Assembly: GCF_000723465.1 (NCBI RefSeq)
Contig: NZ_HF545616.1
Span: 930,001 to 994,000, forward strand
Direction: 5' to 3'
DNA: 64,000 nucleotides
Source of the DNA: Ruminococcus bicirculans (ex Wegman et al. 2014)
GTDB taxonomy: Bacteria; Bacillota; Clostridia; Oscillospirales; Ruminococcaceae
Part shown: piece by piece, positions 1 through 64,000 of the stretch
Layout of the letters: each line of letters starts with the position of its first letter
Position numbering within the stretch: position 1 is the first letter of the stretch
Made by a program: the position numbers and the translations under genes
The notes under the pieces: generated by a model
Told to the model about the DNA's origin: nothing
Databases searched by the model: none
The model's input: only the letters and a program-made list of their open reading frames with translations

Positions 1-2
1 TT

Positions 3-224
3 ATGGCAACATTGAAAGAAGCTAAGATCGGTTCAACAGTTACCGTGAAGAAGCTCAACGGCACTGGTGCTGTAAAGAGAAGAATCATGGATATGGGCAT
101 CACAAAGGGTGTTGAAGTCCATGTAAGAAAGGTTGCGCCTTTGGGTGACCCTATTGAAGTAACGGTCAGAGGCTATGAGCTTTCGCTCAGGAAAGCTGAC
201 GCTGAGATGATCGAAACGGTCTGA
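3..224 (+). CDS. feoA: Ferrous iron transport protein A (FeoA)
   Basis: FeoA is a small cytoplasmic SH3-like protein that works with the FeoB ferrous iron permease. The 73 residues match the usual size of the family. The sequence shows the family core 'RRIMDMGITKG' followed by 'VAPLGDPIEVTVRGYELSLRK', the normal C-terminal strand pattern. The ATG lies only two bases inside the window, so its ribosome binding site and any upstream partner cannot be seen. feoB follows after 104 bases on the same strand, the standard order. The call rests on motif recognition plus context and is secure. Confidence 0.93.
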   Translation: MATLKEAKIGSTVTVKKLNGTGAVKRRIMDMGITKGVEVHVRKVAPLGDPIEVTVRGYELSLRKADAEMIETV

Positions 225-328
225 TACATAGTTCAGGCAAACAGCAAAAAATTTCATCGGCAGAGCTGATGTGTACTTAGAAGATGAGGATATATTAGAG
301 TGCCGAAATTCTGAAAGGATCAAATTGT

Positions 329-2818
329 ATGGAGATCAAAATTGCTCTCGCAGGTAACCCTAACTGCGGTAAAACAACTCTTTTCAACGCTCTTACAGGT
401 TCAAACCAGTTCGTAGGTAACTGGCCGGGCGTAACAGTTGAAAAGAAAGAGGGTAAGCTCAAGGGTCATAAGGACGTAGTTATCATGGACCTTCCTGGTA
501 TCTATTCTCTTTCACCTTACACACTTGAGGAAGTAGTTGCAAGAAACTATCTTATAAGCGAGCGTCCGGACGCTATCCTCAATATCATCGACGGTACAAA
601 CCTCGAAAGAAACCTTTATCTTACAACACAGCTTGTTGAGCTTGGTATCCCTGTTGTTGTTGCTATCAACATGATGGACGTTGTTAAAAAGAACGGCGAC
701 AAGATAAATACAGATCAGCTTGCTAAGGAGCTTGGCTGTCAGGTCTGCGAGATATCAGCACTTAAAGGCACCGGTATCAAGGAAGCTGCTGAGCTAGCAG
801 TAAAGGCTGCTGAGTCAAAAGTTCCAATGGTACCTCAGCATTCATTCAACGGCGTTGTTGAACACGCTATCGCTCATATTGAGGAAGCATTTCTCAATGA
901 TGTTGCTGAAGAACAGCAGAGATGGTACGCTATAAAGATATTCGAGAGAGATGAGAAGGTCATCGAACAACTCGGTATGTCTGAGCAGGTAAAGACCCAT
1001 ATCGAAAAGGATATCTGCGCTGCTGAAAAAGAAATGGACGACGACTCGGAGAGTATCATCACAAACGAGAGATACATTTACATAGCTTCAATAATCAAGG
1101 ATTGCTATAAAAAGAAAAATCAGGGTGGTCTTACAACATCAGATAAGATCGATAAGATTGTAACGAACCGTTGGCTCGGTCTTCCTATCTTTGCAGTGGT
1201 TATGTTCCTTGTTTACTATATCTCAATGGTAACAGTAGGTTCAGCCGCAACTGACTGGGCAAACGACGGACTCTTCGGCGACGGCTGGCACCTGTTCGGT
1301 ATCGGTTCTTCTGACGCTGAGGACGCTGCTGACGAATATGGCAGCTCGCTTGACATAATCAACGCATTTATCGAGCAGCAGGGCGGCGAGGCTATCGACA
1401 ACGAAGCTGATGACTTTGACGTTGACGCTGCTAAGGCAACAGCAGACAACCTGCTTGCTACAGTAGATAAGTCCGCAACTGCTGATTATACAGTAGAGGA
1501 CGAGGAAACACTTGAAGAAACAACAGAAACAGCTAAGTATGCTGATCTGAAAGCTGCAGTTGCAGCCGCTGAGAAGTATGACTTCGCTGATCCAGACCCA
1601 GCAGATTACGGCGTATGGGTACCTGGTATCCCTGTACTTATCGAAAGCGGTCTTGACGCAGTAAACTGTGCAGATTGGCTCAAGGGTCTTATCCTTGACG
1701 GTATCGTTGCCGGTGTTGGTGCGGTTCTTGGATTTGTACCACAGATGCTCGTACTCTTCATTCTCCTTGCTATCCTTGAGGCTTGCGGTTACATGGCTCG
1801 TATCGCATTCGTAATGGACAGGATCTTCAGAAAGTTCGGCCTTTCAGGAAAGTCATTTATTCCGATCCTTATCGGTACAGGTTGCGGTATCCCTGGTATC
1901 ATGGCTTCAAGAACTATCGAGAACGAGCGTGACAGACGTATGACTGTCATGACAACAACATTTATTCCTTGCGGTGCTAAGACACCATTTATTGCAATGA
2001 TCGCAGGTGCTATCTTCGGAGGCTCTGCATGGGTAGCAACAGGCGCATACTTCATCGGTATCGCAGCTATCATCATTTCAGGTATCATGCTGAAAAAGAC
2101 AAAGATGTTCGCAGGAGATCCTGCACCATTCGTTATGGAGCTTCCTGCTTACCATATCCCTACAGTAGGCAACGTACTCAGATCAATGTGGGAGCGTGGC
2201 TGGTCATTCATCAAGAAGGCTGGTACGATCATTACACTGTCAACTATCTTCGTATGGTTCACTTCATACTTCGGCTGGGTAGACGGTTCATTCGGTATGC
2301 TCACAGAAGACCAGATGGAATACAGTATCCTGGCTCACATTGGTAAGGCTATCTGCTGGATCTTCGCACCTCTTGGCTGGGGCAACTGGCAGGCAACTGT
2401 TGCAGCTGTTACAGGTCTTGTTGCTAAGGAGAATATCGTTGGTACAATGGGTATCCTTTACGGCGGCGGAGACGGTTCAGTTTACTCTGCTATCGGTGCT
2501 GCATTCACTGGCATCACAGGTATGTCATTCCTTATCTTCAACCTCCTCTGCGCACCTTGTTTCGCAGCAATGGGAGCTATCAAGCGTGAGATGAACAGCA
2601 GAAAGTGGTTCTGGTTCGCTATTGGCTACGAGTGTGGTTTTGCTTATGTTATCGCACTTATCGTAAATCAGCTTGGCAATCTCTTCACTGGTAAGGTGAA
2701 TGTTATCGGTCTTATCTTTGCAATAGCTCTTATCGCTCTTATCATCTATATGCTCGTTAGACCTTATAAGGAAAGCACAAAGCTTGAAAAGGACGTTAAG
2801 GTAGGCGCAAACGCATAA
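329..2818 (+). CDS. feoB: Ferrous iron transporter FeoB with a long acidic insert
   Basis: FeoB imports Fe2+ across the cytoplasmic membrane, using an N-terminal GTPase domain. G1 is GNPNCGKTT (residues 9-17), G3 is DLPG (54-57) and G4 is NMMD (114-117). The polytopic C-terminal half carries the family's Gate motifs, for example 'IPILIGTGCGIPGIMASR' and 'FIPCGAKTPFIAMIAG'. At 829 aa it is longer than the usual 650-750. The extra length is an Asp/Glu/Ala-rich segment at roughly residues 318-428, between the first membrane helix and the 'LKGLILDGIVAGVGAVLGF' helix, so it should form an extracytoplasmic loop. It starts at ATG after an AAGGATC-type ribosome binding site and is followed by its Cys-rich partner and a DtxR-like regulator. 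Confidence 0.96.
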   Translation: MEIKIALAGNPNCGKTTLFNALTGSNQFVGNWPGVTVEKKEGKLKGHKDVVIMDLPGIYSLSPYTLEEVVARNYLISERPDAILNIIDGTNLERNLYLTTQLVELGIPVVVAINMMDVVKKNGDKINTDQLAKELGCQVCEISALKGTGIKEAAELAVKAAESKVPMVPQHSFNGVVEHAIAHIEEAFLNDVAEEQQRWYAIKIFERDEKVIEQLGMSEQVKTHIEKDICAAEKEMDDDSESIITNERYIYIASIIKDCYKKKNQGGLTTSDKIDKIVTNRWLGLPIFAVVMFLVYYISMVTVGSAATDWANDGLFGDGWHLFGIGSSDAEDAADEYGSSLDIINAFIEQQGGEAIDNEADDFDVDAAKATADNLLATVDKSATADYTVEDEETLEETTETAKYADLKAAVAAAEKYDFADPDPADYGVWVPGIPVLIESGLDAVNCADWLKGLILDGIVAGVGAVLGFVPQMLVLFILLAILEACGYMARIAFVMDRIFRKFGLSGKSFIPILIGTGCGIPGIMASRTIENERDRRMTVMTTTFIPCGAKTPFIAMIAGAIFGGSAWVATGAYFIGIAAIIISGIMLKKTKMFAGDPAPFVMELPAYHIPTVGNVLRSMWERGWSFIKKAGTIITLSTIFVWFTSYFGWVDGSFGMLTEDQMEYSILAHIGKAICWIFAPLGWGNWQATVAAVTGLVAKENIVGTMGILYGGGDGSVYSAIGAAFTGITGMSFLIFNLLCAPCFAAMGAIKREMNSRKWFWFAIGYECGFAYVIALIVNQLGNLFTGKVNVIGLIFAIALIALIIYMLVRPYKESTKLEKDVKVGANA

Positions 2819-2869
2819 TAAAAAGCAAATATCATCACTTATCTTGCATAAACAGTTGGGAGGATAATT

Positions 2870-3028
2870 ATGGACACAGTAGGCGGTACGATTCTGGTTG
2901 CAGTGATTCTTGCTGCTATCGTGGCAGCTATAATTTACAAGCTCGTAAAGGATAAGAAGCAGGGCAAAAGCTCTTGTGGTGGCAGCTGCGGCTGTTGTCC
3001 AAATTCTTCTCGCTGTCACAGATCATGA
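2870..3028 (+). CDS. FeoB-associated Cys-rich membrane protein
   Basis: This is a 52-residue protein. An N-terminal hydrophobic helix (about residues 6-23) is followed by a Lys-rich stretch and then a C-terminal cluster CGGSCGCCPNSSRC with five cysteines. That layout is the hallmark of the small FeoB-associated Cys-rich membrane proteins found behind feoB in clostridia, probably the local counterpart of FeoC. It begins at ATG 2870 after a perfect GGGAGG ribosome binding site and ends at TGA 3028. It lies 51 bases after feoB and 34 bases before the DtxR-like gene. Its function is inferred from position and composition; direct binding of iron by the cysteines is untested. Confidence 0.85.
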   Translation: MDTVGGTILVAVILAAIVAAIIYKLVKDKKQGKSSCGGSCGCCPNSSRCHRS

Positions 3029-3062
3029 TAAAACAGTAATAAACTTCGGGGAGGTCATCTGA

Positions 3063-3440
3063 ATGCTGACTAAATCACAGAAAAGGTATTTATTTGCCAT
3101 ATACAGACTGGGTCAGAACGGCAGACCTGTCAAGTCCACAGAGGTAGCTTCTGTTTTGGGCGTGACAAAGGCAAGCACCGTCAAGATGACTCAGAAGCTT
3201 ATAGACGAGGGCTATATAATCAAAGAGCCTTACCGTGAGATCACACTGACATCTGAGGGCATAAAGGCAGCTAATGAGCTTTATACTCCAAGTGTGATAC
3301 TTCAGGATTTTCTTGAAAACCGTGTGGGCGTTGAGAGAAAAAATGCCGAGAATGACTCGGTGGCTATTGTTTCTCAGATATCTGATGACGCTCTTGACAA
3401 GCTTGTAAGCTTTGCTTTGCAAAGCACGACAAACGGCTAA
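3063..3440 (+). CDS. DtxR/MntR-family metal-dependent regulator (short form)
   Basis: This 125-aa protein has an N-terminal winged helix-turn-helix (about residues 5-65). The recognition-helix region reads 'EVASVLGVTKASTVKMTQKL', followed by the wing 'EPYREITLTSEGIKAA', as in DtxR/MntR iron or manganese repressors. The rest resembles the start of the dimerisation/metal-binding domain ('SVILQDFLENRVGVERKNAENDSV'), but the His and Glu ligands of full-length proteins are mostly absent and no SH3 domain follows. It is the last gene of the feo cluster, with a GGGGAGG ribosome binding site before ATG 3063. It probably represses feo when iron is sufficient. Whether it still senses metal is uncertain. 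Confidence 0.8.
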   Translation: MLTKSQKRYLFAIYRLGQNGRPVKSTEVASVLGVTKASTVKMTQKLIDEGYIIKEPYREITLTSEGIKAANELYTPSVILQDFLENRVGVERKNAENDSVAIVSQISDDALDKLVSFALQSTTNG

Positions 3441-3463
3441 ATTAGTAATATTTATATCGTTAG

Positions 3464-3490
3464 ATCCCGCCTTTTTCGGCGGGATTTATC
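3464..3490 (+). terminator. Terminator after the feo cluster
   Basis: An 8-bp stem ATCCCGCC/GGCGGGAT (3464-3471 with 3478-3485) and a T-rich loop lie 23 bases after the regulator's stop codon. The downstream U-tract is short (TTATC), so termination may be incomplete. Confidence 0.6.
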
Positions 3491-3611
3491 AGATATATCA
3501 GTTAGTTGTAATTAACCACAATGTGAAGTAAGTTATGGCATACAAATATGTATAATATGACGTTTAAAAACGGCAAAGATACATTATTAAAATAAATAGT
3601 TAGAAAGGGGA

Positions 3612-4316
3612 ATGAATGTATTTCTTGAAATAAAGAACATAAAAAAGCATTTTGGCGAGGGCGAGAGCAGGGTTGAAGTGCTTAAGGGCATTGATATCGA
3701 AATAGAAAAAGGAGAGTTCTGCGTGCTTCTCGGACCGTCAGGCTCAGGTAAATCAACACTACTGAACATTATAGGAGGAATTGACGCCGCAGACGAGGGG
3801 TATATCTCAATAAACGGCGAAAAAACAGCCGACATGAACGAAAAGGCATTGACCCTTTACAGAAGAAAGCACTTGGGTTATATCTTCCAGATGTACAACC
3901 TTATACCTAACCTGAATATCAAGGAGAACATCGAGGTAGGCGCATATCTTAGCGACAACCCTCTTGACGTTGACGACCTGCTTAAAACCCTTGGGCTTTA
4001 CGAGCATCGTCACAAGCTTCCTAATCAGCTTTCGGGAGGTCAGCAGCAGAGAACTGCTATTGGCAGAGCCATCGTCAAGAACCCTGATATCCTGCTCTGC
4101 GACGAGCCTACAGGTGCGCTTGACTACAATACCTCCAAGGAGATATTACAGCTTATAGAGGACGTAAACAAGAAGTATGGCAACACTATCATAATGGTAA
4201 CACATAATGATGCTATCAAGCAAATGGCTGACAGAGTTGTAAAGCTTAGAGATGGTATGATAAGAAAGAATTATCTTAATGAAACTAAGCTCACAGCCGA
4301 AGAGCTTGATTGGTAA
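3612..4316 (+). CDS. ABC transporter ATP-binding protein (MacB/FtsE type)
   Basis: This is a 234-aa cytoplasmic ATPase that powers the FtsX-type permease encoded next. Walker A is GPSGSGKST (about residues 43-51), the signature is LSGGQQQR and Walker B is ILLCDEPTGALD, with a switch histidine in 'MVTHND'. The C-terminal tail 'LNETKLTAEELDW' is shared with the paralogue at 44232-44933. The ribosome binding site (AGAAAGGGG) sits very close to the ATG, and no better in-frame start exists. The permease ribosome binding site overlaps this gene's stop, which implies coupled translation. The exported or extracted substrate cannot be told from sequence; such pairs often act on lipoproteins or antimicrobial peptides. 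Confidence 0.9.
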   Translation: MNVFLEIKNIKKHFGEGESRVEVLKGIDIEIEKGEFCVLLGPSGSGKSTLLNIIGGIDAADEGYISINGEKTADMNEKALTLYRRKHLGYIFQMYNLIPNLNIKENIEVGAYLSDNPLDVDDLLKTLGLYEHRHKLPNQLSGGQQQRTAIGRAIVKNPDILLCDEPTGALDYNTSKEILQLIEDVNKKYGNTIIMVTHNDAIKQMADRVVKLRDGMIRKNYLNETKLTAEELDW

Positions 4317-4327
4317 GGAGGGTCAGC

Positions 4328-6586
4328 ATGAAAAACCCTCTTATCAAGCGTTTGCCCAGAGAGCTTAAGGGCGAAATAGGAAAATACATCGTTCTGTTTT
4401 TGTTCATCACAATGATGATAGGCATAGTATCAGGCTTTCTTGTTGCGGCAGGCAGTATGTCTGTTGCTTATGACGAAAGCTTTGAGAAATACAATATCGA
4501 AAGCGGAAATTTTGAACTTCTTCAAAAAGCCGATGATGATGCTATCAAGAAGATAGAGGACGGTGAGGAGAAGATAAAGGTATACGAAAATTTTTATCTT
4601 GACAAAGAAACAAAAGAAGTTGACAGCACTATCAGGCTTTTCAAAAATCGTAAGGATATCGACAAGATATGTATAATGGACGGTGAGCTTCCTTCTGCTG
4701 ATGACGAGATCGCTATTGACAGAATGTATGCTGACAATAATAAACTTAAAGTCGGCGACAGCCTGACGGTCGGCGGCAAGAAGCTTAAGATAACAGGTCT
4801 TGTTGCACTTTCAGATTACAGCGCACTGTATTCAAATCCGTCTGATATGATGTTTGACGCTTTGAAGTTCGGTGTAGCTATCGTTACCGATACCCTTTTT
4901 GACGATTATGGTGAGGCTGATCTTCATTACAGCTACTCATGGAAATATGATAAAACCCCGGCAGACGACGAGGAAGCTCAGGATATGGCTGAGAAGGTCA
5001 TGAAGCATATAAATGGAATCTCAATGCTCACTCAGTTTATTCCGGAATACTCAAATCAGGCGATACATTTTACAGGCGACGATATCAAGGGCGATAACAC
5101 CATGATAACAGTTTTTCTTTATCTTGTTATGGTCATAATCGCATTTGTTTTTGCTATAACAACGGGAAACACTATTGCAAAAGAAGCAAACGTTATAGGT
5201 ACGCTCAGAGCCTCAGGCTACACAAAGGGCGAGCTTGTTAGACATTATCTTGCAACGCCTATGATAGTCGTGCTTGTATCTGCCATTGTAGGCAACATAC
5301 TGGGTTACACCTGCTTTAAGGAATTTGCGGTCAAAGCGTACTATGGAAGCTACAGTCTGCCAACATACAAAACGATCTGGAACGCAGATGCGTTTATAAA
5401 GACGACAGTAGTTCCTCTTATAATACTTTTCGTAATAAACCTTGTAATGCTTGTAAATAAACTAAGTCTTTCACCGCTTAAATTCTTAAGGCGTGATCTT
5501 AAAAAGCGTCAGAAGAAAAAGGCTTTTAAACTCAACACGAGGATAGGCATATTAAAGCGTTTCAGACTTAGAGTCATCTTCCAGAACATTCCTAACTATA
5601 TTACAGTGTTTGTTGGCATTCTTTTTGCCAATGTTATCATCTTCTTTGGCCTTGGCATGAAGCCTATGCTTCTTCATTATCAGGATATAATAGAAGATAA
5701 TATGATAAGCAAATATCAGTATGTGCTGAAAATGCCTGCTGAAACTAAAACAGAGGGTGTAGAGAAATATTGTTCAGGCTCTCTTAAAACTGTCGATGAC
5801 AAGCTAAAAGAGGAAACGGCAACAATTTACGGAGTTAAAGAAAACAGCAAGTTCGTTCATGCAGATATAAAAGACGGCGGAGCGTTTATCTCTGATGGTT
5901 ATGCTCAGAAGTATAACATAGAGGTTGGCGATGAAGTGACGCTGAAAGAGTCTTACGGAGATAAAAAATACAATTTTAAGGTAGAGGGTATCTATGACGA
6001 TCCTGCAACTATAGCAGTTTATCTGACAGACAGCGACTTCATAAAGACCTTTGAACTTGAGGACGGGTATTTTAATGGTTATTTCTCCAATACAAAGATA
6101 AAGGATATAGACGATCTGTATATTGCGACAACTATAACGAAAGACGACCTGACAAAAACATCACGACAGCTCATACTGTCTATGGGTTCTATGATAAGCA
6201 TGTTTGCGACAGCGGGTGTTATAATGTTCATGCTAATTGTTTATCTTCTTTCAAAGGTCATAATAGAAAAGAACAGCCAGTCTATTTCTATGACAAAGAT
6301 ACTGGGTTACAACAACAGGGAAATAAACAGCCTTTATATAACGACTACGACCATAGTCGTTATAGCCTCAATGCTGCTGACTGTTCCTATAGTAAATGTT
6401 ACTTTGAAGTATATATTCAAAGTTGCTTTCGCTCAGTATTCAGGCTGGATGCCATATTATGTGCCAGCAAAAATATTTGTTGAAGTGCCGCTGCTCGGTA
6501 TCGTTTCATATGCGGTGATAGCATTTATCCTTACAAGACGTGTAAAGAAAGTACCTCTTGATGAGGCACTCAAAAATGTAGAGTAA
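4328..6586 (+). CDS. FtsX-like ABC transporter permease
   Basis: This 752-aa membrane protein is the partner of the ATPase just upstream. One helix near residues 18-40 is followed by an extracytoplasmic domain, then three helices carrying the FtsX motif 'NTIAKEANVIGTLRASGYTKGELVRHYLATP'. A second extracytoplasmic domain and a final three-helix FtsX block with 'KILGYNNREINSLY' follow. The protein ends 'VKKVPLDEALKNVE', the usual terminus of the family. I place the start at ATG 4328 because AAGGAGG (4314-4320) lies seven bases upstream; a TTG at 4310 would overlap that site. It is paralogous to the permease at 44933-47545. Confidence 0.9.
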   Translation: MKNPLIKRLPRELKGEIGKYIVLFLFITMMIGIVSGFLVAAGSMSVAYDESFEKYNIESGNFELLQKADDDAIKKIEDGEEKIKVYENFYLDKETKEVDSTIRLFKNRKDIDKICIMDGELPSADDEIAIDRMYADNNKLKVGDSLTVGGKKLKITGLVALSDYSALYSNPSDMMFDALKFGVAIVTDTLFDDYGEADLHYSYSWKYDKTPADDEEAQDMAEKVMKHINGISMLTQFIPEYSNQAIHFTGDDIKGDNTMITVFLYLVMVIIAFVFAITTGNTIAKEANVIGTLRASGYTKGELVRHYLATPMIVVLVSAIVGNILGYTCFKEFAVKAYYGSYSLPTYKTIWNADAFIKTTVVPLIILFVINLVMLVNKLSLSPLKFLRRDLKKRQKKKAFKLNTRIGILKRFRLRVIFQNIPNYITVFVGILFANVIIFFGLGMKPMLLHYQDIIEDNMISKYQYVLKMPAETKTEGVEKYCSGSLKTVDDKLKEETATIYGVKENSKFVHADIKDGGAFISDGYAQKYNIEVGDEVTLKESYGDKKYNFKVEGIYDDPATIAVYLTDSDFIKTFELEDGYFNGYFSNTKIKDIDDLYIATTITKDDLTKTSRQLILSMGSMISMFATAGVIMFMLIVYLLSKVIIEKNSQSISMTKILGYNNREINSLYITTTTIVVIASMLLTVPIVNVTLKYIFKVAFAQYSGWMPYYVPAKIFVEVPLLGIVSYAVIAFILTRRVKKVPLDEALKNVE

Positions 6587-6615
6587 TTCTTCCAAATCAT
6601 TCTTTCTTAATTGAG

Positions 6616-6655
6616 CTGTGCTGTCGGTATGTATCGGCGGCACAGTTTTTTGTTT
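6616..6655 (+). terminator. Terminator after the ABC pair
   Basis: The stem CTGTGC/GCACAG (6616-6621 with 6640-6645) has further pairing inside it and is followed by TTTTTTGTTTTTTTTT, a strong intrinsic terminator about 30 bases after the permease stop. Confidence 0.8.
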
Positions 6656-6753
6656 TTTTTTATAACTTTTTTTTGAAAATCGCTAATTTGGAAAAATGAG
6701 TTAGGCAATCGCCGTAAATTTTATTAATATCTTTACTATACTTTAACATATTA

Positions 6754-6781
6754 TTAACAGCATAGTGATACATTATATGAT
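6754..6781 (+). promoter_or_regulatory. Possible sigma-A promoter for trkA-trkH
   Basis: TTAACA-N16-TATGAT lies about 100 bases upstream of trkA in an AT-rich intergenic stretch. The match is moderate. I looked here for a c-di-AMP (ydaO-type) riboswitch and did not find its conserved core. Confidence 0.4.
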
Positions 6782-6881
6782 ATGGAATTATACGCTTTTA
6801 TAAATAGGCTCTGCTTAATGAAGAGAAGAAGTGCAGAGAACTGCAGTGAATGGCAGTATGTCATTCGGTTGGAGGAAAAAT

Positions 6882-8267
6882 ATGAGTAAACAAAAGAAGC
6901 CTGCAGGCGGTTTGAATATTATCATTGTGGGCTGCGGAAAAGTAGGCACGACCCTTGTTGAACAGCTTGTGAAAGAGGGTCACGATATCACGATAGTCGA
7001 CAAGAATGCAAAGAAGATACAGGAACTCAGTAGTCTTTATGATATTATGGGCATCGTAGGAAACGGCGCAAGCTTTAGCGTTCAGCAGGACGCCGGCATA
7101 GAGAACGCCGACCTTATAATTGCTGTCACAGAGTCTGATGAGCTTAACCTGCTTTGTTGTACACTTGCCAAGAGAGTAGCGAAGTGTTCAGCTATAGCAA
7201 GAGTAAGAACACCTGATTACAGCAAGGAGATAGTCTATCTAAGAGAGAAGCTTGGTCTTGCAATGGTCATAAATCCTGAACTTGAGGCTTCAAGAGAAGC
7301 GTCAAGAATACTTTGTCTGCCAACAGCTCTTGAGGTAAACACCTTTGCAAATGGTCAGGCTGAGCTTATAAAGTATAAGATACCTGAGGGCAATCCTCTT
7401 GTCGGCACTACGATCGCTGAGCTTAGTCGTAAAACGGCAACAAGCCTGCTTATATGTGTTGTTGAGAGAGAAGGGGAAATATATATTCCATCTGGCGATT
7501 TCACAATGAAAAAGAATGATGTTATCTCATTTTGCACCCAAAGAAATTTTTCAAGAACGTTCTTTGAGGATCTCAGTGTGAAGACAAATCAGGTGAAGAA
7601 CACAATGATAATAGGCGGTGGCAAGGCGGCTTATTATCTTGCAAAACGTCTTATTGGCATGGGGATCAACGTCAAGATAATCGAGAATGACAGACAGCGC
7701 TGTGAGGATCTCAGCGTGCTTTTGCCAAAGGCGATAATAATAAACGGTGATGGCACTGACGAGGAACTTCTGAGGGAAGAGGGCATAGAGTATGCAGAGT
7801 CATTTGTGGCTCTCACGGGAATAGACGAAGAAAATATCTTGCTCACTCTTCATGCCAGACAGGTGTCAAATGCTAAGACTATCACAAAGATAAACAGGAT
7901 AAACTTCAAGGACGTTATAAGCAGACTGGACCTTGGAAGCGTAGTATATCCAAGATATATCACCTCTGAGGCGATAATAGCCTACGTCCGTGCGAAGAAC
8001 GAATCGGGAGATAGCAATATCGAAACGCTGTATCATTTGTTCGATCATAGAGTAGAAGCTATCGAGTTCAAGGTGGATCAGGAGTCAGAGGTCACAGGTA
8101 CACCGCTTCAGGCTCTTGATTTAAAAAGACATTTGCTTGTGGCGTTCATAAACCGAAACGGCAAGATCATTATCCCGAGCGGTCAGGATACTATAGAGAG
8201 GGGCGACACTGTAATGGTCGTCACTACTCATACGGGATTTAACGATATCACTGATATTCTGAAATAG
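6882..8267 (+). CDS. trkA: Trk potassium uptake protein TrkA (two RCK modules)
   Basis: This 461-aa cytoplasmic protein gates the TrkH potassium channel according to bound nucleotide. It contains two tandem RCK units. Each has a Rossmann-type NAD-binding start ('IIVGCGKVGTTLVEQL' near residue 15 and 'MIIGGGKAAYYLAKRL' near 243) followed by a C-terminal TrkA_C domain, which is the standard two-domain TrkA of about 450-460 aa. I chose ATG 6882 because GGAGGAAAAAT precedes it; the reading frame continues upstream to 6831 but without a ribosome binding site. trkH starts 10 bases after the stop, so the pair is one operon. Confidence 0.93.
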   Translation: MSKQKKPAGGLNIIIVGCGKVGTTLVEQLVKEGHDITIVDKNAKKIQELSSLYDIMGIVGNGASFSVQQDAGIENADLIIAVTESDELNLLCCTLAKRVAKCSAIARVRTPDYSKEIVYLREKLGLAMVINPELEASREASRILCLPTALEVNTFANGQAELIKYKIPEGNPLVGTTIAELSRKTATSLLICVVEREGEIYIPSGDFTMKKNDVISFCTQRNFSRTFFEDLSVKTNQVKNTMIIGGGKAAYYLAKRLIGMGINVKIIENDRQRCEDLSVLLPKAIIINGDGTDEELLREEGIEYAESFVALTGIDEENILLTLHARQVSNAKTITKINRINFKDVISRLDLGSVVYPRYITSEAIIAYVRAKNESGDSNIETLYHLFDHRVEAIEFKVDQESEVTGTPLQALDLKRHLLVAFINRNGKIIIPSGQDTIERGDTVMVVTTHTGFNDITDILK

Positions 8268-8277
8268 CGGAGGAAAT

Positions 8278-9747
8278 ATGAACAGCTCGATCATTCGATA
8301 TATTTTAGGAAACGTTATGCGAATGGAAGCCTGCTTTTTGCTGCTGCCTTGCATAGTGTCGCTGGTCTACGGGGAAGGCGTGGGACTTTATTATCTTGGA
8401 ACAGCCATTGTGTGCCTTGCTTTTGGCGTGGTAATGGCTTGGAAAAAGCCTAAAAACTATGTGTTTTATCTCAAAGAGGGTTGTATAGCAACATCTTTGA
8501 GCTGGATAGTTATGAGCCTTGTTGGGTGTATGCCTTTTTGGATAAGCGGAGAGATACCAAGCTTCACGGATGCTATGTTTGAAACAGTTTCCGGATTTAC
8601 AACGACTGGTGCTTCGATCCTTACCAATGTTGAGGCGCTTTCTCATACTGCACTTTTTTGGCGAAGCTTCACGCACTGGATAGGCGGTATGGGAGTTTTG
8701 GTGTTCCTGCTTGCTATCATACCGCTGAGCGGTGGTTCAAATATAAATCTTATGAGGGCGGAAAGCCCTGGACCATCAGTGGGCAAGCTTGTTCCAAAGA
8801 TGAAATATACCGCAAGGATACTTTATATAATCTATTTTGGCATGACCATATTGGAATTTATTTTCCTTATTATCGGCAAAATGCCTGTGTTTGACAGCAT
8901 TTGTACAGCCGTTGGAACGGCAGGCACGGGTGGTTTTGGAGTCAAGAACGACAGCTTAGGAAGCTATTCGCCATATTTGCAGTGGGTGGTTGCCATTTTC
9001 ATGATACTGTTTGGCGTGAATTTTAACGCATACTATTATATTATATACAGGCACTTTAAAAAGGCATTCAAAATGGAGGAAGTACGGTGCTATTTTGCTA
9101 TAATCCTCATTGCCACAGCTATAATATTCGCAAATATCCTCGACCACTGTGTTAGCATTTTTGACGCACTTACAAAATCAGTATTTCAGGTGGCGTCGCT
9201 CATTACAAGTACGGGCTTTTCAAGCACTGACTTTAATCTGTGGCCTCAGATATGCCGGACGGTGCTTGTACTTATAATGTTCATAGGAGCTTGCGCAGGC
9301 AGTACGGGCGGAGGTATAAAGGTATCAAGAGTGATCGTGCTTTTCAAGACAATGATAAAGGAGCTTCACTCCTATATACACCCAAAGAGCATACGCAAGG
9401 TAAACCTTGACGGCAAACCTGTTGAACATGAGATAGTGCGTTCTATAAATGTTTATATCGTAACATTCGTGATAATTTTTGCTTCATCAGTTTTTATGGT
9501 GGCATTTGATGGTAAAGATCTTGTAACAAACTTTACTGCTGTGCTGACAACCATCAATAACATGGGACCTGGTCTTGCGGAGGTAGGTCCAGCAGGCAAC
9601 TTTTCAAACTTCTCTGTTTTTTCAAAGTTCGTTTTCATGTTCGATATGCTTGCAGGCAGATTGGAGCTTTTCCCTCTGCTGATACTTTTCCACCCCTCTG
9701 CATGGAAAGATCTTATTTCTAAAAGGGCGGAAGCAAGAAAATTCTGA
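8278..9747 (+). CDS. trkH: TrkH-family potassium channel subunit
   Basis: This 489-aa polytopic membrane protein forms the K+ pathway of the Trk/Ktr system regulated by TrkA. It has the four M1-P-M2-like repeats of the family. Filter-like segments include 'VSGFTTTGASILTNVEAL', 'GTAGTGGFGVKN' and 'SLITSTGFSSTDF', plus 'NNMGPGLAEVGPAGNF' in the last repeat. The 'FMFDMLAGRLELFPLLILF' C-terminus is also typical. ATG 8278 follows GCGGAGGAAAT immediately after the trkA stop. An intrinsic terminator follows, shared with the convergent spoIIID gene. Confidence 0.94.
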   Translation: MNSSIIRYILGNVMRMEACFLLLPCIVSLVYGEGVGLYYLGTAIVCLAFGVVMAWKKPKNYVFYLKEGCIATSLSWIVMSLVGCMPFWISGEIPSFTDAMFETVSGFTTTGASILTNVEALSHTALFWRSFTHWIGGMGVLVFLLAIIPLSGGSNINLMRAESPGPSVGKLVPKMKYTARILYIIYFGMTILEFIFLIIGKMPVFDSICTAVGTAGTGGFGVKNDSLGSYSPYLQWVVAIFMILFGVNFNAYYYIIYRHFKKAFKMEEVRCYFAIILIATAIIFANILDHCVSIFDALTKSVFQVASLITSTGFSSTDFNLWPQICRTVLVLIMFIGACAGSTGGGIKVSRVIVLFKTMIKELHSYIHPKSIRKVNLDGKPVEHEIVRSINVYIVTFVIIFASSVFMVAFDGKDLVTNFTAVLTTINNMGPGLAEVGPAGNFSNFSVFSKFVFMFDMLAGRLELFPLLILFHPSAWKDLISKRAEARKF

Positions 9748-9754
9748 TAACATA

Positions 9755-9782
9755 AAAAGGACGGCTCAAACCGTCCTTTTTT
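9755..9782. terminator. Bidirectional terminator between trkH and spoIIID
   Basis: The 10-bp stem AAAAGGACGG/CCGTCCTTTT (9755-9764 with 9771-9780) is flanked by A and T runs, so it can stop transcription from both convergent genes. It reaches the last base of the spoIIID stop codon. Confidence 0.88.
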
Positions 9783-10048
9783 CATTTTACAGCCTTTTTG
9801 AACTGCTGTTCATATTTATGCTTGGTCGCTATTCCGCCTCTTATATGTCTTTCACGTTTGTTTTCCTCAAGGACCTCTTTTACGCTTTTGAAAAGCTGAG
9901 GAGAGATTTTCGGCAGACGTTCTGTCAGATCCTTATGTACAGTGGATTTGCTTATGCCAAATTCCTTTGCCGCACAGCGTACCGTGGCTCTGTGTGCCGC
10001 AACATATTCTCCAAGCAGCACACATCGTTCCTTTTCGGATCCATTCAT
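9782..10048 (-). CDS. spoIIID: Sporulation transcriptional regulator SpoIIID
   Basis: This is an 88-aa helix-turn-helix protein. The diagnostic stretch 'AAKEFGISKSTVHKDLTERL' (about residues 26-45) is nearly the same as in Bacillus SpoIIID, and 'RHIRGGIATKHKYE' near the C-terminus matches as well. SpoIIID acts in the mother cell during endospore formation as an activator and repressor of sigma-E genes. GGGGTGTGAACA precedes the ATG. It is convergent with trkH and shares its terminator. Its presence suggests an endospore programme or its remnant. Confidence 0.93.
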   Translation of the reverse strand: MNGSEKERCVLLGEYVAAHRATVRCAAKEFGISKSTVHKDLTERLPKISPQLFKSVKEVLEENKRERHIRGGIATKHKYEQQFKKAVK

Positions 10049-10172
10049 TGTTCACACCCCATTAAATTTTTCTGTAGTAATCTATATGCTGTTCCTTACT
10101 TCATTATTACTTGACGTTCTTTCAGACTTTACAAAATAATTGCCGATAATCAAATATTTTTATGCAAAATGC

Positions 10173-10201
10173 TTGAAATCACACTGGGAATGTGCTATAA
10201 T
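10173..10201 (+). promoter_or_regulatory. Sigma-A promoter of the MBL-fold nuclease gene
   Basis: TTGAAA-N17-TATAAT, with TG just before the -10 hexamer (extended -10). The predicted transcript starts about 50 bases before the gene. Confidence 0.8.
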
Positions 10202-10256
10202 GTAAGTGTGATATAGATACTGTCACAGAATATGAACGAAACGAGGGGATAAGGCA

Positions 10257-11843
10257 ATGAAACTTAATTTTATCGGTGCAACACATGAGGTAACGGGAAG
10301 CTGTACATATATAGAAGCCTGCGGAAAGAGATTTCTGGTGGATTTCGGAATGGAGCAGGGCGTTGACTATTTTGAAAATGCGAAGATACCTTGTCCTCCT
10401 GGAAATATAGATTTTGTATTGCTGACTCATGCTCATATAGATCATTCAGGTCTGCTTCCACTGTTGGCGGCAGGCGGCTTTGCTGGACAGATACACGCAA
10501 CGGAGGCCACTTGTAATTTATGCGAGATAATGCTGAGAGATTCAGCGCATATTCAGGAGTTTGAAGCAGAGTGGAGAAGCAGAAAGGGCAAACGTAAGGG
10601 CACTGGCGAAGTGTCGCCACTCTATACTATGGCAGACGCAGAGGCGGCTATTGCTTGCCTTTGCCCACACCCATACAGTGAGGTGACGGAGATATCCGAG
10701 GGCATAAAGGTACGCTTTATCGACGCAGGTCACCTGCTTGGCTCATCAAGTATTGAGATATGGCTCACAGAGAACGGTGAAGAACGTAAGATCGTATTTT
10801 CGGGAGATATAGGAAACCTTGACCAGCCTCTTATCAGAGATCCGCAGTATATAACGGAGGCAGATTATGTTGTAATGGAGTCCACATACGGTAACCGTCG
10901 CCATGATAAGCCGAAGGACTATGCAAAGAGTCTTGCAGAGGTCATTCAAAAGACCTTTGATAGGGGAGGAAACCTTGTTATACCGTCATTTGCAGTGGGC
11001 AGAACTCAGGAACTGCTGTATTTTATAAGGCATATCAAGGCGGAGAATATGGTGACGGGTCATGGGGATTTTCCTGTGTATGTGGATTCTCCGCTGGCTA
11101 TCGAAGCCACACAGATATTCAATAAGAACAAAAATTCATGTTTCGATGAAGAGGCAATGTCCTATGTGAACAAGGGCATAAATCCTATCACTTTCAGCGG
11201 ACTTAATATCGCTGTCACAAGTGACGAGTCAAGAGCCATAAACTTTATCGACACACCTAAGATAATAATTTCCGCAAGCGGTATGTGCGAGGCGGGCAGA
11301 ATAAAACACCACCTCAAGCACAATTTGTGGAAACCTGAAAACACCATACTTTTTGTGGGCTATCAGGCTATGAATACCCTTGGAAGAAGCCTTGTGGAGG
11401 GTGCAAAAACTGCAAAGCTTTTCGGTGAGGAAGTCGTTGTCAGGGCTGAAATACTGGTGCTGCCAGGCGTGAGCGGTCACGCTGACGTTGACGGTCTGGA
11501 CAGGTGGATAAAAAGCTATGAAAAGCCGCCTAAGAAAGTCTTTGTCAACCACGGCGAGGATTCAGTTGCTGAGGCGTATAAGGAGCATTTGCGTAACGAT
11601 TTCGGGCTTAACGCCTTTGCACCTTACAGCGGTGCGGAGCTTGACCTTATAAGCGGCGAGTTCAAAAACACGGCCCCTATAAAGATAGTCAAGAAGACAG
11701 GCGCGTCCCCTAACTATCAGCGTCTGCTCAGCGCTCTTGACAGGCTGACGGCTTTGGTAAACAAAAGCTCAGGTCTTACTAATAAAGACCTTGCAAAGCT
11801 CACTGATACCATAAATAATATCTGTGCGAAGTGGAACGATTAG
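10257..11843 (+). CDS. MBL-fold beta-CASP ribonuclease-like metallohydrolase
   Basis: This 528-aa protein has the metallo-beta-lactamase signature HAHIDH (residues 58-63), further metal ligands in 'DAGHLLGSSSIEIW' and 'VFSGDIGN', and the beta-CASP domain with 'PSFAVGRTQELLYF' and 'IISASGMCEAGRIKHHL'. The C-terminal His motif is 'PGVSGHADVDGL'. This is the architecture of bacterial homologues of CPSF73/RNase J-like nucleases, so cytoplasmic RNA processing is likely but the substrate is unknown. It is transcribed from its own promoter; the start is fixed by GAGGGGATAAGGCA before the ATG. The kinase-like gene downstream may be co-transcribed. Confidence 0.88.
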   Translation: MKLNFIGATHEVTGSCTYIEACGKRFLVDFGMEQGVDYFENAKIPCPPGNIDFVLLTHAHIDHSGLLPLLAAGGFAGQIHATEATCNLCEIMLRDSAHIQEFEAEWRSRKGKRKGTGEVSPLYTMADAEAAIACLCPHPYSEVTEISEGIKVRFIDAGHLLGSSSIEIWLTENGEERKIVFSGDIGNLDQPLIRDPQYITEADYVVMESTYGNRRHDKPKDYAKSLAEVIQKTFDRGGNLVIPSFAVGRTQELLYFIRHIKAENMVTGHGDFPVYVDSPLAIEATQIFNKNKNSCFDEEAMSYVNKGINPITFSGLNIAVTSDESRAINFIDTPKIIISASGMCEAGRIKHHLKHNLWKPENTILFVGYQAMNTLGRSLVEGAKTAKLFGEEVVVRAEILVLPGVSGHADVDGLDRWIKSYEKPPKKVFVNHGEDSVAEAYKEHLRNDFGLNAFAPYSGAELDLISGEFKNTAPIKIVKKTGASPNYQRLLSALDRLTALVNKSSGLTNKDLAKLTDTINNICAKWND

Positions 11844-11870
11844 CTTTTGCTGCACATATAATATGAGATA

Positions 11871-11910
11871 CAGGGCAACACTGCACGCTTTATGTGTGGT
11901 GTTGCCTGAC
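11871..11910. repeat. Inverted repeat resembling MITE ends
   Basis: A near-perfect hairpin joins CAGGGCAACACTGCAC and GTGTGGTGTTGCCTG around a short loop. The arms contain AGGCAACACC, the same core as the terminal repeats of the MITE-like element at 52819-52998. It may be a solo end pair or an internal deletion of that family, or a simple hairpin upstream of the kinase gene. Confidence 0.45.
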
Positions 11911-11935
11911 GCATACGAAAGGAACAAACCACACA

Positions 11936-12871
11936 ATGAAAAAGATACACGTCTGTGCTATAAACAGAAAGGTCAGAGATGACGAAAAGCTTTTTGTTGA
12001 AGAGTGCGACAGAAAATATAATGAAAAGCTCGTTGCCATTGCAGACAGCATCGAGGAGCATCAAAAGGAGAAGCCTATATTGCTTTTGGCAGGTCCGTCA
12101 GGGGCGGGCAAGACCACAACAGCGTTGAAAATAGAGGAAATACTTGACAGCAGGGGTATACACACCCACACTATCTCTATGGACGATTATTTTCTTCCAG
12201 CGGACAGCTTCACCGCTGTTATAGGAGAGGACGGCAAGCCTGACTATGAATCTCCTGACAGAATAGACAGAAAGCTTCTTTATGAGCATATGGAAAAGAT
12301 AAACAGCGGTGAGGAAGTCGTTCTGCCGAAGTTTGAATTTTCAGAACAATGCAGGCGTGATGGAGAAAAACTCAGACGAAACAAAAACGACATAGTTGTT
12401 TTTGAGGGTATCCATGCCCTTAACCCGGAGGTCACAGGTGCGGCTGGGGATTATGCAAGATGTATGTATGTCAGTGTAAGAAGCAGACTCGAATTGAAAG
12501 ACGGTGAGCTTCTGCATCCTTGCTATATCAGGCTTATGCGCAGACTTATAAGGGACGGATTTTTCCGTGGCAGAAGTGCAGCGGAAACACTAGATATGTT
12601 CGACAGCGTTGAGGCTGGCGAGAACAAGTATATAATGCCATACAAGCACAGGGCTGAGTTTTCAGTGGATACTTTTCACGCTTATGAGCCTGCCTTGTAT
12701 AAGAACTATCTTTTGAATACACTGCGACGTGAGAGCAGGAGCTATAAGGATTTTGAACGCTTTTTGCCTATGCTAAAAGCCCTTGAGGAGATAGAGCCGG
12801 TGATGCTCGAAAGTGTGCCTGTAAATTCCCTTGCAAGGGAGTTTGTAGGTGAGAGCAGCTATAGCTACTAA
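11936..12871 (+). CDS. Uridine kinase / phosphoribulokinase-family protein
   Basis: This is a 311-aa P-loop kinase-like protein. After a short N-terminal region it has Walker A 'LLAGPSGAGKTTTALKIEE', then 'ISMDDYFLP', 'PDRIDRKLLYEHM' and 'IVVFEGIHALNPEV', the sequence of motifs of the uridine kinase/PRK family. Related clostridial nucleoside kinases of about 550 aa carry an N-terminal TGS-type domain that is missing here. The substrate is probably a nucleoside but is not proven by sequence. ATG 11936 follows GAAAGGA at a slightly long spacing. A terminator follows directly. Confidence 0.82.
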   Translation: MKKIHVCAINRKVRDDEKLFVEECDRKYNEKLVAIADSIEEHQKEKPILLLAGPSGAGKTTTALKIEEILDSRGIHTHTISMDDYFLPADSFTAVIGEDGKPDYESPDRIDRKLLYEHMEKINSGEEVVLPKFEFSEQCRRDGEKLRRNKNDIVVFEGIHALNPEVTGAAGDYARCMYVSVRSRLELKDGELLHPCYIRLMRRLIRDGFFRGRSAAETLDMFDSVEAGENKYIMPYKHRAEFSVDTFHAYEPALYKNYLLNTLRRESRSYKDFERFLPMLKALEEIEPVMLESVPVNSLAREFVGESSYSY

Positions 12872-12877
12872 GACGAT

Positions 12878-12908
12878 AAAACGCCGTCGGAAAAGGACGG
12901 CGTTTTGC
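12878..12908 (+). terminator. Terminator after the uridine-kinase-like gene
   Basis: An 11-bp perfect stem AAAACGCCGTC/GACGGCGTTTT (12878-12888 with 12896-12906) lies seven bases after the stop codon, with the U-tract inside the 3' arm. Confidence 0.88.
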
Positions 12909-12917
12909 TATGCTTGC

Positions 12918-12946
12918 TTGACTTTTTTTATAAAAAGTAGTAAAAT
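12918..12946 (+). promoter_or_regulatory. Sigma-A promoter of the GGDEF/EAL gene
   Basis: TTGACT-N17-TAAAAT, about 80 bases upstream of the ATG at 13025 and just after the preceding terminator. Confidence 0.75.
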
Positions 12947-13024
12947 GAGATAAGGTAAGTACAGGTATTTTTGAAAACGTTTTCCTGAACGTGATCATTG
13001 AATAAAAAATTAGTGGGGATAAAA

Positions 13025-14698
13025 ATGAATTTTGATAATGATTTGATGCTTTTCTTCCGAACGATATATGAAGATTCGGAGAATATGGACGAATGCAGTG
13101 CCAAGGTGAAAAGTGCTGTGGCTGCTGTGGCAGACAAGCTTGACATCGTCAGAGCGGAGCTTGCAGTGAAAATGCCTGCAACAAAGCTTTGTGAGGATGG
13201 TGCAGATATGCTCATGGTGCTTTATGACAGAGAGAAGGACGTGGAAAACGAGCCTTTTGAGGCAAGTTTTCCTTTGTTTGAAGGCGGATTTATAACAGTG
13301 ACCTTTTATTCTGGTAATTCCAATGGTTTTGATAACGAGCAAAGGAATATCGTAGAGATAATCGCAAACACTGTTTTTATCCAATTTAACAGGGTAATTA
13401 TGCAGGAGCTTGTTACTCATGTTATAAAAACGGATATCGAAACAGGTGCAGCAACTTTAGACGCTTTGATAAATTACGCCGGTATGCTTATAGCGCAAAA
13501 CAGGATAGAGGATTTCAGTATAATCTTTTTCAATATACATAACTTCAAATATGTAAATAAGGTATTAAATTACGAACAGGGCGACGTTGTTTTGCGTAAT
13601 TATACAAAGACAATATACCGAAATCTTTCAGATGGTGAGATTATCACAAGACTTGGCGGCGATAATTTCGTTATGCTTGTAAAGAAAGAATCGCTCAGAG
13701 AATATATTGATATGCTCAGCTTTATGAACATAAGGTATGATGATGGCAAAGTATCAAAGGATTTTATTTTTAGTGCAACCATCGGATATTCGTCAACTGT
13801 GGGTATAAGATATCCAAGAGAAGTAATGGCTCGTGCAAGCATTGCATATTCTGCTGCAAGACGAGTTGGTGCAGGCCATGTAATGGAGTATTCCGAAAAT
13901 ATAAAACAAGAACTGATGAAAATTCAGGGAGTGCTGTCAAACTTCATGGCTGGGCTTATGGCTGGTGAGTTCGAGGTGTATTATCAGCCAAAGGTACGCA
14001 TCGAAACCAAGGAGATATTTGGTGCAGAAGCCCTTGTACGTTGGCATAGAAAGGGAAGGATATCAGCACCGGTGGAGTTTGTTCCGTTTCTTACCAATGA
14101 CGGAAGCATAATAAAGCTTGACTACTATGTGCTTGAAGAAGTTTGCAAATGGCTGAGAAAACGTATAGATATGGGTTTTGAACCCTTGAGGATATCAGTG
14201 AATTTTTCGAGGAAGCACCTGGAAGAAAAAAATATGATAGGCAATATAGTTGCCTTGATCGACAAATACGAGCTTGATCACCAGCTTATAGAAATAGAGC
14301 TTACTGAAAGCGAGGATTATCAGAATTTTGAGCTTATCACAGAGATCGTGAATGGTCTGAGAGCTAATGGTATCGTCACATCTATGGACGATTTTGGTAC
14401 TGGCTTTTCATCGCTCAATATGATAAAGAACGTTGATCTTCAGGTAATAAAGATAGACAAGTCCTTTATTCCTCTTGAAAAGGATTATGAGGGCAAGGAT
14501 AAAGATCTTATAATGTTCTATTACATTATAAAAATGGTTAAAAAGCTTGGCAAGGAAACTATCGCCGAGGGAGTTGAAACTGAGCAGCAGCTTGACTATC
14601 TCAGAGAAGTTGGCTGTGACGCTGTTCAGGGCTTTGTGTTTGACAAGCCTCTGCCTGCGGCTGAGTTTGAGAAACGTCTTGCCTGCGGTTATAACTGA
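13025..14698 (+). CDS. Degenerate GGDEF plus EAL protein (probable c-di-GMP phosphodiesterase)
   Basis: This 557-aa protein has no obvious membrane segment. Residues about 1-140 look like a GAF-type sensory region. A GGDEF-like domain follows with GGDNF (about 211-215) in place of GGDEF and no RxxD inhibitory site, so cyclase activity is doubtful. The C-terminal EAL domain starts near 335 with 'GAEALVRW'. It keeps the catalytic set: the Asn in '[10 protein letters not shown]', Glu in 'IEIELTES', '[11 protein letters not shown]', 'VIKIDKSFI', 'AEGVET' and '[11 protein letters not shown]'. Hydrolysis of c-di-GMP is therefore likely. ATG 13025 has AGTGGGG upstream; a TTG nine codons earlier is less likely. 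Confidence 0.88.
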
Positions 14699-14703
14699 TA
14701 AAT

Positions 14704-14736
14704 AAAAGGACGAACATTTTGTGTTCGTCCTTTTTT
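14704..14736. terminator. Terminator between the EAL gene and convergent recQ
   Basis: A 13-bp stem AAAAGGACGAACA/TGTTCGTCCTTTT (14704-14716 with 14722-14734) runs into T residues; it can serve both converging genes. Confidence 0.85.
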
Positions 14737-14775
14737 CTGCATGAATGAAAACAGCCGCAAAACCGCATTTTAGTA

Positions 14776-17061
14776 TTAGTTTTGTGCATCTTTGCTGAGT
14801 ATCTCCTCTATGTTATCAAAGATAAACTCCTGCGCTTGCTTTGGAAAAAGTATCGTTTTGTAGCTGTTTCCAAGCTGTGATATTTTTTCACGCTCTATTA
14901 TTCCTGCTTCAGGGGAAAGTATTGTAGTTTCAAGAAAGCCCCTGCCGTTTGCACCGTCTTTTGCAAGATAATTTTCACCTATGAGCCATTCTTTTATGGC
15001 AAGTTTTATGCTTCTTATATCGCCGTCTGTGCCGAGCTGATAGAAAATGCTGTCGCATACTTCTGAAAGGGTCATATCCTGTTCCTTGCCTGAAAGCTCA
15101 CCTGCGTGGGCAATTATATATTCCTTTGTGCTTTGACCGCCAACCGCATTTTGTTTTTGCAGATAGCCCTCTGGGATATATTTATAACCCGAAGCAGCGT
15201 CAGGATTTTCCTTGAGATATTTCTGTATCTCAGCTACAAAGTATCTTCCATAACGTTCCTGCTTTGACTTTCCCACCCCTGAGATATTCAAAAGCTCCGT
15301 CTGCGTCTTAGGCAGCTTTATACACATATCACGCAGTGAAGCGTCTGTAAGAATGATATATGCAGGCAGACTCGCCTGTGTCGCAAGCTTGCTCCGCACA
15401 GCTCTGAGCCGTCCGAAAAGCTCCTTGTCAAATGTCGTAACTTCGTCCCTGCCGATCTTTGTGACCGTTTCGCTCTTTGGCTTTTTCTTTGGAAGGCGTA
15501 TTGTAATAGTCTTTTTGTCCATTAATATCTCTGCAGACCTTCTGGTAAGTGTAAGCACAGAAAAATCCCCGTGTGAAGTCTGTGTGATGTAATCATCAGC
15601 TTCAAGAAAAGCTATGAGCCTGCGGATATATACCTGCGTGGAGTCTTTCATTATGCCGTAGGTTGAAAGAGTGGAAAGGTCAAAACGCTTTACCTTTTCG
15701 GAGTCTGAGCCTTTAAGTATCTGTGCTATGACACCTGCTCCAAAAGAAAGGTTTCGCTGGTGAAGTCTATAAATGCAGGAAAGCACTTTTTGGCAATCTA
15801 CAGACACGTCAACTTCTTCTGTTTCTCCGAAATCACCCAAACAGCCTGAGCAGTTCTGACAAGGCTTGTCCTGCTTCTCACCGAAATATCCAAGGATAAA
15901 CTCTCTCAGACAGCCGTTTGTGTTGCAGTAATCGGTCATCTTTTTCAGACGCATAAGATCACGTTTGCGTATCATTTCAAGAGTGTCATCGTCAAGGTCG
16001 GGATTGTCATGTGAATTGTTTATAAGAAACTTGTTGGTCGCAACGTCCTGACCGCTGTAGAGCAAAATGCACTTTGCTTCGTTTCCGTCACGTCCCGCTC
16101 TGCCTGCCTCCTGATAATAGCTTTCAATATTCTTAGGCATATTGTAATGTATGACATAGCTCACGTTTGATTTGTCTATTCCCATGCCGAAAGCATTGGT
16201 CGCCACCATGACCTGGACACGGTCAAAAATAAAATCATCTTGATTTTTACGCCTTTCCTCATCAGAAAGTCCTGCATGATAGCGTGAAGCGTTGTAGCCG
16301 TCGGCACAGAGCTTTTCACACACGCTCTCAACATTTTTTCTTGTGGAGCAGTAGATTATTCCGCAGTTGTCCTTGTATTTCTCAACTATCCTCACTGCTT
16401 CACTGTATTTGTCATGAGGGTGAGAAACGCCAAAGTAGAGATTTTTTCTGTCAAAGCCTGTGGTTATGGTGAAAGGGTCACGTAGTTCAAGCATTTTGAT
16501 AATGTCTGCTTTTACTTCTGCGGTGGCAGTGGCGGTGAATGCACTGACTATGGGACGGTAGGGAAGTTTACCAAGAAACTCGGGTATCTTCATATAGGAA
16601 GGTCTGAAATCCTGTCCCCACTGAGAAACGCAGTGGGCTTCGTCCACCGCAAGCATGGATATCTTCACCGACGAAGCCAGTGACAGAAACGATCCTGTCA
16701 TCAGCCTTTCAGGTGCAACATATATTATCTTGTACATACCACGGGCGGCGTTTGATATAGCCATTTCATACTGTGCCGCCGTCAGTGAGGAGTTCAGATA
16801 CGCTGCCCTCACTCCAGATTGTATCAGCGAGTTCACCTGATCTTTCATAAGGGATATGAGCGGCGAAACAACTATAGTTATCCCGTCAAACATAAGAGCA
16901 GGTATTTGATAGCACATAGATTTGCCTGCGCCTGTTGGCATAACTCCAAGGCAGTCACGCCCTGCAAGTATGCTGTCTATTATCTGCTCCTGACCGTTTC
17001 TGAACTGAGAGTGCCCGAAAAAGTCCTGAAGCACTGAATACTTATTGTGAAAATCTGTCAT
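14776..17061 (-). CDS. recQ: ATP-dependent DNA helicase RecQ
   Basis: This 761-aa SF2 helicase acts in recombination and repair. Motif 0 is FRNGQ (20-24), Walker A is MPTGAGKS (41-48) and motif II is 'LAVDEAHC'. Motif VI is 'QEAGRAGRDG'. The RecQ-C-terminal zinc cluster is 'NGCLREFILGYFG' plus 'PCQNCSGC', followed by a winged helix and an HRDC domain ('LRAVRSKLATQASLPAYIIL'). About 100 further residues after HRDC resemble the helicase-associated tail of longer clostridial RecQ. It lies opposite to and between the c-di-GMP genes, with its own consensus promoter. Confidence 0.95.
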   Translation of the reverse strand: MTDFHNKYSVLQDFFGHSQFRNGQEQIIDSILAGRDCLGVMPTGAGKSMCYQIPALMFDGITIVVSPLISLMKDQVNSLIQSGVRAAYLNSSLTAAQYEMAISNAARGMYKIIYVAPERLMTGSFLSLASSVKISMLAVDEAHCVSQWGQDFRPSYMKIPEFLGKLPYRPIVSAFTATATAEVKADIIKMLELRDPFTITTGFDRKNLYFGVSHPHDKYSEAVRIVEKYKDNCGIIYCSTRKNVESVCEKLCADGYNASRYHAGLSDEERRKNQDDFIFDRVQVMVATNAFGMGIDKSNVSYVIHYNMPKNIESYYQEAGRAGRDGNEAKCILLYSGQDVATNKFLINNSHDNPDLDDDTLEMIRKRDLMRLKKMTDYCNTNGCLREFILGYFGEKQDKPCQNCSGCLGDFGETEEVDVSVDCQKVLSCIYRLHQRNLSFGAGVIAQILKGSDSEKVKRFDLSTLSTYGIMKDSTQVYIRRLIAFLEADDYITQTSHGDFSVLTLTRRSAEILMDKKTITIRLPKKKPKSETVTKIGRDEVTTFDKELFGRLRAVRSKLATQASLPAYIILTDASLRDMCIKLPKTQTELLNISGVGKSKQERYGRYFVAEIQKYLKENPDAASGYKYIPEGYLQKQNAVGGQSTKEYIIAHAGELSGKEQDMTLSEVCDSIFYQLGTDGDIRSIKLAIKEWLIGENYLAKDGANGRGFLETTILSPEAGIIEREKISQLGNSYKTILFPKQAQEFIFDNIEEILSKDAQN

Positions 17062-17094
17062 TTTATCCTAACTTTCCATTGTGTGTATGCTTAT

Positions 17095-17123
17095 ATTATA
17101 CTACCAAAAACCAGCTAAGTCAA
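17095..17123 (-). promoter_or_regulatory. Sigma-A promoter of recQ
   Basis: On the minus strand TTGACT-N17-TATAAT (-35 at 17118-17123, -10 at 17095-17100), about 35 bases before the recQ ATG. Confidence 0.82.
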
Positions 17124-17177
17124 ACAGATATACAAAATTCCATGCACGATTTTGTAACATCTTTTCCTTAGTCGCTA

Positions 17178-17206
17178 TTGTAATTTTATCGGGATTGTGT
17201 TATAAT
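17178..17206 (+). promoter_or_regulatory. Sigma-A promoter of the EAL/beta-helix gene
   Basis: TTGTAA-N17-TATAAT with the -10 at 17201-17206. It diverges from the recQ promoter 55 bases away. Confidence 0.75.
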
Positions 17207-17294
17207 AGGCTTGGTAAATAATTAGTTATAAAAATATAAAAAATTAACAAATCTCCAAAGGAAGGGTTGTCTGAACACAGTCGTATATTCAGGC

Positions 17295-19907
17295 ATGGTG
17301 AAGATCATGGATATGGAAAATAAATTGTGGCAAAGCTATTTTGGTGCTGTCTGGGGAAAGGTTTGTTCAATATGGCACAATATCGGCGGGTTTGTTATGG
17401 ACGAGAAAAGCGGAGAGTTTTATGCCGATGAAAACTGTCGTGCTCTTATGGGACTTAGAGAGAACACAGATTATGACAAGTTCAGAGATATAGTTGCATT
17501 GAACGGCGGAGGACGAGATCTTGGTCTGCCGTTGTGTATAGAACTTCTTGACACTCCAAGTGGCATTGCCGCCGGAATAGTGTATCTGTCGAAAGAATAT
17601 ATGTCAAAAAGTGTTTTTGAAGGGCTCGACATTATACCACAATCAGAGCTTGTAAGACTTCTTGATGGAATGACACGCTCATCATTGCTTGCTCTTGTAA
17701 GATTTGATGGAGCAGGGAAGCTTTTGGATTCAGACTACTGCATAGGGGAGGCACTTAAGGCGGCTGTTGCGGTTTTGCCTGAAAATACTGTGACGGCATT
17801 CAATTCAGACGGTCAGTTTTGGATATATGTTCCACGCTTTGGAGGTAAGCCTGAGGAGTTTGCTGACAATATACGTAAAGCGGTGAAGGAGTGTTGCCTG
17901 CCAGATGAATTTGGAGTGAGATCATCTTCGAATCATTCGCTGTCTGTGACGGCAGGCATAAGCAGCGGCTTTGAAGTGCCAGCAAGACTCATGCACGCAG
18001 CAGGCTTTGCACTCTATGAAGCTAAGGCAAAGGGTGCAGGCAGTATTTGTTGCTTTGATCCTGAAAAATATGCAAAGCAGAAGAGTGATATTGAGAGTAT
18101 CAGGGCTTTTTCAGAGCTTCTTGATAAAAATCTGTTTACATATCATTTTCAGCCTATCGTTAGTTCTTCAACAGGCGAGATAGTCGCTTATGAAGCGCTT
18201 ATGAGAACAAAGGGAAATATAGCACTCAATCCGCTTCAGATACTCAACTGTGCTAAAAATTTCGGCAGACTTTACGATATAGAGAAGGCTACACTGAAAA
18301 ATACTCTTAAATATCTCAGCAAGCATCAGCTCGATTTTGAAAACCGCAGGCTGTATATAAATTCAATATCATCTCATGCTCTTGACGATAAGGATTTTTA
18401 TGCGATCGTCAATGATTATGGCGAACTTCTTGAAAAGGTCGTTATCGAAATGACAGAGCAGACAGAGATAAGCGAGGACGACCTCGATAGAATAAGGGTG
18501 CGTCTTGAAAAGAACAATATGAGCCTTGCTATTGACGATTACGGCACAGGCTATTCAAATACATCGAATCTTCTGCGATATGATCCTGAGGTGGTAAAGA
18601 TAGACCGTTCTCTCATTTCTGGCATTGACCAGAATCCTAAGGCTCAGAAGATAGTTTCAAAAATGGTGGAATATTTCCATTCAAGCGGATATACCGCGCT
18701 TGCAGAGGGCGTTGAAACAAGCGAAGAACTTAAAACCATGATATATTTCGGCGTCGATCTTATTCAGGGTTATTATGTTTCTAAGCCGAAGCCTGTGCTT
18801 ATCCACGATATCTCGGAAAATATCCGTGAGGAGATAGTGGCTTACAGTATCGAGGCTGGAGATAAAGATAAAAAGGTTTTCCACGCTGAGGATAATGACG
18901 TTATCGACCTTGCTGAGATGTATAAAAAAAGATATTCTGACATTTTTCTCGGCACAGGTACATTTACTTTTTCAGGAAAGGCTGAGGACGATCGTGCAGT
19001 GCCTCTGTCTGTGACAGTTGGTAGTGGCGTTGATTGCGTCATTCACTTGAAAAACGCATGGCTCACTACATATGGTGAATTACCGAACATAAAGCTTGGC
19101 ACTGGCTCTAGAGTAAGGATAGTGTGCAGCGGTGAAGATCATATAGACGGCAGAGGCATTTATGTCCCTGAGGGATCATCGTTAGAGCTTGTAGGCTCAG
19201 GTGAGCTTTATGTCAGATCAGAGTCGAAGGATTGCTATGCAATAGGCACTGACAGCAGGCAGCCTTGCGGTAGGATAACTGTCGCAATGACAGGTATTCT
19301 TGATATAACTGCAAATGGCGACAAGTGCGTTGGAATAGGCGGAGGAGGCTGCAAAGATGGTATTGTCATTGCAGGCGGTGATATAGCTGTAAATTGCAGT
19401 GGCGATAGGTGCGTTGGTATTGGAAGCATCGACGGCGACGCAGATGTGACTATATCAAACTGTGGCTGCAGGCTAAAGCTTGCGGCAGGAATGTCAGTGG
19501 GCATTGGTGCCGTAAGGGGCAGTGCTGATATAAGCATTTCAGATTATAACATGAGTTGTGAGCTTTCGGGAAATAACCTGACTGCAGTGGGAGTTATGAG
19601 TAACGGAACCGGAAGGATATGTATTCTTGATGGCAGACTCAACATTTCCATGAAGGGAAGAACTCTCAACTGTGTGGGAACAAGGGACGGCGAGCTGGAT
19701 TGTGAGCTTAAAAATACTGTCTTTAAGCTTTATTGCGAGGGTGGTTCTGTTTCAGGTGTTGGAGATAAAACAGGTAAAGGTGACGTGACAGCACAAAGCT
19801 GTCAGTTTGACGTAATGTTCCTTACAGGCGATGGCTGGTGGCTTGGAAGTCCGAATGGTACGCTTTCAGTAGTCGACTGTAAGAAAGATATCAAGATAAA
19901 CAAATAA
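17295..19907 (+). CDS. EAL phosphodiesterase fused to a beta-helix-like repeat domain
   Basis: This 870-aa protein has no signal peptide or membrane helix. Residues about 110-270 are a relic GGDEF fold: the catalytic loop reads 'FNSDGQFWIYVP', yet the fold-ending 'FALYEAKAKGAGSICCFD' persists. An EAL domain (about 285-530) keeps EAL at 299, 'LYINSISS', 'VVIEMTEQTE', 'AIDDYGTGYSN', 'VVKIDRSLI', 'AEGVET' and 'LIQGYYVSKPK', so it should hydrolyse c-di-GMP. From about 545 to the end come short Gly/Cys-rich repeats such as 'KCVGIGGGGCKDGIVIAGGD' and 'RCVGIGSIDGDADVTISN', which look like a right-handed beta-helix. The start is uncertain: ATGs at 17295, 17307 and 17313 are all in frame and none has a strong ribosome binding site. 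Confidence 0.85.
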   Translation: MVKIMDMENKLWQSYFGAVWGKVCSIWHNIGGFVMDEKSGEFYADENCRALMGLRENTDYDKFRDIVALNGGGRDLGLPLCIELLDTPSGIAAGIVYLSKEYMSKSVFEGLDIIPQSELVRLLDGMTRSSLLALVRFDGAGKLLDSDYCIGEALKAAVAVLPENTVTAFNSDGQFWIYVPRFGGKPEEFADNIRKAVKECCLPDEFGVRSSSNHSLSVTAGISSGFEVPARLMHAAGFALYEAKAKGAGSICCFDPEKYAKQKSDIESIRAFSELLDKNLFTYHFQPIVSSSTGEIVAYEALMRTKGNIALNPLQILNCAKNFGRLYDIEKATLKNTLKYLSKHQLDFENRRLYINSISSHALDDKDFYAIVNDYGELLEKVVIEMTEQTEISEDDLDRIRVRLEKNNMSLAIDDYGTGYSNTSNLLRYDPEVVKIDRSLISGIDQNPKAQKIVSKMVEYFHSSGYTALAEGVETSEELKTMIYFGVDLIQGYYVSKPKPVLIHDISENIREEIVAYSIEAGDKDKKVFHAEDNDVIDLAEMYKKRYSDIFLGTGTFTFSGKAEDDRAVPLSVTVGSGVDCVIHLKNAWLTTYGELPNIKLGTGSRVRIVCSGEDHIDGRGIYVPEGSSLELVGSGELYVRSESKDCYAIGTDSRQPCGRITVAMTGILDITANGDKCVGIGGGGCKDGIVIAGGDIAVNCSGDRCVGIGSIDGDADVTISNCGCRLKLAAGMSVGIGAVRGSADISISDYNMSCELSGNNLTAVGVMSNGTGRICILDGRLNISMKGRTLNCVGTRDGELDCELKNTVFKLYCEGGSVSGVGDKTGKGDVTAQSCQFDVMFLTGDGWWLGSPNGTLSVVDCKKDIKINK

Positions 19908-19990
19908 GGCAAAGCCCATAGGCGTGCCTTGTGTGACGCTGCTTTAGATCGTCTGAAGCAGCACGGCTGATTTGTACGGAGGATCATGAG

Positions 19991-22327
19991 ATGATGAATG
20001 ATACTGCTAAACGCAGACGTATAAAAATAGGACTTTTGGTGAGCCACCTTGAAGATGATTTTGACGATGCGGTTGCAGAGGGCGCAATGATAGGCGCAGA
20101 GCAGTGCGACGCCGACCTCGTTATTTTTCCAGGCAGATATATAGATGGGGTCTATGCCGATAAGCTGAGAACGGTGTATGAGTATCAGTATAATACTTTG
20201 TTCGATATGGCGGCGGCAAATAAGTTCGACGTTCTGCTTGTGCTTATCGGCACACTTGGAACATATCTTGACAACGAGCATAAGGTTCAGTTTCTGAAAA
20301 AATTTGCTGGAACGCCTGTTATAACTATAACGGCACATATTGATGGTTATCCTTGTATCATGCTCGACAACAGAACGGGAATGAAGGAGGCTATAGAACA
20401 TCTTATAAAGGTGCATGGCTGTAAAAAGATAGGTATGGTAAGCGGACCTAAAACAAGTGATGATGCCCTTGAAAGACTTGACGTTTACAAGGAAACTCTT
20501 GAGGAAAATGGTATCATCTATGATGAAAAGCGTGTTGCATATGGTAATTTTTCGAAATTCTGTGTTGACGAAGTCGGAACGCTAATTGACGATAATCCAG
20601 AACTTGATGCTATCGTTTTTGCAAACGACCAGATGGCAATTGCAGGCTATAAGGCTATGGAAGAGCGTGGGATACGTCCTGGTAAGGATATCCTTGTGAC
20701 AGGCTTTGATGACGATCCAGTGGCTGAGGAGCTTAATCCGCATTTGACGACTGTCAAGGCTGACCCTTCTGAACTTGGCTATCATGCCGTTCAGGAGGCT
20801 GTGAACTATGTTATAAATAAGGCTATAAACAACGATAAGATCTCTTCAGAAATGGTAAGAAGAAATTCCTGCGGCTGTCAGGGCAACTCAAAATTAAAGA
20901 CCATATCTTTTGGTCGCATATCAGATGATCCGGAAGCGTTTGCAAGAAGAATGAGCCAGTTTTTGTTCAATAAATACAGTGCAAGTGAAACAACTGCGAA
21001 AATGCGAGAAGTTTACGTCAAGATAATATATGCACTTGATGATTATGCCCGTGAGGAAAATCTTGATAATGAGGTCAAAAAAGATAAGGTATTAGAAATG
21101 ATCTCAACTCTTGCCAGTGAAGAATTTTTTAGGTTTGTGAGCGTTGATGAGCTTTATGCTTCTGTTGAGTATATTCAGCAAAAGCTTATCTCTCGTTTTG
21201 ATAACATGGAGAAGCATTTGAAGTTAAATCAGACTTTTATTCAGATATACAAGATACTGGCAGAACGCAATGCGAATTATTGTAAGGAAAAGCTTGAGGA
21301 TAATGAGTTTCTTGCATGGCAGGCAAACTCTATCACAAGGGATATGCTTGTATTTGAAGCTTATGATGACAGAGCATATGAGACCGTTGTGGATAAGCTT
21401 ATGAGGCTTCATATGGAATCAAGCTTTCTGTTCAGCTTCGAGCCTGCCATTATTCACTTCGGTACAGATAAGTGGCAACCGCCGGAATATATGTATCTCA
21501 AAGCCTATCACAATGGTTCTGACGCTATCCAGCTCCCACATGAAGAGCAGGCTGTAAAGTATACAGAGCTGTTGTCGAATAAGTATCTGCCAACAGACAG
21601 ACGTTATACATTAGTGGTATCACCATTGTTCTCTAACGAGGAGCATTACGGAATACTGATGTGTGAGATAAAGCATGAGTATTTTAATTATTTGCAGTCT
21701 GTGACAGTTCAACTTTGTGCGGCACTTAAAATAATAACCTTGATGAAGCAGCAGGCTGTTACCCAGAAGCAGCTTAAAAAGAGCCTTATCGAGATCAAGG
21801 AAAACAATGAGCTTCTTCGAGATCTTTCAAGGCAGGACGCTTTGACGGGTTGCTACAACCGAAGGGGATTTTTTGAGGAGCTTCGTAAAAGACTCAGCAA
21901 TGACAAAAACGAGGGTGAAAAGGCTATCATGGTCTTTGCCGACCTTGACTGTCTGAAAACCATAAATGATAAATTTGGTCACGAGGAGGGCGACTTTGCT
22001 ATACTATCTGCGGCAAAGATACTTAAACACTCTTTTGGCAACAGTGAGATAGTGGGTCGTATAGGTGGCGATGAGTTCGTTGTATGCGCTTTTCTTGATA
22101 ACGCAATAGATATCCCGTCAATGAGAAACCATATAGAAGCGGTCACAAGAGAATACAATATTAAATATGCCGCCGATAAGCCATATATAATCCATACGAG
22201 CGTAGGCGTTTATCCGTTCGTATGCAGTGCCACGCTTGAGATAGGAGAGCTTCTCAGCCATGCTGATATCCTGCTTTATGAGGAGAAAAAGCACAAGAGA
22301 AGTATTCTTAAAAGCGATTATGAATAA
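19991..22327 (+). CDS. LacI-like ligand-binding domain fused to diguanylate cyclase (GGDEF)
   Basis: This is a 778-aa protein. Residues about 10-300 are a periplasmic-binding/LacI effector fold ('KIGLLVSHLEDDFDDAVAEG', 'AIEHLIKVHGCKKIGMVSG', 'AIVFANDQMAIAGYKAME', 'ILVTGFDDDPVAEELNPHLT') without a signal peptide or DNA-binding domain, so it should sense a cytoplasmic ligand. A conserved 'RRNSCGCQ' ends it. A helical middle region leads to a GGDEF domain with an intact GGDEF at about 692-696 and 'DALTGCYNRRGF'. No RxxD inhibitory site precedes it. It probably makes c-di-GMP in answer to a small molecule. ATG 19991 follows GGAGGATCATGAG. It lies 83 bases after the EAL/beta-helix gene, so the two may be co-transcribed. 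Confidence 0.88.
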   Translation: MMNDTAKRRRIKIGLLVSHLEDDFDDAVAEGAMIGAEQCDADLVIFPGRYIDGVYADKLRTVYEYQYNTLFDMAAANKFDVLLVLIGTLGTYLDNEHKVQFLKKFAGTPVITITAHIDGYPCIMLDNRTGMKEAIEHLIKVHGCKKIGMVSGPKTSDDALERLDVYKETLEENGIIYDEKRVAYGNFSKFCVDEVGTLIDDNPELDAIVFANDQMAIAGYKAMEERGIRPGKDILVTGFDDDPVAEELNPHLTTVKADPSELGYHAVQEAVNYVINKAINNDKISSEMVRRNSCGCQGNSKLKTISFGRISDDPEAFARRMSQFLFNKYSASETTAKMREVYVKIIYALDDYAREENLDNEVKKDKVLEMISTLASEEFFRFVSVDELYASVEYIQQKLISRFDNMEKHLKLNQTFIQIYKILAERNANYCKEKLEDNEFLAWQANSITRDMLVFEAYDDRAYETVVDKLMRLHMESSFLFSFEPAIIHFGTDKWQPPEYMYLKAYHNGSDAIQLPHEEQAVKYTELLSNKYLPTDRRYTLVVSPLFSNEEHYGILMCEIKHEYFNYLQSVTVQLCAALKIITLMKQQAVTQKQLKKSLIEIKENNELLRDLSRQDALTGCYNRRGFFEELRKRLSNDKNEGEKAIMVFADLDCLKTINDKFGHEEGDFAILSAAKILKHSFGNSEIVGRIGGDEFVVCAFLDNAIDIPSMRNHIEAVTREYNIKYAADKPYIIHTSVGVYPFVCSATLEIGELLSHADILLYEEKKHKRSILKSDYE

Positions 22328-22332
22328 CATTT

Positions 22333-22365
22333 GCAGGCTGTCTGAAAAAGGCAGCCTGCTTTTTG
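22333..22365 (+). terminator. Terminator after the GGDEF gene
   Basis: The 8-bp stem GCAGGCTG/CAGCCTGC (22333-22340 with 22352-22359) is followed by TTTTTGTTTTT. Confidence 0.82.
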
Positions 22366-22374
22366 TTTTTATGC

Positions 22375-22403
22375 TTGACAAAATATCATGGCTGTGATAT
22401 AAT
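22375..22403 (+). promoter_or_regulatory. Sigma-A promoter of the hflX leader transcript
   Basis: A perfect TTGACA-N17-TATAAT with TGNTATAAT character. The start of transcription near 22410 leaves a leader of about 200 bases before hflX. Confidence 0.88.
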
Positions 22404-22436
22404 AAAACATATTTTACGAAAGGAGCGTCGGATGAC

Positions 22437-22472
22437 ATGAGAATTACAAGAATATGGGTGAGAAACTATTAA
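22437..22472 (+). CDS. Putative 11-residue leader peptide of hflX
   Basis: ATG 22437 opens MRITRIWVRNY followed by TAA. It is preceded by AAAGGAG (22419-22425). A second ATG at 22432, closer to that ribosome binding site, gives only Met-Thr-stop, and its TGA overlaps this ATG. The peptide has three arginines and a Trp, and a terminator-like hairpin lies between it and hflX. This layout suggests ribosome-controlled attenuation. Translation is not proven. Confidence 0.5.
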   Translation: MRITRIWVRNY

Positions 22473-22535
22473 ACCGAATATCAGGCAAGTGCATTGGCAC
22501 AAGCCGCTCCGACTCTTCCGTATAACGTTTTGGTT

Positions 22536-22559
22536 ACACGCCTGAGGGTGTGTTTTTTT
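22536..22559 (+). terminator. Terminator-like attenuator hairpin upstream of hflX
   Basis: The stem ACAC(G)CC/GGGTGT (22536-22542 with 22546-22551, one bulge) is followed by seven T residues, 54 bases before the hflX start. It sits inside a larger possible helix of nine perfect pairs, 22501-22509 with 22578-22586. Confidence 0.6.
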
Positions 22560-22612
22560 ATGCCTGAAAAAGCCGAAGAGCGGCTTGATAACAGACATTA
22601 GGAGTGATTAAT

Positions 22613-23875
22613 ATGGCAGAAATGTTTGACAACACAATAAAAAAAGACCGTGTGCTGTTGGCGGCAGTGGACACAGGTTCGTATGACGTGGAGCTTTCCC
22701 TTGACGAGCTTGAAGAGCTGACAGAAACAGCAGGCGGTGAGGTGATAGCGAGAGTAACACAGAAAAGGCCGTCCTTTGACAGCGGTACCTGCATAGGCTC
22801 AGGCAGGCTTGAAGAAATGGCTGAGATATGCAGAAATGAAAATATTGACAGGATAGTTTTTGACTGCGAGCTTACAGCTACGCAGATAAGAAATATCGAG
22901 GACGTGTGCGGCGTTTTCACTATCGACAGAACTATGCTCATACTGGATATCTTTGCTCAGCGTGCGACTACTCGTGAGGGCAGATTGCAGGTAGAGATAG
23001 CACAGAATAAATACAGACTTCCAAGGCTTGCAGGCATGGGAACTAATATGTCACGTCTTGGCGGTGGTATCGGCACAAGAGGTCCTGGTGAGTCGAAGCT
23101 CGAAACTGACAAGCGACACATCAGAACACGTATTGCGGCACTTTCAGACGAGCTTAAGGAGATAGAGAAGCGTCGTGGGCTTATGAGAAAACGTCGCAAG
23201 AAAGACGGTGTTCTCACAGCGGCGATAGTGGGCTATACAAACGTGGGCAAATCCACACTGCTTAATTATCTTACAGAAGCGGGCGTGCTTGCAGAGAACA
23301 AGCTTTTTGCGACTTTGGAAACAACATCAAGGGCTATAGAGCTTCCTGACGGCAGGTCGGTGACGCTTATTGACACGGTAGGACTTATCAGACGTCTGCC
23401 GCATCAGCTTGTGGAAGCTTTCAAATCCACTCTTGAAGAGGCGGCAAGTGCGGACGTTATAATCCATATGTGCGACGCCTCGGCTGATGACTGCGAGGAG
23501 CAGGCAAAAGTTACCCTTGAACTGCTCAAAGAACTTGGCTGTGAGGGAATACCTGTGGTTACGGTGTTCAACAAGTGCGACAAAGTGCCTTATATAAACG
23601 AGCTTGACACATCAGGTGAAGCGGTGAAGATATCCGCCAAAAACGGCACAGGCATTGACAGCCTGCTAGCGGCTATACAAAGGGCGTTACCCGAAAACAG
23701 CGTAAGATGCAGGCTTCTTTTGCCTTTTGACAAGGCGGGTCTTGTGAACACCATAAGGCAGGAGGGCAGGATATTCAGCGAGGATTATACCGCTGAGGGT
23801 ATCGTTCTTGACGCTCTTGTGGATATCAAGGTCTATCATCTTGTGGAAAGCTATAAGGTAAAAAGTGAAGAATAA
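22613..23875 (+). CDS. hflX: Ribosome-associated GTPase HflX
   Basis: HflX binds the large ribosomal subunit and splits stalled or hibernating 70S ribosomes; some relatives give macrolide/lincosamide resistance. The 420 residues comprise the N-terminal HflX domain, a Gly-rich linker ('GGGIGTRGPGESKLETD') with a helical hairpin, the G domain with G1 'GYTNVGKST' (near 205), G3 'DTVGLI' and G4 'NKCD', and a short C-terminal domain. I take ATG 22613 because AGGAG lies eight bases before it; the GTG at 22604 overlaps that site. The leader upstream looks like an attenuator. Confidence 0.93.
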   Translation: MAEMFDNTIKKDRVLLAAVDTGSYDVELSLDELEELTETAGGEVIARVTQKRPSFDSGTCIGSGRLEEMAEICRNENIDRIVFDCELTATQIRNIEDVCGVFTIDRTMLILDIFAQRATTREGRLQVEIAQNKYRLPRLAGMGTNMSRLGGGIGTRGPGESKLETDKRHIRTRIAALSDELKEIEKRRGLMRKRRKKDGVLTAAIVGYTNVGKSTLLNYLTEAGVLAENKLFATLETTSRAIELPDGRSVTLIDTVGLIRRLPHQLVEAFKSTLEEAASADVIIHMCDASADDCEEQAKVTLELLKELGCEGIPVVTVFNKCDKVPYINELDTSGEAVKISAKNGTGIDSLLAAIQRALPENSVRCRLLLPFDKAGLVNTIRQEGRIFSEDYTAEGIVLDALVDIKVYHLVESYKVKSEE

Positions 23876-23920
23876 AGTGTTTTGCAAACGTTAAAAAAAT
23901 GTAAACTCTCGGTATGGCTA

Positions 23921-23949
23921 TTGACAAGCCCTGCCTGTGAGAGTATAAT
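23921..23949 (+). promoter_or_regulatory. Sigma-A promoter of the aro leader
   Basis: A perfect TTGACA-N17-TATAAT, 46 bases before the ATG of the aromatic-rich leader ORF. Confidence 0.88.
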
Positions 23950-23995
23950 AATCGTGGTTAGCAATAACAAATAAATCGAAAGGAAAAAACAGAAT

Positions 23996-24106
23996 ATGTC
24001 TACTGTTATCATGTCTGCAGTCTTTACATACTTCTTTATGAGCTTGAGCTACTTTTATGGCTTCGAGTTTTTTTGGCGTGTGAAGAAAGCGACGAGATCA
24101 GAATAG
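23996..24106 (+). CDS. Putative aromatic-rich leader peptide of the aro genes
   Basis: This is a 36-residue ORF from ATG 23996 to TAG 24104-24106, preceded by GAAAGGAAAAAACAGAAT. Of 36 residues, seven are Phe, three Tyr and one Trp, densest in 'TYFFMSLSYFYGFEFFW'. It lies between a consensus promoter and an intrinsic-terminator-like hairpin, and the next gene is DAHP synthase, the first step of aromatic amino acid synthesis. This matches the logic of leader peptides such as PheL. It could instead be a small membrane protein, because the same residues make it hydrophobic. No family is recognised. Confidence 0.65.
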   Translation: MSTVIMSAVFTYFFMSLSYFYGFEFFWRVKKATRSE

Positions 24107-24148
24107 GCGTATAGAGAAGTTTCTGTTTTTATATATGCGTTTATTATA

Positions 24149-24188
24149 AGCCGTGGCTTTCTTGTAAAAGAATGTCACGGCTGTTTTT
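24149..24188 (+). terminator. Attenuator-like terminator between leader ORF and aroF
   Basis: The outer stem is AGCCGTG/CACGGCT (24149-24155 with 24176-24182). The inner stem is TTCTT/AAGAA with loop GTAA. GTTTTTAT follows. The loop-side GCTTTCTT (24156-24163) is perfectly complementary to AAGAAAGC (24083-24090) inside the leader ORF, a possible antiterminator pairing. Confidence 0.7.
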
Positions 24189-24225
24189 ATTGCCTATACA
24201 AATTTGATTTTCGGAGGAAAGTAAC

Positions 24226-25248
24226 ATGATCATCGTATTGAAAAACAATTCACAGGAAAAACAGGTAGAAGAGCTTTTGAACTGGCTCGACCAGTTCCAT
24301 GTATCGACGAATCTGGTAGAGGGCGTTCATTCAAATGTTATCGGTCTTATTGGCGACACAACTCAGATCGATATAGAAGCAGTTCAGGCTAAGGAATGTG
24401 TTGAAAATGTACAGCGTGTTCAGGAGCCTTACAAGAATGCTAACAGAAAGTTCCACCCTGATAATACTGTTATCGACGTTGCAGGCAGAAAGATAGGCGG
24501 CGGAAAGCTTCAGGTCATTGCAGGTCCTTGCTCTGTTGAAACTGAGGAGCAGATAATCACAACTGCTATCGCTGTAAAGGAAGCAGGTGCAACAATGCTC
24601 AGAGGTGGCGCATTCAAGCCAAGAACTTCACCATATTCATTCCAGGGTCTTGGCAAGGAGGGCATCGACCTTCTCATTCAGGCTAGAAAGATAACAGGTC
24701 TGCCTATCGTTACTGAGATCATGGATCTTTCTGATCTTGACTGCTTTGCTGACGTTGACGTTGTTCAGGTAGGAGCAAGAAATATGCAGAATTTCACGCT
24801 TCTCAAGGCTCTCGGCAGAAGCGACAAGCCTGTTCTTCTCAAGAGAGGACTTTCATCAACACTTCAGGAGCTTCTCATGTCCGCTGAGTACATAATGTCT
24901 GAGGGCAATCAGAACGTTATCCTCTGTGAGAGAGGTATCCGCACATTCGAGCCTGCCACAAGAAATACTCTCGATCTTTCAGCCGTTCCTCTGCTCCAGC
25001 AGAAAACACACCTTCCTATCACTATCGACCCTAGCCACGCTACAGGTATCGCTTCACTTGTTGAGCCAATGGCACTTTGTGCTGTAACAGCAGGCTGTGA
25101 CGCACTTGAGATAGAGGTACACAACGACCCTAAGAACGCATGGAGCGATGGTGCGCAGTCACTTACTCCTGCACAGTTCGCTGAAACAATGAAGAAAGTT
25201 AAGGCACTTTCCGAGTTCATGGGCAAGCCTCTTGATGTAAACGAATAA
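24226..25248 (+). CDS. aroF: 3-deoxy-7-phosphoheptulonate synthase (type I-beta, FL domain)
   Basis: This 340-aa cytoplasmic enzyme joins phosphoenolpyruvate and erythrose-4-phosphate, the first step of the shikimate pathway. The first ~70 residues are a ferredoxin-like regulatory domain, as in Thermotoga-type DAHP synthases, where Phe and Tyr bind. The barrel follows, with 'VIAGPCSVETEEQI', 'LRGGAFKPRTSPYSFQGLG', 'VGARNMQNF', 'LLKRG', 'CERGIRTFE' and 'DPSHATG'. ATG 24226 follows TCGGAGGAAAGTAAC. It lies behind the aromatic-rich leader and hairpin, and its own terminator separates it from the rest of the aro genes. Confidence 0.95.
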   Translation: MIIVLKNNSQEKQVEELLNWLDQFHVSTNLVEGVHSNVIGLIGDTTQIDIEAVQAKECVENVQRVQEPYKNANRKFHPDNTVIDVAGRKIGGGKLQVIAGPCSVETEEQIITTAIAVKEAGATMLRGGAFKPRTSPYSFQGLGKEGIDLLIQARKITGLPIVTEIMDLSDLDCFADVDVVQVGARNMQNFTLLKALGRSDKPVLLKRGLSSTLQELLMSAEYIMSEGNQNVILCERGIRTFEPATRNTLDLSAVPLLQQKTHLPITIDPSHATGIASLVEPMALCAVTAGCDALEIEVHNDPKNAWSDGAQSLTPAQFAETMKKVKALSEFMGKPLDVNE

Positions 25249-25259
25249 ACAAGACATTG

Positions 25260-25288
25260 AAAAAGAGGTGTTTTCGCACCTCTTTTTC
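25260..25288 (+). terminator. Terminator after aroF
   Basis: An 11-bp perfect stem AAAAAGAGGTG/CACCTCTTTTT (25260-25270 with 25277-25287) lies just after the stop codon. Confidence 0.88.
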
Positions 25289-25317
25289 TTTACAAATATT
25301 CAGTTATGTGGTATAAT
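25289..25317 (+). promoter_or_regulatory. Sigma-A promoter of the LURP-aroB-aroA-aroC operon
   Basis: TTTACA-N17-TATAAT, placed directly behind the aroF terminator and 44 bases before the next gene. Confidence 0.75.
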
Positions 25318-25360
25318 GTTTTAGAACTGTAAATGGATAAAGTACAAAGGAGGAAGAGCG

Positions 25361-25831
25361 ATGAAACTTGTGCTTAAACAAAGGCTTTTTTCATGGTTTG
25401 ACAGCTATGATGTGTGCGACGAATACGGTAACGCAGTTTTCAGCGTAAAAGGCAGACTCGCATGGGGTCACTTGCTGGAGATATACGACAACATGGGAAA
25501 CAAGGTCGGCGTGCTGAAAGAAAAGGTGCTGAAAATTTTCCCTACCTTTGAGATATACATAGGCGGAGAGTATATGGGCTGTATAAAGAAAGAGTTCACC
25601 TTTTTCAAGCCAAAGTTCCATATAGATTTCTGCGGCTGGAGAGTGGACGGTGATATTTTCGGCTGGGACTATTCCGTTTATAGCGGTGCTGAACAGATAA
25701 TGTATGTGTCAAAGGAGCTTTTGCACCTTACTGATACCTATGTCATAGACGTTTATGACGACAGCAATGCTTTGGCAGGATTGCTCATTGCACTTGCGAT
25801 AGACGCCGAGAAATGCTCAGACGGCAATTAG
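25361..25831 (+). CDS. LURP-one-related family protein
   Basis: This 156-aa protein has the tandem beta-strand pattern of the LURP-one/Tubby-like fold: 'VCDEYGNAVFSVKGRLAWGHLLEIYDNMGNKVGVLKEKVL' style strands, then 'YIGGEYMGCIKKEFTFFKPKFHID' and 'GDIFGWDYSVYSG'. Bacterial members are mostly uncharacterised. No enzymatic motif is visible. It starts at ATG 25361 behind AAAGGAGGAAGAGCG and precedes aroB by 49 bases, so it is carried in the aro operon without an obvious link to aromatic synthesis. Confidence 0.72.
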   Translation: MKLVLKQRLFSWFDSYDVCDEYGNAVFSVKGRLAWGHLLEIYDNMGNKVGVLKEKVLKIFPTFEIYIGGEYMGCIKKEFTFFKPKFHIDFCGWRVDGDIFGWDYSVYSGAEQIMYVSKELLHLTDTYVIDVYDDSNALAGLLIALAIDAEKCSDGN

Positions 25832-25880
25832 GCTTTTATGATAGCTGTGTAAAAAATTGTACTGAAAGGTTTTGATATTA

Positions 25881-26990
25881 ATGAAATTCAACTGCGAGCT
25901 TAAAAGGGTCGTGGACGATTCTTATGATATAGAAATAGGCAGAAAATTGCAGGATACGCTGGTCAGCGACTTTAAAGGCGGTCTAGTGGGGAAGACAAAG
26001 AAATTTGCCATTGTGACGGATTCTATCGTTGTGGATCTCTATGGCAGAGATATTTACGACAGGCTCAACGCCGCAGGTCTGAAAGCCGAGCTTTTTGTAA
26101 TACCTGAGGGAGAAAAGTCCAAAACCAGGCAGATGAAAGAGTTTGTTGAGGACTCTATGCTTGAAAAAGGCTTTCGCCGTGACTGCTGTGTGGTAGCCGT
26201 TGGCGGCGGAGTTGTCACAGACCTGGCAGGCTTTGTTGCAGGAACATTCGGCAGAGGAGTGCCTTTTGTGAATTATGCCACAACGCTCCTTGCGGCGGCT
26301 GACGCTTCTGTGGGCGGAAAAACTGCCGTTGATACGCCACTTGCTACAAATCTTATAGGTCTGTTCAATCAGCCCAAGAAAGTTTATCTCGACATAGACA
26401 CATGGAAAACTCTGCCTGAAAAACAGCTTTCAAGCGGTCTTGCGGAAACTATAAAGCATGGCTGTCTTGGTGATAAGGAGCTGTTTGAGTATCTTGAAAA
26501 AAACGTGGAAAAGGTGCTTGAATGTGACGGTGAAGCCTGCGAGTATATCGCAAAGAAAAACTGCGAAGTCAAGTACAAAGTGGTAATGAAAGACGAGAGA
26601 GAGTCGGGTCTGAGAGAGGTGCTTAATCTCGGCCACACTGTTGGCAGAGCTATCGAAACTGTGTCTGATTATAGACTATATCATGGCGAAGCTGTAGCTA
26701 TCGGTATGGTGGCACAGTCAAGATTGGGCGAGAAGCTTGGCTTTATATCCCATGAAAATGAACAGCGTGTGGAAAAGCTTCTTGAAAGGGCAAAGCTTCC
26801 TACAAAAATACCTGACTATATTGACAGAAAGGCTCTTGTGAAAAAGCTTTATACAGATAAAAAGGTCCGTGACGGAAAGCTGAGATTTGTTTTCCAAAAA
26901 GAAATAGGCGAGATGATGTGCTTCGGTGAAAATCAGTACGGCAAAGAGATATCCGAGGAGCAGATTGCTGAAATAATCACAGAGATGTAA
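25881..26990 (+). CDS. aroB: 3-dehydroquinate synthase
   Basis: This 369-aa NAD- and metal-dependent enzyme converts DAHP to 3-dehydroquinate. It has 'VVAVGGGVVTDLAGFVAGTFGRGVPFVNYATTLLAAADASVGGKTAVD', the glycine-rich and substrate loops of the family, and metal ligands in 'GLAETIKHG', 'NLGHTVGRAIE' and 'YHGEAVAIGM'. ATG 25881 is preferred to a TTG three codons upstream because the latter would leave only two bases after the GAAAGG ribosome binding site. aroA starts 12 bases after its stop. Confidence 0.95.
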   Translation: MKFNCELKRVVDDSYDIEIGRKLQDTLVSDFKGGLVGKTKKFAIVTDSIVVDLYGRDIYDRLNAAGLKAELFVIPEGEKSKTRQMKEFVEDSMLEKGFRRDCCVVAVGGGVVTDLAGFVAGTFGRGVPFVNYATTLLAAADASVGGKTAVDTPLATNLIGLFNQPKKVYLDIDTWKTLPEKQLSSGLAETIKHGCLGDKELFEYLEKNVEKVLECDGEACEYIAKKNCEVKYKVVMKDERESGLREVLNLGHTVGRAIETVSDYRLYHGEAVAIGMVAQSRLGEKLGFISHENEQRVEKLLERAKLPTKIPDYIDRKALVKKLYTDKKVRDGKLRFVFQKEIGEMMCFGENQYGKEISEEQIAEIITEM

Positions 26991-27002
26991 CGGAGGATAG
27001 CG

Positions 27003-28232
27003 ATGAACATAACTGTATTTCCGAAAAAACTCAGCGGACAGGTGACAGTTCCGCCCTCAAAAAGCGTTGCACACAGAATGGTGATAGCGGCGGCGCTGTC
27101 AAACGGCATTTCTGAGATAACAAATCTTTATCCCTCGGTGGATATCCTTGCGACTATGGATTGCATGAGGGCGCTTGGGGCGAAAATAGATTTTGACGGC
27201 GACAAGGCTGTGATAGAGGGCATAAAGGATATTCCTGAGAGCGCAGTTTTGGATTGCTGTGAAAGCGGCTCAACGCTGAGATTTCTCATACCTGTTGCTT
27301 GTGCGCTTGGGGTGGATACTCAGTTCATCGGCAGGGGCAGGCTTCCGCAAAGACCTATAACACCATATCTTGAAGAGTTTCCAAAGCATGGCGTAAGCTT
27401 TGAATACAACAACACTATGCCTTTTTCCACTAATGGAAAGCTCACAGGGGGCAAGTTCTATGTTGACGGTGGAATATCTTCTCAGTTTATCACAGGGCTT
27501 CTGTTTGCTCTGCCGCTTCTTGAGGAGGACAGCGAGATAATACTCACTTCTCATTTGGAGTCAAAGCCATATGTTGACATAACTCTAGGCACTTTGAGAG
27601 AGCATGGTTGTCAGGTGGAGGAAACAAAGAACGGATATTTTGTAAAGGGCGGTCAGCATTATATGCCTTTTAGTGGCAGAGTTGAGGGGGATTATTCTCA
27701 GGCGGCTTTCTTCAAGGTGGCAAATTCTTTGGGCAGTGATATTGATATCGCAGGGCTCTCTGAAAAATCTTTTCAGGGAGATAAAAAAATTGTTGAAATA
27801 TGCGAGAAAATAGTGTATAATAAAAATGGCGGTTTGCAGCCTTTTGACCTCGATTGCTCGGATATACCCGACCTTGTGCCTGTTCTTACAGTACTTGGAG
27901 GCTTCTGCGAAGGAAAAAGCTATATACGAAATGCCGCACGTCTTAGGATAAAGGAGTGCGACAGGCTTTCGGCTATCTCACAGTGCCTTAACGCAATTGG
28001 CGGAAAGGTAACTGAGCTTGAGGACGGATTGGAGATAGAGGGCGTTGGCTCACTGAATGGCGGAGAAGTTGACAGCTTCAACGACCACAGGATCGCAATG
28101 TCAATGGCGGTGGCTGCCACAAGATGTACTTCACCACTGAAGATAAACGGTGCGGAGTGCGTCAGCAAGTCATATCCCGATTTCTTTGAGGTATATGAGA
28201 GCATCGGAGGAGAGATAAGCCGTGAGCCTTAA
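27003..28232 (+). CDS. aroA: 3-phosphoshikimate 1-carboxyvinyltransferase (EPSP synthase)
   Basis: This 409-aa enzyme adds enolpyruvate to shikimate-3-phosphate. Recognisable motifs are 'VPPSKSVAHRMVIAAAL' (substrate-binding Lys and Ser), 'CCESGSTLRFLIPVACALG', 'GRGRLPQRPI', 'SSQFITGLLFALPLL', 'IPDLVPVLTVLG', 'RIKECDRLSAI' and 'FNDHRIAMSMAVA'. The length is slightly under the usual 425-430. CGGAGGATAGCG precedes ATG 27003. It is the middle gene of the aroB-aroA-aroC run. Confidence 0.95.
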   Translation: MNITVFPKKLSGQVTVPPSKSVAHRMVIAAALSNGISEITNLYPSVDILATMDCMRALGAKIDFDGDKAVIEGIKDIPESAVLDCCESGSTLRFLIPVACALGVDTQFIGRGRLPQRPITPYLEEFPKHGVSFEYNNTMPFSTNGKLTGGKFYVDGGISSQFITGLLFALPLLEEDSEIILTSHLESKPYVDITLGTLREHGCQVEETKNGYFVKGGQHYMPFSGRVEGDYSQAAFFKVANSLGSDIDIAGLSEKSFQGDKKIVEICEKIVYNKNGGLQPFDLDCSDIPDLVPVLTVLGGFCEGKSYIRNAARLRIKECDRLSAISQCLNAIGGKVTELEDGLEIEGVGSLNGGEVDSFNDHRIAMSMAVAATRCTSPLKINGAECVSKSYPDFFEVYESIGGEISREP

Positions 28233-28318
28233 CGTGGGCTAGTACAAAAATTTGTACTGATCTGGCGGGTATCTGCCGTTATTTATACAGGCTTTATAAG
28301 CTGACAGGAGGAAGTAAA

Positions 28319-29410
28319 ATGTCATCAACATGGAACAACAATATAGGCTTTACCGTTTTCGGTGAGAGCCACGGCCCTGCAATAGGCGTTGTTATGGATA
28401 ATGTACCGCCGGGGGAGAGCATCGACCTTGACAAGATATATCAATTTATGGCAAGAAGAGCGCCTAAGCAGAACAAGACCTCTACACAGAGAAAAGAAAA
28501 GGATATGCCGCAGATAATGTCTGGCTATTTCAACGGCAAGACTACGGGTACTCCTCTTTGTGCGCTTATAGCCAATACAGACCAGCATTCACAGGATTAT
28601 TCAAATCTTTCAAGGCTTGCAAGACCAGGTCACGCTGATTATACAGGCGCATTGAGATACAGAGGCTTCAATGATGTAAGAGGCGGCGGACATTTTTCAG
28701 GCAGACTTACTGCGCCCCTATGCTTTGCAGGAGCAGTGGCAGGTCAGATACTTGAAAAAAGAGGTATCTATGTGGGCGCTCATATCGCAGAGATCCATGG
28801 CATAAAGGATAAGGCTTTTGACCCTATCAATACCACTAAGGATATGATAAGGGAAGTTCGTGAGAAAGAGTTCCCGACTATTATCGACGTTCAGGGCAAC
28901 GAAATGATAAAGGAGATAGACAAGGCAAGAAAGGATAAGGACAGTGTTGGCGGAATTATAGAATGTATCGCTATCAATGTTCCAGCCGGTATCGGCTCGC
29001 CTATCTTTGACGGACTTGAAAACTCTATAGCTCAGCTTATTTTCGGTATCCCTGCGGTAAAGGGTCTGGAGTTTGGTGCAGGCTTTAAGGTGGCGGAAAT
29101 GACAGGTTCGGAGAACAATGATGAGTTCTATGTAAATGATAAGGGTCACGTTGTGACAAAGACAAACAATCACGGCGGAATACTGGGCGGAATAGCTTCT
29201 GGTATGCCTATCACACTTAGAGTTGCTTTCAAGCCTACTCCGTCAATAGCAAGACCGCAGGCAACTGTGGACTATTCAGCTATGAAAAATGAAACTCTCG
29301 AAGTAAAGGGCAGACACGACCCTTGTGTTGTTCCAAGGGCTGTGCCATGTGTTGAGGCGGCTGTTAATATAGCTTTGCTCAATCATATGCTTGAATACCC
29401 AAATTTTTAG
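28319..29410 (+). CDS. aroC: Chorismate synthase
   Basis: This 363-aa FMN-dependent enzyme forms chorismate from EPSP. Signatures are 'FGESHGPAIGVVMDNVPPG', 'SRLARPGHADYTGALRYRG', 'DVRGGGHFSGRLTAPLCFAG' (the clostridial variant of the ARETA signature), 'NNHGGILGGIASGMPI' and 'GRHDPCVVPRAVPCVEA'. AGGAGGAAGTAAA precedes ATG 28319. The 86-base gap from aroA contains the dyad AGTACAAA-AA-TTTGTACT (28241-28258). It completes the last steps of the pathway in this cluster. Confidence 0.95.
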   Translation: MSSTWNNNIGFTVFGESHGPAIGVVMDNVPPGESIDLDKIYQFMARRAPKQNKTSTQRKEKDMPQIMSGYFNGKTTGTPLCALIANTDQHSQDYSNLSRLARPGHADYTGALRYRGFNDVRGGGHFSGRLTAPLCFAGAVAGQILEKRGIYVGAHIAEIHGIKDKAFDPINTTKDMIREVREKEFPTIIDVQGNEMIKEIDKARKDKDSVGGIIECIAINVPAGIGSPIFDGLENSIAQLIFGIPAVKGLEFGAGFKVAEMTGSENNDEFYVNDKGHVVTKTNNHGGILGGIASGMPITLRVAFKPTPSIARPQATVDYSAMKNETLEVKGRHDPCVVPRAVPCVEAAVNIALLNHMLEYPNF

Positions 29411-29437
29411 AGAAATTTCCAAAGGAGGATTGATAGC

Positions 29438-30037
29438 TTGGTACAAAATCCTGAGGCTCATATATCAGAGAACATGAAGAACATTTCCGACGTGTATGAG
29501 GTTCAAATACTTCTGGCTTATTTTCTCGGTCAGATAAATCAGCTTTGTACGCCTAATCAGCTTACTGAGATAGCCACGGGCGAAGGCGTTGTGAATTATT
29601 TTGTGTACACTGAGGCTGTCAGCAGAATGTTGGAAAACGGCACGCTGGAGCTTGCGGAAATAGAAGGCACGAATTACTATCGGCTCACTGAAAAGGGCAT
29701 AGAGGGCGCTGAGAAATTCAAAAAACTTGTGCCGAAAAGTTTTAGAGATAAGATATATGCGGCAGGTCTAAGACTGTTCGTCAAGCTTAAAAACGATCGT
29801 GACGTAAGCTTTGATATAAAGCCTGCAAAGCGTGGTTATAACGTGCATTGCCGTTGCTGTGACGATGATATGGTGCTTATGGACATAACTCTTTACGCAC
29901 CTGATCAGGAGCAGGCAAATTATATAAAATCGAAAATTCAGATGAATCCTACAGATTTCTATTGCAGAGTGGTGGACTATATAATCGAGAACGAGGAATA
30001 TGTGCCGTCTGCTGCAGAGGAGCAGGGATTGTTCTAA
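29438..30037 (+). CDS. DUF4364 family protein (winged-helix type)
   Basis: This 199-aa protein matches my memory of the clostridial DUF4364 family: 'VYEVQILLAYFLGQINQLCTPNQL' near the N-terminus, 'NYFVYTEAVSRMLENG', 'YYRLTEKGIEGAEKF' (a wing-like strand), then a C-terminal alpha/beta part. A role in gene regulation is plausible but not shown. It starts with TTG 29438, selected because AAAGGAGG ends nine bases upstream. It follows aroC by 27 bases and ends the operon before an intrinsic terminator. Confidence 0.8.
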   Translation: MVQNPEAHISENMKNISDVYEVQILLAYFLGQINQLCTPNQLTEIATGEGVVNYFVYTEAVSRMLENGTLELAEIEGTNYYRLTEKGIEGAEKFKKLVPKSFRDKIYAAGLRLFVKLKNDRDVSFDIKPAKRGYNVHCRCCDDDMVLMDITLYAPDQEQANYIKSKIQMNPTDFYCRVVDYIIENEEYVPSAAEEQGLF

Positions 30038-30047
30038 AGAAAGTGGA

Positions 30048-30078
30048 GCCGTCTGGGCGTATGCTCAGGCGGCTTTTG
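30048..30078 (+). terminator. Terminator of the aro operon
   Basis: The stem GCCGTCTG/CAGGCGGC (30048-30055 with 30066-30073, one G-U pair) is followed by TTTT. Confidence 0.78.
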
Positions 30079-30146
30079 AAAAAATATTTTTTATTTTTTG
30101 TGACATTTCGGGAGAGAAAAAGTATTTATTATAAAGGGGTGATCAA

Positions 30147-30650
30147 ATGGACGTCAATTTGAAAAATACGCCTTCAGAGATAGACAGGCTTATAGATAAA
30201 TATAAAAGTACCGTTTATGGAATCGCTATAGCACGTCTTGGCTCAAAAGCAGATGCAGACGATGTTTTTCAGGAAGTGTTTCTTGCAGCTTATCGAAAGG
30301 GGATAACAGTCAAGGACAATGATGAGGAGAAGTTCTGGCTTATCAGGACTACTCTCAATCAGTGCAAAAAGATAACATTGTCAAGCTGGCGCAGGCGTAC
30401 GGTTCCCCTTGAAGAAAGAAAGGAAGAGGTAAGCTTTTTCAGAAGCCGTGAGGAAAATGATGTTTTCTGTGCTGTAACGGAACTGCCTGAAAAATACAGA
30501 ATGGTGGTCTATCTTTACTATTTTGAAGAGGTGTCTACTGATGAGATAGCAGAGATAATGAAAGTACGCAGTGGAACGGTGAGAATGCAGCTTACAAGGG
30601 CAAGAGAAATGTTGAAAGAAAAGCTGAAAGGAGGATATTTCTATGAATAA
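30147..30650 (+). CDS. ECF-type RNA polymerase sigma factor
   Basis: This 167-aa sigma-70-family protein has region 2 (about residues 15-80: 'DKYKSTVYGIAIARLGSKADADDVFQEVFLAAYRK' pattern) and region 4 (about 105-160: 'LPEKYRMVVYLYYFEEVSTDEIAEIM' then 'SGTVRMQLTRAREMLKEKL'), without regions 1 and 3, as in extracytoplasmic-function sigma factors. AAAGGGGTGATCAA precedes ATG 30147. Its last codons overlap the start of the next gene by eight bases, the usual coupling of a sigma factor to its anti-sigma partner. Confidence 0.9.
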   Translation: MDVNLKNTPSEIDRLIDKYKSTVYGIAIARLGSKADADDVFQEVFLAAYRKGITVKDNDEEKFWLIRTTLNQCKKITLSSWRRRTVPLEERKEEVSFFRSREENDVFCAVTELPEKYRMVVYLYYFEEVSTDEIAEIMKVRSGTVRMQLTRAREMLKEKLKGGYFYE

Positions 30651-31740
30651 GGAATTTTTCAGAGGCATGAAAGAGCAGATAGAGCCTGATGAAGAGCAGG
30701 TCGAGGAGCTGAAAAATAAGCTCAAGAATACTGCGGCGGTAAGCAGGAAACCTATGTGGATAGGCGGAGTATGTGCGGCGGCACTGTGTGTGGCAGTTGG
30801 AGCAGGTCTGTTTTTATCCGACAGCAAAACTGATAAAAACAGCATAAAGACAAGCGGCAGTTCATCAGTGCAGTACAATGACAGTTGGTCGCCTGACCTT
30901 ATAAATAGAAATGGGAACGGCTCTGACGGAAATCAGACAGTAGCTGGTGGCGAAACAGAGGAAAGCATTGTCGACAGTACACATGATTCAAAGATCGACA
31001 ACGGCAAGACGGACGATACGCATAATACAAACAACAATACGGGTGGAAATACGCACATAACAGACAATGACCGCATAAGTGACAACAATGGCGGAATTAT
31101 TTCAGACAATAGTAATACAGAAAATACAGATAGTAATGCAAACGACAGCAAATCGGAGACCACATCGTCCAAAAATGAAACGGAAGACCCTATAGAGTTC
31201 GATGAAAAAGACCCTGTATACCCTGAGATATATGTGCAGGACGAAAGGCTTTTTGATATGACATTAAAGGGCAGGGCATTTGCATTCCCTGCAAAGTATA
31301 GTGATGTAGCGGATATGGGTCTTTGGGCGGCAGGTCTAAGTGGTTATTCTGAGAGCGTTGACCCGAAAAATTATGTGATAGCGGAAGATGATATGGAAAC
31401 TTTTTTCAGTAATGGTGCAACAGGATATTCAGGAAGCATGACAATTGACAATAACACTTATGAGGAAGCGAAAGCAAGCGATTGTGATGTCATGGGATTG
31501 TTTTTGGATAACTGTCCTGAGTTTTCAATAGGAGGAATAAAGGCTGGTTCAACAATAGAAGATGTGAATAAGACGTTTGGCGTTAATTATACTAATGAAT
31601 GCAGAACGCTTACTGTACATTCGGATAACGGCGCTTTTACAGACAGCAAGGGTACTTTTACTCTAACAGTTGTATTTGCGTTCGATGACGGGGTAGTTTA
31701 TAGTGTAGGCGAGTCAAAGATATATTCGACGTTCTTCTGA
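30643..31740 (+). CDS. Probable membrane-bound anti-sigma factor
   Basis: This 365-aa protein has a short cytoplasmic N-terminus (about 37 residues, with helical 'EPDEEQVEELKNKLKN'), one membrane helix (about 39-59) and a long Ser/Asn/Asp/Thr-rich low-complexity linker (about 65-180). An unrecognised extracytoplasmic domain of about 180 residues follows. AAAGGAGGATATTTCT precedes the ATG, and the gene overlaps the ECF sigma gene. From this layout I infer it holds the sigma factor at the membrane and responds to an outside signal. No known anti-sigma zinc motif is visible. Confidence 0.7.
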   Translation: MNKEFFRGMKEQIEPDEEQVEELKNKLKNTAAVSRKPMWIGGVCAAALCVAVGAGLFLSDSKTDKNSIKTSGSSSVQYNDSWSPDLINRNGNGSDGNQTVAGGETEESIVDSTHDSKIDNGKTDDTHNTNNNTGGNTHITDNDRISDNNGGIISDNSNTENTDSNANDSKSETTSSKNETEDPIEFDEKDPVYPEIYVQDERLFDMTLKGRAFAFPAKYSDVADMGLWAAGLSGYSESVDPKNYVIAEDDMETFFSNGATGYSGSMTIDNNTYEEAKASDCDVMGLFLDNCPEFSIGGIKAGSTIEDVNKTFGVNYTNECRTLTVHSDNGAFTDSKGTFTLTVVFAFDDGVVYSVGESKIYSTFF

Positions 31741-31824
31741 TCGTCAATATTGTGTAAGTTTTGTACTGTTTCTGTGCAAAATAATGAAAATATCTATAAA
31801 AAACATAGAAACGGTACAAAACGC

Positions 31825-31853
31825 TTGACAAAAAGGCATAAAAGTGATAAAAT
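31825..31853 (+). promoter_or_regulatory. rrn promoter P1
   Basis: TTGACA-N17-TAAAAT, the first of three tandem promoters ahead of the rRNA operon. The 600 bases from 31741 to 32343 hold no protein gene, only these promoters and the rRNA leader. Confidence 0.82.
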
Positions 31854-32001
31854 AAACAAGTCGTCTCGAGAGAGAGCGATAAAGAGAGAAGCGAAACGAA
31901 GGTAAAAGGTTCGGGAGAACAGCAGAGACCGAAGGAGTAGCTCAAAAAGAACTCAACAAAAGAGTTCGAACGAATTCATAAAGAATTCACAAAGAAAAGT
32001 C

Positions 32002-32030
32002 TTGACAAAGCTTAGCTGATATGATATAAT
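32002..32030 (+). promoter_or_regulatory. rrn promoter P2
   Basis: A perfect TTGACA-N17-TATAAT, second of the tandem rRNA promoters. Confidence 0.88.
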
Positions 32031-32116
32031 AGATAAGCTGATTTAAGACGGCACATTAGAAAACACGAAAAGATCGAAAGTCAAAAAACTTTTTTGAAAA
32101 AACTTCAGAAAAGGGG

Positions 32117-32145
32117 TTGACAAAAGATAAAAAGTGTGATATAAT
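32117..32145 (+). promoter_or_regulatory. rrn promoter P3
   Basis: A perfect TTGACA-N17-TATAAT, closest to the 16S gene; the leader after it contains 'CTTGAAAATTGAACAAAG', a motif echoed as 'TTCAATTTTGAGGAT' in the spacers after 16S and 23S. Confidence 0.88.
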
Positions 32146-32343
32146 GTAAAAGTTGCACGACACAAAAGAGTGTAACGAAACAGCATCTTGAAAATTGAAC
32201 AAAGACGAATAGTACGAAACCCTTGAGAGATTCTTTTGAGAAAAAGAATTAAAGGTCTAACATAAAGACGTAAAAGAAATGTACGTTCAGTGAAGTGAAC
32301 TGAAACAGGATAACAAGAGCAGAGATGCTTTTGATATACAACT

Positions 32344-33858
<1,515 letters not shown>

Positions 33859-34001
33859 TGGAGAACGGAGAAGTAAAAAAACTTCTCATAAACAAATTCT
33901 CCGGTCAGCAAAGGTTTAAGAAAGTAGTTTTTGTTCAATTTTGAGGATGCTGGAAACAGTATCTTTAAAACAGCACAATGGAGTACCTAGTCCCTGCATA
34001 T

Positions 34002-34077
34002 GGGGGTGTAGCTCAGCTGGGAGAGCACCTGCTTTGCAAGCAGGGGGTCAGGAGTTCGATTCTCCTCATCTCCACCA
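34002..34077 (+). tRNA. tRNA-Ala (anticodon TGC)
   Basis: The cloverleaf is complete: acceptor GGGGGTG/CATCTCC, D-arm GCTC...GAGC, anticodon loop CTTTGCAAG, T-arm GTTCGATTC, encoded CCA. It lies in the 16S-23S spacer. Confidence 0.97.
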
Positions 34078-34126
34078 AGGGACGAAGGAAGACGAACAGC
34101 TTGAGTGCCGTTATGTAAAGCATAAT

Positions 34127-34203
<77 letters not shown>

Positions 34204-34362
34204 GCAAGAGAGATCTTGCAAGGAACGAAACTTGAAAATTGAATAATGAAAAGCAAAAGTAATGCAAATGAGGAAAAATGAACGACAATAACGAAAGTTA
34301 AAGTCGGGTAAAAAACCTGCAATTAGCATAAAAATTAAGAGGATTAGACATAATTCAAAAAT

Positions 34363-37199
<2,837 letters not shown>

Positions 37200-37273
37200 A
37201 TTGGTTATGACTACTCCTTTTAACCAACAGCTTTTTCATTATTCAATTTTGAGGATTCGTTCCTCTTCACTTA

Positions 37274-37390
37274 GTCGGTGGCGTTTGAGTTGAGGTCACA
37301 CCTGTTCCCATGCCGAACACAGTAGTTAAGCTCTTCTTCGCCGAAAATACTTGGATGGTAACGTCCCGGTAAGATAGGGTGCTGCCGACA
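37274..37390 (+). rRNA. rrf: 5S ribosomal RNA
   Basis: The gene is about 117 bases with terminal helix GTCGGT/GCCGAC and the conserved 'CACACCTGTTCCCATGCCGA' and 'GAACACAGTAGTTAAGCTC' blocks. Ends are approximate. Confidence 0.93.
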
Positions 37391-37394
37391 CCTT

Positions 37395-37430
37395 ACTAAA
37401 CAGAGAAGATAATGTTCTTCTCTGTTTAGT
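37395..37430 (+). other. 15-bp perfect hairpin between 5S and tRNA-Asn
   Basis: ACTAAACAGAGAAGA (37395-37409) pairs with TCTTCTCTGTTTAGT (37416-37430) around a six-base loop. No U-tract follows, and tRNA-Asn starts five bases later, so a processing site is more likely than a full terminator. Confidence 0.65.
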
Positions 37431-37435
37431 CATAT

Positions 37436-37511
37436 TCCTCCTTAGCTCAGTCGGTAGAGCATTCGGCTGTTAACCGAAGGGTCGTTGGTTCGAGTCCAAC
37501 AGGGGGAGCCA
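37436..37511 (+). tRNA. tRNA-Asn (anticodon GTT)
   Basis: Acceptor TCCTCCT/AGGGGGA, anticodon loop CTGTTAACC, T-arm GGTTCGAGTCC and encoded CCA are all present. It is the last RNA of the rrn transcript. Confidence 0.97.
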
Positions 37512-37542
37512 TACTTGTGCAATAAAATAGATGCACACCTCG

Positions 37543-37568
37543 AAAAGCTCGTATTTACGAGCTTTTTT
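37543..37568 (+). terminator. Terminator of the rRNA operon
   Basis: The stem AAAAGCTCGT/ACGAGCTTTT (37543-37552 with 37557-37566) ends in seven T residues, directly after tRNA-Asn. Confidence 0.88.
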
Positions 37569-37851
37569 TGCGTTTTGAGGGTAAAAATTTCAGGTGTAAA
37601 ACCGTAGATGCTTTTTCGATAAAAAAGGATCTGAACCATCAACAATTAAACATCGTCAAACAAAACGGCAGACTTTAAGTATATTTTGCTCTAAGCCTGC
37701 CGTTTTGTATATAAAAGAACTTTCACAAAGTTTTCAATACAAATTTATTGGATCTGCCGATTTTGTTGGTATCTCTTAAAATAGAGAAACCAATAGGATC
37801 GGCTTTTTTGTTTTTTAGAGCGGATACTCAGAATTCCTTAATGTAAACGAC
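37569..37851 (+). other. Gene-free stretch with two terminator-like hairpins
   Basis: I see no gene here. Two stem-loops stand out: CAAAACGGCAG/CTGCCGTTTTG (37661-37671 with 37697-37707), and a three-part stem starting GCCGAT (37756-37761) and ending ATCGGC (37798-37803) followed by TTTTTTG. They look like terminators left behind by lost genes at the edge of the accessory island. Confidence 0.5.
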
Positions 37852-38052
37852 ATGACTGTTGTTTATCCTAATGGAATAATTGATATTATTCCGTGGGAAA
37901 ACGGAAATGTGGACAAGAAAAATATTCAAAGATTCTTACCGGCTCTTTTAAAAGACGGCGAGTCTGAAACAATCAGTCTGAAACCCGGAGAAAGTATTGT
38001 CGGACATTATTCAGCAAGCAAAAAAACACTTTCTTCTAATTTTGATGACTAA
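37852..38052 (+). CDS. Hypothetical short ORF, probable gene remnant
   Basis: This is a 66-aa ORF of unknown family with reasonable coding character ('IPWENGNVDKKNIQRFLPAL', 'ISLKPGESIVGHYSASKKT'). There is no convincing ribosome binding site, and the frame stays open 11 codons upstream of the ATG. A different frame just downstream encodes a hydrophobic stretch ('ITIGAAIGFLIIIFQHG'), which suggests that a longer membrane protein has been frameshifted. I treat it as a likely decayed gene. Confidence 0.35.
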   Translation: MTVVYPNGIIDIIPWENGNVDKKNIQRFLPALLKDGESETISLKPGESIVGHYSASKKTLSSNFDD

Positions 38053-38174
38053 AAAAATATAAGAAAGCATTACCATAGGAGCGGCAATCGGATTTCTGAT
38101 CATAATTTTTCAGCATGGAAAACTGTGCGTTGAATTCCTATGAAAACAAGATTTTACATATCAGGAGGAAAAAA

Positions 38175-38934
38175 TTGAAAAAAAGAATCATTTCAATTTT
38201 CATGTCTGTTATTGTCCTCATCAACATAATTGTTCCGGTCTACGCTTCGGCAGCAGCGAAACTCAGTATATTATAAAAAACTCAGGATATAATTATGAAA
38301 TTCAGCCCGATCAGGAAGTGAATTTCGGTTTCTGTGTGACAGGAGAAGGTCTTGAAATTCCAAAAGCTTTTGAAATCTGTTCACAAAGAACCGATAAAGC
38401 AGAAAATGAATATATTGTTTCGCTGAATGTTACCAACGATTGGGGTAACGGTTTTACCGGCGAAATAAAAATACAAAATCTCTCAGCCGAACCAATCCCC
38501 AGACTTTTGGCGTGCCTGATTCTGAGTATATATTTGAAGTTGACGTTCCGTCAGTTGTCGAAAACTTTTCAAATATTAATACCGATACAAATCCTTTCGA
38601 GGTATCGGTTAAAATGAAAGCTGCAGGAAATATTCTGTCAAATCTTGATGCATGAGAAAGCCTTTACTCAAAAGCAATGACAAATGATGCAACTTTAGGA
38701 ATTTGTTCGGAATTTATTTACGATGAGGGTTGCAAAATTGAAGAAGCTGTGATACAATTTAAAATAGATTACGAGAATGCAGTCGAAGCAGATACTAAAA
38801 AGGCTGAAGATTCTGAGTTCTATACACTGTTTCCATTGCTTATTTCAGTATTAAAATTAGGCAATCAAGGCATATCTACTGCTTTTTCATGTATATCGGA
38901 CCTTTTCAGTAACACGGTCAAAACTTGTAATTAA
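38175..38934 (+). pseudogene. Decayed secreted protein gene with several frameshifts
   Basis: A TTG start at 38175 behind AGGAGG opens a clear signal peptide ('KKRIISIFMSVIVLINIIVP' then VYASAAA) that stops after 33 codons. The reading continues one frame over at about 38252 ('TQYIIKNSGYNYEIQPDQEV' through 'NDWGNGFTGEIKIQNLSAE'). It shifts again near 38510 ('PDSEYIFEVDVPSVVENFSN'), meets TGA near 38653 and continues to 38934. The 'W-NGF-GEI-I-NLS' pattern recalls cellulose-binding beta-sandwich modules, but this is weak. At least two frameshifts and one stop mark it as inactive. Confidence 0.65.
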
Positions 38935-38972
38935 TGAAATAAGAAGATTATTGAACTTAGAGGAGGATTTTT

Positions 38973-40094
38973 TTGATAGATGGCAATAATGAGTTAGAAA
39001 ATCATATTTACTATGTTTGCTTAATAAATGTTATTTTATTTCTGATTGGCGTATTTGCGGCTTATGGTGTTTATTATGAATATTTGTATGAAGGGATATT
39101 CACTAACGGTATATCTGATTTCAAAAGATTGATAATATTTAATTTTATATGCTATCTTTTGATTGTGTATAATGCCGCAGTCATTATAATGGCTATGGGT
39201 GAGGGCCTTTTTCTAAGTGCAAGATATAGGAAATTTAATAAGTCAAAAAAATTAGGCTTGAAAATTATTACATCAGCCGTAATAAACCATGATAAAGATT
39301 TTTTGTTAAAAAATCGGATACGGATATTAGTTTTTATTTGTTTGCTTATAGGAGTAGGTGCAGGTATAAATAAAATATTTGAGATCAGCAATATGACAGT
39401 ATTTGAACAGTTGTCTCTGATATCCGAAATAAATGACGATATAGAATATGATGATCCGATAAGTATTGAAACCGACAGCATTGAGTTATACGATAATCGA
39501 AATATTTGGGTAGAAAACAGTGATGGTGTTAATGTAAAACGATCACTAAAATCAAGTCAGGTCGAAACGATCAAGGGCGACAACGGATTTCAAAAAGAAA
39601 TTCCAGATGAACGGCATTTTCGAATCTCATATTATAAAAGATCAGGTTATGTAAAAGAAGTTCTGGATATAACGGATACCTCCGATTACAATTTGTCACT
39701 TAGTTCTCCATCATATTCATATTTTATAAAACAAAATATTGAAATAAGATTAAGCGTCAATGAAAACAATACAATACTTGTAGAGCGTTCTGGTATTGCA
39801 GTGTATGATGATTTAGATCCGAACAGCGTAGAATTAGCTGAGATGGAAAAGAAAATATATTGGTACATTACCTGTGACGGCGAGTTTTATAAGCGCAGTT
39901 TAGCTATTCGGTCAAACTGGACAAATGTTCTAACTTTTGCTCCTGCCGGAGATTACGCTGTCACTCTTGTTTTGGATAATGACGAAGAAATCGAAGATCA
40001 AGCCCCTATCAGCAATACCATTTTATATTCTAAGAGGAGTAAGAATAGTAATTCTGAAGAGTATGAGAGTGTACCACTGGAAAAAGAAGATTGA
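38973..40094 (+). CDS. Three-TM protein with extracytoplasmic domain (array unit A, large)
   Basis: This is a 373-aa protein of no family I recognise. Three membrane helices lie near residues 12-36, 51-75 and 116-136, followed by a soluble domain of about 235 residues, presumably outside the cell. The C-terminal segment 'YITCDGEFYKRS' ... 'YAVTLVLDND' ... 'APISNTILY' recurs in the large proteins at 40246 and 41547. The start is TTG 38973, six bases after AGGAGG. A small membrane protein follows after 20 bases. Codon use is AT-rich compared with the housekeeping genes around the island. Confidence 0.75.
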   Translation: MIDGNNELENHIYYVCLINVILFLIGVFAAYGVYYEYLYEGIFTNGISDFKRLIIFNFICYLLIVYNAAVIIMAMGEGLFLSARYRKFNKSKKLGLKIITSAVINHDKDFLLKNRIRILVFICLLIGVGAGINKIFEISNMTVFEQLSLISEINDDIEYDDPISIETDSIELYDNRNIWVENSDGVNVKRSLKSSQVETIKGDNGFQKEIPDERHFRISYYKRSGYVKEVLDITDTSDYNLSLSSPSYSYFIKQNIEIRLSVNENNTILVERSGIAVYDDLDPNSVELAEMEKKIYWYITCDGEFYKRSLAIRSNWTNVLTFAPAGDYAVTLVLDNDEEIEDQAPISNTILYSKRSKNSNSEEYESVPLEKED

Positions 40095-40114
40095 TTATTT
40101 TAGGGGGAAAAACA

Positions 40115-40243
40115 ATGCCTCAATTCATAAAATCATTCCTATGGCGGTTCATATTAGACATTATCTTATTGGGGACATTTGTTAGGTTTTGTCAAAATAT
40201 CATTTTGACAATTACGTCAAGATTCATATCTGAGGTGACATAA
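40115..40243 (+). CDS. Small single-TM protein (array unit A, small)
   Basis: This 42-aa protein is one amphipathic membrane helix with the core 'KSFLWRFILDIILLG', which recurs almost unchanged in the small proteins at 41344 and 42558. It is preceded by TAGGGGGAAAAACA. Its stop is two bases before the next large gene, whose ribosome binding site (GAGGTG) lies inside this ORF, so translation is coupled. The function is unknown. Confidence 0.7.
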   Translation: MPQFIKSFLWRFILDIILLGTFVRFCQNIILTITSRFISEVT

Positions 40244-40245
40244 TT

Positions 40246-41328
40246 ATGGCTAACAAGGCATTATTTTGGTATAACTACAAAAGATTTGTTGACGAAGGCA
40301 CCATTAAGCCACTGTCTCCAAAGACATTTGCATTGTCAGGATTAATAACGGTTTGTGGTCTTGTGCTTAGTCTAACAATTTATTGTTTGGTATTTCCTAA
40401 CAGTTTTGTTGGAGAGAATACACCTATTAAACTGTTTTTCTGTACATTGTTTTATATGCTTGGTACGCTTGCCATGATCGGCGGAGTGTACTTTGGTATA
40501 TCGCTTGTTGTTACAAGGTTTATACCAACCAAAAGTAATAGACTTGTACTTAGATGCTTTATGTATGTAATTCAGATCGTGTTGTTTCTTCTTGTTTTTA
40601 TAGGAGGTTTTGAAAATTATTTTTCGGTTTACGGTATTAGTTCTTATTCGGACGACATTAAAGCAATAAAAAGTGATTATGTAATGATGGTGAACTCTGC
40701 AAAGGATATGTTTTCAGATACTGAAACGCTTAAAGATGTACACTTCGATACTATGTCGTACTTATACTTTGAAAACCAAGGAAGAAATGCTGTGTATATT
40801 GATGCCGTTGACGATAACGATCGTTATACAAAACTTATGATTTCTCCCGGTGACAAATCAAAGATTGATTTCTCGGCGTTTTATGACGTTACTTATTATC
40901 CTAATACGATGACGATAAGTAGTTTAAATATTGTAGGAGAATATGACGCTACAGAAGAAGCCGAAAAAAAAGAGCAAAATGAAATTACGGAGTTATTAAA
41001 TGAATTGCTTGACATGGATATAGAAATAACTCTTGAAGTAGATGAAAAAGGAACAGTATTTATTAATCGTCCGCATATACCTTATTATGATGATAAAGAA
41101 GATATTGGGGTTGTTCCTCTTGATCGTAGCATCAGTCTGTATGTAAAAAGAGATGGGGAATTTTATCAAAATTGGGACTTCTCAAAGAAGGAGTGGATTA
41201 ATAAACTAACTTTCTTAAAAAGTAATAGAAAGTATGGAAATTATGAAATAATACTTGCTTTCGGATACAATGAAACAACAGGAGAATATACTCCCATTAG
41301 TAACACGATTGAATACACGGTTGAATAA
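40246..41328 (+). CDS. Three-TM protein with extracytoplasmic domain (array unit B, large)
   Basis: This 360-aa protein has helices near residues 28-52, 64-90 and 105-125, then a soluble domain. After the third helix 'YFSVYGISSYSDDI' aligns with 'YSTYGIKNLIEEI' in unit C. The end 'VKRDGEFYQNWDF' ... 'YTPISNTIEYTVE' matches units A and C. An acidic, helical stretch ('TEEAEKKEQNEITELLNEL') lies in the middle of the soluble part. No catalytic motif or known family is recognised. Confidence 0.75.
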   Translation: MANKALFWYNYKRFVDEGTIKPLSPKTFALSGLITVCGLVLSLTIYCLVFPNSFVGENTPIKLFFCTLFYMLGTLAMIGGVYFGISLVVTRFIPTKSNRLVLRCFMYVIQIVLFLLVFIGGFENYFSVYGISSYSDDIKAIKSDYVMMVNSAKDMFSDTETLKDVHFDTMSYLYFENQGRNAVYIDAVDDNDRYTKLMISPGDKSKIDFSAFYDVTYYPNTMTISSLNIVGEYDATEEAEKKEQNEITELLNELLDMDIEITLEVDEKGTVFINRPHIPYYDDKEDIGVVPLDRSISLYVKRDGEFYQNWDFSKKEWINKLTFLKSNRKYGNYEIILAFGYNETTGEYTPISNTIEYTVE

Positions 41329-41343
41329 TAAGGAGGAAAAACA

Positions 41344-41538
41344 ATGACCCAATTCACAAAATCATTTCTATGGAGATTTATACTAGATATAATTCTACTT
41401 GGAATTTTCGTAAGACTTTTGCAGAGCGTTATCTTGGCGATTTTGTCAAGAAGTATGGAAACTTATGATGATGTTGATTATGTATATGATAAATACGCAT
41501 ATAACAATATCAAACATATTAATGAGGAGATTTTGTAG
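41344..41538 (+). CDS. Small single-TM protein (array unit B, small)
   Basis: This 64-aa protein carries the shared helix ('TKSFLWRFILDIILLG', then IFVRL) over about residues 5-35. It continues 'SRSMET' and then a unique acidic/Tyr-rich tail ('YDDVDYVYDKYAYNNIKH'). Its first ~125 bases are close to identical with those of the gene at 42558, so the two copies diverged recently. AAGGAGGAAAAACA precedes the ATG, and the next large gene starts eight bases after its stop. Confidence 0.72.
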   Translation: MTQFTKSFLWRFILDIILLGIFVRLLQSVILAILSRSMETYDDVDYVYDKYAYNNIKHINEEIL

Positions 41539-41546
41539 GGAAAAAT

Positions 41547-42542
41547 ATGAAAGCTATTAAAACAATTTATAATAATTGCGGTTGGTTTTTGTTAGTGCTG
41601 ATATTCGGAAATATATTATTAAATTTTTTTGCTCCAAACTCATTGATTGGTCAAGAAAATATAAATTTAGTTTGTTTATTTTTGAAAATTAAAGCAATCT
41701 CAGCAATTGTACTAGCCTTTTTTATGATCATGTTTATGATAAAATCGGCTGTAACATTCTTTAATGAAAAAGGTTACGGTTTAGGTCATAAAATTGTTGG
41801 AGTCGTATTTTCGTGTTTTGTTTCAATATTGTGGATGAATTTTATATCTGTTCAGTCTCAGTATAGTACATACGGCATAAAAAATCTAATTGAAGAAATT
41901 TCTGTTGTGCAAAAAATAAGCAACGGAAGTGCTTTTAAGAAAACTATTAATTTAACCAAGCAAGATGATAATATTTCGGTTTATACAAAAAAATCGAAAA
42001 AGTCTTCTTATCCATCACGATTTCAAGGTGTTCAGGCTACTCAATTGTATAATTTTTATGGAGTTTATGCGGATTCAGACAAATTAAAAGTATATAATGA
42101 AAGCATAAATACTCAACTAAGATTAAGTCTTAGTAAATCAGAGTTTGACTATTATAATGACTTGATAAAATCAGCTAATAACAATGATGAGTTTCAAATT
42201 GAGTTTTATACTGATAAAGATGGAAAGAATTTGGGATACATAGAATCAATTCAGTTGGTTGAGAAAAAAAATTCGCCGTCATATTCAGAAAATATATCTG
42301 TGAAAGAAAATTCTGATTTATATACTGTTACAAAGAGCGATAATTCAGAATTAGAAAATATATGTTGGCTTATAGTCAAGGACGGTGAAATTCAAAAAAT
42401 TGTCGATGCAAGTGAAATAAACGAATTCAAATTGCGAAAGGATGTGCCGGAAGGAGTATATACAGTATTATTGTGTACTGATTATGATTCTACCACACAT
42501 TCATATACACAAGTAAGCAACGCTATTGAAATTATAATTTGA
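41547..42542 (+). CDS. Three-TM protein with extracytoplasmic domain (array unit C, large)
   Basis: This 331-aa protein has helices near residues 10-30, 43-66 and 82-100, then a Lys/Ser-rich soluble domain. The last 65 residues ('ICWLIVKDGEIQKIVDAS' ... 'YTVLLCTDYDSTTHSYTQVSNAIEI') align with the ends of units A and B. The family is unknown. It begins at ATG 41547 after TAGGGAAAAAT, eight bases behind the small gene of unit B, and is followed after 15 bases by the third small gene. Confidence 0.73.
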   Translation: MKAIKTIYNNCGWFLLVLIFGNILLNFFAPNSLIGQENINLVCLFLKIKAISAIVLAFFMIMFMIKSAVTFFNEKGYGLGHKIVGVVFSCFVSILWMNFISVQSQYSTYGIKNLIEEISVVQKISNGSAFKKTINLTKQDDNISVYTKKSKKSSYPSRFQGVQATQLYNFYGVYADSDKLKVYNESINTQLRLSLSKSEFDYYNDLIKSANNNDEFQIEFYTDKDGKNLGYIESIQLVEKKNSPSYSENISVKENSDLYTVTKSDNSELENICWLIVKDGEIQKIVDASEINEFKLRKDVPEGVYTVLLCTDYDSTTHSYTQVSNAIEIII

Positions 42543-42557
42543 TAACAGGAGAAAGAC

Positions 42558-42803
42558 ATGACCAAATTTACAAAATCATTTCTATGGAGATTTATATTAG
42601 ATATAATTCTGCTTGGAATTTTCGTGAGACTTATGCAGAACATTATCTTGGCGATTCTGTCAAGAAGTATGGAAACTTGTTCGACTCCGTTTCTGGTTAT
42701 TGAAGCGGTTGTCGTATCAGTAATCAGTATGCTATTTATCTGTTTTATTACATATTGGAATATCAGCGTTATTTCAAACAAATGGAGAGCTATGAAGCTT
42801 TGA
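42558..42803 (+). CDS. Small two-TM protein (array unit C, small)
   Basis: This is an 81-aa protein. Its first 40 residues are nearly those of the 41344 protein, up to and including 'ILSRSMET'. It then has a second hydrophobic helix ('FLVIEAVVVSVISMLFICFI') and a basic end, where the 41344 protein has an unrelated acidic tail. CAGGAGAAAGAC precedes the ATG. It closes the six-gene array; a terminator hairpin follows 110 bases later. Confidence 0.72.
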   Translation: MTKFTKSFLWRFILDIILLGIFVRLMQNIILAILSRSMETCSTPFLVIEAVVVSVISMLFICFITYWNISVISNKWRAMKL

Positions 42804-42913
42804 GGGGTTTATAAGTTTCATTGATAAGTGGATAGAGAAAATGACCAGATTGGTGATTGCGTGAAAAATGCAGGATAGTTGTAAATATGTTGAATTATCG
42901 ATACTACGAAAAA

Positions 42914-42962
42914 GACCGAGTAAGATGTTCCGGTGGAACATTTTGCTCGGTCCGATTTTTAT
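42914..42962. terminator. Bidirectional terminator closing the array
   Basis: GACCGAG/CTCGGTC forms the base of the stem, with an inner ATGTTCC/GGAACAT stem around GGT. AAAAAG precedes it and ATTTTTATTT follows, so it can work in both directions. Confidence 0.78.
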
Positions 42963-42991
42963 TTGACTTGAATAGTTATTATGTTGTAATA

Positions 42992-43306
42992 TCAGACCTG
43001 AGCCGCATATACTCCGTAGATCTCGGTATAATTAGAGGTAAATATGTGAAGCTGTCCCATATCATAAATGCTTACTCCGTAGTTGCTGAAAGCTTGTGCA
43101 ATGTCATCGTATGAGTAGAAAGCAACTCCTGACGACACCTCACTTGCACTAATGCAAATATCCCAGCTATATGAGTACTTGTTTTCAAGGACCAGCATAG
43201 GAGCACTGTCACCGCTGTATACCATGGCAATTTTATAGTTATCGCTTATATACTTTAACCCGTCAGAAATCGTAAGAGCTGACCAGACAGGTATGACGCT
43301 TCCCAT
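42992..43306 (-). CDS. Hypothetical protein, possibly a C-terminal fragment
   Basis: This 104-aa ORF has good coding character ('ISDGLKYISDNYKIAMVYSG', 'EVSSGVAFYSYDDIAQAF') but belongs to no family I recognise. There is no ribosome binding site before the ATG, so it may be the tail of a lost longer gene. The TetR-type operator at 43331-43347 lies just upstream on its strand, and the hairpin at 42914 would terminate it. Confidence 0.4.
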   Translation of the reverse strand: MGSVIPVWSALTISDGLKYISDNYKIAMVYSGDSAPMLVLENKYSYSWDICISASEVSSGVAFYSYDDIAQAFSNYGVSIYDMGQLHIFTSNYTEIYGVYAAQV

Positions 43307-43330
43307 TTTATTTTGTAATAGTCACCAATC

Positions 43331-43347
43331 ACATAACACCGTTATGT
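43331..43347. promoter_or_regulatory. TetR-type palindromic operator O1
   Basis: ACATAACACCGTTATGT, a near-perfect 17-bp palindrome in the intergenic region upstream of the TetR gene. The same sequence with one changed centre base recurs at 44116. Confidence 0.72.
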
Positions 43348-43386
43348 TTCAATATCATATAATATGCTGAAAATATAGTAAATGTA

Positions 43387-43415
43387 TTGACATATCGAGC
43401 GTTATATGCTAAGAT
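43387..43415 (+). promoter_or_regulatory. Sigma-A promoter of the tetR-type gene
   Basis: TTGACA-N17-TAAGAT, with the -10 hexamer overlapped by an operator-like palindrome, as expected for autorepression. Confidence 0.75.
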
Positions 43416-43426
43416 AACAGTGTTAT
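43414..43426. promoter_or_regulatory. TetR-type operator O2 over the -10 region
   Basis: ATAACA-G-TGTTAT, followed by GT, is a 13-bp palindrome with the same half-site (ATAAC/GTTAT) as the other two operators, placed at the start of transcription of the regulator gene. Confidence 0.65.
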
Positions 43427-43451
43427 GTGAAGTGGAAAGCGGGGTGCAGTA

Positions 43452-44078
43452 ATGGGTGACGAACTTGAAACAAGGGAAAAGCTGTTGGAAAGTGCAATGG
43501 CCGAGTTCTCTGAAAATGGTTATATGAAGGCTTCTCTGAGAAAAATATGCGCTGACGCAGGCGTGACGACCGGTGCGCTGTATTTCTTCTTTAAAAATAA
43601 AAATGACTTGTTCAAGGCTATTGTCGATGAGCCGCTGAAAGAGCTTTGCAAGCTTCTTACGGAGCATTATATGCAGGATGCTCAGGATATGGATAGCGAT
43701 GACCCTGCGGTGCTTTCTGCTGAGTATCACATTGACACCCACACCGACCTTGACAAGCTTGTGGAGTATATGTATCTCCACTATGACGTTTTTATGCTGC
43801 TGCTCACGGGTGCGCAGGGGTCTGAGTATGAAAATACTGTGGATATGATCGTGGATATGACAGAACAGGGCTTTAGGATATCAGCGGAAAAAGCTGCCGC
43901 AAAAATGCCTAACTGCCACGTTGATGAGTATATGCTTCATTGGATAACCCATATAAGTGTTGACGCCTACACTCATTTGCTAACTCACGAGAGAGATGTG
44001 GAAAAGGCAAAGCTCCATATGCGCAGAGTAATGGAGTTTCTAATAAAAATATGGTTTACAATGATAGTCGAGGATTAG
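43452..44078 (+). CDS. TetR/AcrR-family transcriptional regulator
   Basis: This 208-aa regulator has the N-terminal TetR helix-turn-helix: 'TREKLLESAMAEFSENGYMK', 'SLRKICADAGVTTGALYFFF', 'KNKNDLFKAIVDE' (residues 6-55). The rest is the helical ligand/dimer domain, here with an acidic loop near 80-95. It sits between operators O1/O2 and O3, and directly upstream of an ABC ATPase/permease operon. The most likely role is to repress itself and that transporter until an inducer binds. The inducer is unknown. A GGGGTG-type ribosome binding site precedes ATG 43452. Confidence 0.9.
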   Translation: MGDELETREKLLESAMAEFSENGYMKASLRKICADAGVTTGALYFFFKNKNDLFKAIVDEPLKELCKLLTEHYMQDAQDMDSDDPAVLSAEYHIDTHTDLDKLVEYMYLHYDVFMLLLTGAQGSEYENTVDMIVDMTEQGFRISAEKAAAKMPNCHVDEYMLHWITHISVDAYTHLLTHERDVEKAKLHMRRVMEFLIKIWFTMIVED

Positions 44079-44082
44079 AAAA

Positions 44083-44107
44083 TTGCCGCCTGCGGGCGGT
44101 AACTTTT
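44083..44107 (+). terminator. Weak terminator after the TetR gene
   Basis: The stem TTGCCGCC/GGCGGTAA (44083-44090 with 44095-44102) is followed by CTTTTAG; the U-tract is short. Confidence 0.55.
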
Positions 44108-44115
44108 AGAAACCT

Positions 44116-44132
44116 ACATAACAACGTTATGT
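44116..44132. promoter_or_regulatory. TetR-type palindromic operator O3 upstream of the ABC operon
   Basis: ACATAACAACGTTATGT, identical to O1 except for the centre base, 100 bases before the ABC ATPase gene. Two more dyads follow: AATGTGCA/TGCACATT at 44161-44180 and AAGTTAG/CTAACTT at 44194-44213. Confidence 0.7.
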
Positions 44133-44231
44133 GTGAATTTTGTATCTCAAATGTCGATGAAATGTGCAGATATGCACATTTTTATATAAAGTAAAGTTAG
44201 CTAAATCTAACTTATAAATGGAGGAAATGAT

Positions 44232-44933
44232 ATGTATTTGGAGATCAAAGATGTGAAGAAAAGCTACGGCAGTGACGCCAGCTATATTCAGGTGCTAAAG
44301 GGTATCACCACAAGTCTAGAAAAAGGTCAGATGTGCGTTATTCAGGGTACGAGCGGCTCTGGTAAATCCACGCTCCTTAACTGCATAGGCGGTCTTGACA
44401 CTATGGACAGTGGCTCTGTTAAGGTCGACGGCAAGGAGATTTTCGGTCTTAAACCTGATAAGCTTGCCGACTACAGAAAGGAAAATCTGGGCTTTATCTT
44501 TCAGTTTTATAACCTCGTTCCAAATCTGACAGTTGTGGAAAATATTCAGGTTTGTGAATATCTTTCAGATTCGCCACTGGATATGGAAGAACTTCTCACA
44601 ACGTTGGGACTTTCCGAACACAGAAACAAGTTTCCGTCACAGCTTTCAGGCGGTCAGCAGCAGAGATGTGCTATAGCAAGGGCGCTTATAAAAAATCCAA
44701 AGCTGCTTTTGTGCGACGAGCCTACAGGCGCTCTTGACTCCAAAACTTCAAGGGATATTCTTATCCTGCTGGAAAAAATCAATGCAAAATATGGCACAAC
44801 AATGCTTATCGTTACTCACAACAATGCTATAAAAAATATGGTGCATAAGGTAATAATCGTTAAGGACGGACTTATCAAACAGGATTATCTTAACGAAACA
44901 CGCATACCTGCCGCAGAGCTGGAGGACTTGTAA
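44232..44933 (+). CDS. ABC transporter ATP-binding protein (MacB/FtsE type)
   Basis: This 233-aa ATPase has Walker A 'GTSGSGKST' (Thr replaces the usual Pro of GPSGSGKST), Q-loop 'FIFQFYN', signature 'LSGGQQQR', Walker B 'LLLCDEPTGALD' and H-loop 'IVTHNN'. It is clearly paralogous to the protein at 3612-4316, even to the tail 'DYLNETRIPAAEL'. GGAGGAAATGAT precedes ATG 44232. Its TAA overlaps the ATG of the permease by one base. TetR control is inferred from operator O3 upstream. Confidence 0.92.
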   Translation: MYLEIKDVKKSYGSDASYIQVLKGITTSLEKGQMCVIQGTSGSGKSTLLNCIGGLDTMDSGSVKVDGKEIFGLKPDKLADYRKENLGFIFQFYNLVPNLTVVENIQVCEYLSDSPLDMEELLTTLGLSEHRNKFPSQLSGGQQQRCAIARALIKNPKLLLCDEPTGALDSKTSRDILILLEKINAKYGTTMLIVTHNNAIKNMVHKVIIVKDGLIKQDYLNETRIPAAELEDL

Positions 44934-47545
44934 TGAACAGGGTACTCAGAAAAAGACTCGGACGTGAGCTTAAAACAAATTTCGCACGTTATCTTGCGCT
45001 TGTATTGCTTATCGTAATGGGAATGTACATAATAGTTTCCGTGGTTGCAAGTGCAGACACTATCATTGACGGAACTGCCGAACATGGTAAGCAAAACAAG
45101 GTCGAAGACGGACAGTTCGGCGTTTTTATCCCTCTTACAGACGAGCAGGAAAAGGAAATAACAGACAAAGGAATTACTCTTGAACAGCATTTCAGCATTG
45201 ACGTTACCGCGAAGGACGGCTCAAAGCTCCGTGTTTTCCGTAAAAGAAGTGACATTGACCTTATCGAGCTTGACAGCGGAAGACTTGCTGAGAAAAAGGG
45301 CGAAGCGGTAGTCGAAAAGCGCTACAGCGAGGAACATTCTCTGTCAGTGGGCGATAAGCTTACAGCAGGCGGAGTTGAATTCGAGATTGTTGGAATAGGA
45401 ACTACACCTGACTATGACACACCTTTTGAAAATTTCTCTGACACGGCTGTGTCAAGCAAGGGCTTCGGACTTCTTTTCGTAAGCGACGATCAGTATGACT
45501 ATTTCAAAAATGACAGTGAACAGAAAGCGGAGGACCTTTGCTATGCTTACAGACTTAACGGCAAGGCAACTGATGACGAGCTGAAAGAAATGATCGAGGA
45601 TTTTGACTTTGATTATAAAAAAGTCACAGACAAGTATTATCTTGAAACTATCAAGGACGTCTTGAAACAGCGTGACGATATTTCAAATGGTATCGATAAG
45701 CTCTATGACGGCTCTCAGACCCTTAAAGACGGTGTGAAAGACCTTTCTGAGGGAGCAGACGCTCTCTATGACGCAATGGGCGGACTTTACGAGGGTGCAA
45801 AGGCAATCCCAGAGGGTGCGAACGCTATCACGGCAGGAGTTAAGGCCGCATATGACGGCTCAAAAGACCTGTCAGAGGGTGCAAGATCTGCATACAGCGG
45901 TGCAGGGAGCCTTGCAAATGGTATTGATAGCTTCAAAAAGCAGGCTGACGAGCTTCTTGACGAGTTGTTCACCATTGATCTTGACAATCTGACAATGTTC
46001 GTGAAAAAGGGCGACAACGTTCGTATAGCTGGTGCGGCAGGTGACGTTGTCATGAACAAATATGCAGGACTTGGTGTGGGTGTTATACTTATGGCACTTC
46101 TTACTTATGTTATCTCTGTTTTCGTCATTCATCAGATTCAGCGTGAAAGCAGTGTTATAGGTGCGCTTTATGCTCTTGGCGCAAAGAAAAAAGATCTTAT
46201 CCGACACTACGTAACATTGCCGACTATAGTTGCATTTGTTGGCGGAATAATCGGTGCGGTCATAGGCTTTTCACCTGTGGGGATCGATTATCAGCTTCTC
46301 GACAGCTACGCATATTCTTCGCTCCCTGATTTTACCCCTGTTTATCCTTTGTATCTTATCATTTACAGCGTTGTAATGCCTCCTGTTGTTTCGTTTATAG
46401 TTAATACCCTTGTGATAAACAAGCGGCTTTCTCAGACGGCTCTTTCACTTATTAGAAACGAGCAGAAAACAGGTCACTACAGCAGAGTGAAGATAAAGAG
46501 CAGGAATTTTATCCGCAGATTTCAGATACGCCAAATGCTTCGTGAAATGCGCACAGGCATAACAGTGCTTCTCAGTATGCTGTTTTCACTGTTTATTCTT
46601 ATGCTTGGCGTTGATTGCTACTACCTTTGTGAGAACGTGAGAAAAGACACTATAAATGACACAAAATACGAGTATATGTACACTCTGAAATATCCAGAGG
46701 AAAGCGTTCCGGAGGGTGGTGAGGCTTGCTTTGTAAAAACGCTTTCAAAAGAACAGCTTGGCTATAACCTTGATGTCACCGTTATGGGTATGGACAGCGA
46801 CAACAAGTATTATGATGTGAAAACACATAAGGGCAAGAGCTTTATAACAGTGAGCCAGTCAGTTGTGGAGCGTTACGGAGTGGCAAAGGGCGATAAGTTT
46901 ATCCTGACAGACGATGCGACCTCAATGGATTACGCATTCACAGTGGAGGATATCTGCGACGAGCGTGGCGGACTTATGGTGTTCATGGATATTGACAGTA
47001 TGCGTGAGCTTTTCGGTGAGAGCGACACTTACTACAACTGTTTGCTCTCAGACAAGAAACTTGACATTGACGAGGGCAGACTTTACAGCACAACGACAAA
47101 ATCGGATATCGAGCGTTCAGCGGCAGTTTTCACGGACCTTATGATGTCAATGATAGTAATGCTTATTGCGGTTGCTGTAATAATTTTCTGCTCTGTGATG
47201 TTCCTTATGCTGAATGTTACAATAGAAAGGGCTTCCTTTGGAATATCCCTTGTGAAGGTGTTTGGCTATAAGACCAAGGACGTGAAAAAGCTTTACCTAA
47301 ACGGAAACGCAATTATCATAACTTTGGGCGCACTTATCGAGATACCGCTTTCAAAGATGTTTATGGACAAGGTTTTCCCAGTGTTCATTCCAAACGTAAC
47401 AAGCGGAATAAACCTTGCATTCCCATGGTATGCTTACGTTATAATTTTCGCAGGAGTAATGGCAACATACTTTATCATCACCTCAATTCTTGTAAGAAAG
47501 CTTGGCAAGATAACCCCTGCCGAGGTGCTTAAAAACAGAGAATGA
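44933..47545 (+). CDS. FtsX-like ABC permease with heptad-like extracytoplasmic repeats
   Basis: This 870-aa membrane protein has a first helix at about residues 18-40, then an extracytoplasmic domain. That domain includes a series of short repeats (about 245-345) such as 'DGSQTLKDGVKDLSEGADAL' and 'EGAKAIPEGANAI', the helical pattern seen in YhgE/Pip and MmpL-like proteins. FtsX helices follow with 'QRESSVIGALYALGAKKKDLIRH', a second outer domain, and a last helix block ('SLVKVFGYKTKDVKKLYL') ending 'ITPAEVLKNRE'. It is the paralogue of 4328-6586, which lacks the repeat segment. The substrate is unknown. Confidence 0.9.
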   Translation: MNRVLRKRLGRELKTNFARYLALVLLIVMGMYIIVSVVASADTIIDGTAEHGKQNKVEDGQFGVFIPLTDEQEKEITDKGITLEQHFSIDVTAKDGSKLRVFRKRSDIDLIELDSGRLAEKKGEAVVEKRYSEEHSLSVGDKLTAGGVEFEIVGIGTTPDYDTPFENFSDTAVSSKGFGLLFVSDDQYDYFKNDSEQKAEDLCYAYRLNGKATDDELKEMIEDFDFDYKKVTDKYYLETIKDVLKQRDDISNGIDKLYDGSQTLKDGVKDLSEGADALYDAMGGLYEGAKAIPEGANAITAGVKAAYDGSKDLSEGARSAYSGAGSLANGIDSFKKQADELLDELFTIDLDNLTMFVKKGDNVRIAGAAGDVVMNKYAGLGVGVILMALLTYVISVFVIHQIQRESSVIGALYALGAKKKDLIRHYVTLPTIVAFVGGIIGAVIGFSPVGIDYQLLDSYAYSSLPDFTPVYPLYLIIYSVVMPPVVSFIVNTLVINKRLSQTALSLIRNEQKTGHYSRVKIKSRNFIRRFQIRQMLREMRTGITVLLSMLFSLFILMLGVDCYYLCENVRKDTINDTKYEYMYTLKYPEESVPEGGEACFVKTLSKEQLGYNLDVTVMGMDSDNKYYDVKTHKGKSFITVSQSVVERYGVAKGDKFILTDDATSMDYAFTVEDICDERGGLMVFMDIDSMRELFGESDTYYNCLLSDKKLDIDEGRLYSTTTKSDIERSAAVFTDLMMSMIVMLIAVAVIIFCSVMFLMLNVTIERASFGISLVKVFGYKTKDVKKLYLNGNAIIITLGALIEIPLSKMFMDKVFPVFIPNVTSGINLAFPWYAYVIIFAGVMATYFIITSILVRKLGKITPAEVLKNRE

Positions 47546-47560
47546 TTTCTTAATATACAA

Positions 47561-47652
47561 AAAAACGTACAGAGCGTAATGATGTGACCTCCAAATCGTT
47601 AGATTTTTGGTCTAACTTCTTAGGGTCGGATCATAAAGCTTTGTACGTTTTT
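47561..47652. terminator. Large 92-base structured terminator
   Basis: The outer stem AAAAACGTACA/TGTACGTTTTT (47561-47571 with 47642-47652) continues through AGC/GCT, TGAT/ATCA and GACC/GGGTC pairings to an apical GTTAGA/TCTAAC helix. It lies between two convergent genes and has A and T tracts on both sides, so it probably terminates both. It is far longer than needed for that job. Confidence 0.65.
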
Positions 47653-47660
47653 GATTATGC

Positions 47661-48585
47661 CTAATTTGTATTATTGTCTATTTGGGTTATTATAACTGCG
47701 GCAATGGTAAGGACAATATATCCTGCTGTGACCTCAAATGGAAATTTTATTATTGCAGTTTTGGGGATTATAAAAGGCAAGGTAGATATTGCACAGCATG
47801 GAGGAAAATAAAGCTTTGCTTTTCGGCAAAGGACGAATATCACAGCCGAGGATAAAACTGCACCAAATGTCAGGGTAAGCCCAAGCTTTTCAGAGATAAA
47901 AAATCTTGCCATAACGCCTGCGAACGCAGCCACCGCCATGAGAGCAATTGCTGTGTATTTTCTTTTCATAAGCTTTGAGCCTTTGCCGCTAAGCTCAAAA
48001 AATGCAACTATAAGCGGCGGAGCGATAAAGAATATCTCGTGAAAATGCGCAGGCAATATGCAGATAACAAGCGCTGTGATGACTTGTTTTGCTCTTAGTT
48101 TGAGAAGCTCTGAGCTTGGTTCGATAGGTCTATATTCATACTTTTCATGCAGACCAAAGTATTCAAGAACTTTTTGAAAAATAAGTATAAATGCTGTCAT
48201 GACCGCAACGGAAATGACGTAAACAGGGCTTTTTGTACCCATAAGTATCGGAAGTATGCAGGCTGAAATGGCAGGAACAAAGTTCGCTTTTGACAGTGTT
48301 ATAACGCTCACTGCTACAAGAAGTCCCAAAGCTATACGAAGTATAAGTATCTCAGGGATAAACCGCACTATGCACACGCCTGCGACGGCGACAGAAACTA
48401 TCGCCGCAAAAAGCCGTGTTCGAGAGGTGTTCCAAGATTGCACAGGCGCAATTAGCGCACCCATTGCCACCGCCGTTATCTCAGGAAAAAATTATCTCCT
48501 TTTCCCCGAAGATCTCCGCCGAGCCGACCATTATTGCCACCACAGCAAGGGATATCCCCATAGCTATATTTTGATTTTTATTCAT
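47661..48585 (-). pseudogene. Frameshifted polytopic membrane protein (HPP-like?)
   Basis: The longest open frame (269 aa, starting inside at 48470) lacks a ribosome binding site. Upstream, another frame gives a well-formed start 'MNKNQNIAMGISLAVVAIMV' with AAGGTG before the ATG at 48585, and reaches 'GEKEIIFS' then stop. Removing one T from the run of six at about 48486-48491 joins it seamlessly as 'EKEIIFPEITAVAMGALIAP'. The intact protein would have about 308 residues and eight or more helices. The family is uncertain; the opening resembles HPP-type or FUSC-like membrane proteins. The change may be a real mutation, slippage or a sequencing error. Confidence 0.6.
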
Positions 48586-48612
48586 TGCTTCACCTTGATG
48601 TTTTTTTTCTTT

Positions 48613-48641
48613 ATTATAACATAAAGGGGAGAGGTTTTCAA
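48613..48641 (-). promoter_or_regulatory. Sigma-A promoter of the frameshifted membrane protein
   Basis: On the minus strand TTGAAA-N17-TATAAT, about 28 bases before the ATG at 48585, which supports the longer gene model. Confidence 0.75.
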
Positions 48642-48803
48642 TCGGCAGTATCAAAAATACTCGTCTGACCGTCATGTGCAGCTACGATATAAATTCATGC
48701 CGTTTTTTTGCGAGAGTATACCTTTGCCGTTGTAAAGTGCATAACTTTTTCCTCCATGATTTGTTACTAATATTATAGCACATACGTTCTATAATGTCTA
48801 GGC

Positions 48804-48832
48804 TTGAAAATCGCCGTCAAAGGTGCTATAAT
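48804..48832 (+). promoter_or_regulatory. Sigma-A promoter of the Fe-alcohol dehydrogenase
   Basis: TTGAAA-N17-TATAAT with TGC before the -10 (extended), 28 bases before the ATG. The rest of 48586-48803 holds no gene I can support. Confidence 0.8.
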
Positions 48833-48860
48833 GGATAAAAAGCCAAAAGGAGCGTAAAAA

Positions 48861-50036
48861 ATGAGAAATATACCTACAGATATTTACATAGAAAATGAAG
48901 CGGTAAAAAATCACGGGGGCGAAATAGCGGAACTTGGCAAAAAAGCCATGATAGTCACAGGCAGACATTCTTCTGCGGTGAATGGTTCTCTTGATGATGT
49001 CAGGGCAGTGCTTGAAAGTCAGGGCATTGGATATGTGATATATAATGATATTGAGGAAAACCCGTCTGTGGAAACTGTTTACACAGCGGCAACGGCGGCG
49101 GTAAAATACGGCGTGGATATGTTCGTGGCAGTGGGCGGCGGTTCGCCAATGGACGCAAGCAAGGCAATATCAATGCTTGCTAAGAATGGGATAGTTTGCG
49201 AAAATGCCGAGTTTTCCGAAAACGAGGGCGTTGTAAAAGCTGAGAAGTGTGAGCTTCCAGACAGCATTGCCAAGGTGGAGGAGCTTTTGTACACTCCTGC
49301 GAAACTACCTTTTTACCCTATAGTCTGTGTGCCTACCACCTGCGGAACAGGCTCGGAGGCTACACCTTATTCTATCCTGACTTCCCACATCAAGCATACC
49401 AAGAAATCTATTGCCCACAAAATTTTTCCGTCACTTGCATTGGTGGACTACGGCTATCTTAAAACATCATCATATGGCGGTATGAAAAGCACCTGCGTTG
49501 ACGCACTTGCTCACATGATAGAGTCACGGCTCAACACCAACGCAAATGCGTTCAGCCGTGCATATGCAGAGGAGGGTATGAGGCTTTGGGCAAGCTGTAA
49601 GGGCTGTCTTGAAACAGAGGAGAGATTTGCTCAAATGACCGATGATGAGTTCTCAACTTTCATGCAGGCATCAGTGCTTGCAGGCATGGCGATAGCCTAC
49701 ACAGGCACAAGCATACCTCACGGTCTGAGTTATACTTTGACATATGAAAATGGCGTACCCCACGGCAATGCAATAGGCGTTTTTCTGTCAGGCTTTTTGA
49801 AAAAATACGGTGACAGCACCGAGGTGGAGTATGTTGTAAAACAGCTTCTTGGCTTTGACGATATCGACGCTTTCAGGGACTATATCAGGACGCTTTTTGG
49901 CAAGCTTGATATGTCAGAGGAGCTTTGGAAGAAGGACAGAGACGGAATACTTGCCAACCCTGCCAAGCTTAAAAATTATCCTTTTGAGCTTACGGCAGAT
50001 ATGCTTGACGATTACGTTCGCTATTATAACGCATAA
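48861..50036 (+). CDS. Iron-containing alcohol dehydrogenase
   Basis: This 391-aa group III alcohol dehydrogenase has the NAD(P)-binding segment 'FVAVGGGSPMDASKAISML', then 'VCVPTTCGTGSEATPYSIL', and metal-binding residues in 'CVDALAHMIESRL', 'SIPHGLSYTL' and 'GVPHGNAIGVFL'. It probably reduces an aldehyde or butyraldehyde-like substrate with NAD(P)H; the exact substrate cannot be assigned. AAAGGAGCGTAAAA precedes ATG 48861. It is convergent with the aldo/keto reductase gene. Confidence 0.9.
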   Translation: MRNIPTDIYIENEAVKNHGGEIAELGKKAMIVTGRHSSAVNGSLDDVRAVLESQGIGYVIYNDIEENPSVETVYTAATAAVKYGVDMFVAVGGGSPMDASKAISMLAKNGIVCENAEFSENEGVVKAEKCELPDSIAKVEELLYTPAKLPFYPIVCVPTTCGTGSEATPYSILTSHIKHTKKSIAHKIFPSLALVDYGYLKTSSYGGMKSTCVDALAHMIESRLNTNANAFSRAYAEEGMRLWASCKGCLETEERFAQMTDDEFSTFMQASVLAGMAIAYTGTSIPHGLSYTLTYENGVPHGNAIGVFLSGFLKKYGDSTEVEYVVKQLLGFDDIDAFRDYIRTLFGKLDMSEELWKKDRDGILANPAKLKNYPFELTADMLDDYVRYYNA

Positions 50037-50073
50037 AAAAAGCTGTCAGGGCGGTGGCTCTGACAGCTTCTTT
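50037..50073. terminator. Bidirectional terminator, Fe-ADH and aldo/keto reductase
   Basis: AAGCTGTCAG/CTGACAGCTT (50040-50049 with 50060-50069) is preceded by AAAAAA and followed by CTTTATT. It is stronger in the minus direction. Confidence 0.8.
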
Positions 50074-50074
50074 A

Positions 50075-51070
50075 TTACATCTTCGCAAGCCTGTCTATCT
50101 CTGCAAGTTCAGCTTCTGTGAAGTCAAGGCGGTCAAGACAGCCTATGTTTTCCGTTATCTGCTCAGGCCGGCTTGCACCGATAAGCACAGTAGTAACAGC
50201 CTTGTTGTGAAGCACCCATGAAAGTGCCATTTGCGAAAGGGTCTGTCCCCTCGAAGCGGCGATATCATTAAGCTTGTTGAGTTTTTCTATCATTTTGTCG
50301 TTAAGCTCATTGCCTATCCATGTTTCGCCTCTGCCTACCCTTGAATCTGCCGGTATGCCTTTTAGATATTTGCTTGTGAGAAAGCCCTGATACAGTGGCG
50401 AGAACACTGCAATGCCAAAGCCCTCAGAAAGTGCAAGGCTGTCAAGTTTATCGTCCTCTATCCAGCGGTTGAGTATGGAATATGAGGGCTGATTGATAAT
50501 AAAAGGAGTTCTTAGCTCTCGGAAAATTTTCAGCATTTCTGCTGTGTCGGCTCTGTTGTAATTTGATATGCCAACATAAAGCGTCTTGCCCTGTCTTACT
50601 GCATTGTCAAGTGCAAGGGCAGTCTCTTCAAGAGGCGTTTCGGGATCTCTTACATGGTGATAGAAAATGTCAACATATTCAAGTCCCATTCTTTTGAGAG
50701 ATTGGTCAAGGCTTGCCGTGAGATATTTTCTCGAGCCGTTTCTGTCACCGTATGGACCTGCCCACATTTCATAGCCTGCCTTGGTGGAAATACACATCTC
50801 GTCACGGAACTCTCTCATGCCACGATCGAGTATCCTGCCGAAGTTTTCCTCTGCCGAGCCGTTGTAGGGATTGCCATAGTTGTTTGCAAGATCAAAATGT
50901 GTGATACCGCTGTTGAATGCAGTGTGTACCATTCTTTCCATGTTCTCAAAATTGTTTTTTAAACTGAAATTCTGCCAGAATCCCAGCGATACAGCTGATA
51001 GTTTAAGCCCGCTTTTTCCACAGCGGTTGTATATCATTTTGTCATATCTTTTATCGTCAGGTATAAACAT
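50075..51070 (-). CDS. Aldo/keto reductase (YghZ/AKR14-like)
   Basis: This 331-aa (beta/alpha)8 NADPH-dependent reductase has the catalytic tetrad positions 'HFDLANNYG' (Asp, Tyr), 'ISTKAGYE' (Lys) and 'IFYHHVRD' (His). It also has 'GISNY' and the C-terminal cofactor motif 'VLIGASRPEQITEN'. The 'STKAGYEMWAGPYGDRNGSR' stretch is typical of YghZ-type enzymes that reduce L-glyceraldehyde 3-phosphate or methylglyoxal. AGGAGGTTTTTTGAA precedes the ATG. Confidence 0.9.
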   Translation of the reverse strand: MFIPDDKRYDKMIYNRCGKSGLKLSAVSLGFWQNFSLKNNFENMERMVHTAFNSGITHFDLANNYGNPYNGSAEENFGRILDRGMREFRDEMCISTKAGYEMWAGPYGDRNGSRKYLTASLDQSLKRMGLEYVDIFYHHVRDPETPLEETALALDNAVRQGKTLYVGISNYNRADTAEMLKIFRELRTPFIINQPSYSILNRWIEDDKLDSLALSEGFGIAVFSPLYQGFLTSKYLKGIPADSRVGRGETWIGNELNDKMIEKLNKLNDIAASRGQTLSQMALSWVLHNKAVTTVLIGASRPEQITENIGCLDRLDFTEAELAEIDRLAKM

Positions 51071-51128
51071 TTCAAAAAACCTCCTATATAATCGTGTTAG
51101 TGCATAAATTATCCCACTTACTTTTATG

Positions 51129-51157
51129 ATTATAGCATATTGTATTATCTATGTCAA
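51129..51157 (-). promoter_or_regulatory. Sigma-A promoter of the aldo/keto reductase
   Basis: On the minus strand a perfect TTGACA-N17-TATAAT. It overlaps the plus-strand cotH-type promoter, so the two polymerases compete for the same DNA. Confidence 0.82.
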
Positions 51158-51168
51158 TGTGCTATAAT
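51140..51168 (+). promoter_or_regulatory. Sigma-A promoter of the CotH-like gene
   Basis: TTGTAT-N17-TATAAT with extended TGC before the -10, interleaved with the divergent promoter. Confidence 0.72.
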
Positions 51169-51228
51169 TGAATAAGTTATATGATAAAAAATATGTGTGT
51201 AATGCACAATAAATGGAAAGATAATAAT

Positions 51229-52800
51229 ATGAGAAATGATATGAACAGAAGAATTATCGCTGCTGTATGTGCAGTAGTCATGACGGGAGCAATGCTCACA
51301 AGCTGTGCTAAAGAAACAGGGGAAAGCTCAAAAGCAGAGAGTAGTTCTGCCGAATCTCAGGCTGTGACAACAACGGCTGAGCCTGTTGTAACTCTTCCTG
51401 CCACCACAAAGCAGGTCATAAATCCTGAGCCTGCTACTTATGAAAGCCTGAGTGCTGACAAGGCTGAAAAAGAAAGTTTTAAGAAAAAGATACGATCAGA
51501 AAGTAAGATACCTGTTATAAGCGTCACAACTGCCCCTGACGATATGATAGCTTCAAGGGAGAAGTATACTTCCTGCGTGGTGGACGTTTTCAATTGTGAT
51601 GAAAAATTGAAGATAAACGAAGCCTCAGCAGGCATAAAGGTAAGAGGAAATTCAAGCGCATATTACGGTGATGTTAGTCAGATCCTTGCAAACAAAGTGC
51701 CTTATAGGATAAAATTTGATAAAAAAACAAATATGCTTGGGCTTAATAACGGCGCAGAGTGCAAAAGCTGGGTGCTGTTGAAATCAGATTGGGATCTAAT
51801 AAGAAACGATATCGCATTCCGTTTTGGCAGAACTATCATGGGTGACAGCAATTTCTGCTCAGACGGTCAGCTTGTTCACCTCTATGTGAACGAGGAGTTT
51901 CAAGGTGTTTATGAGCTTTGCGAACAGTGTCAGATAAATCCAAACAGAGTGGATATCTCCGAGCCTGCGGAGGGCTGCACCGACACTGATATAGGCTATT
52001 ATCTTGAGCTTGACAACTATGCAACAAGCGATGAGGATAACCATTATATAAGCATGGACTATGAAAATGCCACTGTCACCGACATAAACGGCGAAACAAG
52101 GCAGTTCGTTCCTGCGGAATATTCTATCAAGAATGACCTCTATTCGCAAAATCAGATAGACTTTATTGACAAGTATCTCAACAATCTGTTCAAGATAGTT
52201 TATGAAGCCTGCGAGAACGGCAAATATTATAAATTTGATGAAAATTATGACCTTGTTGACTCTGATGTTACCACCGCTGAGGAAGCCGTTTCTAATGTTA
52301 TGGATATAGACTCAGTGAGAGATATGTATATTCTTTATGAGATCGTACATGACTATGACTGTGGTGAGGGAAGCTTCTATATGTGCGTCGATCTTTCAAA
52401 GGACAGTAAATGTCCTAAGCTGAAATTTACCTCACCTTGGGATTTTAACTGGGCATATAATGACAGCACTGAGAAATATTATGCTGGTGCTTTCACAGAC
52501 AAGAATTTTGTGGCTAAAAAAGGCGACCGTTCAAACCCATGGTTTATCGTTCTTTGCAAGCAGGATTGGTTTATGGCTACTGCCAAGGAAAAGTGGACGG
52601 AGATGAGCCAGGAAAAGCTTTTACAGGGCTGTATAAAAACAGAACGTGAATATCTCAAAGAGTATGACGCCGACCTTAGAAAAGGCGAAGAGTGGGGTCC
52701 TGACTCTGCGGAGGATCTTTTCAATTGGATCGAAAACCGCATTTATTGGCTCAATAGTCAGTGGAAAATAAAGTCTGACGTTAGTAACAGTGCTTCTTAA
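51229..52800 (+). CDS. CotH-family kinase-like lipoprotein
   Basis: This 523-aa protein starts with a lipoprotein signal peptide ending in the lipobox LTSC (Cys near residue 26), then a Ser/Thr/Ala-rich linker of about 50 residues. A CotH domain follows: 'GIKVRGNSSAYYG', 'KVPYRIKFDKKTNMLGL', 'SWVLLKSDWDLIRNDIAFRF' and 'LYVNEEFQGVYELCEQCQI', then the acidic 'FTSPWDFNWAYND' metal-binding strand. CotH proteins are atypical extracellular or spore-coat kinases, and related forms occur on the surface of cellulolytic clostridia. I take ATG 51229, with GGAAAG eight bases upstream; a frame extension to 51181 has no ribosome binding site. Confidence 0.88.
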   Translation: MRNDMNRRIIAAVCAVVMTGAMLTSCAKETGESSKAESSSAESQAVTTTAEPVVTLPATTKQVINPEPATYESLSADKAEKESFKKKIRSESKIPVISVTTAPDDMIASREKYTSCVVDVFNCDEKLKINEASAGIKVRGNSSAYYGDVSQILANKVPYRIKFDKKTNMLGLNNGAECKSWVLLKSDWDLIRNDIAFRFGRTIMGDSNFCSDGQLVHLYVNEEFQGVYELCEQCQINPNRVDISEPAEGCTDTDIGYYLELDNYATSDEDNHYISMDYENATVTDINGETRQFVPAEYSIKNDLYSQNQIDFIDKYLNNLFKIVYEACENGKYYKFDENYDLVDSDVTTAEEAVSNVMDIDSVRDMYILYEIVHDYDCGEGSFYMCVDLSKDSKCPKLKFTSPWDFNWAYNDSTEKYYAGAFTDKNFVAKKGDRSNPWFIVLCKQDWFMATAKEKWTEMSQEKLLQGCIKTEREYLKEYDADLRKGEEWGPDSAEDLFNWIENRIYWLNSQWKIKSDVSNSAS

Positions 52801-52818
52801 ATGATAAATTTTATTCAA

Positions 52819-52998
52819 TTAAGGCAATACCGCGCAAAGATTGTGCGTCAGATGCGTAGTCAGATTTTTTGTCAGATTGCACAAAAATTCCGCAGGCATA
52901 CTGCCGTATGTCAAGGGATTTTTGTGTGATATGACGGAAAATCTGCAAGCAGATGGCGTGCAAAGCCGTCAGGCGGGCTTTGTGCGGTGTTGCCTTAA
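52819..52998. mobile_element. MITE-like element, 180 bp
   Basis: The terminal inverted repeats are AAGGCAAYACCGCRCAAAG (extended by TT outside), matching at 19 of 21 positions between 52819-52839 and 52978-52998. The inside is non-coding, GC-richer than its flanks and full of smaller inverted repeats. TA sits at both outer edges, as after insertion into a TA target. No transposase is present. The core of the ends also occurs in the hairpin at 11871-11910. Confidence 0.75.
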
Positions 52999-53008
52999 TA
53001 AATCAGGC

Positions 53009-53036
53009 TTGAAAAATGCTGTAAAATCGGTATAAT
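53009..53036 (+). promoter_or_regulatory. Sigma-A promoter of the NCS2 permease
   Basis: TTGAAA-N16-TATAAT, starting only 11 bases after the right end of the MITE-like element. Confidence 0.75.
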
Positions 53037-53066
53037 AAGATAGTATCCCCATATTGAAAGGAGGAA

Positions 53067-53087
53067 ATGTCTGCAACGCAGGCATAA
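53067..53087 (+). CDS. Six-codon upstream ORF before the NCS2 permease
   Basis: ATG 53067 with a full AAAGGAGG ribosome binding site encodes MSATQA, then TAA TAA. The permease ATG 53094 lies seven bases after the first stop, in the same frame, without its own ribosome binding site. A small CTGC/GCAG hairpin lies within the ORF. Re-initiation or read-through would be needed for permease translation. Confidence 0.5.
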   Translation: MSATQA

Positions 53088-53093
53088 TAAAAT

Positions 53094-54458
53094 ATGACGG
53101 AAAAATTATTCAAGCTGAAAGAAAATCACACCGATGTTAAAACTGAGATAATGGCGGGCGTGACGACTTTCATGACCATGGCATATATCCTTGCCATAAA
53201 CCCGAGCATTCTCGGCAGAACGGGCATGGATCCTACAGCCGTACTTCTTGCCACCTGTATCGCCTCTGTTATTGGAACAGTGTGCATGGGACTTATGGCA
53301 AATCTGCCTTTTGTGCTTTCCGCAGGCATGGGACTTAACGCTTACATGGCTTACACTGTTGTGGCAGGCTACGGCTATCCATGGCAGGTGGCACTTCTGG
53401 CGGTTTTCGTCGAGGGTATCGTCTTTATCGTGCTTTCTCTTACAAACGTCAGAGAAGCCATTTTCAATGCAATACCTGTGGTGCTGAAAAAAGCGGTGTC
53501 CGTTGGTATTGGTCTTTACATTGCCTTTATCGGACTTCAGAATGCTGGACTTTGCGTTGACAGTTCAGCCACTCTTGTTACCATAACAGGCTTCCGCAAG
53601 AATTTCACAACTTCGGGCATATGTGCGCTTCTCACTATCGTGGGACTTTTCATCACTATTATCCTATATATCAAAAAAGTCCGTGGCTCTATTCTTATGG
53701 GTATAGTGGCAACATGGGTAATAGGCATGATATGTCAACTTGTAGGGCTGTATGTTCCTGACGCTGAAAGCGGCTATAATTCGCTTTTTCCTACAATGTC
53801 GCTAACGGATTTTTCAAAGCTTGGCGAAACATTTGGTCAGTGCTTTAAGGTGGATATGCACAGCATTGGTATCTTCAATTTTATAGTCGTGGTATTCTCC
53901 TTCCTGTTCGTTGACCTTTTCGACACTTTAGGCACTCTTATCGGCGTATGTTCAAAGGCAGATATGCTTGATGAAAAGGGCAGACTTCCGCAGATAAAGC
54001 CTGCGCTTCTTGCTGACGCCGTTGCCACAACGGCAGGCGCAGTTCTTGGTACTTCCACCACCACAACATTCGTTGAGTCCTCAGCAGGCGTTGCCGCAGG
54101 CGGCAGAACAGGTCTTACCTCTATCACAGCCGCAGTGCTGTTTGCACTGTCAATGTTCTTTGCACCTATCTTCACGGCTATACCATCCTTTGCAACAGCT
54201 CCTGCACTTATAGTAGTAGGCTTTTTGATGTTCAGCTCTATCACTGACATCAAGTTTGATGACGGCAATTATACAAAGGCTATCCCTGCGTATCTTTGTA
54301 TTCTCTCAATGCCTCTTTTCTATAGCATTTCAGAGGGCATCTCTCTTGGAATAATCTCATATGTTGTTATAAATCTTGTTTGCGGAAAGCGCAAGGATAT
54401 CACACCGCTTATGTATGTGCTTGCAGTGCTTTTCGTGCTGAAATATGTGTTCTTATAA
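53094..54458 (+). CDS. NCS2-family purine permease (AzgA/PbuG type)
   Basis: This 454-aa protein has about 12-14 membrane segments and imports purine bases, probably guanine/hypoxanthine or adenine, by proton symport. The sequence shows the AzgA-like opening 'KTEIMAGVTTFMTMAYILAINPSILG', 'LSAGMGLNAYMAYTVV', 'VFSFLFVDLFDTLGTLIGV' and 'ATTAGAVLGTSTTTTFVESSAGVAAGGRTG'. ATG 53094 is the first Met of the conserved start, yet the only good ribosome binding site belongs to a six-codon upstream ORF. I looked for a purine riboswitch upstream and did not find one. Confidence 0.92.
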   Translation: MTEKLFKLKENHTDVKTEIMAGVTTFMTMAYILAINPSILGRTGMDPTAVLLATCIASVIGTVCMGLMANLPFVLSAGMGLNAYMAYTVVAGYGYPWQVALLAVFVEGIVFIVLSLTNVREAIFNAIPVVLKKAVSVGIGLYIAFIGLQNAGLCVDSSATLVTITGFRKNFTTSGICALLTIVGLFITIILYIKKVRGSILMGIVATWVIGMICQLVGLYVPDAESGYNSLFPTMSLTDFSKLGETFGQCFKVDMHSIGIFNFIVVVFSFLFVDLFDTLGTLIGVCSKADMLDEKGRLPQIKPALLADAVATTAGAVLGTSTTTTFVESSAGVAAGGRTGLTSITAAVLFALSMFFAPIFTAIPSFATAPALIVVGFLMFSSITDIKFDDGNYTKAIPAYLCILSMPLFYSISEGISLGIISYVVINLVCGKRKDITPLMYVLAVLFVLKYVFL

Positions 54459-54544
54459 GGAAAGCTTTCAAAGAACAGGTCTGAAACTAGCCATGCTTTC
54501 CTGTTCGTTCTGCTACAGAATGAGAATTGGCGTAAAATGACAAA

Positions 54545-54577
54545 AAAAGCGGCAGCCGTTACCGACTGCCGCTTTTG
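54545..54577. terminator. Bidirectional terminator, permease and esterase
   Basis: An 11-bp stem AAAAGCGGCAG/CTGCCGCTTTT (54545-54555 with 54566-54576) separates two convergent genes and reaches the esterase stop codon. Confidence 0.86.
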
Positions 54578-55633
54578 TTATATGCTTTTTATTATCTCTC
54601 TGAGCTTTTCTGTAAGCACCGCCGCTGCCTTTTTGTGAGTCTTTTCAGTAGGGTGCCAGTTTGCCGCAAAGCCGTCATTTGCTCCGTCCTGCTCGTGGAA
54701 CATCATTGAGCTTATCTTGCTGTCAGCGTGGCTTTTAAGATATATCTTTATGCCCTCTTCAACAGCAGGGAATATCCTCTCGCCCATTATTCCAACAGTG
54801 CAGAGAATGTAAGCCTGCGGATTTTTCTCACGAACGACCGCAAGAAAATCAGCATAAAGCTTTGAGAAAACAGCCTGCCTGTCCTTGTAGTCACGGCAGT
54901 AGCTGTCGTCGTTTGTGCCAAGGTTTATAACGATTATCTGCGGAATATATTTGCTGAAATCCCATGGTATATCCTGCGGAGCAGTTCCTGCAAAATTGCC
55001 CCTTGAAAAGCCGTAGCTGCAATAGAACTGTGGAATTGTCTGTTCGCTGATAGGCTCGTCACCCTCAGTATAGCCTGAGATTATACCGTAGCCACTGGCT
55101 GAAAACATACTGTATTCAGCGTCAAGTGCCTTGGCGGTCTTGTAGGCATAGGCTTTTGTAACGTCCTCAGTAGCAGTGGTGAACTGGTGGTTTTCGTCCT
55201 CATCATCAACACCATAGCCGCAGGTTATAGAGTCGCCGATAAATTCTATTTTAAGCGGTTTTTCAGGCAAAGCCTCAGCACTGCCCTCAGCAAAAGCCTC
55301 AATGCCAACTGCTGACATTGGAGATTCTGAAAGCTTTATTATCTCCACAACTGACCGAGCGTTTTCCGTGCGGTCTATTACCGTGACCTCTTTTTCTGCA
55401 CAGTTTATCATCTCGTCAACTACTCTCTTGCCGTCAACATAAACGGCTATCCTTGCATAGTCGATAGGATTGTCGCCCACTGCGATATTGTCACCTTTGA
55501 GCTTCAAAACAAGCTTTGTGCCGTCAAATGTGAATGACGCACCGGTTCCTGAAAGACCGAGCCACATTACCTCGTCTTTGAAATATACTCTGCCTGTGAG
55601 CTTTGCATTTTTGTCAAGCTGTAATCTATCCAT
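54578..55633 (-). CDS. SGNH/GDSL acetyl esterase (CE2-like)
   Basis: This 351-aa protein has an N-terminal beta-sandwich (about residues 1-125: 'GRVYFKDEVMWLGLSGTGAS', 'FDGTKLVLKLKGDN', 'ARIAVYVDGKRV') and a C-terminal SGNH hydrolase with block I 'FIGDSITCGYG', a Gly block 'ASGYGIISG', block III 'NLGTNDDS' and the late His in 'WHPTEKTHKKAA'. This is the layout of family 2 carbohydrate esterases, which remove acetyl groups from plant polysaccharides. There is no signal peptide, so a cytoplasmic oligosaccharide substrate is likely. ATG 55633 has AGAGGAAAAAG upstream. Confidence 0.85.
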   Translation of the reverse strand: MDRLQLDKNAKLTGRVYFKDEVMWLGLSGTGASFTFDGTKLVLKLKGDNIAVGDNPIDYARIAVYVDGKRVVDEMINCAEKEVTVIDRTENARSVVEIIKLSESPMSAVGIEAFAEGSAEALPEKPLKIEFIGDSITCGYGVDDEDENHQFTTATEDVTKAYAYKTAKALDAEYSMFSASGYGIISGYTEGDEPISEQTIPQFYCSYGFSRGNFAGTAPQDIPWDFSKYIPQIIVINLGTNDDSYCRDYKDRQAVFSKLYADFLAVVREKNPQAYILCTVGIMGERIFPAVEEGIKIYLKSHADSKISSMMFHEQDGANDGFAANWHPTEKTHKKAAAVLTEKLREIIKSI

Positions 55634-55676
55634 ACTTTTTCCTCTTTTTTCATCTATGATCTTCTTTAGCTGACGC

Positions 55677-55725
55677 AAAAAGGCTGTGTGTCAGCTCCGT
55701 AACAATAAGAGTATAACACACAGCC
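55677..55725 (-). terminator. Terminator of the ABC-2 operon enclosing the esterase promoter
   Basis: On the minus strand GGCTGTGTG/CACACAGCC (55725-55717 with 55690-55682) is followed by TTTTT. The -10 of the next promoter lies in the loop, and its spacer covers the 5' arm. Confidence 0.7.
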
Positions 55726-55738
55726 ATATTATTGTCAA
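55710..55738 (-). promoter_or_regulatory. Sigma-A promoter of the CE2-like esterase
   Basis: On the minus strand TTGACA-N17-TATACT, starting right after the ABC-2 permease stop codon. Confidence 0.78.
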
Positions 55739-55739
55739 C

Positions 55740-56906
55740 TTATGCAAGGGAATTTACATCACCCTCACGCTTTTGCTTAACAAGCAAAGCAGCCACAGCG
55801 AAGAATGCCACTGCAAACAGTGCTTCGATACCGATGCAGATAAGATATTCCTTTGTGCTGAATACTCCACCGCTCATGCCGAAAAGCATATTGTTGGCTT
55901 TGGTGTACCAGTATGCAGGGAACAATCTTCCCACTGCAAGAACGCCTCCTGTGAGCAATTCCTGCGGCACGAAAACTCCGCAAAGAAAGCTCATGCCAAG
56001 ACCGATTATGTTCGATATGGCAGTTATGCCGTTGTCGCTAAGGTCAAACTGCGCTATTATCATTGCTATGCCTGCGGCGGCAATGATATATACAAAGCTG
56101 TTAAGGCAGGCAAGCCAGAATTTCACGTTGAGCGTTTTGCCCCAAATTATTGCGACTATCATAAACAAAAGCCATATGCTAAACACCAAGATACTTGCCC
56201 CAAGAGCCGTCTGTCTGCTGTAGTTTGCTGATGTCAGGCTTGAACACATTGTGCGTTCACGAACGCCCTTTCTGTTTAGCGTCAGTATAACGGGGCAAAG
56301 GGTAACAATGAGCATGGAAAGCATAACGTATGCAAGATACTGAAAATAGTAGCCGAATATTGCCGGCATACCTGTTCCGCCCTTGTTGTTAAAGTTTTTA
56401 AGCTCCGCCTTTACTTGCTGAGAAACTGCCGTTTGGGCAAGCTCCATAGCGTTTTCTGTGCTTTCACCTGCCGTCATGTACGCCTTTACGCTTGAAAGAT
56501 AGCTGTCAAGCCTGCTTTCAAAAAGCTGTCCGCCGTAGCTGGAGGGCATTTTGAAATTCTCAAAAAGTCCGTCAAAATCCCCTGCGTTTATCTTGTCGCC
56601 AAAGCCCTTGTTTATATAGAGAACATAACCGGAACGTCCGTAATAAACGGCGTCGGTGACCTCGTCAGTATCGTCTGCAAGCTCCACCTTTTTGCTGCCG
56701 CTGAATATAAAGTCCTGCAAACGCTTGCTTTCGGCACTGTTGTCACGGTCAATGACGGATATGGACATTTTGTAGTCCTCATAGTCATTGTTATCTTTTG
56801 CAGTATCCGCCATTATTACTGCTATGACCATAAATATGACGAGATATAATATAGCAGACGTAAGCCTTGTTTTGAGTATTTTCATAAAGGTCTTAAAGAC
56901 TTGCAT
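55740..56906 (-). CDS. ABC-2 type permease (second subunit)
   Basis: This 388-aa membrane protein has one N-terminal helix (about residues 10-32), an extracytoplasmic domain of about 130 residues, and five or six helices in the C-terminal half ('MLSMLIVTLCPVILTLNRKG', 'VPQELLTGGVLAVGRLFPAYW'), the ABC-2 membrane domain pattern. I choose ATG 56906 because AAGGAGG lies seven bases upstream; it overlaps the end of the other permease gene by 14 bases. With that permease and the ATPase it should form one heterodimeric exporter of unknown substrate. Confidence 0.85.
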   Translation of the reverse strand: MQVFKTFMKILKTRLTSAILYLVIFMVIAVIMADTAKDNNDYEDYKMSISVIDRDNSAESKRLQDFIFSGSKKVELADDTDEVTDAVYYGRSGYVLYINKGFGDKINAGDFDGLFENFKMPSSYGGQLFESRLDSYLSSVKAYMTAGESTENAMELAQTAVSQQVKAELKNFNNKGGTGMPAIFGYYFQYLAYVMLSMLIVTLCPVILTLNRKGVRERTMCSSLTSANYSRQTALGASILVFSIWLLFMIVAIIWGKTLNVKFWLACLNSFVYIIAAAGIAMIIAQFDLSDNGITAISNIIGLGMSFLCGVFVPQELLTGGVLAVGRLFPAYWYTKANNMLFGMSGGVFSTKEYLICIGIEALFAVAFFAVAALLVKQKREGDVNSLA

Positions 56907-58014
56907 ATTTACGCCTCCTTGTAAGAACATATCCACCAAGGGTGAACAGCACTGTGTATATCGCCATTGAAATTATCTTCACCGTGAACCGCCTGTAATC
57001 TTCGTAGAGATTAAGACAGTAAAAGCTGTCTGAGATAATGGCGGCAGGGTTTATTTCATTGAATATCGGGCAATGCTCTGCAACAGTGCCTCTTATGGTA
57101 TTTGACATAAGACCGCTGAAGAAGCAGCAGGTCATTGATGCCGCCATGACTACAGATATTTTTACACCCTCTTTTATGCGGAAAGAGCCAACGAAAAATC
57201 CCATGGATATTCCCGTTATTCCTCCGATTATTGCGGCAAGATAAACAAGTGGGAGCTTACTGCCGAAATCCACTTTAAGCACAAATCTCAGGAACGTCAC
57301 CGATATCACCATGCATATCATTTCCACCGCATGAAAAGCAAGGAGCGTTGCCGTTATGCTTGTAAGCTTGTTCACTGGAGAACAGCAACGTCTTGCGCCA
57401 AGTGCAGACAGGTCGCCCTGATTTTTCTGTGCCACGAACAGACCTGACATCGAGCCGAAAAGTGCCGTCATGGCAAGGAGATTATAGAAAAACTGTATCG
57501 TTATGTCAGGATTGCCGTGGAGAGGTATATCCTCATTTGGGCTTATCTTCTCAGAAAGGGAAGCTATGACCTTATCAAGCTTTTGCGGAGCGTTCTTTGC
57601 AGTGTCGGTTATTATCTTTTCCTGAGTTTTGTATTGCTGTATGAAAGTCTTTACAATGGTCTGCTGGATACCTGTTGAGCCAAACTCAAGGGAGAGGTCG
57701 GAAGCCTTTATAATGCCTTTTATATCTTCGCTTTTAAGCATTTCTTCTGCCTTGTCAATATCCGTATACGTCACCTTGAAAAGAGCCTCATCACTATTTG
57801 ATATCTGTTCAAGCACCTGCTTAAGGATATCGTTTTCTTCTATATTTGTCACCGCAACAGGTATCGCATTGAATACAACATCTTTTTCGTATATTCCTGA
57901 AAACGCCATCTTAAAAAAGCAACCCAGTATTATGGGAAAGGCTATGAGCCAGAAGAGTATGGCTTTTTGACGCAGACAGCTTTTAAATTCGTATTTGAAT
58001 ATGTTTGAGAACAT
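56893..58014 (-). CDS. ABC-2 type permease (first subunit)
   Basis: This 373-aa protein starts 'FKYEFKSCLRQKAILFWLIA', a helix, then has an extracytoplasmic domain of about 130 residues and about five more helices ('FFYNLLAMTALFGSMSGLFV', 'LVYLAAIIGGITGISMGFFV', 'MAASMTCCFFSGLMSNTIRG'). This matches the membrane subunit of ABC-2 exporters. GGAGTGATAGA overlaps the ATPase stop, so translation of the three genes is coupled. Confidence 0.85.
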   Translation of the reverse strand: MFSNIFKYEFKSCLRQKAILFWLIAFPIILGCFFKMAFSGIYEKDVVFNAIPVAVTNIEENDILKQVLEQISNSDEALFKVTYTDIDKAEEMLKSEDIKGIIKASDLSLEFGSTGIQQTIVKTFIQQYKTQEKIITDTAKNAPQKLDKVIASLSEKISPNEDIPLHGNPDITIQFFYNLLAMTALFGSMSGLFVAQKNQGDLSALGARRCCSPVNKLTSITATLLAFHAVEMICMVISVTFLRFVLKVDFGSKLPLVYLAAIIGGITGISMGFFVGSFRIKEGVKISVVMAASMTCCFFSGLMSNTIRGTVAEHCPIFNEINPAAIISDSFYCLNLYEDYRRFTVKIISMAIYTVLFTLGGYVLTRRRKYASL

Positions 58015-58018
58015 TCTA

Positions 58019-58966
58019 TCACTCCTTATCCCTGAGAGCTTTGCCGGTTATTTCAAGGAAAACGTCATTGAGGGTAGGCTGCTCAGAATAAACGCTGCCG
58101 AAGCCCACCTGATTTTCCTGCAATATTTTCAGTATCTCAATAAGATTGTGCCGTCCCCCTGTACAGCGTGCAACGAGCTTGTTGTCGGCATAGGAAACAT
58201 TATAAACGTGTTCCAAAGCTTCTATTTGTTCACGGACGTTTTCAGGAAGCTGGAGTATCTCGGCGGTGATAGTTTCGGTGTTCTTTATCATGCGTTTGAG
58301 TTCCTCTGTAGTACCCTCGGCTATCTTACTGCCCTTATCCATTATGGCGATACGGGTGCATATCTGCTCGACTTCTTCCATGTAGTGGGAGGTGTAAATT
58401 ATAGTCGCACCTTCACGGTTGAGCTGTAAAATGCCCTCCAGTATCTTGTTTCTTGATTGTGGGTCAACGGCAACTGTCGGCTCGTCAAGTATGATAAGCT
58501 CAGGCTTGTGTGCAATACCACAGGCAATGTTAAGTCGTCTGAGCAGACCGCCTGAAAGCTTTTTAGGGTGGAACTTCACAAAGTCCTCAAGTCCCACAAA
58601 AGCTATGGCATCGTCAACATATTTCTTTCGTGTGGCTTTGTCGGTGATGTAAAGCCCGCAAAAATAGTCAATGTTCTCATACACAGTCAGCTCGTCAAAC
58701 ACCGCAACATTCTGCATTATAACGCCAATACGCTTTTTTACCCCATAGTTCACAGGGGACATTTTTTCACCGAATATCTCGATGTCGCCCTTATCGTATG
58801 CCAACAGTGAGAGCAGGCAGTTTATCGTGGTGGTCTTACCCGAACCGTTAGGACCGAGAAGTCCGAAGACCTCGCCTTTTTTTATTTCAAGATCAAAGTG
58901 GTCAAGAGCAATAAGCTCCTTGTATCTTTTTACCAGATTGTCTATTTTTACTACAGTTTCAGCCAT
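58019..58966 (-). CDS. ABC-2 exporter ATP-binding protein
   Basis: This 315-aa ATPase has Walker A 'LLGPNGSGKTTT' (about residues 37-48), Q-loop 'VIMQN', signature 'KLSGGLLRRLNIACG', Walker B 'LIILDEPTVAVD', H-loop 'YTSHYMEE', and a C-terminal extension of about 90 residues ending 'QPTLNDVFLEITGKALRDKE', typical of the CcmA/drug-exporter type. GGGAGGTTTTTCTT precedes the ATG. It heads the operon of two permeases and lies downstream of a two-component system on the same strand, which may control it. Confidence 0.92.
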   Translation of the reverse strand: MAETVVKIDNLVKRYKELIALDHFDLEIKKGEVFGLLGPNGSGKTTTINCLLSLLAYDKGDIEIFGEKMSPVNYGVKKRIGVIMQNVAVFDELTVYENIDYFCGLYITDKATRKKYVDDAIAFVGLEDFVKFHPKKLSGGLLRRLNIACGIAHKPELIILDEPTVAVDPQSRNKILEGILQLNREGATIIYTSHYMEEVEQICTRIAIMDKGSKIAEGTTEELKRMIKNTETITAEILQLPENVREQIEALEHVYNVSYADNKLVARCTGGRHNLIEILKILQENQVGFGSVYSEQPTLNDVFLEITGKALRDKE

Positions 58967-59064
58967 AAGAAAAACCTCCCTTAGTTTGTATTATCATTAT
59001 ACAATACTATCCGCCAAAAAGCTAGTGAGCAAAGTCATATCTTCATGTGACAAATGTCATATTA

Positions 59065-59100
59065 TAAAAAAGCAGAGCGGCTGGTGACCAACTCTGCTTT
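59065..59100 (-). terminator. Terminator after the histidine kinase gene
   Basis: On the minus strand AAAGCAGAG/CTCTGCTTT (59100-59092 with 59077-59069) is followed by TTTTTATAAT. Confidence 0.8.
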
Positions 59101-59104
59101 GCAG

Positions 59105-60409
59105 TTATTTAAGCTGTGCTGTAAATATCATCATGCCGTTTTCGGCTTTGCATGATATCTTGCTTTTGTGCGACCTGACTATTGCCTGTGCAATAGAAAG
59201 CCCAATGCCGTAGCCGCCTTTTTTCTCACCTTTTGACCGAGAACGTGAGCTGTCGTCACGATAAAATCTGTCAAAAAGTTTTGTTAGGTCGCCTTGCGGT
59301 GGTTCTTTGCAGGTATTTGAAACTTCTAGGTCAGTTTCCTTGCCATTATGAGAAGTGAAAAGCTTTACTATTATCTCGCCATCCTCGTCAGCATATTTTA
59401 CTGCATTTTCCGTGAGGATAGAAACAAGCTGTCTTATCGCACCCTCGTCACCGTGATAGGAAAGTCCGTTGGCAACATCAATGGTGAGCTTTTTGCCCTT
59501 TGTTTCCGCAAGGGTAGTAAAAGGCGAAGCGGCGTCATAAACAGCGTCAGAAATATTGAAATCAGCCATGGTAAGAGCAGGCTTTTCCTCCTCCATTTTC
59601 GCAAGGCTCAAAAGATCTTTCAGCAGACCGTTGAGCCTTGTTATCTGATTTTTTATGCTTGCTGTCCACTGGTTTGGCTCTGACACCATTTCAAGAACTT
59701 CCGTGTTTGCGGAGATTATAGCAAGGGGTGTTTTTATCTCGTGCCCTGCGTCGGTGATGAACCGCTTTTGCTTTTCAAAGCTCTCCACAACAGGTCTTAT
59801 GGCACGCTTTGAGAAGATTATGATAAGCAGACATACAAGTATATATCCTGCTGCCCCTATAGCACACGACACCAGCAAAAAGCGATTTTTGGTGGCACTG
59901 TCACTGCGGCAGTCCATGAAAACTATCATCTTGCCTTTGTCAGTGCCGCCTGTTTTGTAGCGGTAGTTTCCTGACGTGCCTGAAGTCTTGCCGCTGTCAA
60001 GAACGCTTTTGCCGTATTCTATAGCCTGCGCACTTGACACCGCCGCAACGTGTCCTGTATCTACCTTGGTTATTTCGCCATTGCTGTCGGCGTATACAAC
60101 AAAATACCTTGTCTGATACTTAGTTTCCTCGTTAAAGCCTCTGTGCTTATCAGGCTTTCTGTTTTCAGGCTGAACATTGCTGTCTGATGAACTGCCTGAA
60201 TCGTTCTGCGGCTTGTCATGCTTCATGCCCTTGGGGTCGAACTCAGGAAATCTGCCGTCATTTTCGATTATTATGTTCAGCAGATCGTCTGCATTCTTGT
60301 TGGTCTGATAGATGTTCACTCCATTTATGCCGCCTATTATGGCAAACTCTACGATAAGAAGGCACACAGCGGCGATAACAACGAATTTCCGCTGTAAACG
60401 CTTAATCAT
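59105..60409 (-). CDS. Sensor histidine kinase
   Basis: This 434-aa membrane kinase has a helix at about residues 9-30, an extracytoplasmic domain to about 177 with a Ser/Asp/Lys-rich low-complexity part (55-95), and a second helix (178-200). The cytoplasmic H-box is 'ITDAGHEIKTPLAII' with His223, followed by the N-box 'LTENAVKYADEDG' (Asn335), F-box 'LFDRFYRDDSSRSRSKGEKK' and G-box 'GYGIGLSIA'. No HAMP domain separates the second helix from the H-box. It overlaps the response regulator gene by eight bases, so the two are one operon. The signal is unknown. Confidence 0.93.
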   Translation of the reverse strand: MIKRLQRKFVVIAAVCLLIVEFAIIGGINGVNIYQTNKNADDLLNIIIENDGRFPEFDPKGMKHDKPQNDSGSSSDSNVQPENRKPDKHRGFNEETKYQTRYFVVYADSNGEITKVDTGHVAAVSSAQAIEYGKSVLDSGKTSGTSGNYRYKTGGTDKGKMIVFMDCRSDSATKNRFLLVSCAIGAAGYILVCLLIIIFSKRAIRPVVESFEKQKRFITDAGHEIKTPLAIISANTEVLEMVSEPNQWTASIKNQITRLNGLLKDLLSLAKMEEEKPALTMADFNISDAVYDAASPFTTLAETKGKKLTIDVANGLSYHGDEGAIRQLVSILTENAVKYADEDGEIIVKLFTSHNGKETDLEVSNTCKEPPQGDLTKLFDRFYRDDSSRSRSKGEKKGGYGIGLSIAQAIVRSHKSKISCKAENGMMIFTAQLK

Positions 60410-61082
60410 TATGCTTTTCCTCTAGTGTGTAGCCCACGCCCCTTGTGGCTTTTATCTCGACATCTGCACCGATAAGACCAAGCTTTTTACGCAGATATGA
60501 AATATATACCCACACCACGTTTATCTCAGCGTCAGAGTCATAGCCCCATATCTTTTCCATGAAACGCTCTGTGGAAATAAGCGTGCCGTGATTTAGCATA
60601 AGGGCTTCTATCATTTGAAACTCTTTGTTGCCAAGCTTCTGAGAGCCGTTAGGACCTGAAAGCTCAAAGCTCTGTCTGTTGAGAGAAACGTTTCCGAAAG
60701 TCAGGGTAGAGGGTGCAAACTCAGTGCGGCGGCGTGTCATTGCCCTTATTCTCGCAAGAAGCTCGCCCATTGCAAAGGGCTTTGTAAGATAATCGTCAGC
60801 ACCCGAATCAAGTCCGGTTATCCTATCGTCAATATCAGATTTTGCAGTGAGCAGCAGAACAGGGGAGTCGATACCCTTTTCACGAAGTTTTGTAAGCACC
60901 TGTATGCCGTCCATACCAGGCATCATAAGGTCAAGTATTATGCCGTCATAATCCTGTGCAATTGCATAGTTGTATGCGTCGATGCCGTTGTAAACAGCGT
61001 CAACAGAATAGTTTTTGTGTTTAAGCACTGCCGAAAGCGCATTTGCAAGCTCCACCTCGTCCTCAGCAAGAAGTAATCTCAT
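60402..61082 (-). CDS. OmpR/PhoB-family response regulator
   Basis: This 226-aa protein has a receiver domain (1-115) with the acidic pocket 'LAEDE', phosphorylated Asp in 'IILDLMMPGMDG' (about residue 51), 'LLTAKSD' and 'YLTKPFAMGEL'. A winged-helix DNA-binding domain follows ('GNKEFQMIEALMLNHGTLIS', 'WVYISYLRKKL', 'TRGVGYTLEE'). GGGAGGAATTTTA precedes the ATG. Direct repeats spaced 11 bp lie upstream (61139-61156), suggesting autoregulation. Confidence 0.94.
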   Translation of the reverse strand: MRLLLAEDEVELANALSAVLKHKNYSVDAVYNGIDAYNYAIAQDYDGIILDLMMPGMDGIQVLTKLREKGIDSPVLLLTAKSDIDDRITGLDSGADDYLTKPFAMGELLARIRAMTRRRTEFAPSTLTFGNVSLNRQSFELSGPNGSQKLGNKEFQMIEALMLNHGTLISTERFMEKIWGYDSDAEINVVWVYISYLRKKLGLIGADVEIKATRGVGYTLEEKHND

Positions 61083-61138
61083 TAAAATTCCTCCCTATAA
61101 GTCAGTATAATATCTTACGATATATGATAACCTATGAA

Positions 61139-61156
61139 CTTTAAACTCACTTTAAA
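61139..61156 (-). promoter_or_regulatory. Direct-repeat box upstream of the response regulator
   Basis: On the minus strand TTTAAAG occurs twice with an 11-bp period (61150-61156 and 61139-61145), the spacing bound by OmpR/PhoB regulators. It lies upstream of a promoter with a good -10 (TATTAT/TATACT) but poor -35, as at activated promoters. Confidence 0.55.
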
Positions 61157-61185
61157 TGTATTGTACCATAAATATTCTTTTTGGG

Positions 61186-61220
61186 CAATAAAAATCTGCC
61201 CCCGAAAACCGAGGGCAGAT
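61186..61220 (-). terminator. Terminator after the FucO-like gene
   Basis: On the minus strand ATCTGCCC/GGGCAGAT (61220-61213 with 61101+100 region 61201-61194) with further inner C-G pairs is followed by TTTTTATT. Confidence 0.78.
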
Positions 61221-61234
61221 AAAAGATTTTTGAA

Positions 61235-62383
61235 TTAGAATGCTGTCTTGTAGATGCCGAGGATAGACTCAACTGTGCAAGGTCTTGGATTTCCGCCTGT
61301 GCATACGTCTGCGAATGCAGACTCTGAAAGTGCCTGAAGATCCTCTTCCTTAACGCCTATCTCGTGGAGCTTCTCAGGAATTCCAACGTCCTTTGAAAGC
61401 TGCTTAACTGCGTTTACTGCGGCTGCTCTGTATTCAGCCTGGCTCATGCCTGTTGTGTCAACGCCCATTGCTTCTGCAATGTATTTGAACTTTTCGCCTG
61501 TGTATTCAGCGTTGTACTCCATTACATACGGAAGAAGAACTGCATTTGCGATACCATGAGGTGTGTCATAGAATGCGCCGAGCGGGTGAGCCATGCCGTG
61601 AACAACGCCAAGACCAACGTTTGAGAAGCCCATGCCTGCGATATACTGACCGAGAGCCATATCTTCTCTGCCCTGTGGGTCATTCTCAACAGCCTTTCTC
61701 AGTGAACGTGAGATTATCTCTATTGCTTTAAGGTGCATCATGTCTGTAAGCTCCCAAGCGCCAAGTGTTGTGTAGCCCTCGATAGCGTGTGTAAGAGCGT
61801 CCATACCTGTTGAAGCTGTAAGTCCCTTTGGCATTGATGACATCATCTTTGCGTCGATAACTGCAACAACTGGGATATCGTGTGGATCAACGCAAACGAA
61901 CTTTCTCTTTTTCTCCTCGTCTGTGATAACATAGTTGATAGTTACCTCTGCGGCTGTGCCTGCTGTTGTAGGAACTGCGATTATAGGAACACTAGGATTC
62001 TTTGTGTCAATAGCGCCCTCAAGAGAAGTAACGTCAGCATACTCAGGGTTGTTTATGATGATACCGATAGCCTTTGCAGTGTCCATTGATGAGCCGCCGC
62101 CGATAGCGATAAGATAGTCAGCATCTGCTGCCTTGAAAGCTTCGATACCAGCCTTTACTACCTTTACAGTAGGGTTAGCCTTTACCTGAGAGAATATATC
62201 ATAAGCAAGTCCTGCTTCCTCCAAAAGATCTGTAACGTTCTTTGCAACGTTAAATTTGATAAGGTCAGGGTCTGTTACAACAAGAGCCTTTTTAAAAGCT
62301 CTCTTCTTTGCCTCTGTAACTATCTCGCTGATCGAGCCTGCACCGAAATATGAAGTTTCATTAAGTATCATTCTGTTAGCCAT
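61235..62383 (-). CDS. Iron-containing alcohol dehydrogenase, FucO-like (lactaldehyde reductase)
   Basis: This 382-aa enzyme matches the usual size of FucO. It shows 'IAIGGGSSMDTAKAIGIIIN', 'IAVPTTAGTAAEVTINYVIT', and metal ligands in 'TGMDALTHAIEGY', 'GVVHGMAHPLGAFYDTPHGI'. FucO-type enzymes interconvert lactaldehyde and 1,2-propanediol; related proteins reduce other short aldehydes, so the exact substrate is an inference. ATG 62383 is chosen because AAAGGCGGA lies upstream and 'MANRMILNETSYFG' is the conserved start. A palindrome and a consensus promoter lie upstream. Confidence 0.9.
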   Translation of the reverse strand: MANRMILNETSYFGAGSISEIVTEAKKRAFKKALVVTDPDLIKFNVAKNVTDLLEEAGLAYDIFSQVKANPTVKVVKAGIEAFKAADADYLIAIGGGSSMDTAKAIGIIINNPEYADVTSLEGAIDTKNPSVPIIAVPTTAGTAAEVTINYVITDEEKKRKFVCVDPHDIPVVAVIDAKMMSSMPKGLTASTGMDALTHAIEGYTTLGAWELTDMMHLKAIEIISRSLRKAVENDPQGREDMALGQYIAGMGFSNVGLGVVHGMAHPLGAFYDTPHGIANAVLLPYVMEYNAEYTGEKFKYIAEAMGVDTTGMSQAEYRAAAVNAVKQLSKDVGIPEKLHEIGVKEEDLQALSESAFADVCTGGNPRPCTVESILGIYKTAF

Positions 62384-62419
62384 TTGATTATTCCGCCTTT
62401 CAAATATATGATCTCTGTT

Positions 62420-62439
62420 ATCAAAGTTATATCTTTGAT
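62420..62439. promoter_or_regulatory. Palindrome at the start of the FucO-like transcript
   Basis: ATCAAAG-N6-CTTTGAT, a perfect 7-bp inverted repeat just downstream of the -10, in the position of an operator. The regulator is unknown. Confidence 0.5.
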
Positions 62440-62446
62440 TATTGAT

Positions 62447-62475
62447 ATTATACAACTTTTATACCATGATTTCAA
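62447..62475 (-). promoter_or_regulatory. Sigma-A promoter of the FucO-like gene
   Basis: On the minus strand TTGAAA-N17-TATAAT, about 65 bases before the ATG. Confidence 0.8.
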
Positions 62476-62588
62476 TTATTTTTGTGTAAAATATTAGCGG
62501 CGCAATATTGTGTAAAACAGCCAAAAACATAAATCATTTAATCTAAGGCACACCATACAAGGCGTAACCTGTGAATGATACTTTTTTC

Positions 62589-62617
62589 TTGACAAATCGG
62601 CAAAAATGTGCTATAAT
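62589..62617 (+). promoter_or_regulatory. Sigma-A promoter of typA
   Basis: A perfect TTGACA-N17-TATAAT with extended TGC. The untranslated leader is about 200 bases; I see no other gene between 62476 and 62825. Confidence 0.86.
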
Positions 62618-62634
62618 TCTCAATTAGGAAAGTT

Positions 62635-62671
62635 ACCTTGCGGAAAATTTCGCAAGGTGCTTTTGTGTTTT
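62635..62671 (+). other. Terminator-like hairpin in the typA leader
   Basis: The 8-bp perfect stem ACCTTGCG/CGCAAGGT (62635-62642 with 62651-62658) is followed by GCTTTTGTGTTTT, only about 12 bases after the likely start of transcription. Confidence 0.6.
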
Positions 62672-62825
62672 ATAGGCTTTTTGTGAAAAATTACGATTTT
62701 CTTTCCTTTGATGGGAGAAAATATATTTATAATTTTTATTGTTTATAATTTTTGCGAAATATATTAAGCAAATCGTTACAGAAAGCATTCGCTTTGCTGT
62801 GTCTTGATAAATCGGAGGAGTATGT

Positions 62826-64000
62826 ATGATTAGAGAAGATTTAAGAAATGTTGCTATTATTGCCCACGTTGACCACGGTAAGACTACCCTTGTAGACCAG
62901 ATGCTCAAGCAGAGCGGTACTTTCAGAGAAAATCAGGCTGTAGAAGAAAGAGTCATGGATTCAAACGATATTGAGCGTGAGAGAGGAATCACTATCCTTG
63001 CAAAGAATACTTCTATCAAGTATAAGGACGTTAAGATAAACGTTATCGACACCCCAGGCCATGCTGATTTCGGTGGTGAGGTAGAGCGTGTTCTTAAAAT
63101 GGTAAACGGTGTTATACTGCTTGTGGACGCAGCCGAGGGTCCAATGCCACAGACAAGATTTGTGCTTCAGAAAGCACTTGAGCTTGGTCATAAAATAATC
63201 ATCGTTATCAACAAGATAGACAGACCTGACGCTCGTCTTAACGAGGTAGGCGACGAAGTTCTCGAGCTTCTAATGGATCTTGACGCTACTGACGAGCAGC
63301 TTGACAGCCCTATCCTTTATTGCTCAGGCAGAGCAGGTACAGCTACTCACTCACCTGATGAAGAGGGCAAGGATATGATACCTCTCTTTGACGAGATACT
63401 CAGCTATATCCCTGCACCTGAGGTAGACACAGAGGGCCCAATGCAGTATCTTGTTTCCGCTATCGACTACAACGAGTATGTAGGAAGAATAGCTATCGGC
63501 CGTATCGAGCGTGGCGAAATGAAAGTTAATCAGGACGTTACGATCGGCGACTATCATCAGACTAAGAAGGAATATCGTGGCAAGATAGTTACAATGTATC
63601 AGATAGAGGGACTTAACAGAGTTCCATGCCAGAGTGCAAAGGCTGGCGATATCGTTTGTATAAGCGGTATCGAGAACATCACTATCGGCGACACTATCTG
63701 TGACTTCGGCAACTTTGAGGCTGTTCCTTTTGTAAAGATATCCGAGCCTACAGTTGAAATGACATTCTCCGTAAATAATTCGCCATTCGCAGGCAGAGAG
63801 GGCAAGTTCGTAACGAGCCGTCACCTGAGAGACAGACTTTTCAAGGAGCTTCTTAAGGACGTTTCACTGAGAGTTTCTGAAACAGACAGCACAGACGCTT
63901 TCAAGGTTGCAGGACGTGGCGAAATGCACCTTTCTATCCTTATCGAGAATATGCGTCGTGAGGGCTATGAGCTTGGCGTTTCAACACCGCACGTTCTGTT
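62826..64000 (+). CDS. typA: TypA/BipA ribosome-associated GTPase (3' end beyond window)
   Basis: The reading frame is open to the window edge: 391 of about 610 residues are visible. This translational GTPase of the EF-G family helps large-subunit assembly and stress growth. It shows G1 'AHVDHGKTT', G2 'ERERGITILAKN', G3 'DTPGHADFGGEV' and G4 'NKIDRPDAR', then domain II ('RIAIGRIERGEMKVNQDVTI') and the start of domain III. The TypA-specific 'NNSPFAGREGKFVTSRHLRDRL' motif is present. ATG 62826 follows GGAGGAGTATGT; an ATG at 62822 is in another frame and stops after three codons. Confidence 0.96.
   Translation, partial: MIREDLRNVAIIAHVDHGKTTLVDQMLKQSGTFRENQAVEERVMDSNDIERERGITILAKNTSIKYKDVKINVIDTPGHADFGGEVERVLKMVNGVILLVDAAEGPMPQTRFVLQKALELGHKIIIVINKIDRPDARLNEVGDEVLELLMDLDATDEQLDSPILYCSGRAGTATHSPDEEGKDMIPLFDEILSYIPAPEVDTEGPMQYLVSAIDYNEYVGRIAIGRIERGEMKVNQDVTIGDYHQTKKEYRGKIVTMYQIEGLNRVPCQSAKAGDIVCISGIENITIGDTICDFGNFEAVPFVKISEPTVEMTFSVNNSPFAGREGKFVTSRHLRDRLFKELLKDVSLRVSETDSTDAFKVAGRGEMHLSILIENMRREGYELGVSTPHVL

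What the first reader, a model, noticed from the sequence alone, without database searches (positions are those of the whole stretch)
23921..24225. Phe/Tyr/Trp-rich leader peptide and attenuator in front of DAHP synthase
A perfect promoter is followed by a 36-codon ORF with 11 aromatic residues, then a terminator-like hairpin with a U-tract, then aroF. AAGAAAGC in the ORF (24083-24090) can pair with GCTTTCTT (24156-24163) of the hairpin. This is the logic of the pheL and trpL attenuators: stalling on aromatic codons would free the upstream strand and disturb the terminator. Clostridia more often use T-boxes, and none is visible here. Known: leader-peptide attenuation in enterobacteria. Inferred: the same mechanism here.
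Basis: partly seen in the sequence, partly recalled or inferred. Interest (0 to 1): 0.75.

Follow-up and report, generated by a model that had tools for sequence, protein, structure and literature searches.

The report
Aromatic leader peptide controlling aroF
In front of the gene for the first enzyme of aromatic amino-acid synthesis, a gut Ruminococcus carries a tiny phenylalanine- and tyrosine-rich gene and an RNA switch that most likely turn the enzyme on when these amino acids run short, and many related bacteria carry the same arrangement in the same place.

Summary
All 28 close orthologs in the genus carry the peptide (V/A-F-T-Y-F core), and all can pair the segment after most of the aromatic codons with the terminator's 5' arm. 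Modelled ribosome stalls at about codons 3-26 give the antiterminator; 91% of aromatic codons lie in that window (null 64%). Without a ribosome the terminator wins in 28 of 28. The same arrangement, mostly with different peptides, precedes DAHP synthase in 62 of 89 family regions, 32 of 60 elsewhere in the class and 10 of 40 beyond; shuffles (first two sets) give 1% or less. Ten T-boxes occur in the genome, none at aroF. Best reading: ribosome-mediated attenuation sensing charged tRNA-Phe/Tyr, as in pheL/trpL. The kind is known: an aroF uORF was predicted in Acholeplasma, and two shikimate uORFs of unseen origin in a five-genome study that includes Clostridium novyi. My searches found no report for Ruminococcus. 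All evidence is computational; outside the genus the switch is less clear-cut.

The parts
23921..23949 (+). sigma-70-type promoter TTGACA-17-TATAAT of the leader transcript (start of transcription expected near 23956, inferred)
   Evidence: 12 of 12 matches
23979..23984 (+). Shine-Dalgarno-like AAAGGA of the leader peptide
   Evidence: sequence
23996..24106 (+). leader peptide ORF, 36 codons, 11 aromatic
   Evidence: conserved in 28 of 28 genus orthologs
24020..24031 (+). strand 1 (GTCTTTACATAC, codons V9-Y12), able to pair with strand 2; TTT and ACA used in 28 of 28
24042..24068 (+). inner stem of the 1:2 hairpin (24042-24048 with 24062-24068), aromatic codons in its loop
   Evidence: compensatory changes in 3 of its 7 pairs
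24078..24095 (+). strand 2, in codons 28-34, pairs with strand 1 or strand 3
24107..24138 (+). additional hairpin between the leader stop and the terminator in the local fold (role unknown)
24149..24163 (+). strand 3, 5' arm of the terminator
24168..24191 (+). strand 4 (24168-24182) and U-tract (24183-24191) of the terminator
   Evidence: compensatory changes in 7 of 11 consensus terminator pairs
24213..24217 (+). Shine-Dalgarno GGAGG of aroF
   Evidence: sequence
24226..25248 (+). regulated gene: 3-deoxy-7-phosphoheptulonate (DAHP) synthase, PRK08673 / B. subtilis type
25259..25288 (+). near-symmetric terminator-like hairpin directly after aroF, followed by the next promoter-like site (25289-25317): aroF is probably monocistronic
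   Evidence: reports the hairpin on the minus strand; plus strand, 14 nt after the stop; inference

Best explanation
A ribosome-mediated transcription attenuator. The leader RNA can fold as 1:2 plus 3:4 (terminator) or as 2:3 (antiterminator). When charged tRNA-Phe/Tyr (and perhaps Trp) is plentiful, the ribosome passes the aromatic codons, strand 2 is covered by the ribosome or re-paired with strand 1, strand 3 is free, and the terminator that begins 42 nt past the leader stop ends transcription before aroF. When it is scarce, the ribosome stalls on one of the 11 aromatic codons (10-27), covers strand 1 but not strand 2, 2:3 forms before strand 4 is made, and transcription runs into aroF. Shown by sequence and comparison: the ORF, its aromatic codons, the terminator, the possible alternative pairings and their conservation. 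Inferred: translation of the ORF, stalling, the timing of polymerase and ribosome, and the response to Phe/Tyr.
For: Leader peptide in 28 of 28 close orthologs, 7-13 aromatic residues each; all gaps in the first 100 alignment columns are of 3 nt. Terminator hairpin 18-42 nt past the stop in the 25 of 28 where the script placed it properly; the other three (L010, L015, L027) are visible by eye; 7 of 11 consensus terminator pairs show compensatory change. 2:3 duplex -13.7 to -24.2 kcal/mol in 28 of 28, own mean -19.3 against -15.3 for other species' strands, 0 of 10000 permutations as good (relatedness not removed); better than the mean of synonymous recodings of strand 2 in 26 of 28, within the best 5% in 12 of 28. 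Stall model: with no ribosome the terminator has probability 0.78 or more in 28 of 28; stalls at most codons from about 3 to 26 give roughly 10-17 2:3 pairs, later stalls few or none; 91.1% of aromatic codons lie in the effective window, null 63.6%, 0 of 2000; six representatives 92.8%, 0 of 5000. Beyond the genus: 11 of 16 extra-genus matches of the peptide profile at E up to 0.01 lie upstream of DAHP synthase; 18 of 21 genome-collection pattern hits do; aromatic ORF plus terminator in 62 of 89, 32 of 60 and 10 of 40 upstream regions, against 11 of 1490 shuffles of the first two sets; other five-codon residue sets give 0-9 hits. Own terminator arm pairs upstream better than swapped arms in 81 of 94 by the mean and 76 of 94 by the maximum. 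No T-box at aroF, ten elsewhere in the genome.
Against: No expression or ribosome data. Strand 1 hardly varies, so 1:2 pairing has little covariation; against synonymous recoding of strand 2 its median fraction is only 0.18. 2:3 is not better than synonymous recodings in L008 and L027, and its median fraction is 0.062. In 5 of 28 species (L010, L011, L022, L024, L025) 2:3 already forms without a ribosome in the truncated-transcript model, though the terminator wins in the full one; in the 94 leaders outside the genus set the mean upstream pairing of the terminator arm is 12.0 pairs with a stall but already 9.1 without a ribosome. With one representative per group the true matching of strands 2 and 3 ranks median 4 of 120, worst 17, first in 17% of choices. 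27 of 89, 28 of 60 and 30 of 40 upstream regions gave no hit, and a few hits look spurious (L147, L205, L274). Eight of the 15 window genes with a detected terminator have its hairpin starting within 12 nt of the stop, the sign used elsewhere for polymerase outrunning the ribosome (PMC7858274, citing Johnson 2020), which would undermine coupling unless polymerase pauses.
Confidence: 0.9

Rival explanations
1. Nascent-chain arrest: the invariant F-T-Y-F at a fixed distance from the start stalls the ribosome when free aromatic amino acid or another small molecule binds it (TnaC- or Erm-like), and the same RNA switch is used.
For: V/A-F-T-Y-F in 28 of 28 and the ATG 8 codons before it in 26 of 28; the 2:3/3:4 switch does not tell codon stalling from peptide arrest.
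Against: The conservation is at RNA level too: TTT and ACA in 28 of 28, while in the 28 DAHP synthase genes only 60 of 238 Phe codons are TTT and 160 of 594 Thr codons ACA, as a strand 1 would require; most leaders found in other families lack this core but keep many aromatic codons; aromatic codons are spread over the effective window.
Confidence: 0.05
2. A small hydrophobic protein with its own function, the hairpin being its ordinary transcription terminator and aroF having another promoter.
For: The peptide is hydrophobic and its ORF ends shortly before a terminator.
Against: The terminator 5' arm can pair with the peptide's own codons in 28 of 28; peptides in other families are mostly different in sequence yet aromatic and in the same place; no Pfam family above its cut-off, no NCBIfam match; the scan shows no promoter-like site on the + strand between terminator and aroF.
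Confidence: 0.03
3. A T-box or other ligand-binding riboswitch with a fortuitous ORF.
For: T-boxes are the common device in this genome (10 found, 6 over the cut-off).
Against: No Rfam match up to E = 1; in-frame gaps and coding conservation; leader ORFs are commoner than T-boxes upstream of DAHP synthase in the class regions.
Confidence: 0.01

Closest known systems
pheL and trpL attenuators of enterobacteria (recalled; not fetched)
   Same: Leader peptide rich in the codons of the pathway's product, four alternating strands, terminator before the first enzyme gene
   Different: No Rfam match here; peptide 36-42 codons; strand 2 lies inside the coding region, before the stop codon (in trpL it lies after it, recalled); controls DAHP synthase
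uORFC-13-1 motif upstream of aroF in Acholeplasma (PMC8632094, passages read)
   Same: uORF coding at least one Phe, upstream of aroF, next to an intrinsic terminator; attenuation proposed
   Different: Reported only from Acholeplasma and environmental sequences, 24 examples; its sequence was not compared here
Two shikimate-gene uORF candidates, Fig. 6b of PMC6429828 (legend, section 15 and passages read)
   Same: Phe/Tyr codons, shikimate genes; one of the five genomes studied is Clostridium novyi
   Different: The text does not say which genome or genes they come from; figures and supplements are not held, so they may already include a member of this class
S. aureus ilv-leu leucine-rich attenuator peptide (PMC5794164, passages)
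   Same: Leader-peptide attenuation in a Firmicute with genetic support
   Different: Other amino acids and other RNA folds
Histidine leader peptides in Firmicutes (PMC9413887, PMC2965389, passages)
   Same: Leader peptides replacing T-boxes in Gram-positives
   Different: his and hisS/hisZ genes, few lineages

Membership tests
Amino-acid leader-peptide (ribosome-mediated) transcription attenuator | Short ORF with start and ribosome-binding site between promoter and gene | tested here: met
   translation itself not tested
Amino-acid leader-peptide (ribosome-mediated) transcription attenuator | ORF enriched in codons of the end products of the regulated pathway | tested here: met
   7-13 aromatic residues in 28 of 28 leaders; other five-codon residue sets rare in the wider regions
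Amino-acid leader-peptide (ribosome-mediated) transcription attenuator | Intrinsic terminator between leader ORF and gene | tested here: met
   (25 by script, 3 by eye)
Amino-acid leader-peptide (ribosome-mediated) transcription attenuator | Antiterminator (2:3) exclusive with terminator, conserved | tested here: met
   2 of 28 no better than synonymous recodings
Amino-acid leader-peptide (ribosome-mediated) transcription attenuator | 1:2 pairing that sequesters strand 2 without a stall | tested here: inconclusive
   forms in the window fold and better than the synonymous mean in 27 of 28, but little covariation; 5 of 28 exceptions
Amino-acid leader-peptide (ribosome-mediated) transcription attenuator | Response to shortage of the cognate charged tRNA | not testable with these tools
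   needs experiment
Rfam leader families (Phe, Trp and others) | Match to the covariance model | tested here: not met
   no match up to E = 1 in 20000-30000
T-box riboswitch | Match to the T-box model | tested here: not met
   ten T-box matches elsewhere in the genome, none here
uORFC-13-1 (Acholeplasma aroF) | Match to its consensus model | not tested
   model not held

The most novel reading that the evidence does not exclude
Leader-peptide attenuation of DAHP synthase is an old and diversified regulatory system of the whole class around Ruminococcus and its neighbours, replacing T-boxes at this one gene, and it works in organisms whose terminators sit so close to stop codons that polymerase is thought to outrun the ribosome; a programmed polymerase pause at the long 1:2 hairpin inside the leader ORF would then bring the two together.
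Probability: 0.4. Interest if true: 0.75.

Novelty: new member of a known kind. Interest (0 to 1): 0.57.

Why it matters
It suggests that pheL/trpL-style control of the entry to aromatic amino-acid synthesis is common in gut Firmicutes, where T-boxes are usually expected and where transcription has been argued to run ahead of translation. A conserved ribosome-dependent attenuator in such bacteria would be a ready natural reporter of local coupling. It also means that many short ORFs upstream of DAHP synthase in these genomes are probably regulatory leaders.

Tried and rejected
T-box and other Rfam families: none in window 20000-30000. Small-protein families: only a sub-threshold Pfam match for the peptide, no NCBIfam match; PHROGs and PADLOC not run. 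First listing of relatives read minus-strand loci on the wrong strand, corrected. My terminator finder failed on L010 and misplaced L015 and L027, and the first strand-3 anchors were wrong for L001-L005 and L008 (so its 2:3 figures are not used); searches use corrected anchors, and the 1:2 figures do not depend on them. RNAalifold on the MAFFT alignment misaligns terminators between groups, so 2:3 was tested by duplex energies instead. No covariance model was built. Three of 21 genome-collection pattern hits (L061, L066, L072) have no DAHP synthase beside them and are taken as chance. The second DAHP synthase paralog (about 60-62% identical) showed no leader where I looked (L029, L030; L170); L170, from the same genus, is among the 89 regions.

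Papers: only passages or sections were read, as named in the fields. That I found no report of an aromatic leader in Ruminococcus rests on searches of an open-access library, whose listings I saw and of which I opened seven papers (PMC9413887, PMC2965389, PMC5794164, PMC8632094, PMC6429828, PMC12288461, PMC7858274); for the class as a whole the unseen origin of Fig. 6b in PMC6429828 leaves the point open. A 2003 survey of aromatic amino-acid regulation in low-GC Gram-positives that I recall was not looked up; Johnson 2020 was seen only as cited in PMC7858274.

Full report
What is there. Between hflX (22604-23875) and a DAHP synthase gene (24226-25248; PRK08673, TIGR01361) lie a consensus promoter (12 of 12), a 36-codon ORF with 11 aromatic residues (23996-24106), and a hairpin with a U-tract (24149-24191). 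The DAHP synthase gene has a near-symmetric terminator-like hairpin right after its stop and a promoter-like site behind it, so the device probably controls this one gene; a LOR-domain protein, aroB, aroA and aroC follow. The genome is in two contigs of about 2.24 and 0.73 Mb; from memory this fits Ruminococcus bicirculans, and named records with the same leader include R. albus. I did not prove the species.

Conservation in the genus. All 29 genomes searched have a DAHP synthase match. Twenty-eight have a close ortholog (73-100% identity), and all 28 carry the leader ORF; the 29th, G005, has only a 61% relative. The peptides share V/A-F-T-Y-F, with the start codon 8 codons before it in 26 of 28. 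Gaps in the first 100 columns of the DNA alignment are all of 3 nt. Codons before the core vary freely, whereas TTT and ACA in the core are used 28 of 28 times, against 60 of 238 Phe codons and 160 of 594 Thr codons in the 28 downstream genes; this points to constraint on the RNA as well as on the peptide. Each leader has 7-13 aromatic residues; over 1063 residues 20.6% are Phe, 5.2% Tyr, 1.8% Trp. Phe, then Tyr, is thus the likeliest signal.

The switch. In the window RNA, strand 1 (24020-24031) pairs with strand 2 (24078-24095), and strand 3 (24149-24163) with strand 4. In 28 of 28 species a 2:3 duplex is possible (-13.7 to -24.2 kcal/mol). The pairing partners differ between lineages in step: one group has GUAUGAAAGC with GCUUUCGUAY, another GUGUGCAAA with UUUGCACGC. 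Own pairs average -19.3 kcal/mol against -15.3 for mismatched species, and 0 of 10000 permutations do as well; this does not remove relatedness, and with one representative per group the true matching ranks median 4 of 120 (worst 17). Against synonymous recoding of strand 2, 2:3 is better than the mean in 26 of 28 and within the best 5% in 12 of 28 (median fraction 0.062). The terminator shows compensatory changes in 7 of 11 consensus pairs and the inner stem of the 1:2 hairpin in 3 of 7. The 1:2 pairing beats the mean of synonymous recodings in 27 of 28 but only weakly (median fraction 0.18).

Where must the ribosome stall? I folded the transcript up to the terminator loop with the ribosome placed at each codon (16 nt from the P-site start masked; a recalled footprint). 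Stalls at most codons from about 3 to 26 give roughly 10-17 strand 2:3 pairs (an exception is codon 15 of L008); later stalls cover strand 2 and give few or none. Without a ribosome the complete terminator has probability 0.78-1.00 in 28 of 28. Aromatic codons fall in the effective window in 91.1% of cases against 63.6% (sd 2.4) when residues are permuted within peptides, 0 of 2000; with six representatives 92.8%, 0 of 5000. In the window sequence the last aromatic codon (W27) is also the last effective position. In five species the 2:3 duplex forms even without a ribosome in the truncated model; I cannot explain these exceptions by folding alone.

Beyond the genus. A peptide profile found 20 of 297 family genomes at E up to 0.01; 16 are outside the genus and 11 of these 16 hits lie upstream of DAHP synthase. 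At order level it found 2 of 394, the window's own genome and G041, the latter (L080) again upstream of DAHP synthase. A DNA pattern over the collection of one genome for each of 84,980 species gave 21 stretches, 18 just upstream of DAHP synthase. I then took upstream regions of DAHP synthase genes chosen by the gene: 89 in the family set (28 loci, L080, and 60 further places, in order of score; two places already known as hits, G126:C57 and G080:C49, one at a contig start and one starting at residue 2 were passed over, and lower-scoring places were not fetched), 60 of the places (44 families of the class, picked to spread over families), and 40 of the places (beyond the class, picked to spread over families). 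An aromatic-rich ORF followed within 60 nt by a terminator occurs in 62 of 89, in 32 of 60, in 24 of 44 families, and in 10 of 40, nine of these ten among the twelve highest-scoring. Controls: 2 of 445 shuffles; 9 of 890 and 2 of 600 shuffles, 0 of 89 and 1 of 60 reverse complements; the set of 40 had no shuffle control. Residue sets with five codons (HQM, NKW, DEM, CNW) give 2, 9, 3, 6 of 89 and 0, 9, 3, 2 of 60; larger sets give more (LIV 40 and 16, STA 54 and 19, KRE 19 and 13, GPC 19 and 2), since they have more codons and these leaders are also rich in other residues. A few hits look spurious. In 81 of 94 leaders the real terminator arm pairs with upstream RNA under a stall better than arms swapped in from other leaders (76 of 94 by the maximum); but pairing without a ribosome is already 9.1 pairs on average against 12.0 with a stall, so the switch is less clear-cut outside the genus. 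Rfam T-boxes sit in 3 of the 60 class regions (L204, L218, L230, all on the strand of the gene) and in 2 of the 40 (L253, L265); the 89 family regions were not scanned with Rfam.

Contrast with the rest of the genome. Ten T-box matches, six over the cut-off, lie in the same genome. Those before trpE and tyrS are over the cut-off; that before pheS is below it (genes named from protein fragments). So this organism appears to use T-boxes for aromatic tRNA synthetases and the tryptophan branch and, on this evidence, a leader peptide for the common first step.

Known precedents. Leader peptides in Firmicutes are described for hisS/hisZ (PMC2965389), his operons (PMC9413887) and ilv-leu in S. aureus (PMC5794164). 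For aroF itself, Brewer et al. (PMC8632094) predicted a Phe-coding uORF in Acholeplasma, and Stav et al. (PMC6429828) show two F/Y uORF candidates at shikimate genes among five genomes including Clostridium novyi; the text does not say which genome they come from. The kind is therefore known; what is added here is the four-strand architecture with strand 2 inside the ORF, and its wide distribution.

An open point. Coupled attenuation needs the ribosome to be near polymerase. A review (PMC7858274, passages) reports the argument of Johnson et al. 2020 that short stop-to-terminator distances mark runaway transcription. In this window 8 of the 15 genes with a detected terminator have its hairpin starting within 12 nt of the stop (genes taken as non-overlapping ORFs of at least 100 codons, 44 in all). 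Either coupling is local, helped by a pause at the 1:2 hairpin, or the proxy does not hold here. The leader makes this testable.

Confidence. That this is a leader-peptide attenuator: 0.9. That Phe (with Tyr) is the main signal: about 0.7, inferred from codon counts. Expression, translation and response are untested.

Noticed in passing
L029, L030, L170: A second DAHP synthase paralog (about 60-62% identical) in many genus genomes showed no aromatic leader in the three upstream regions examined.
   Followed up: partly
window 24020-24031 and L001-L028: Thr codon of the core is ACA and the first Phe codon TTT in 28 of 28, and the start codon keeps its distance of 8 codons in 26 of 28: more conserved than strand 2, its pairing partner.
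   Followed up: partly
L010, L012, L013, L015, L017, L021: In these relatives no promoter like that of the window is evident just upstream of the leader ORF (by eye; L013 also by scan), which seems to follow closely on the end of a preceding gene.
   Followed up: partly
L102, L109, L111, L116, L125, L201, L207, L210, L235: A motif like GFYFSAGYFCC(K)K recurs in leaders of several families, suggesting common descent or a shared constraint.
   Followed up: no
window 25361-25831: 156-residue protein with a LURP-one-related (LOR) domain match between aroF and aroB.
   Followed up: no
L081, L082, L089: T-box matches in front of trpE, tyrS and pheS in the same genome (the last below the cut-off).
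   Followed up: yes
window 24107-24138: A separate hairpin between the leader stop and the terminator in the local fold; role unknown.
   Followed up: no
window 19991-22327: Large protein with a GGDEF sequence motif by eye and an N-terminal part resembling a LacI-type/periplasmic-binding sensor; no family search run.
   Followed up: no
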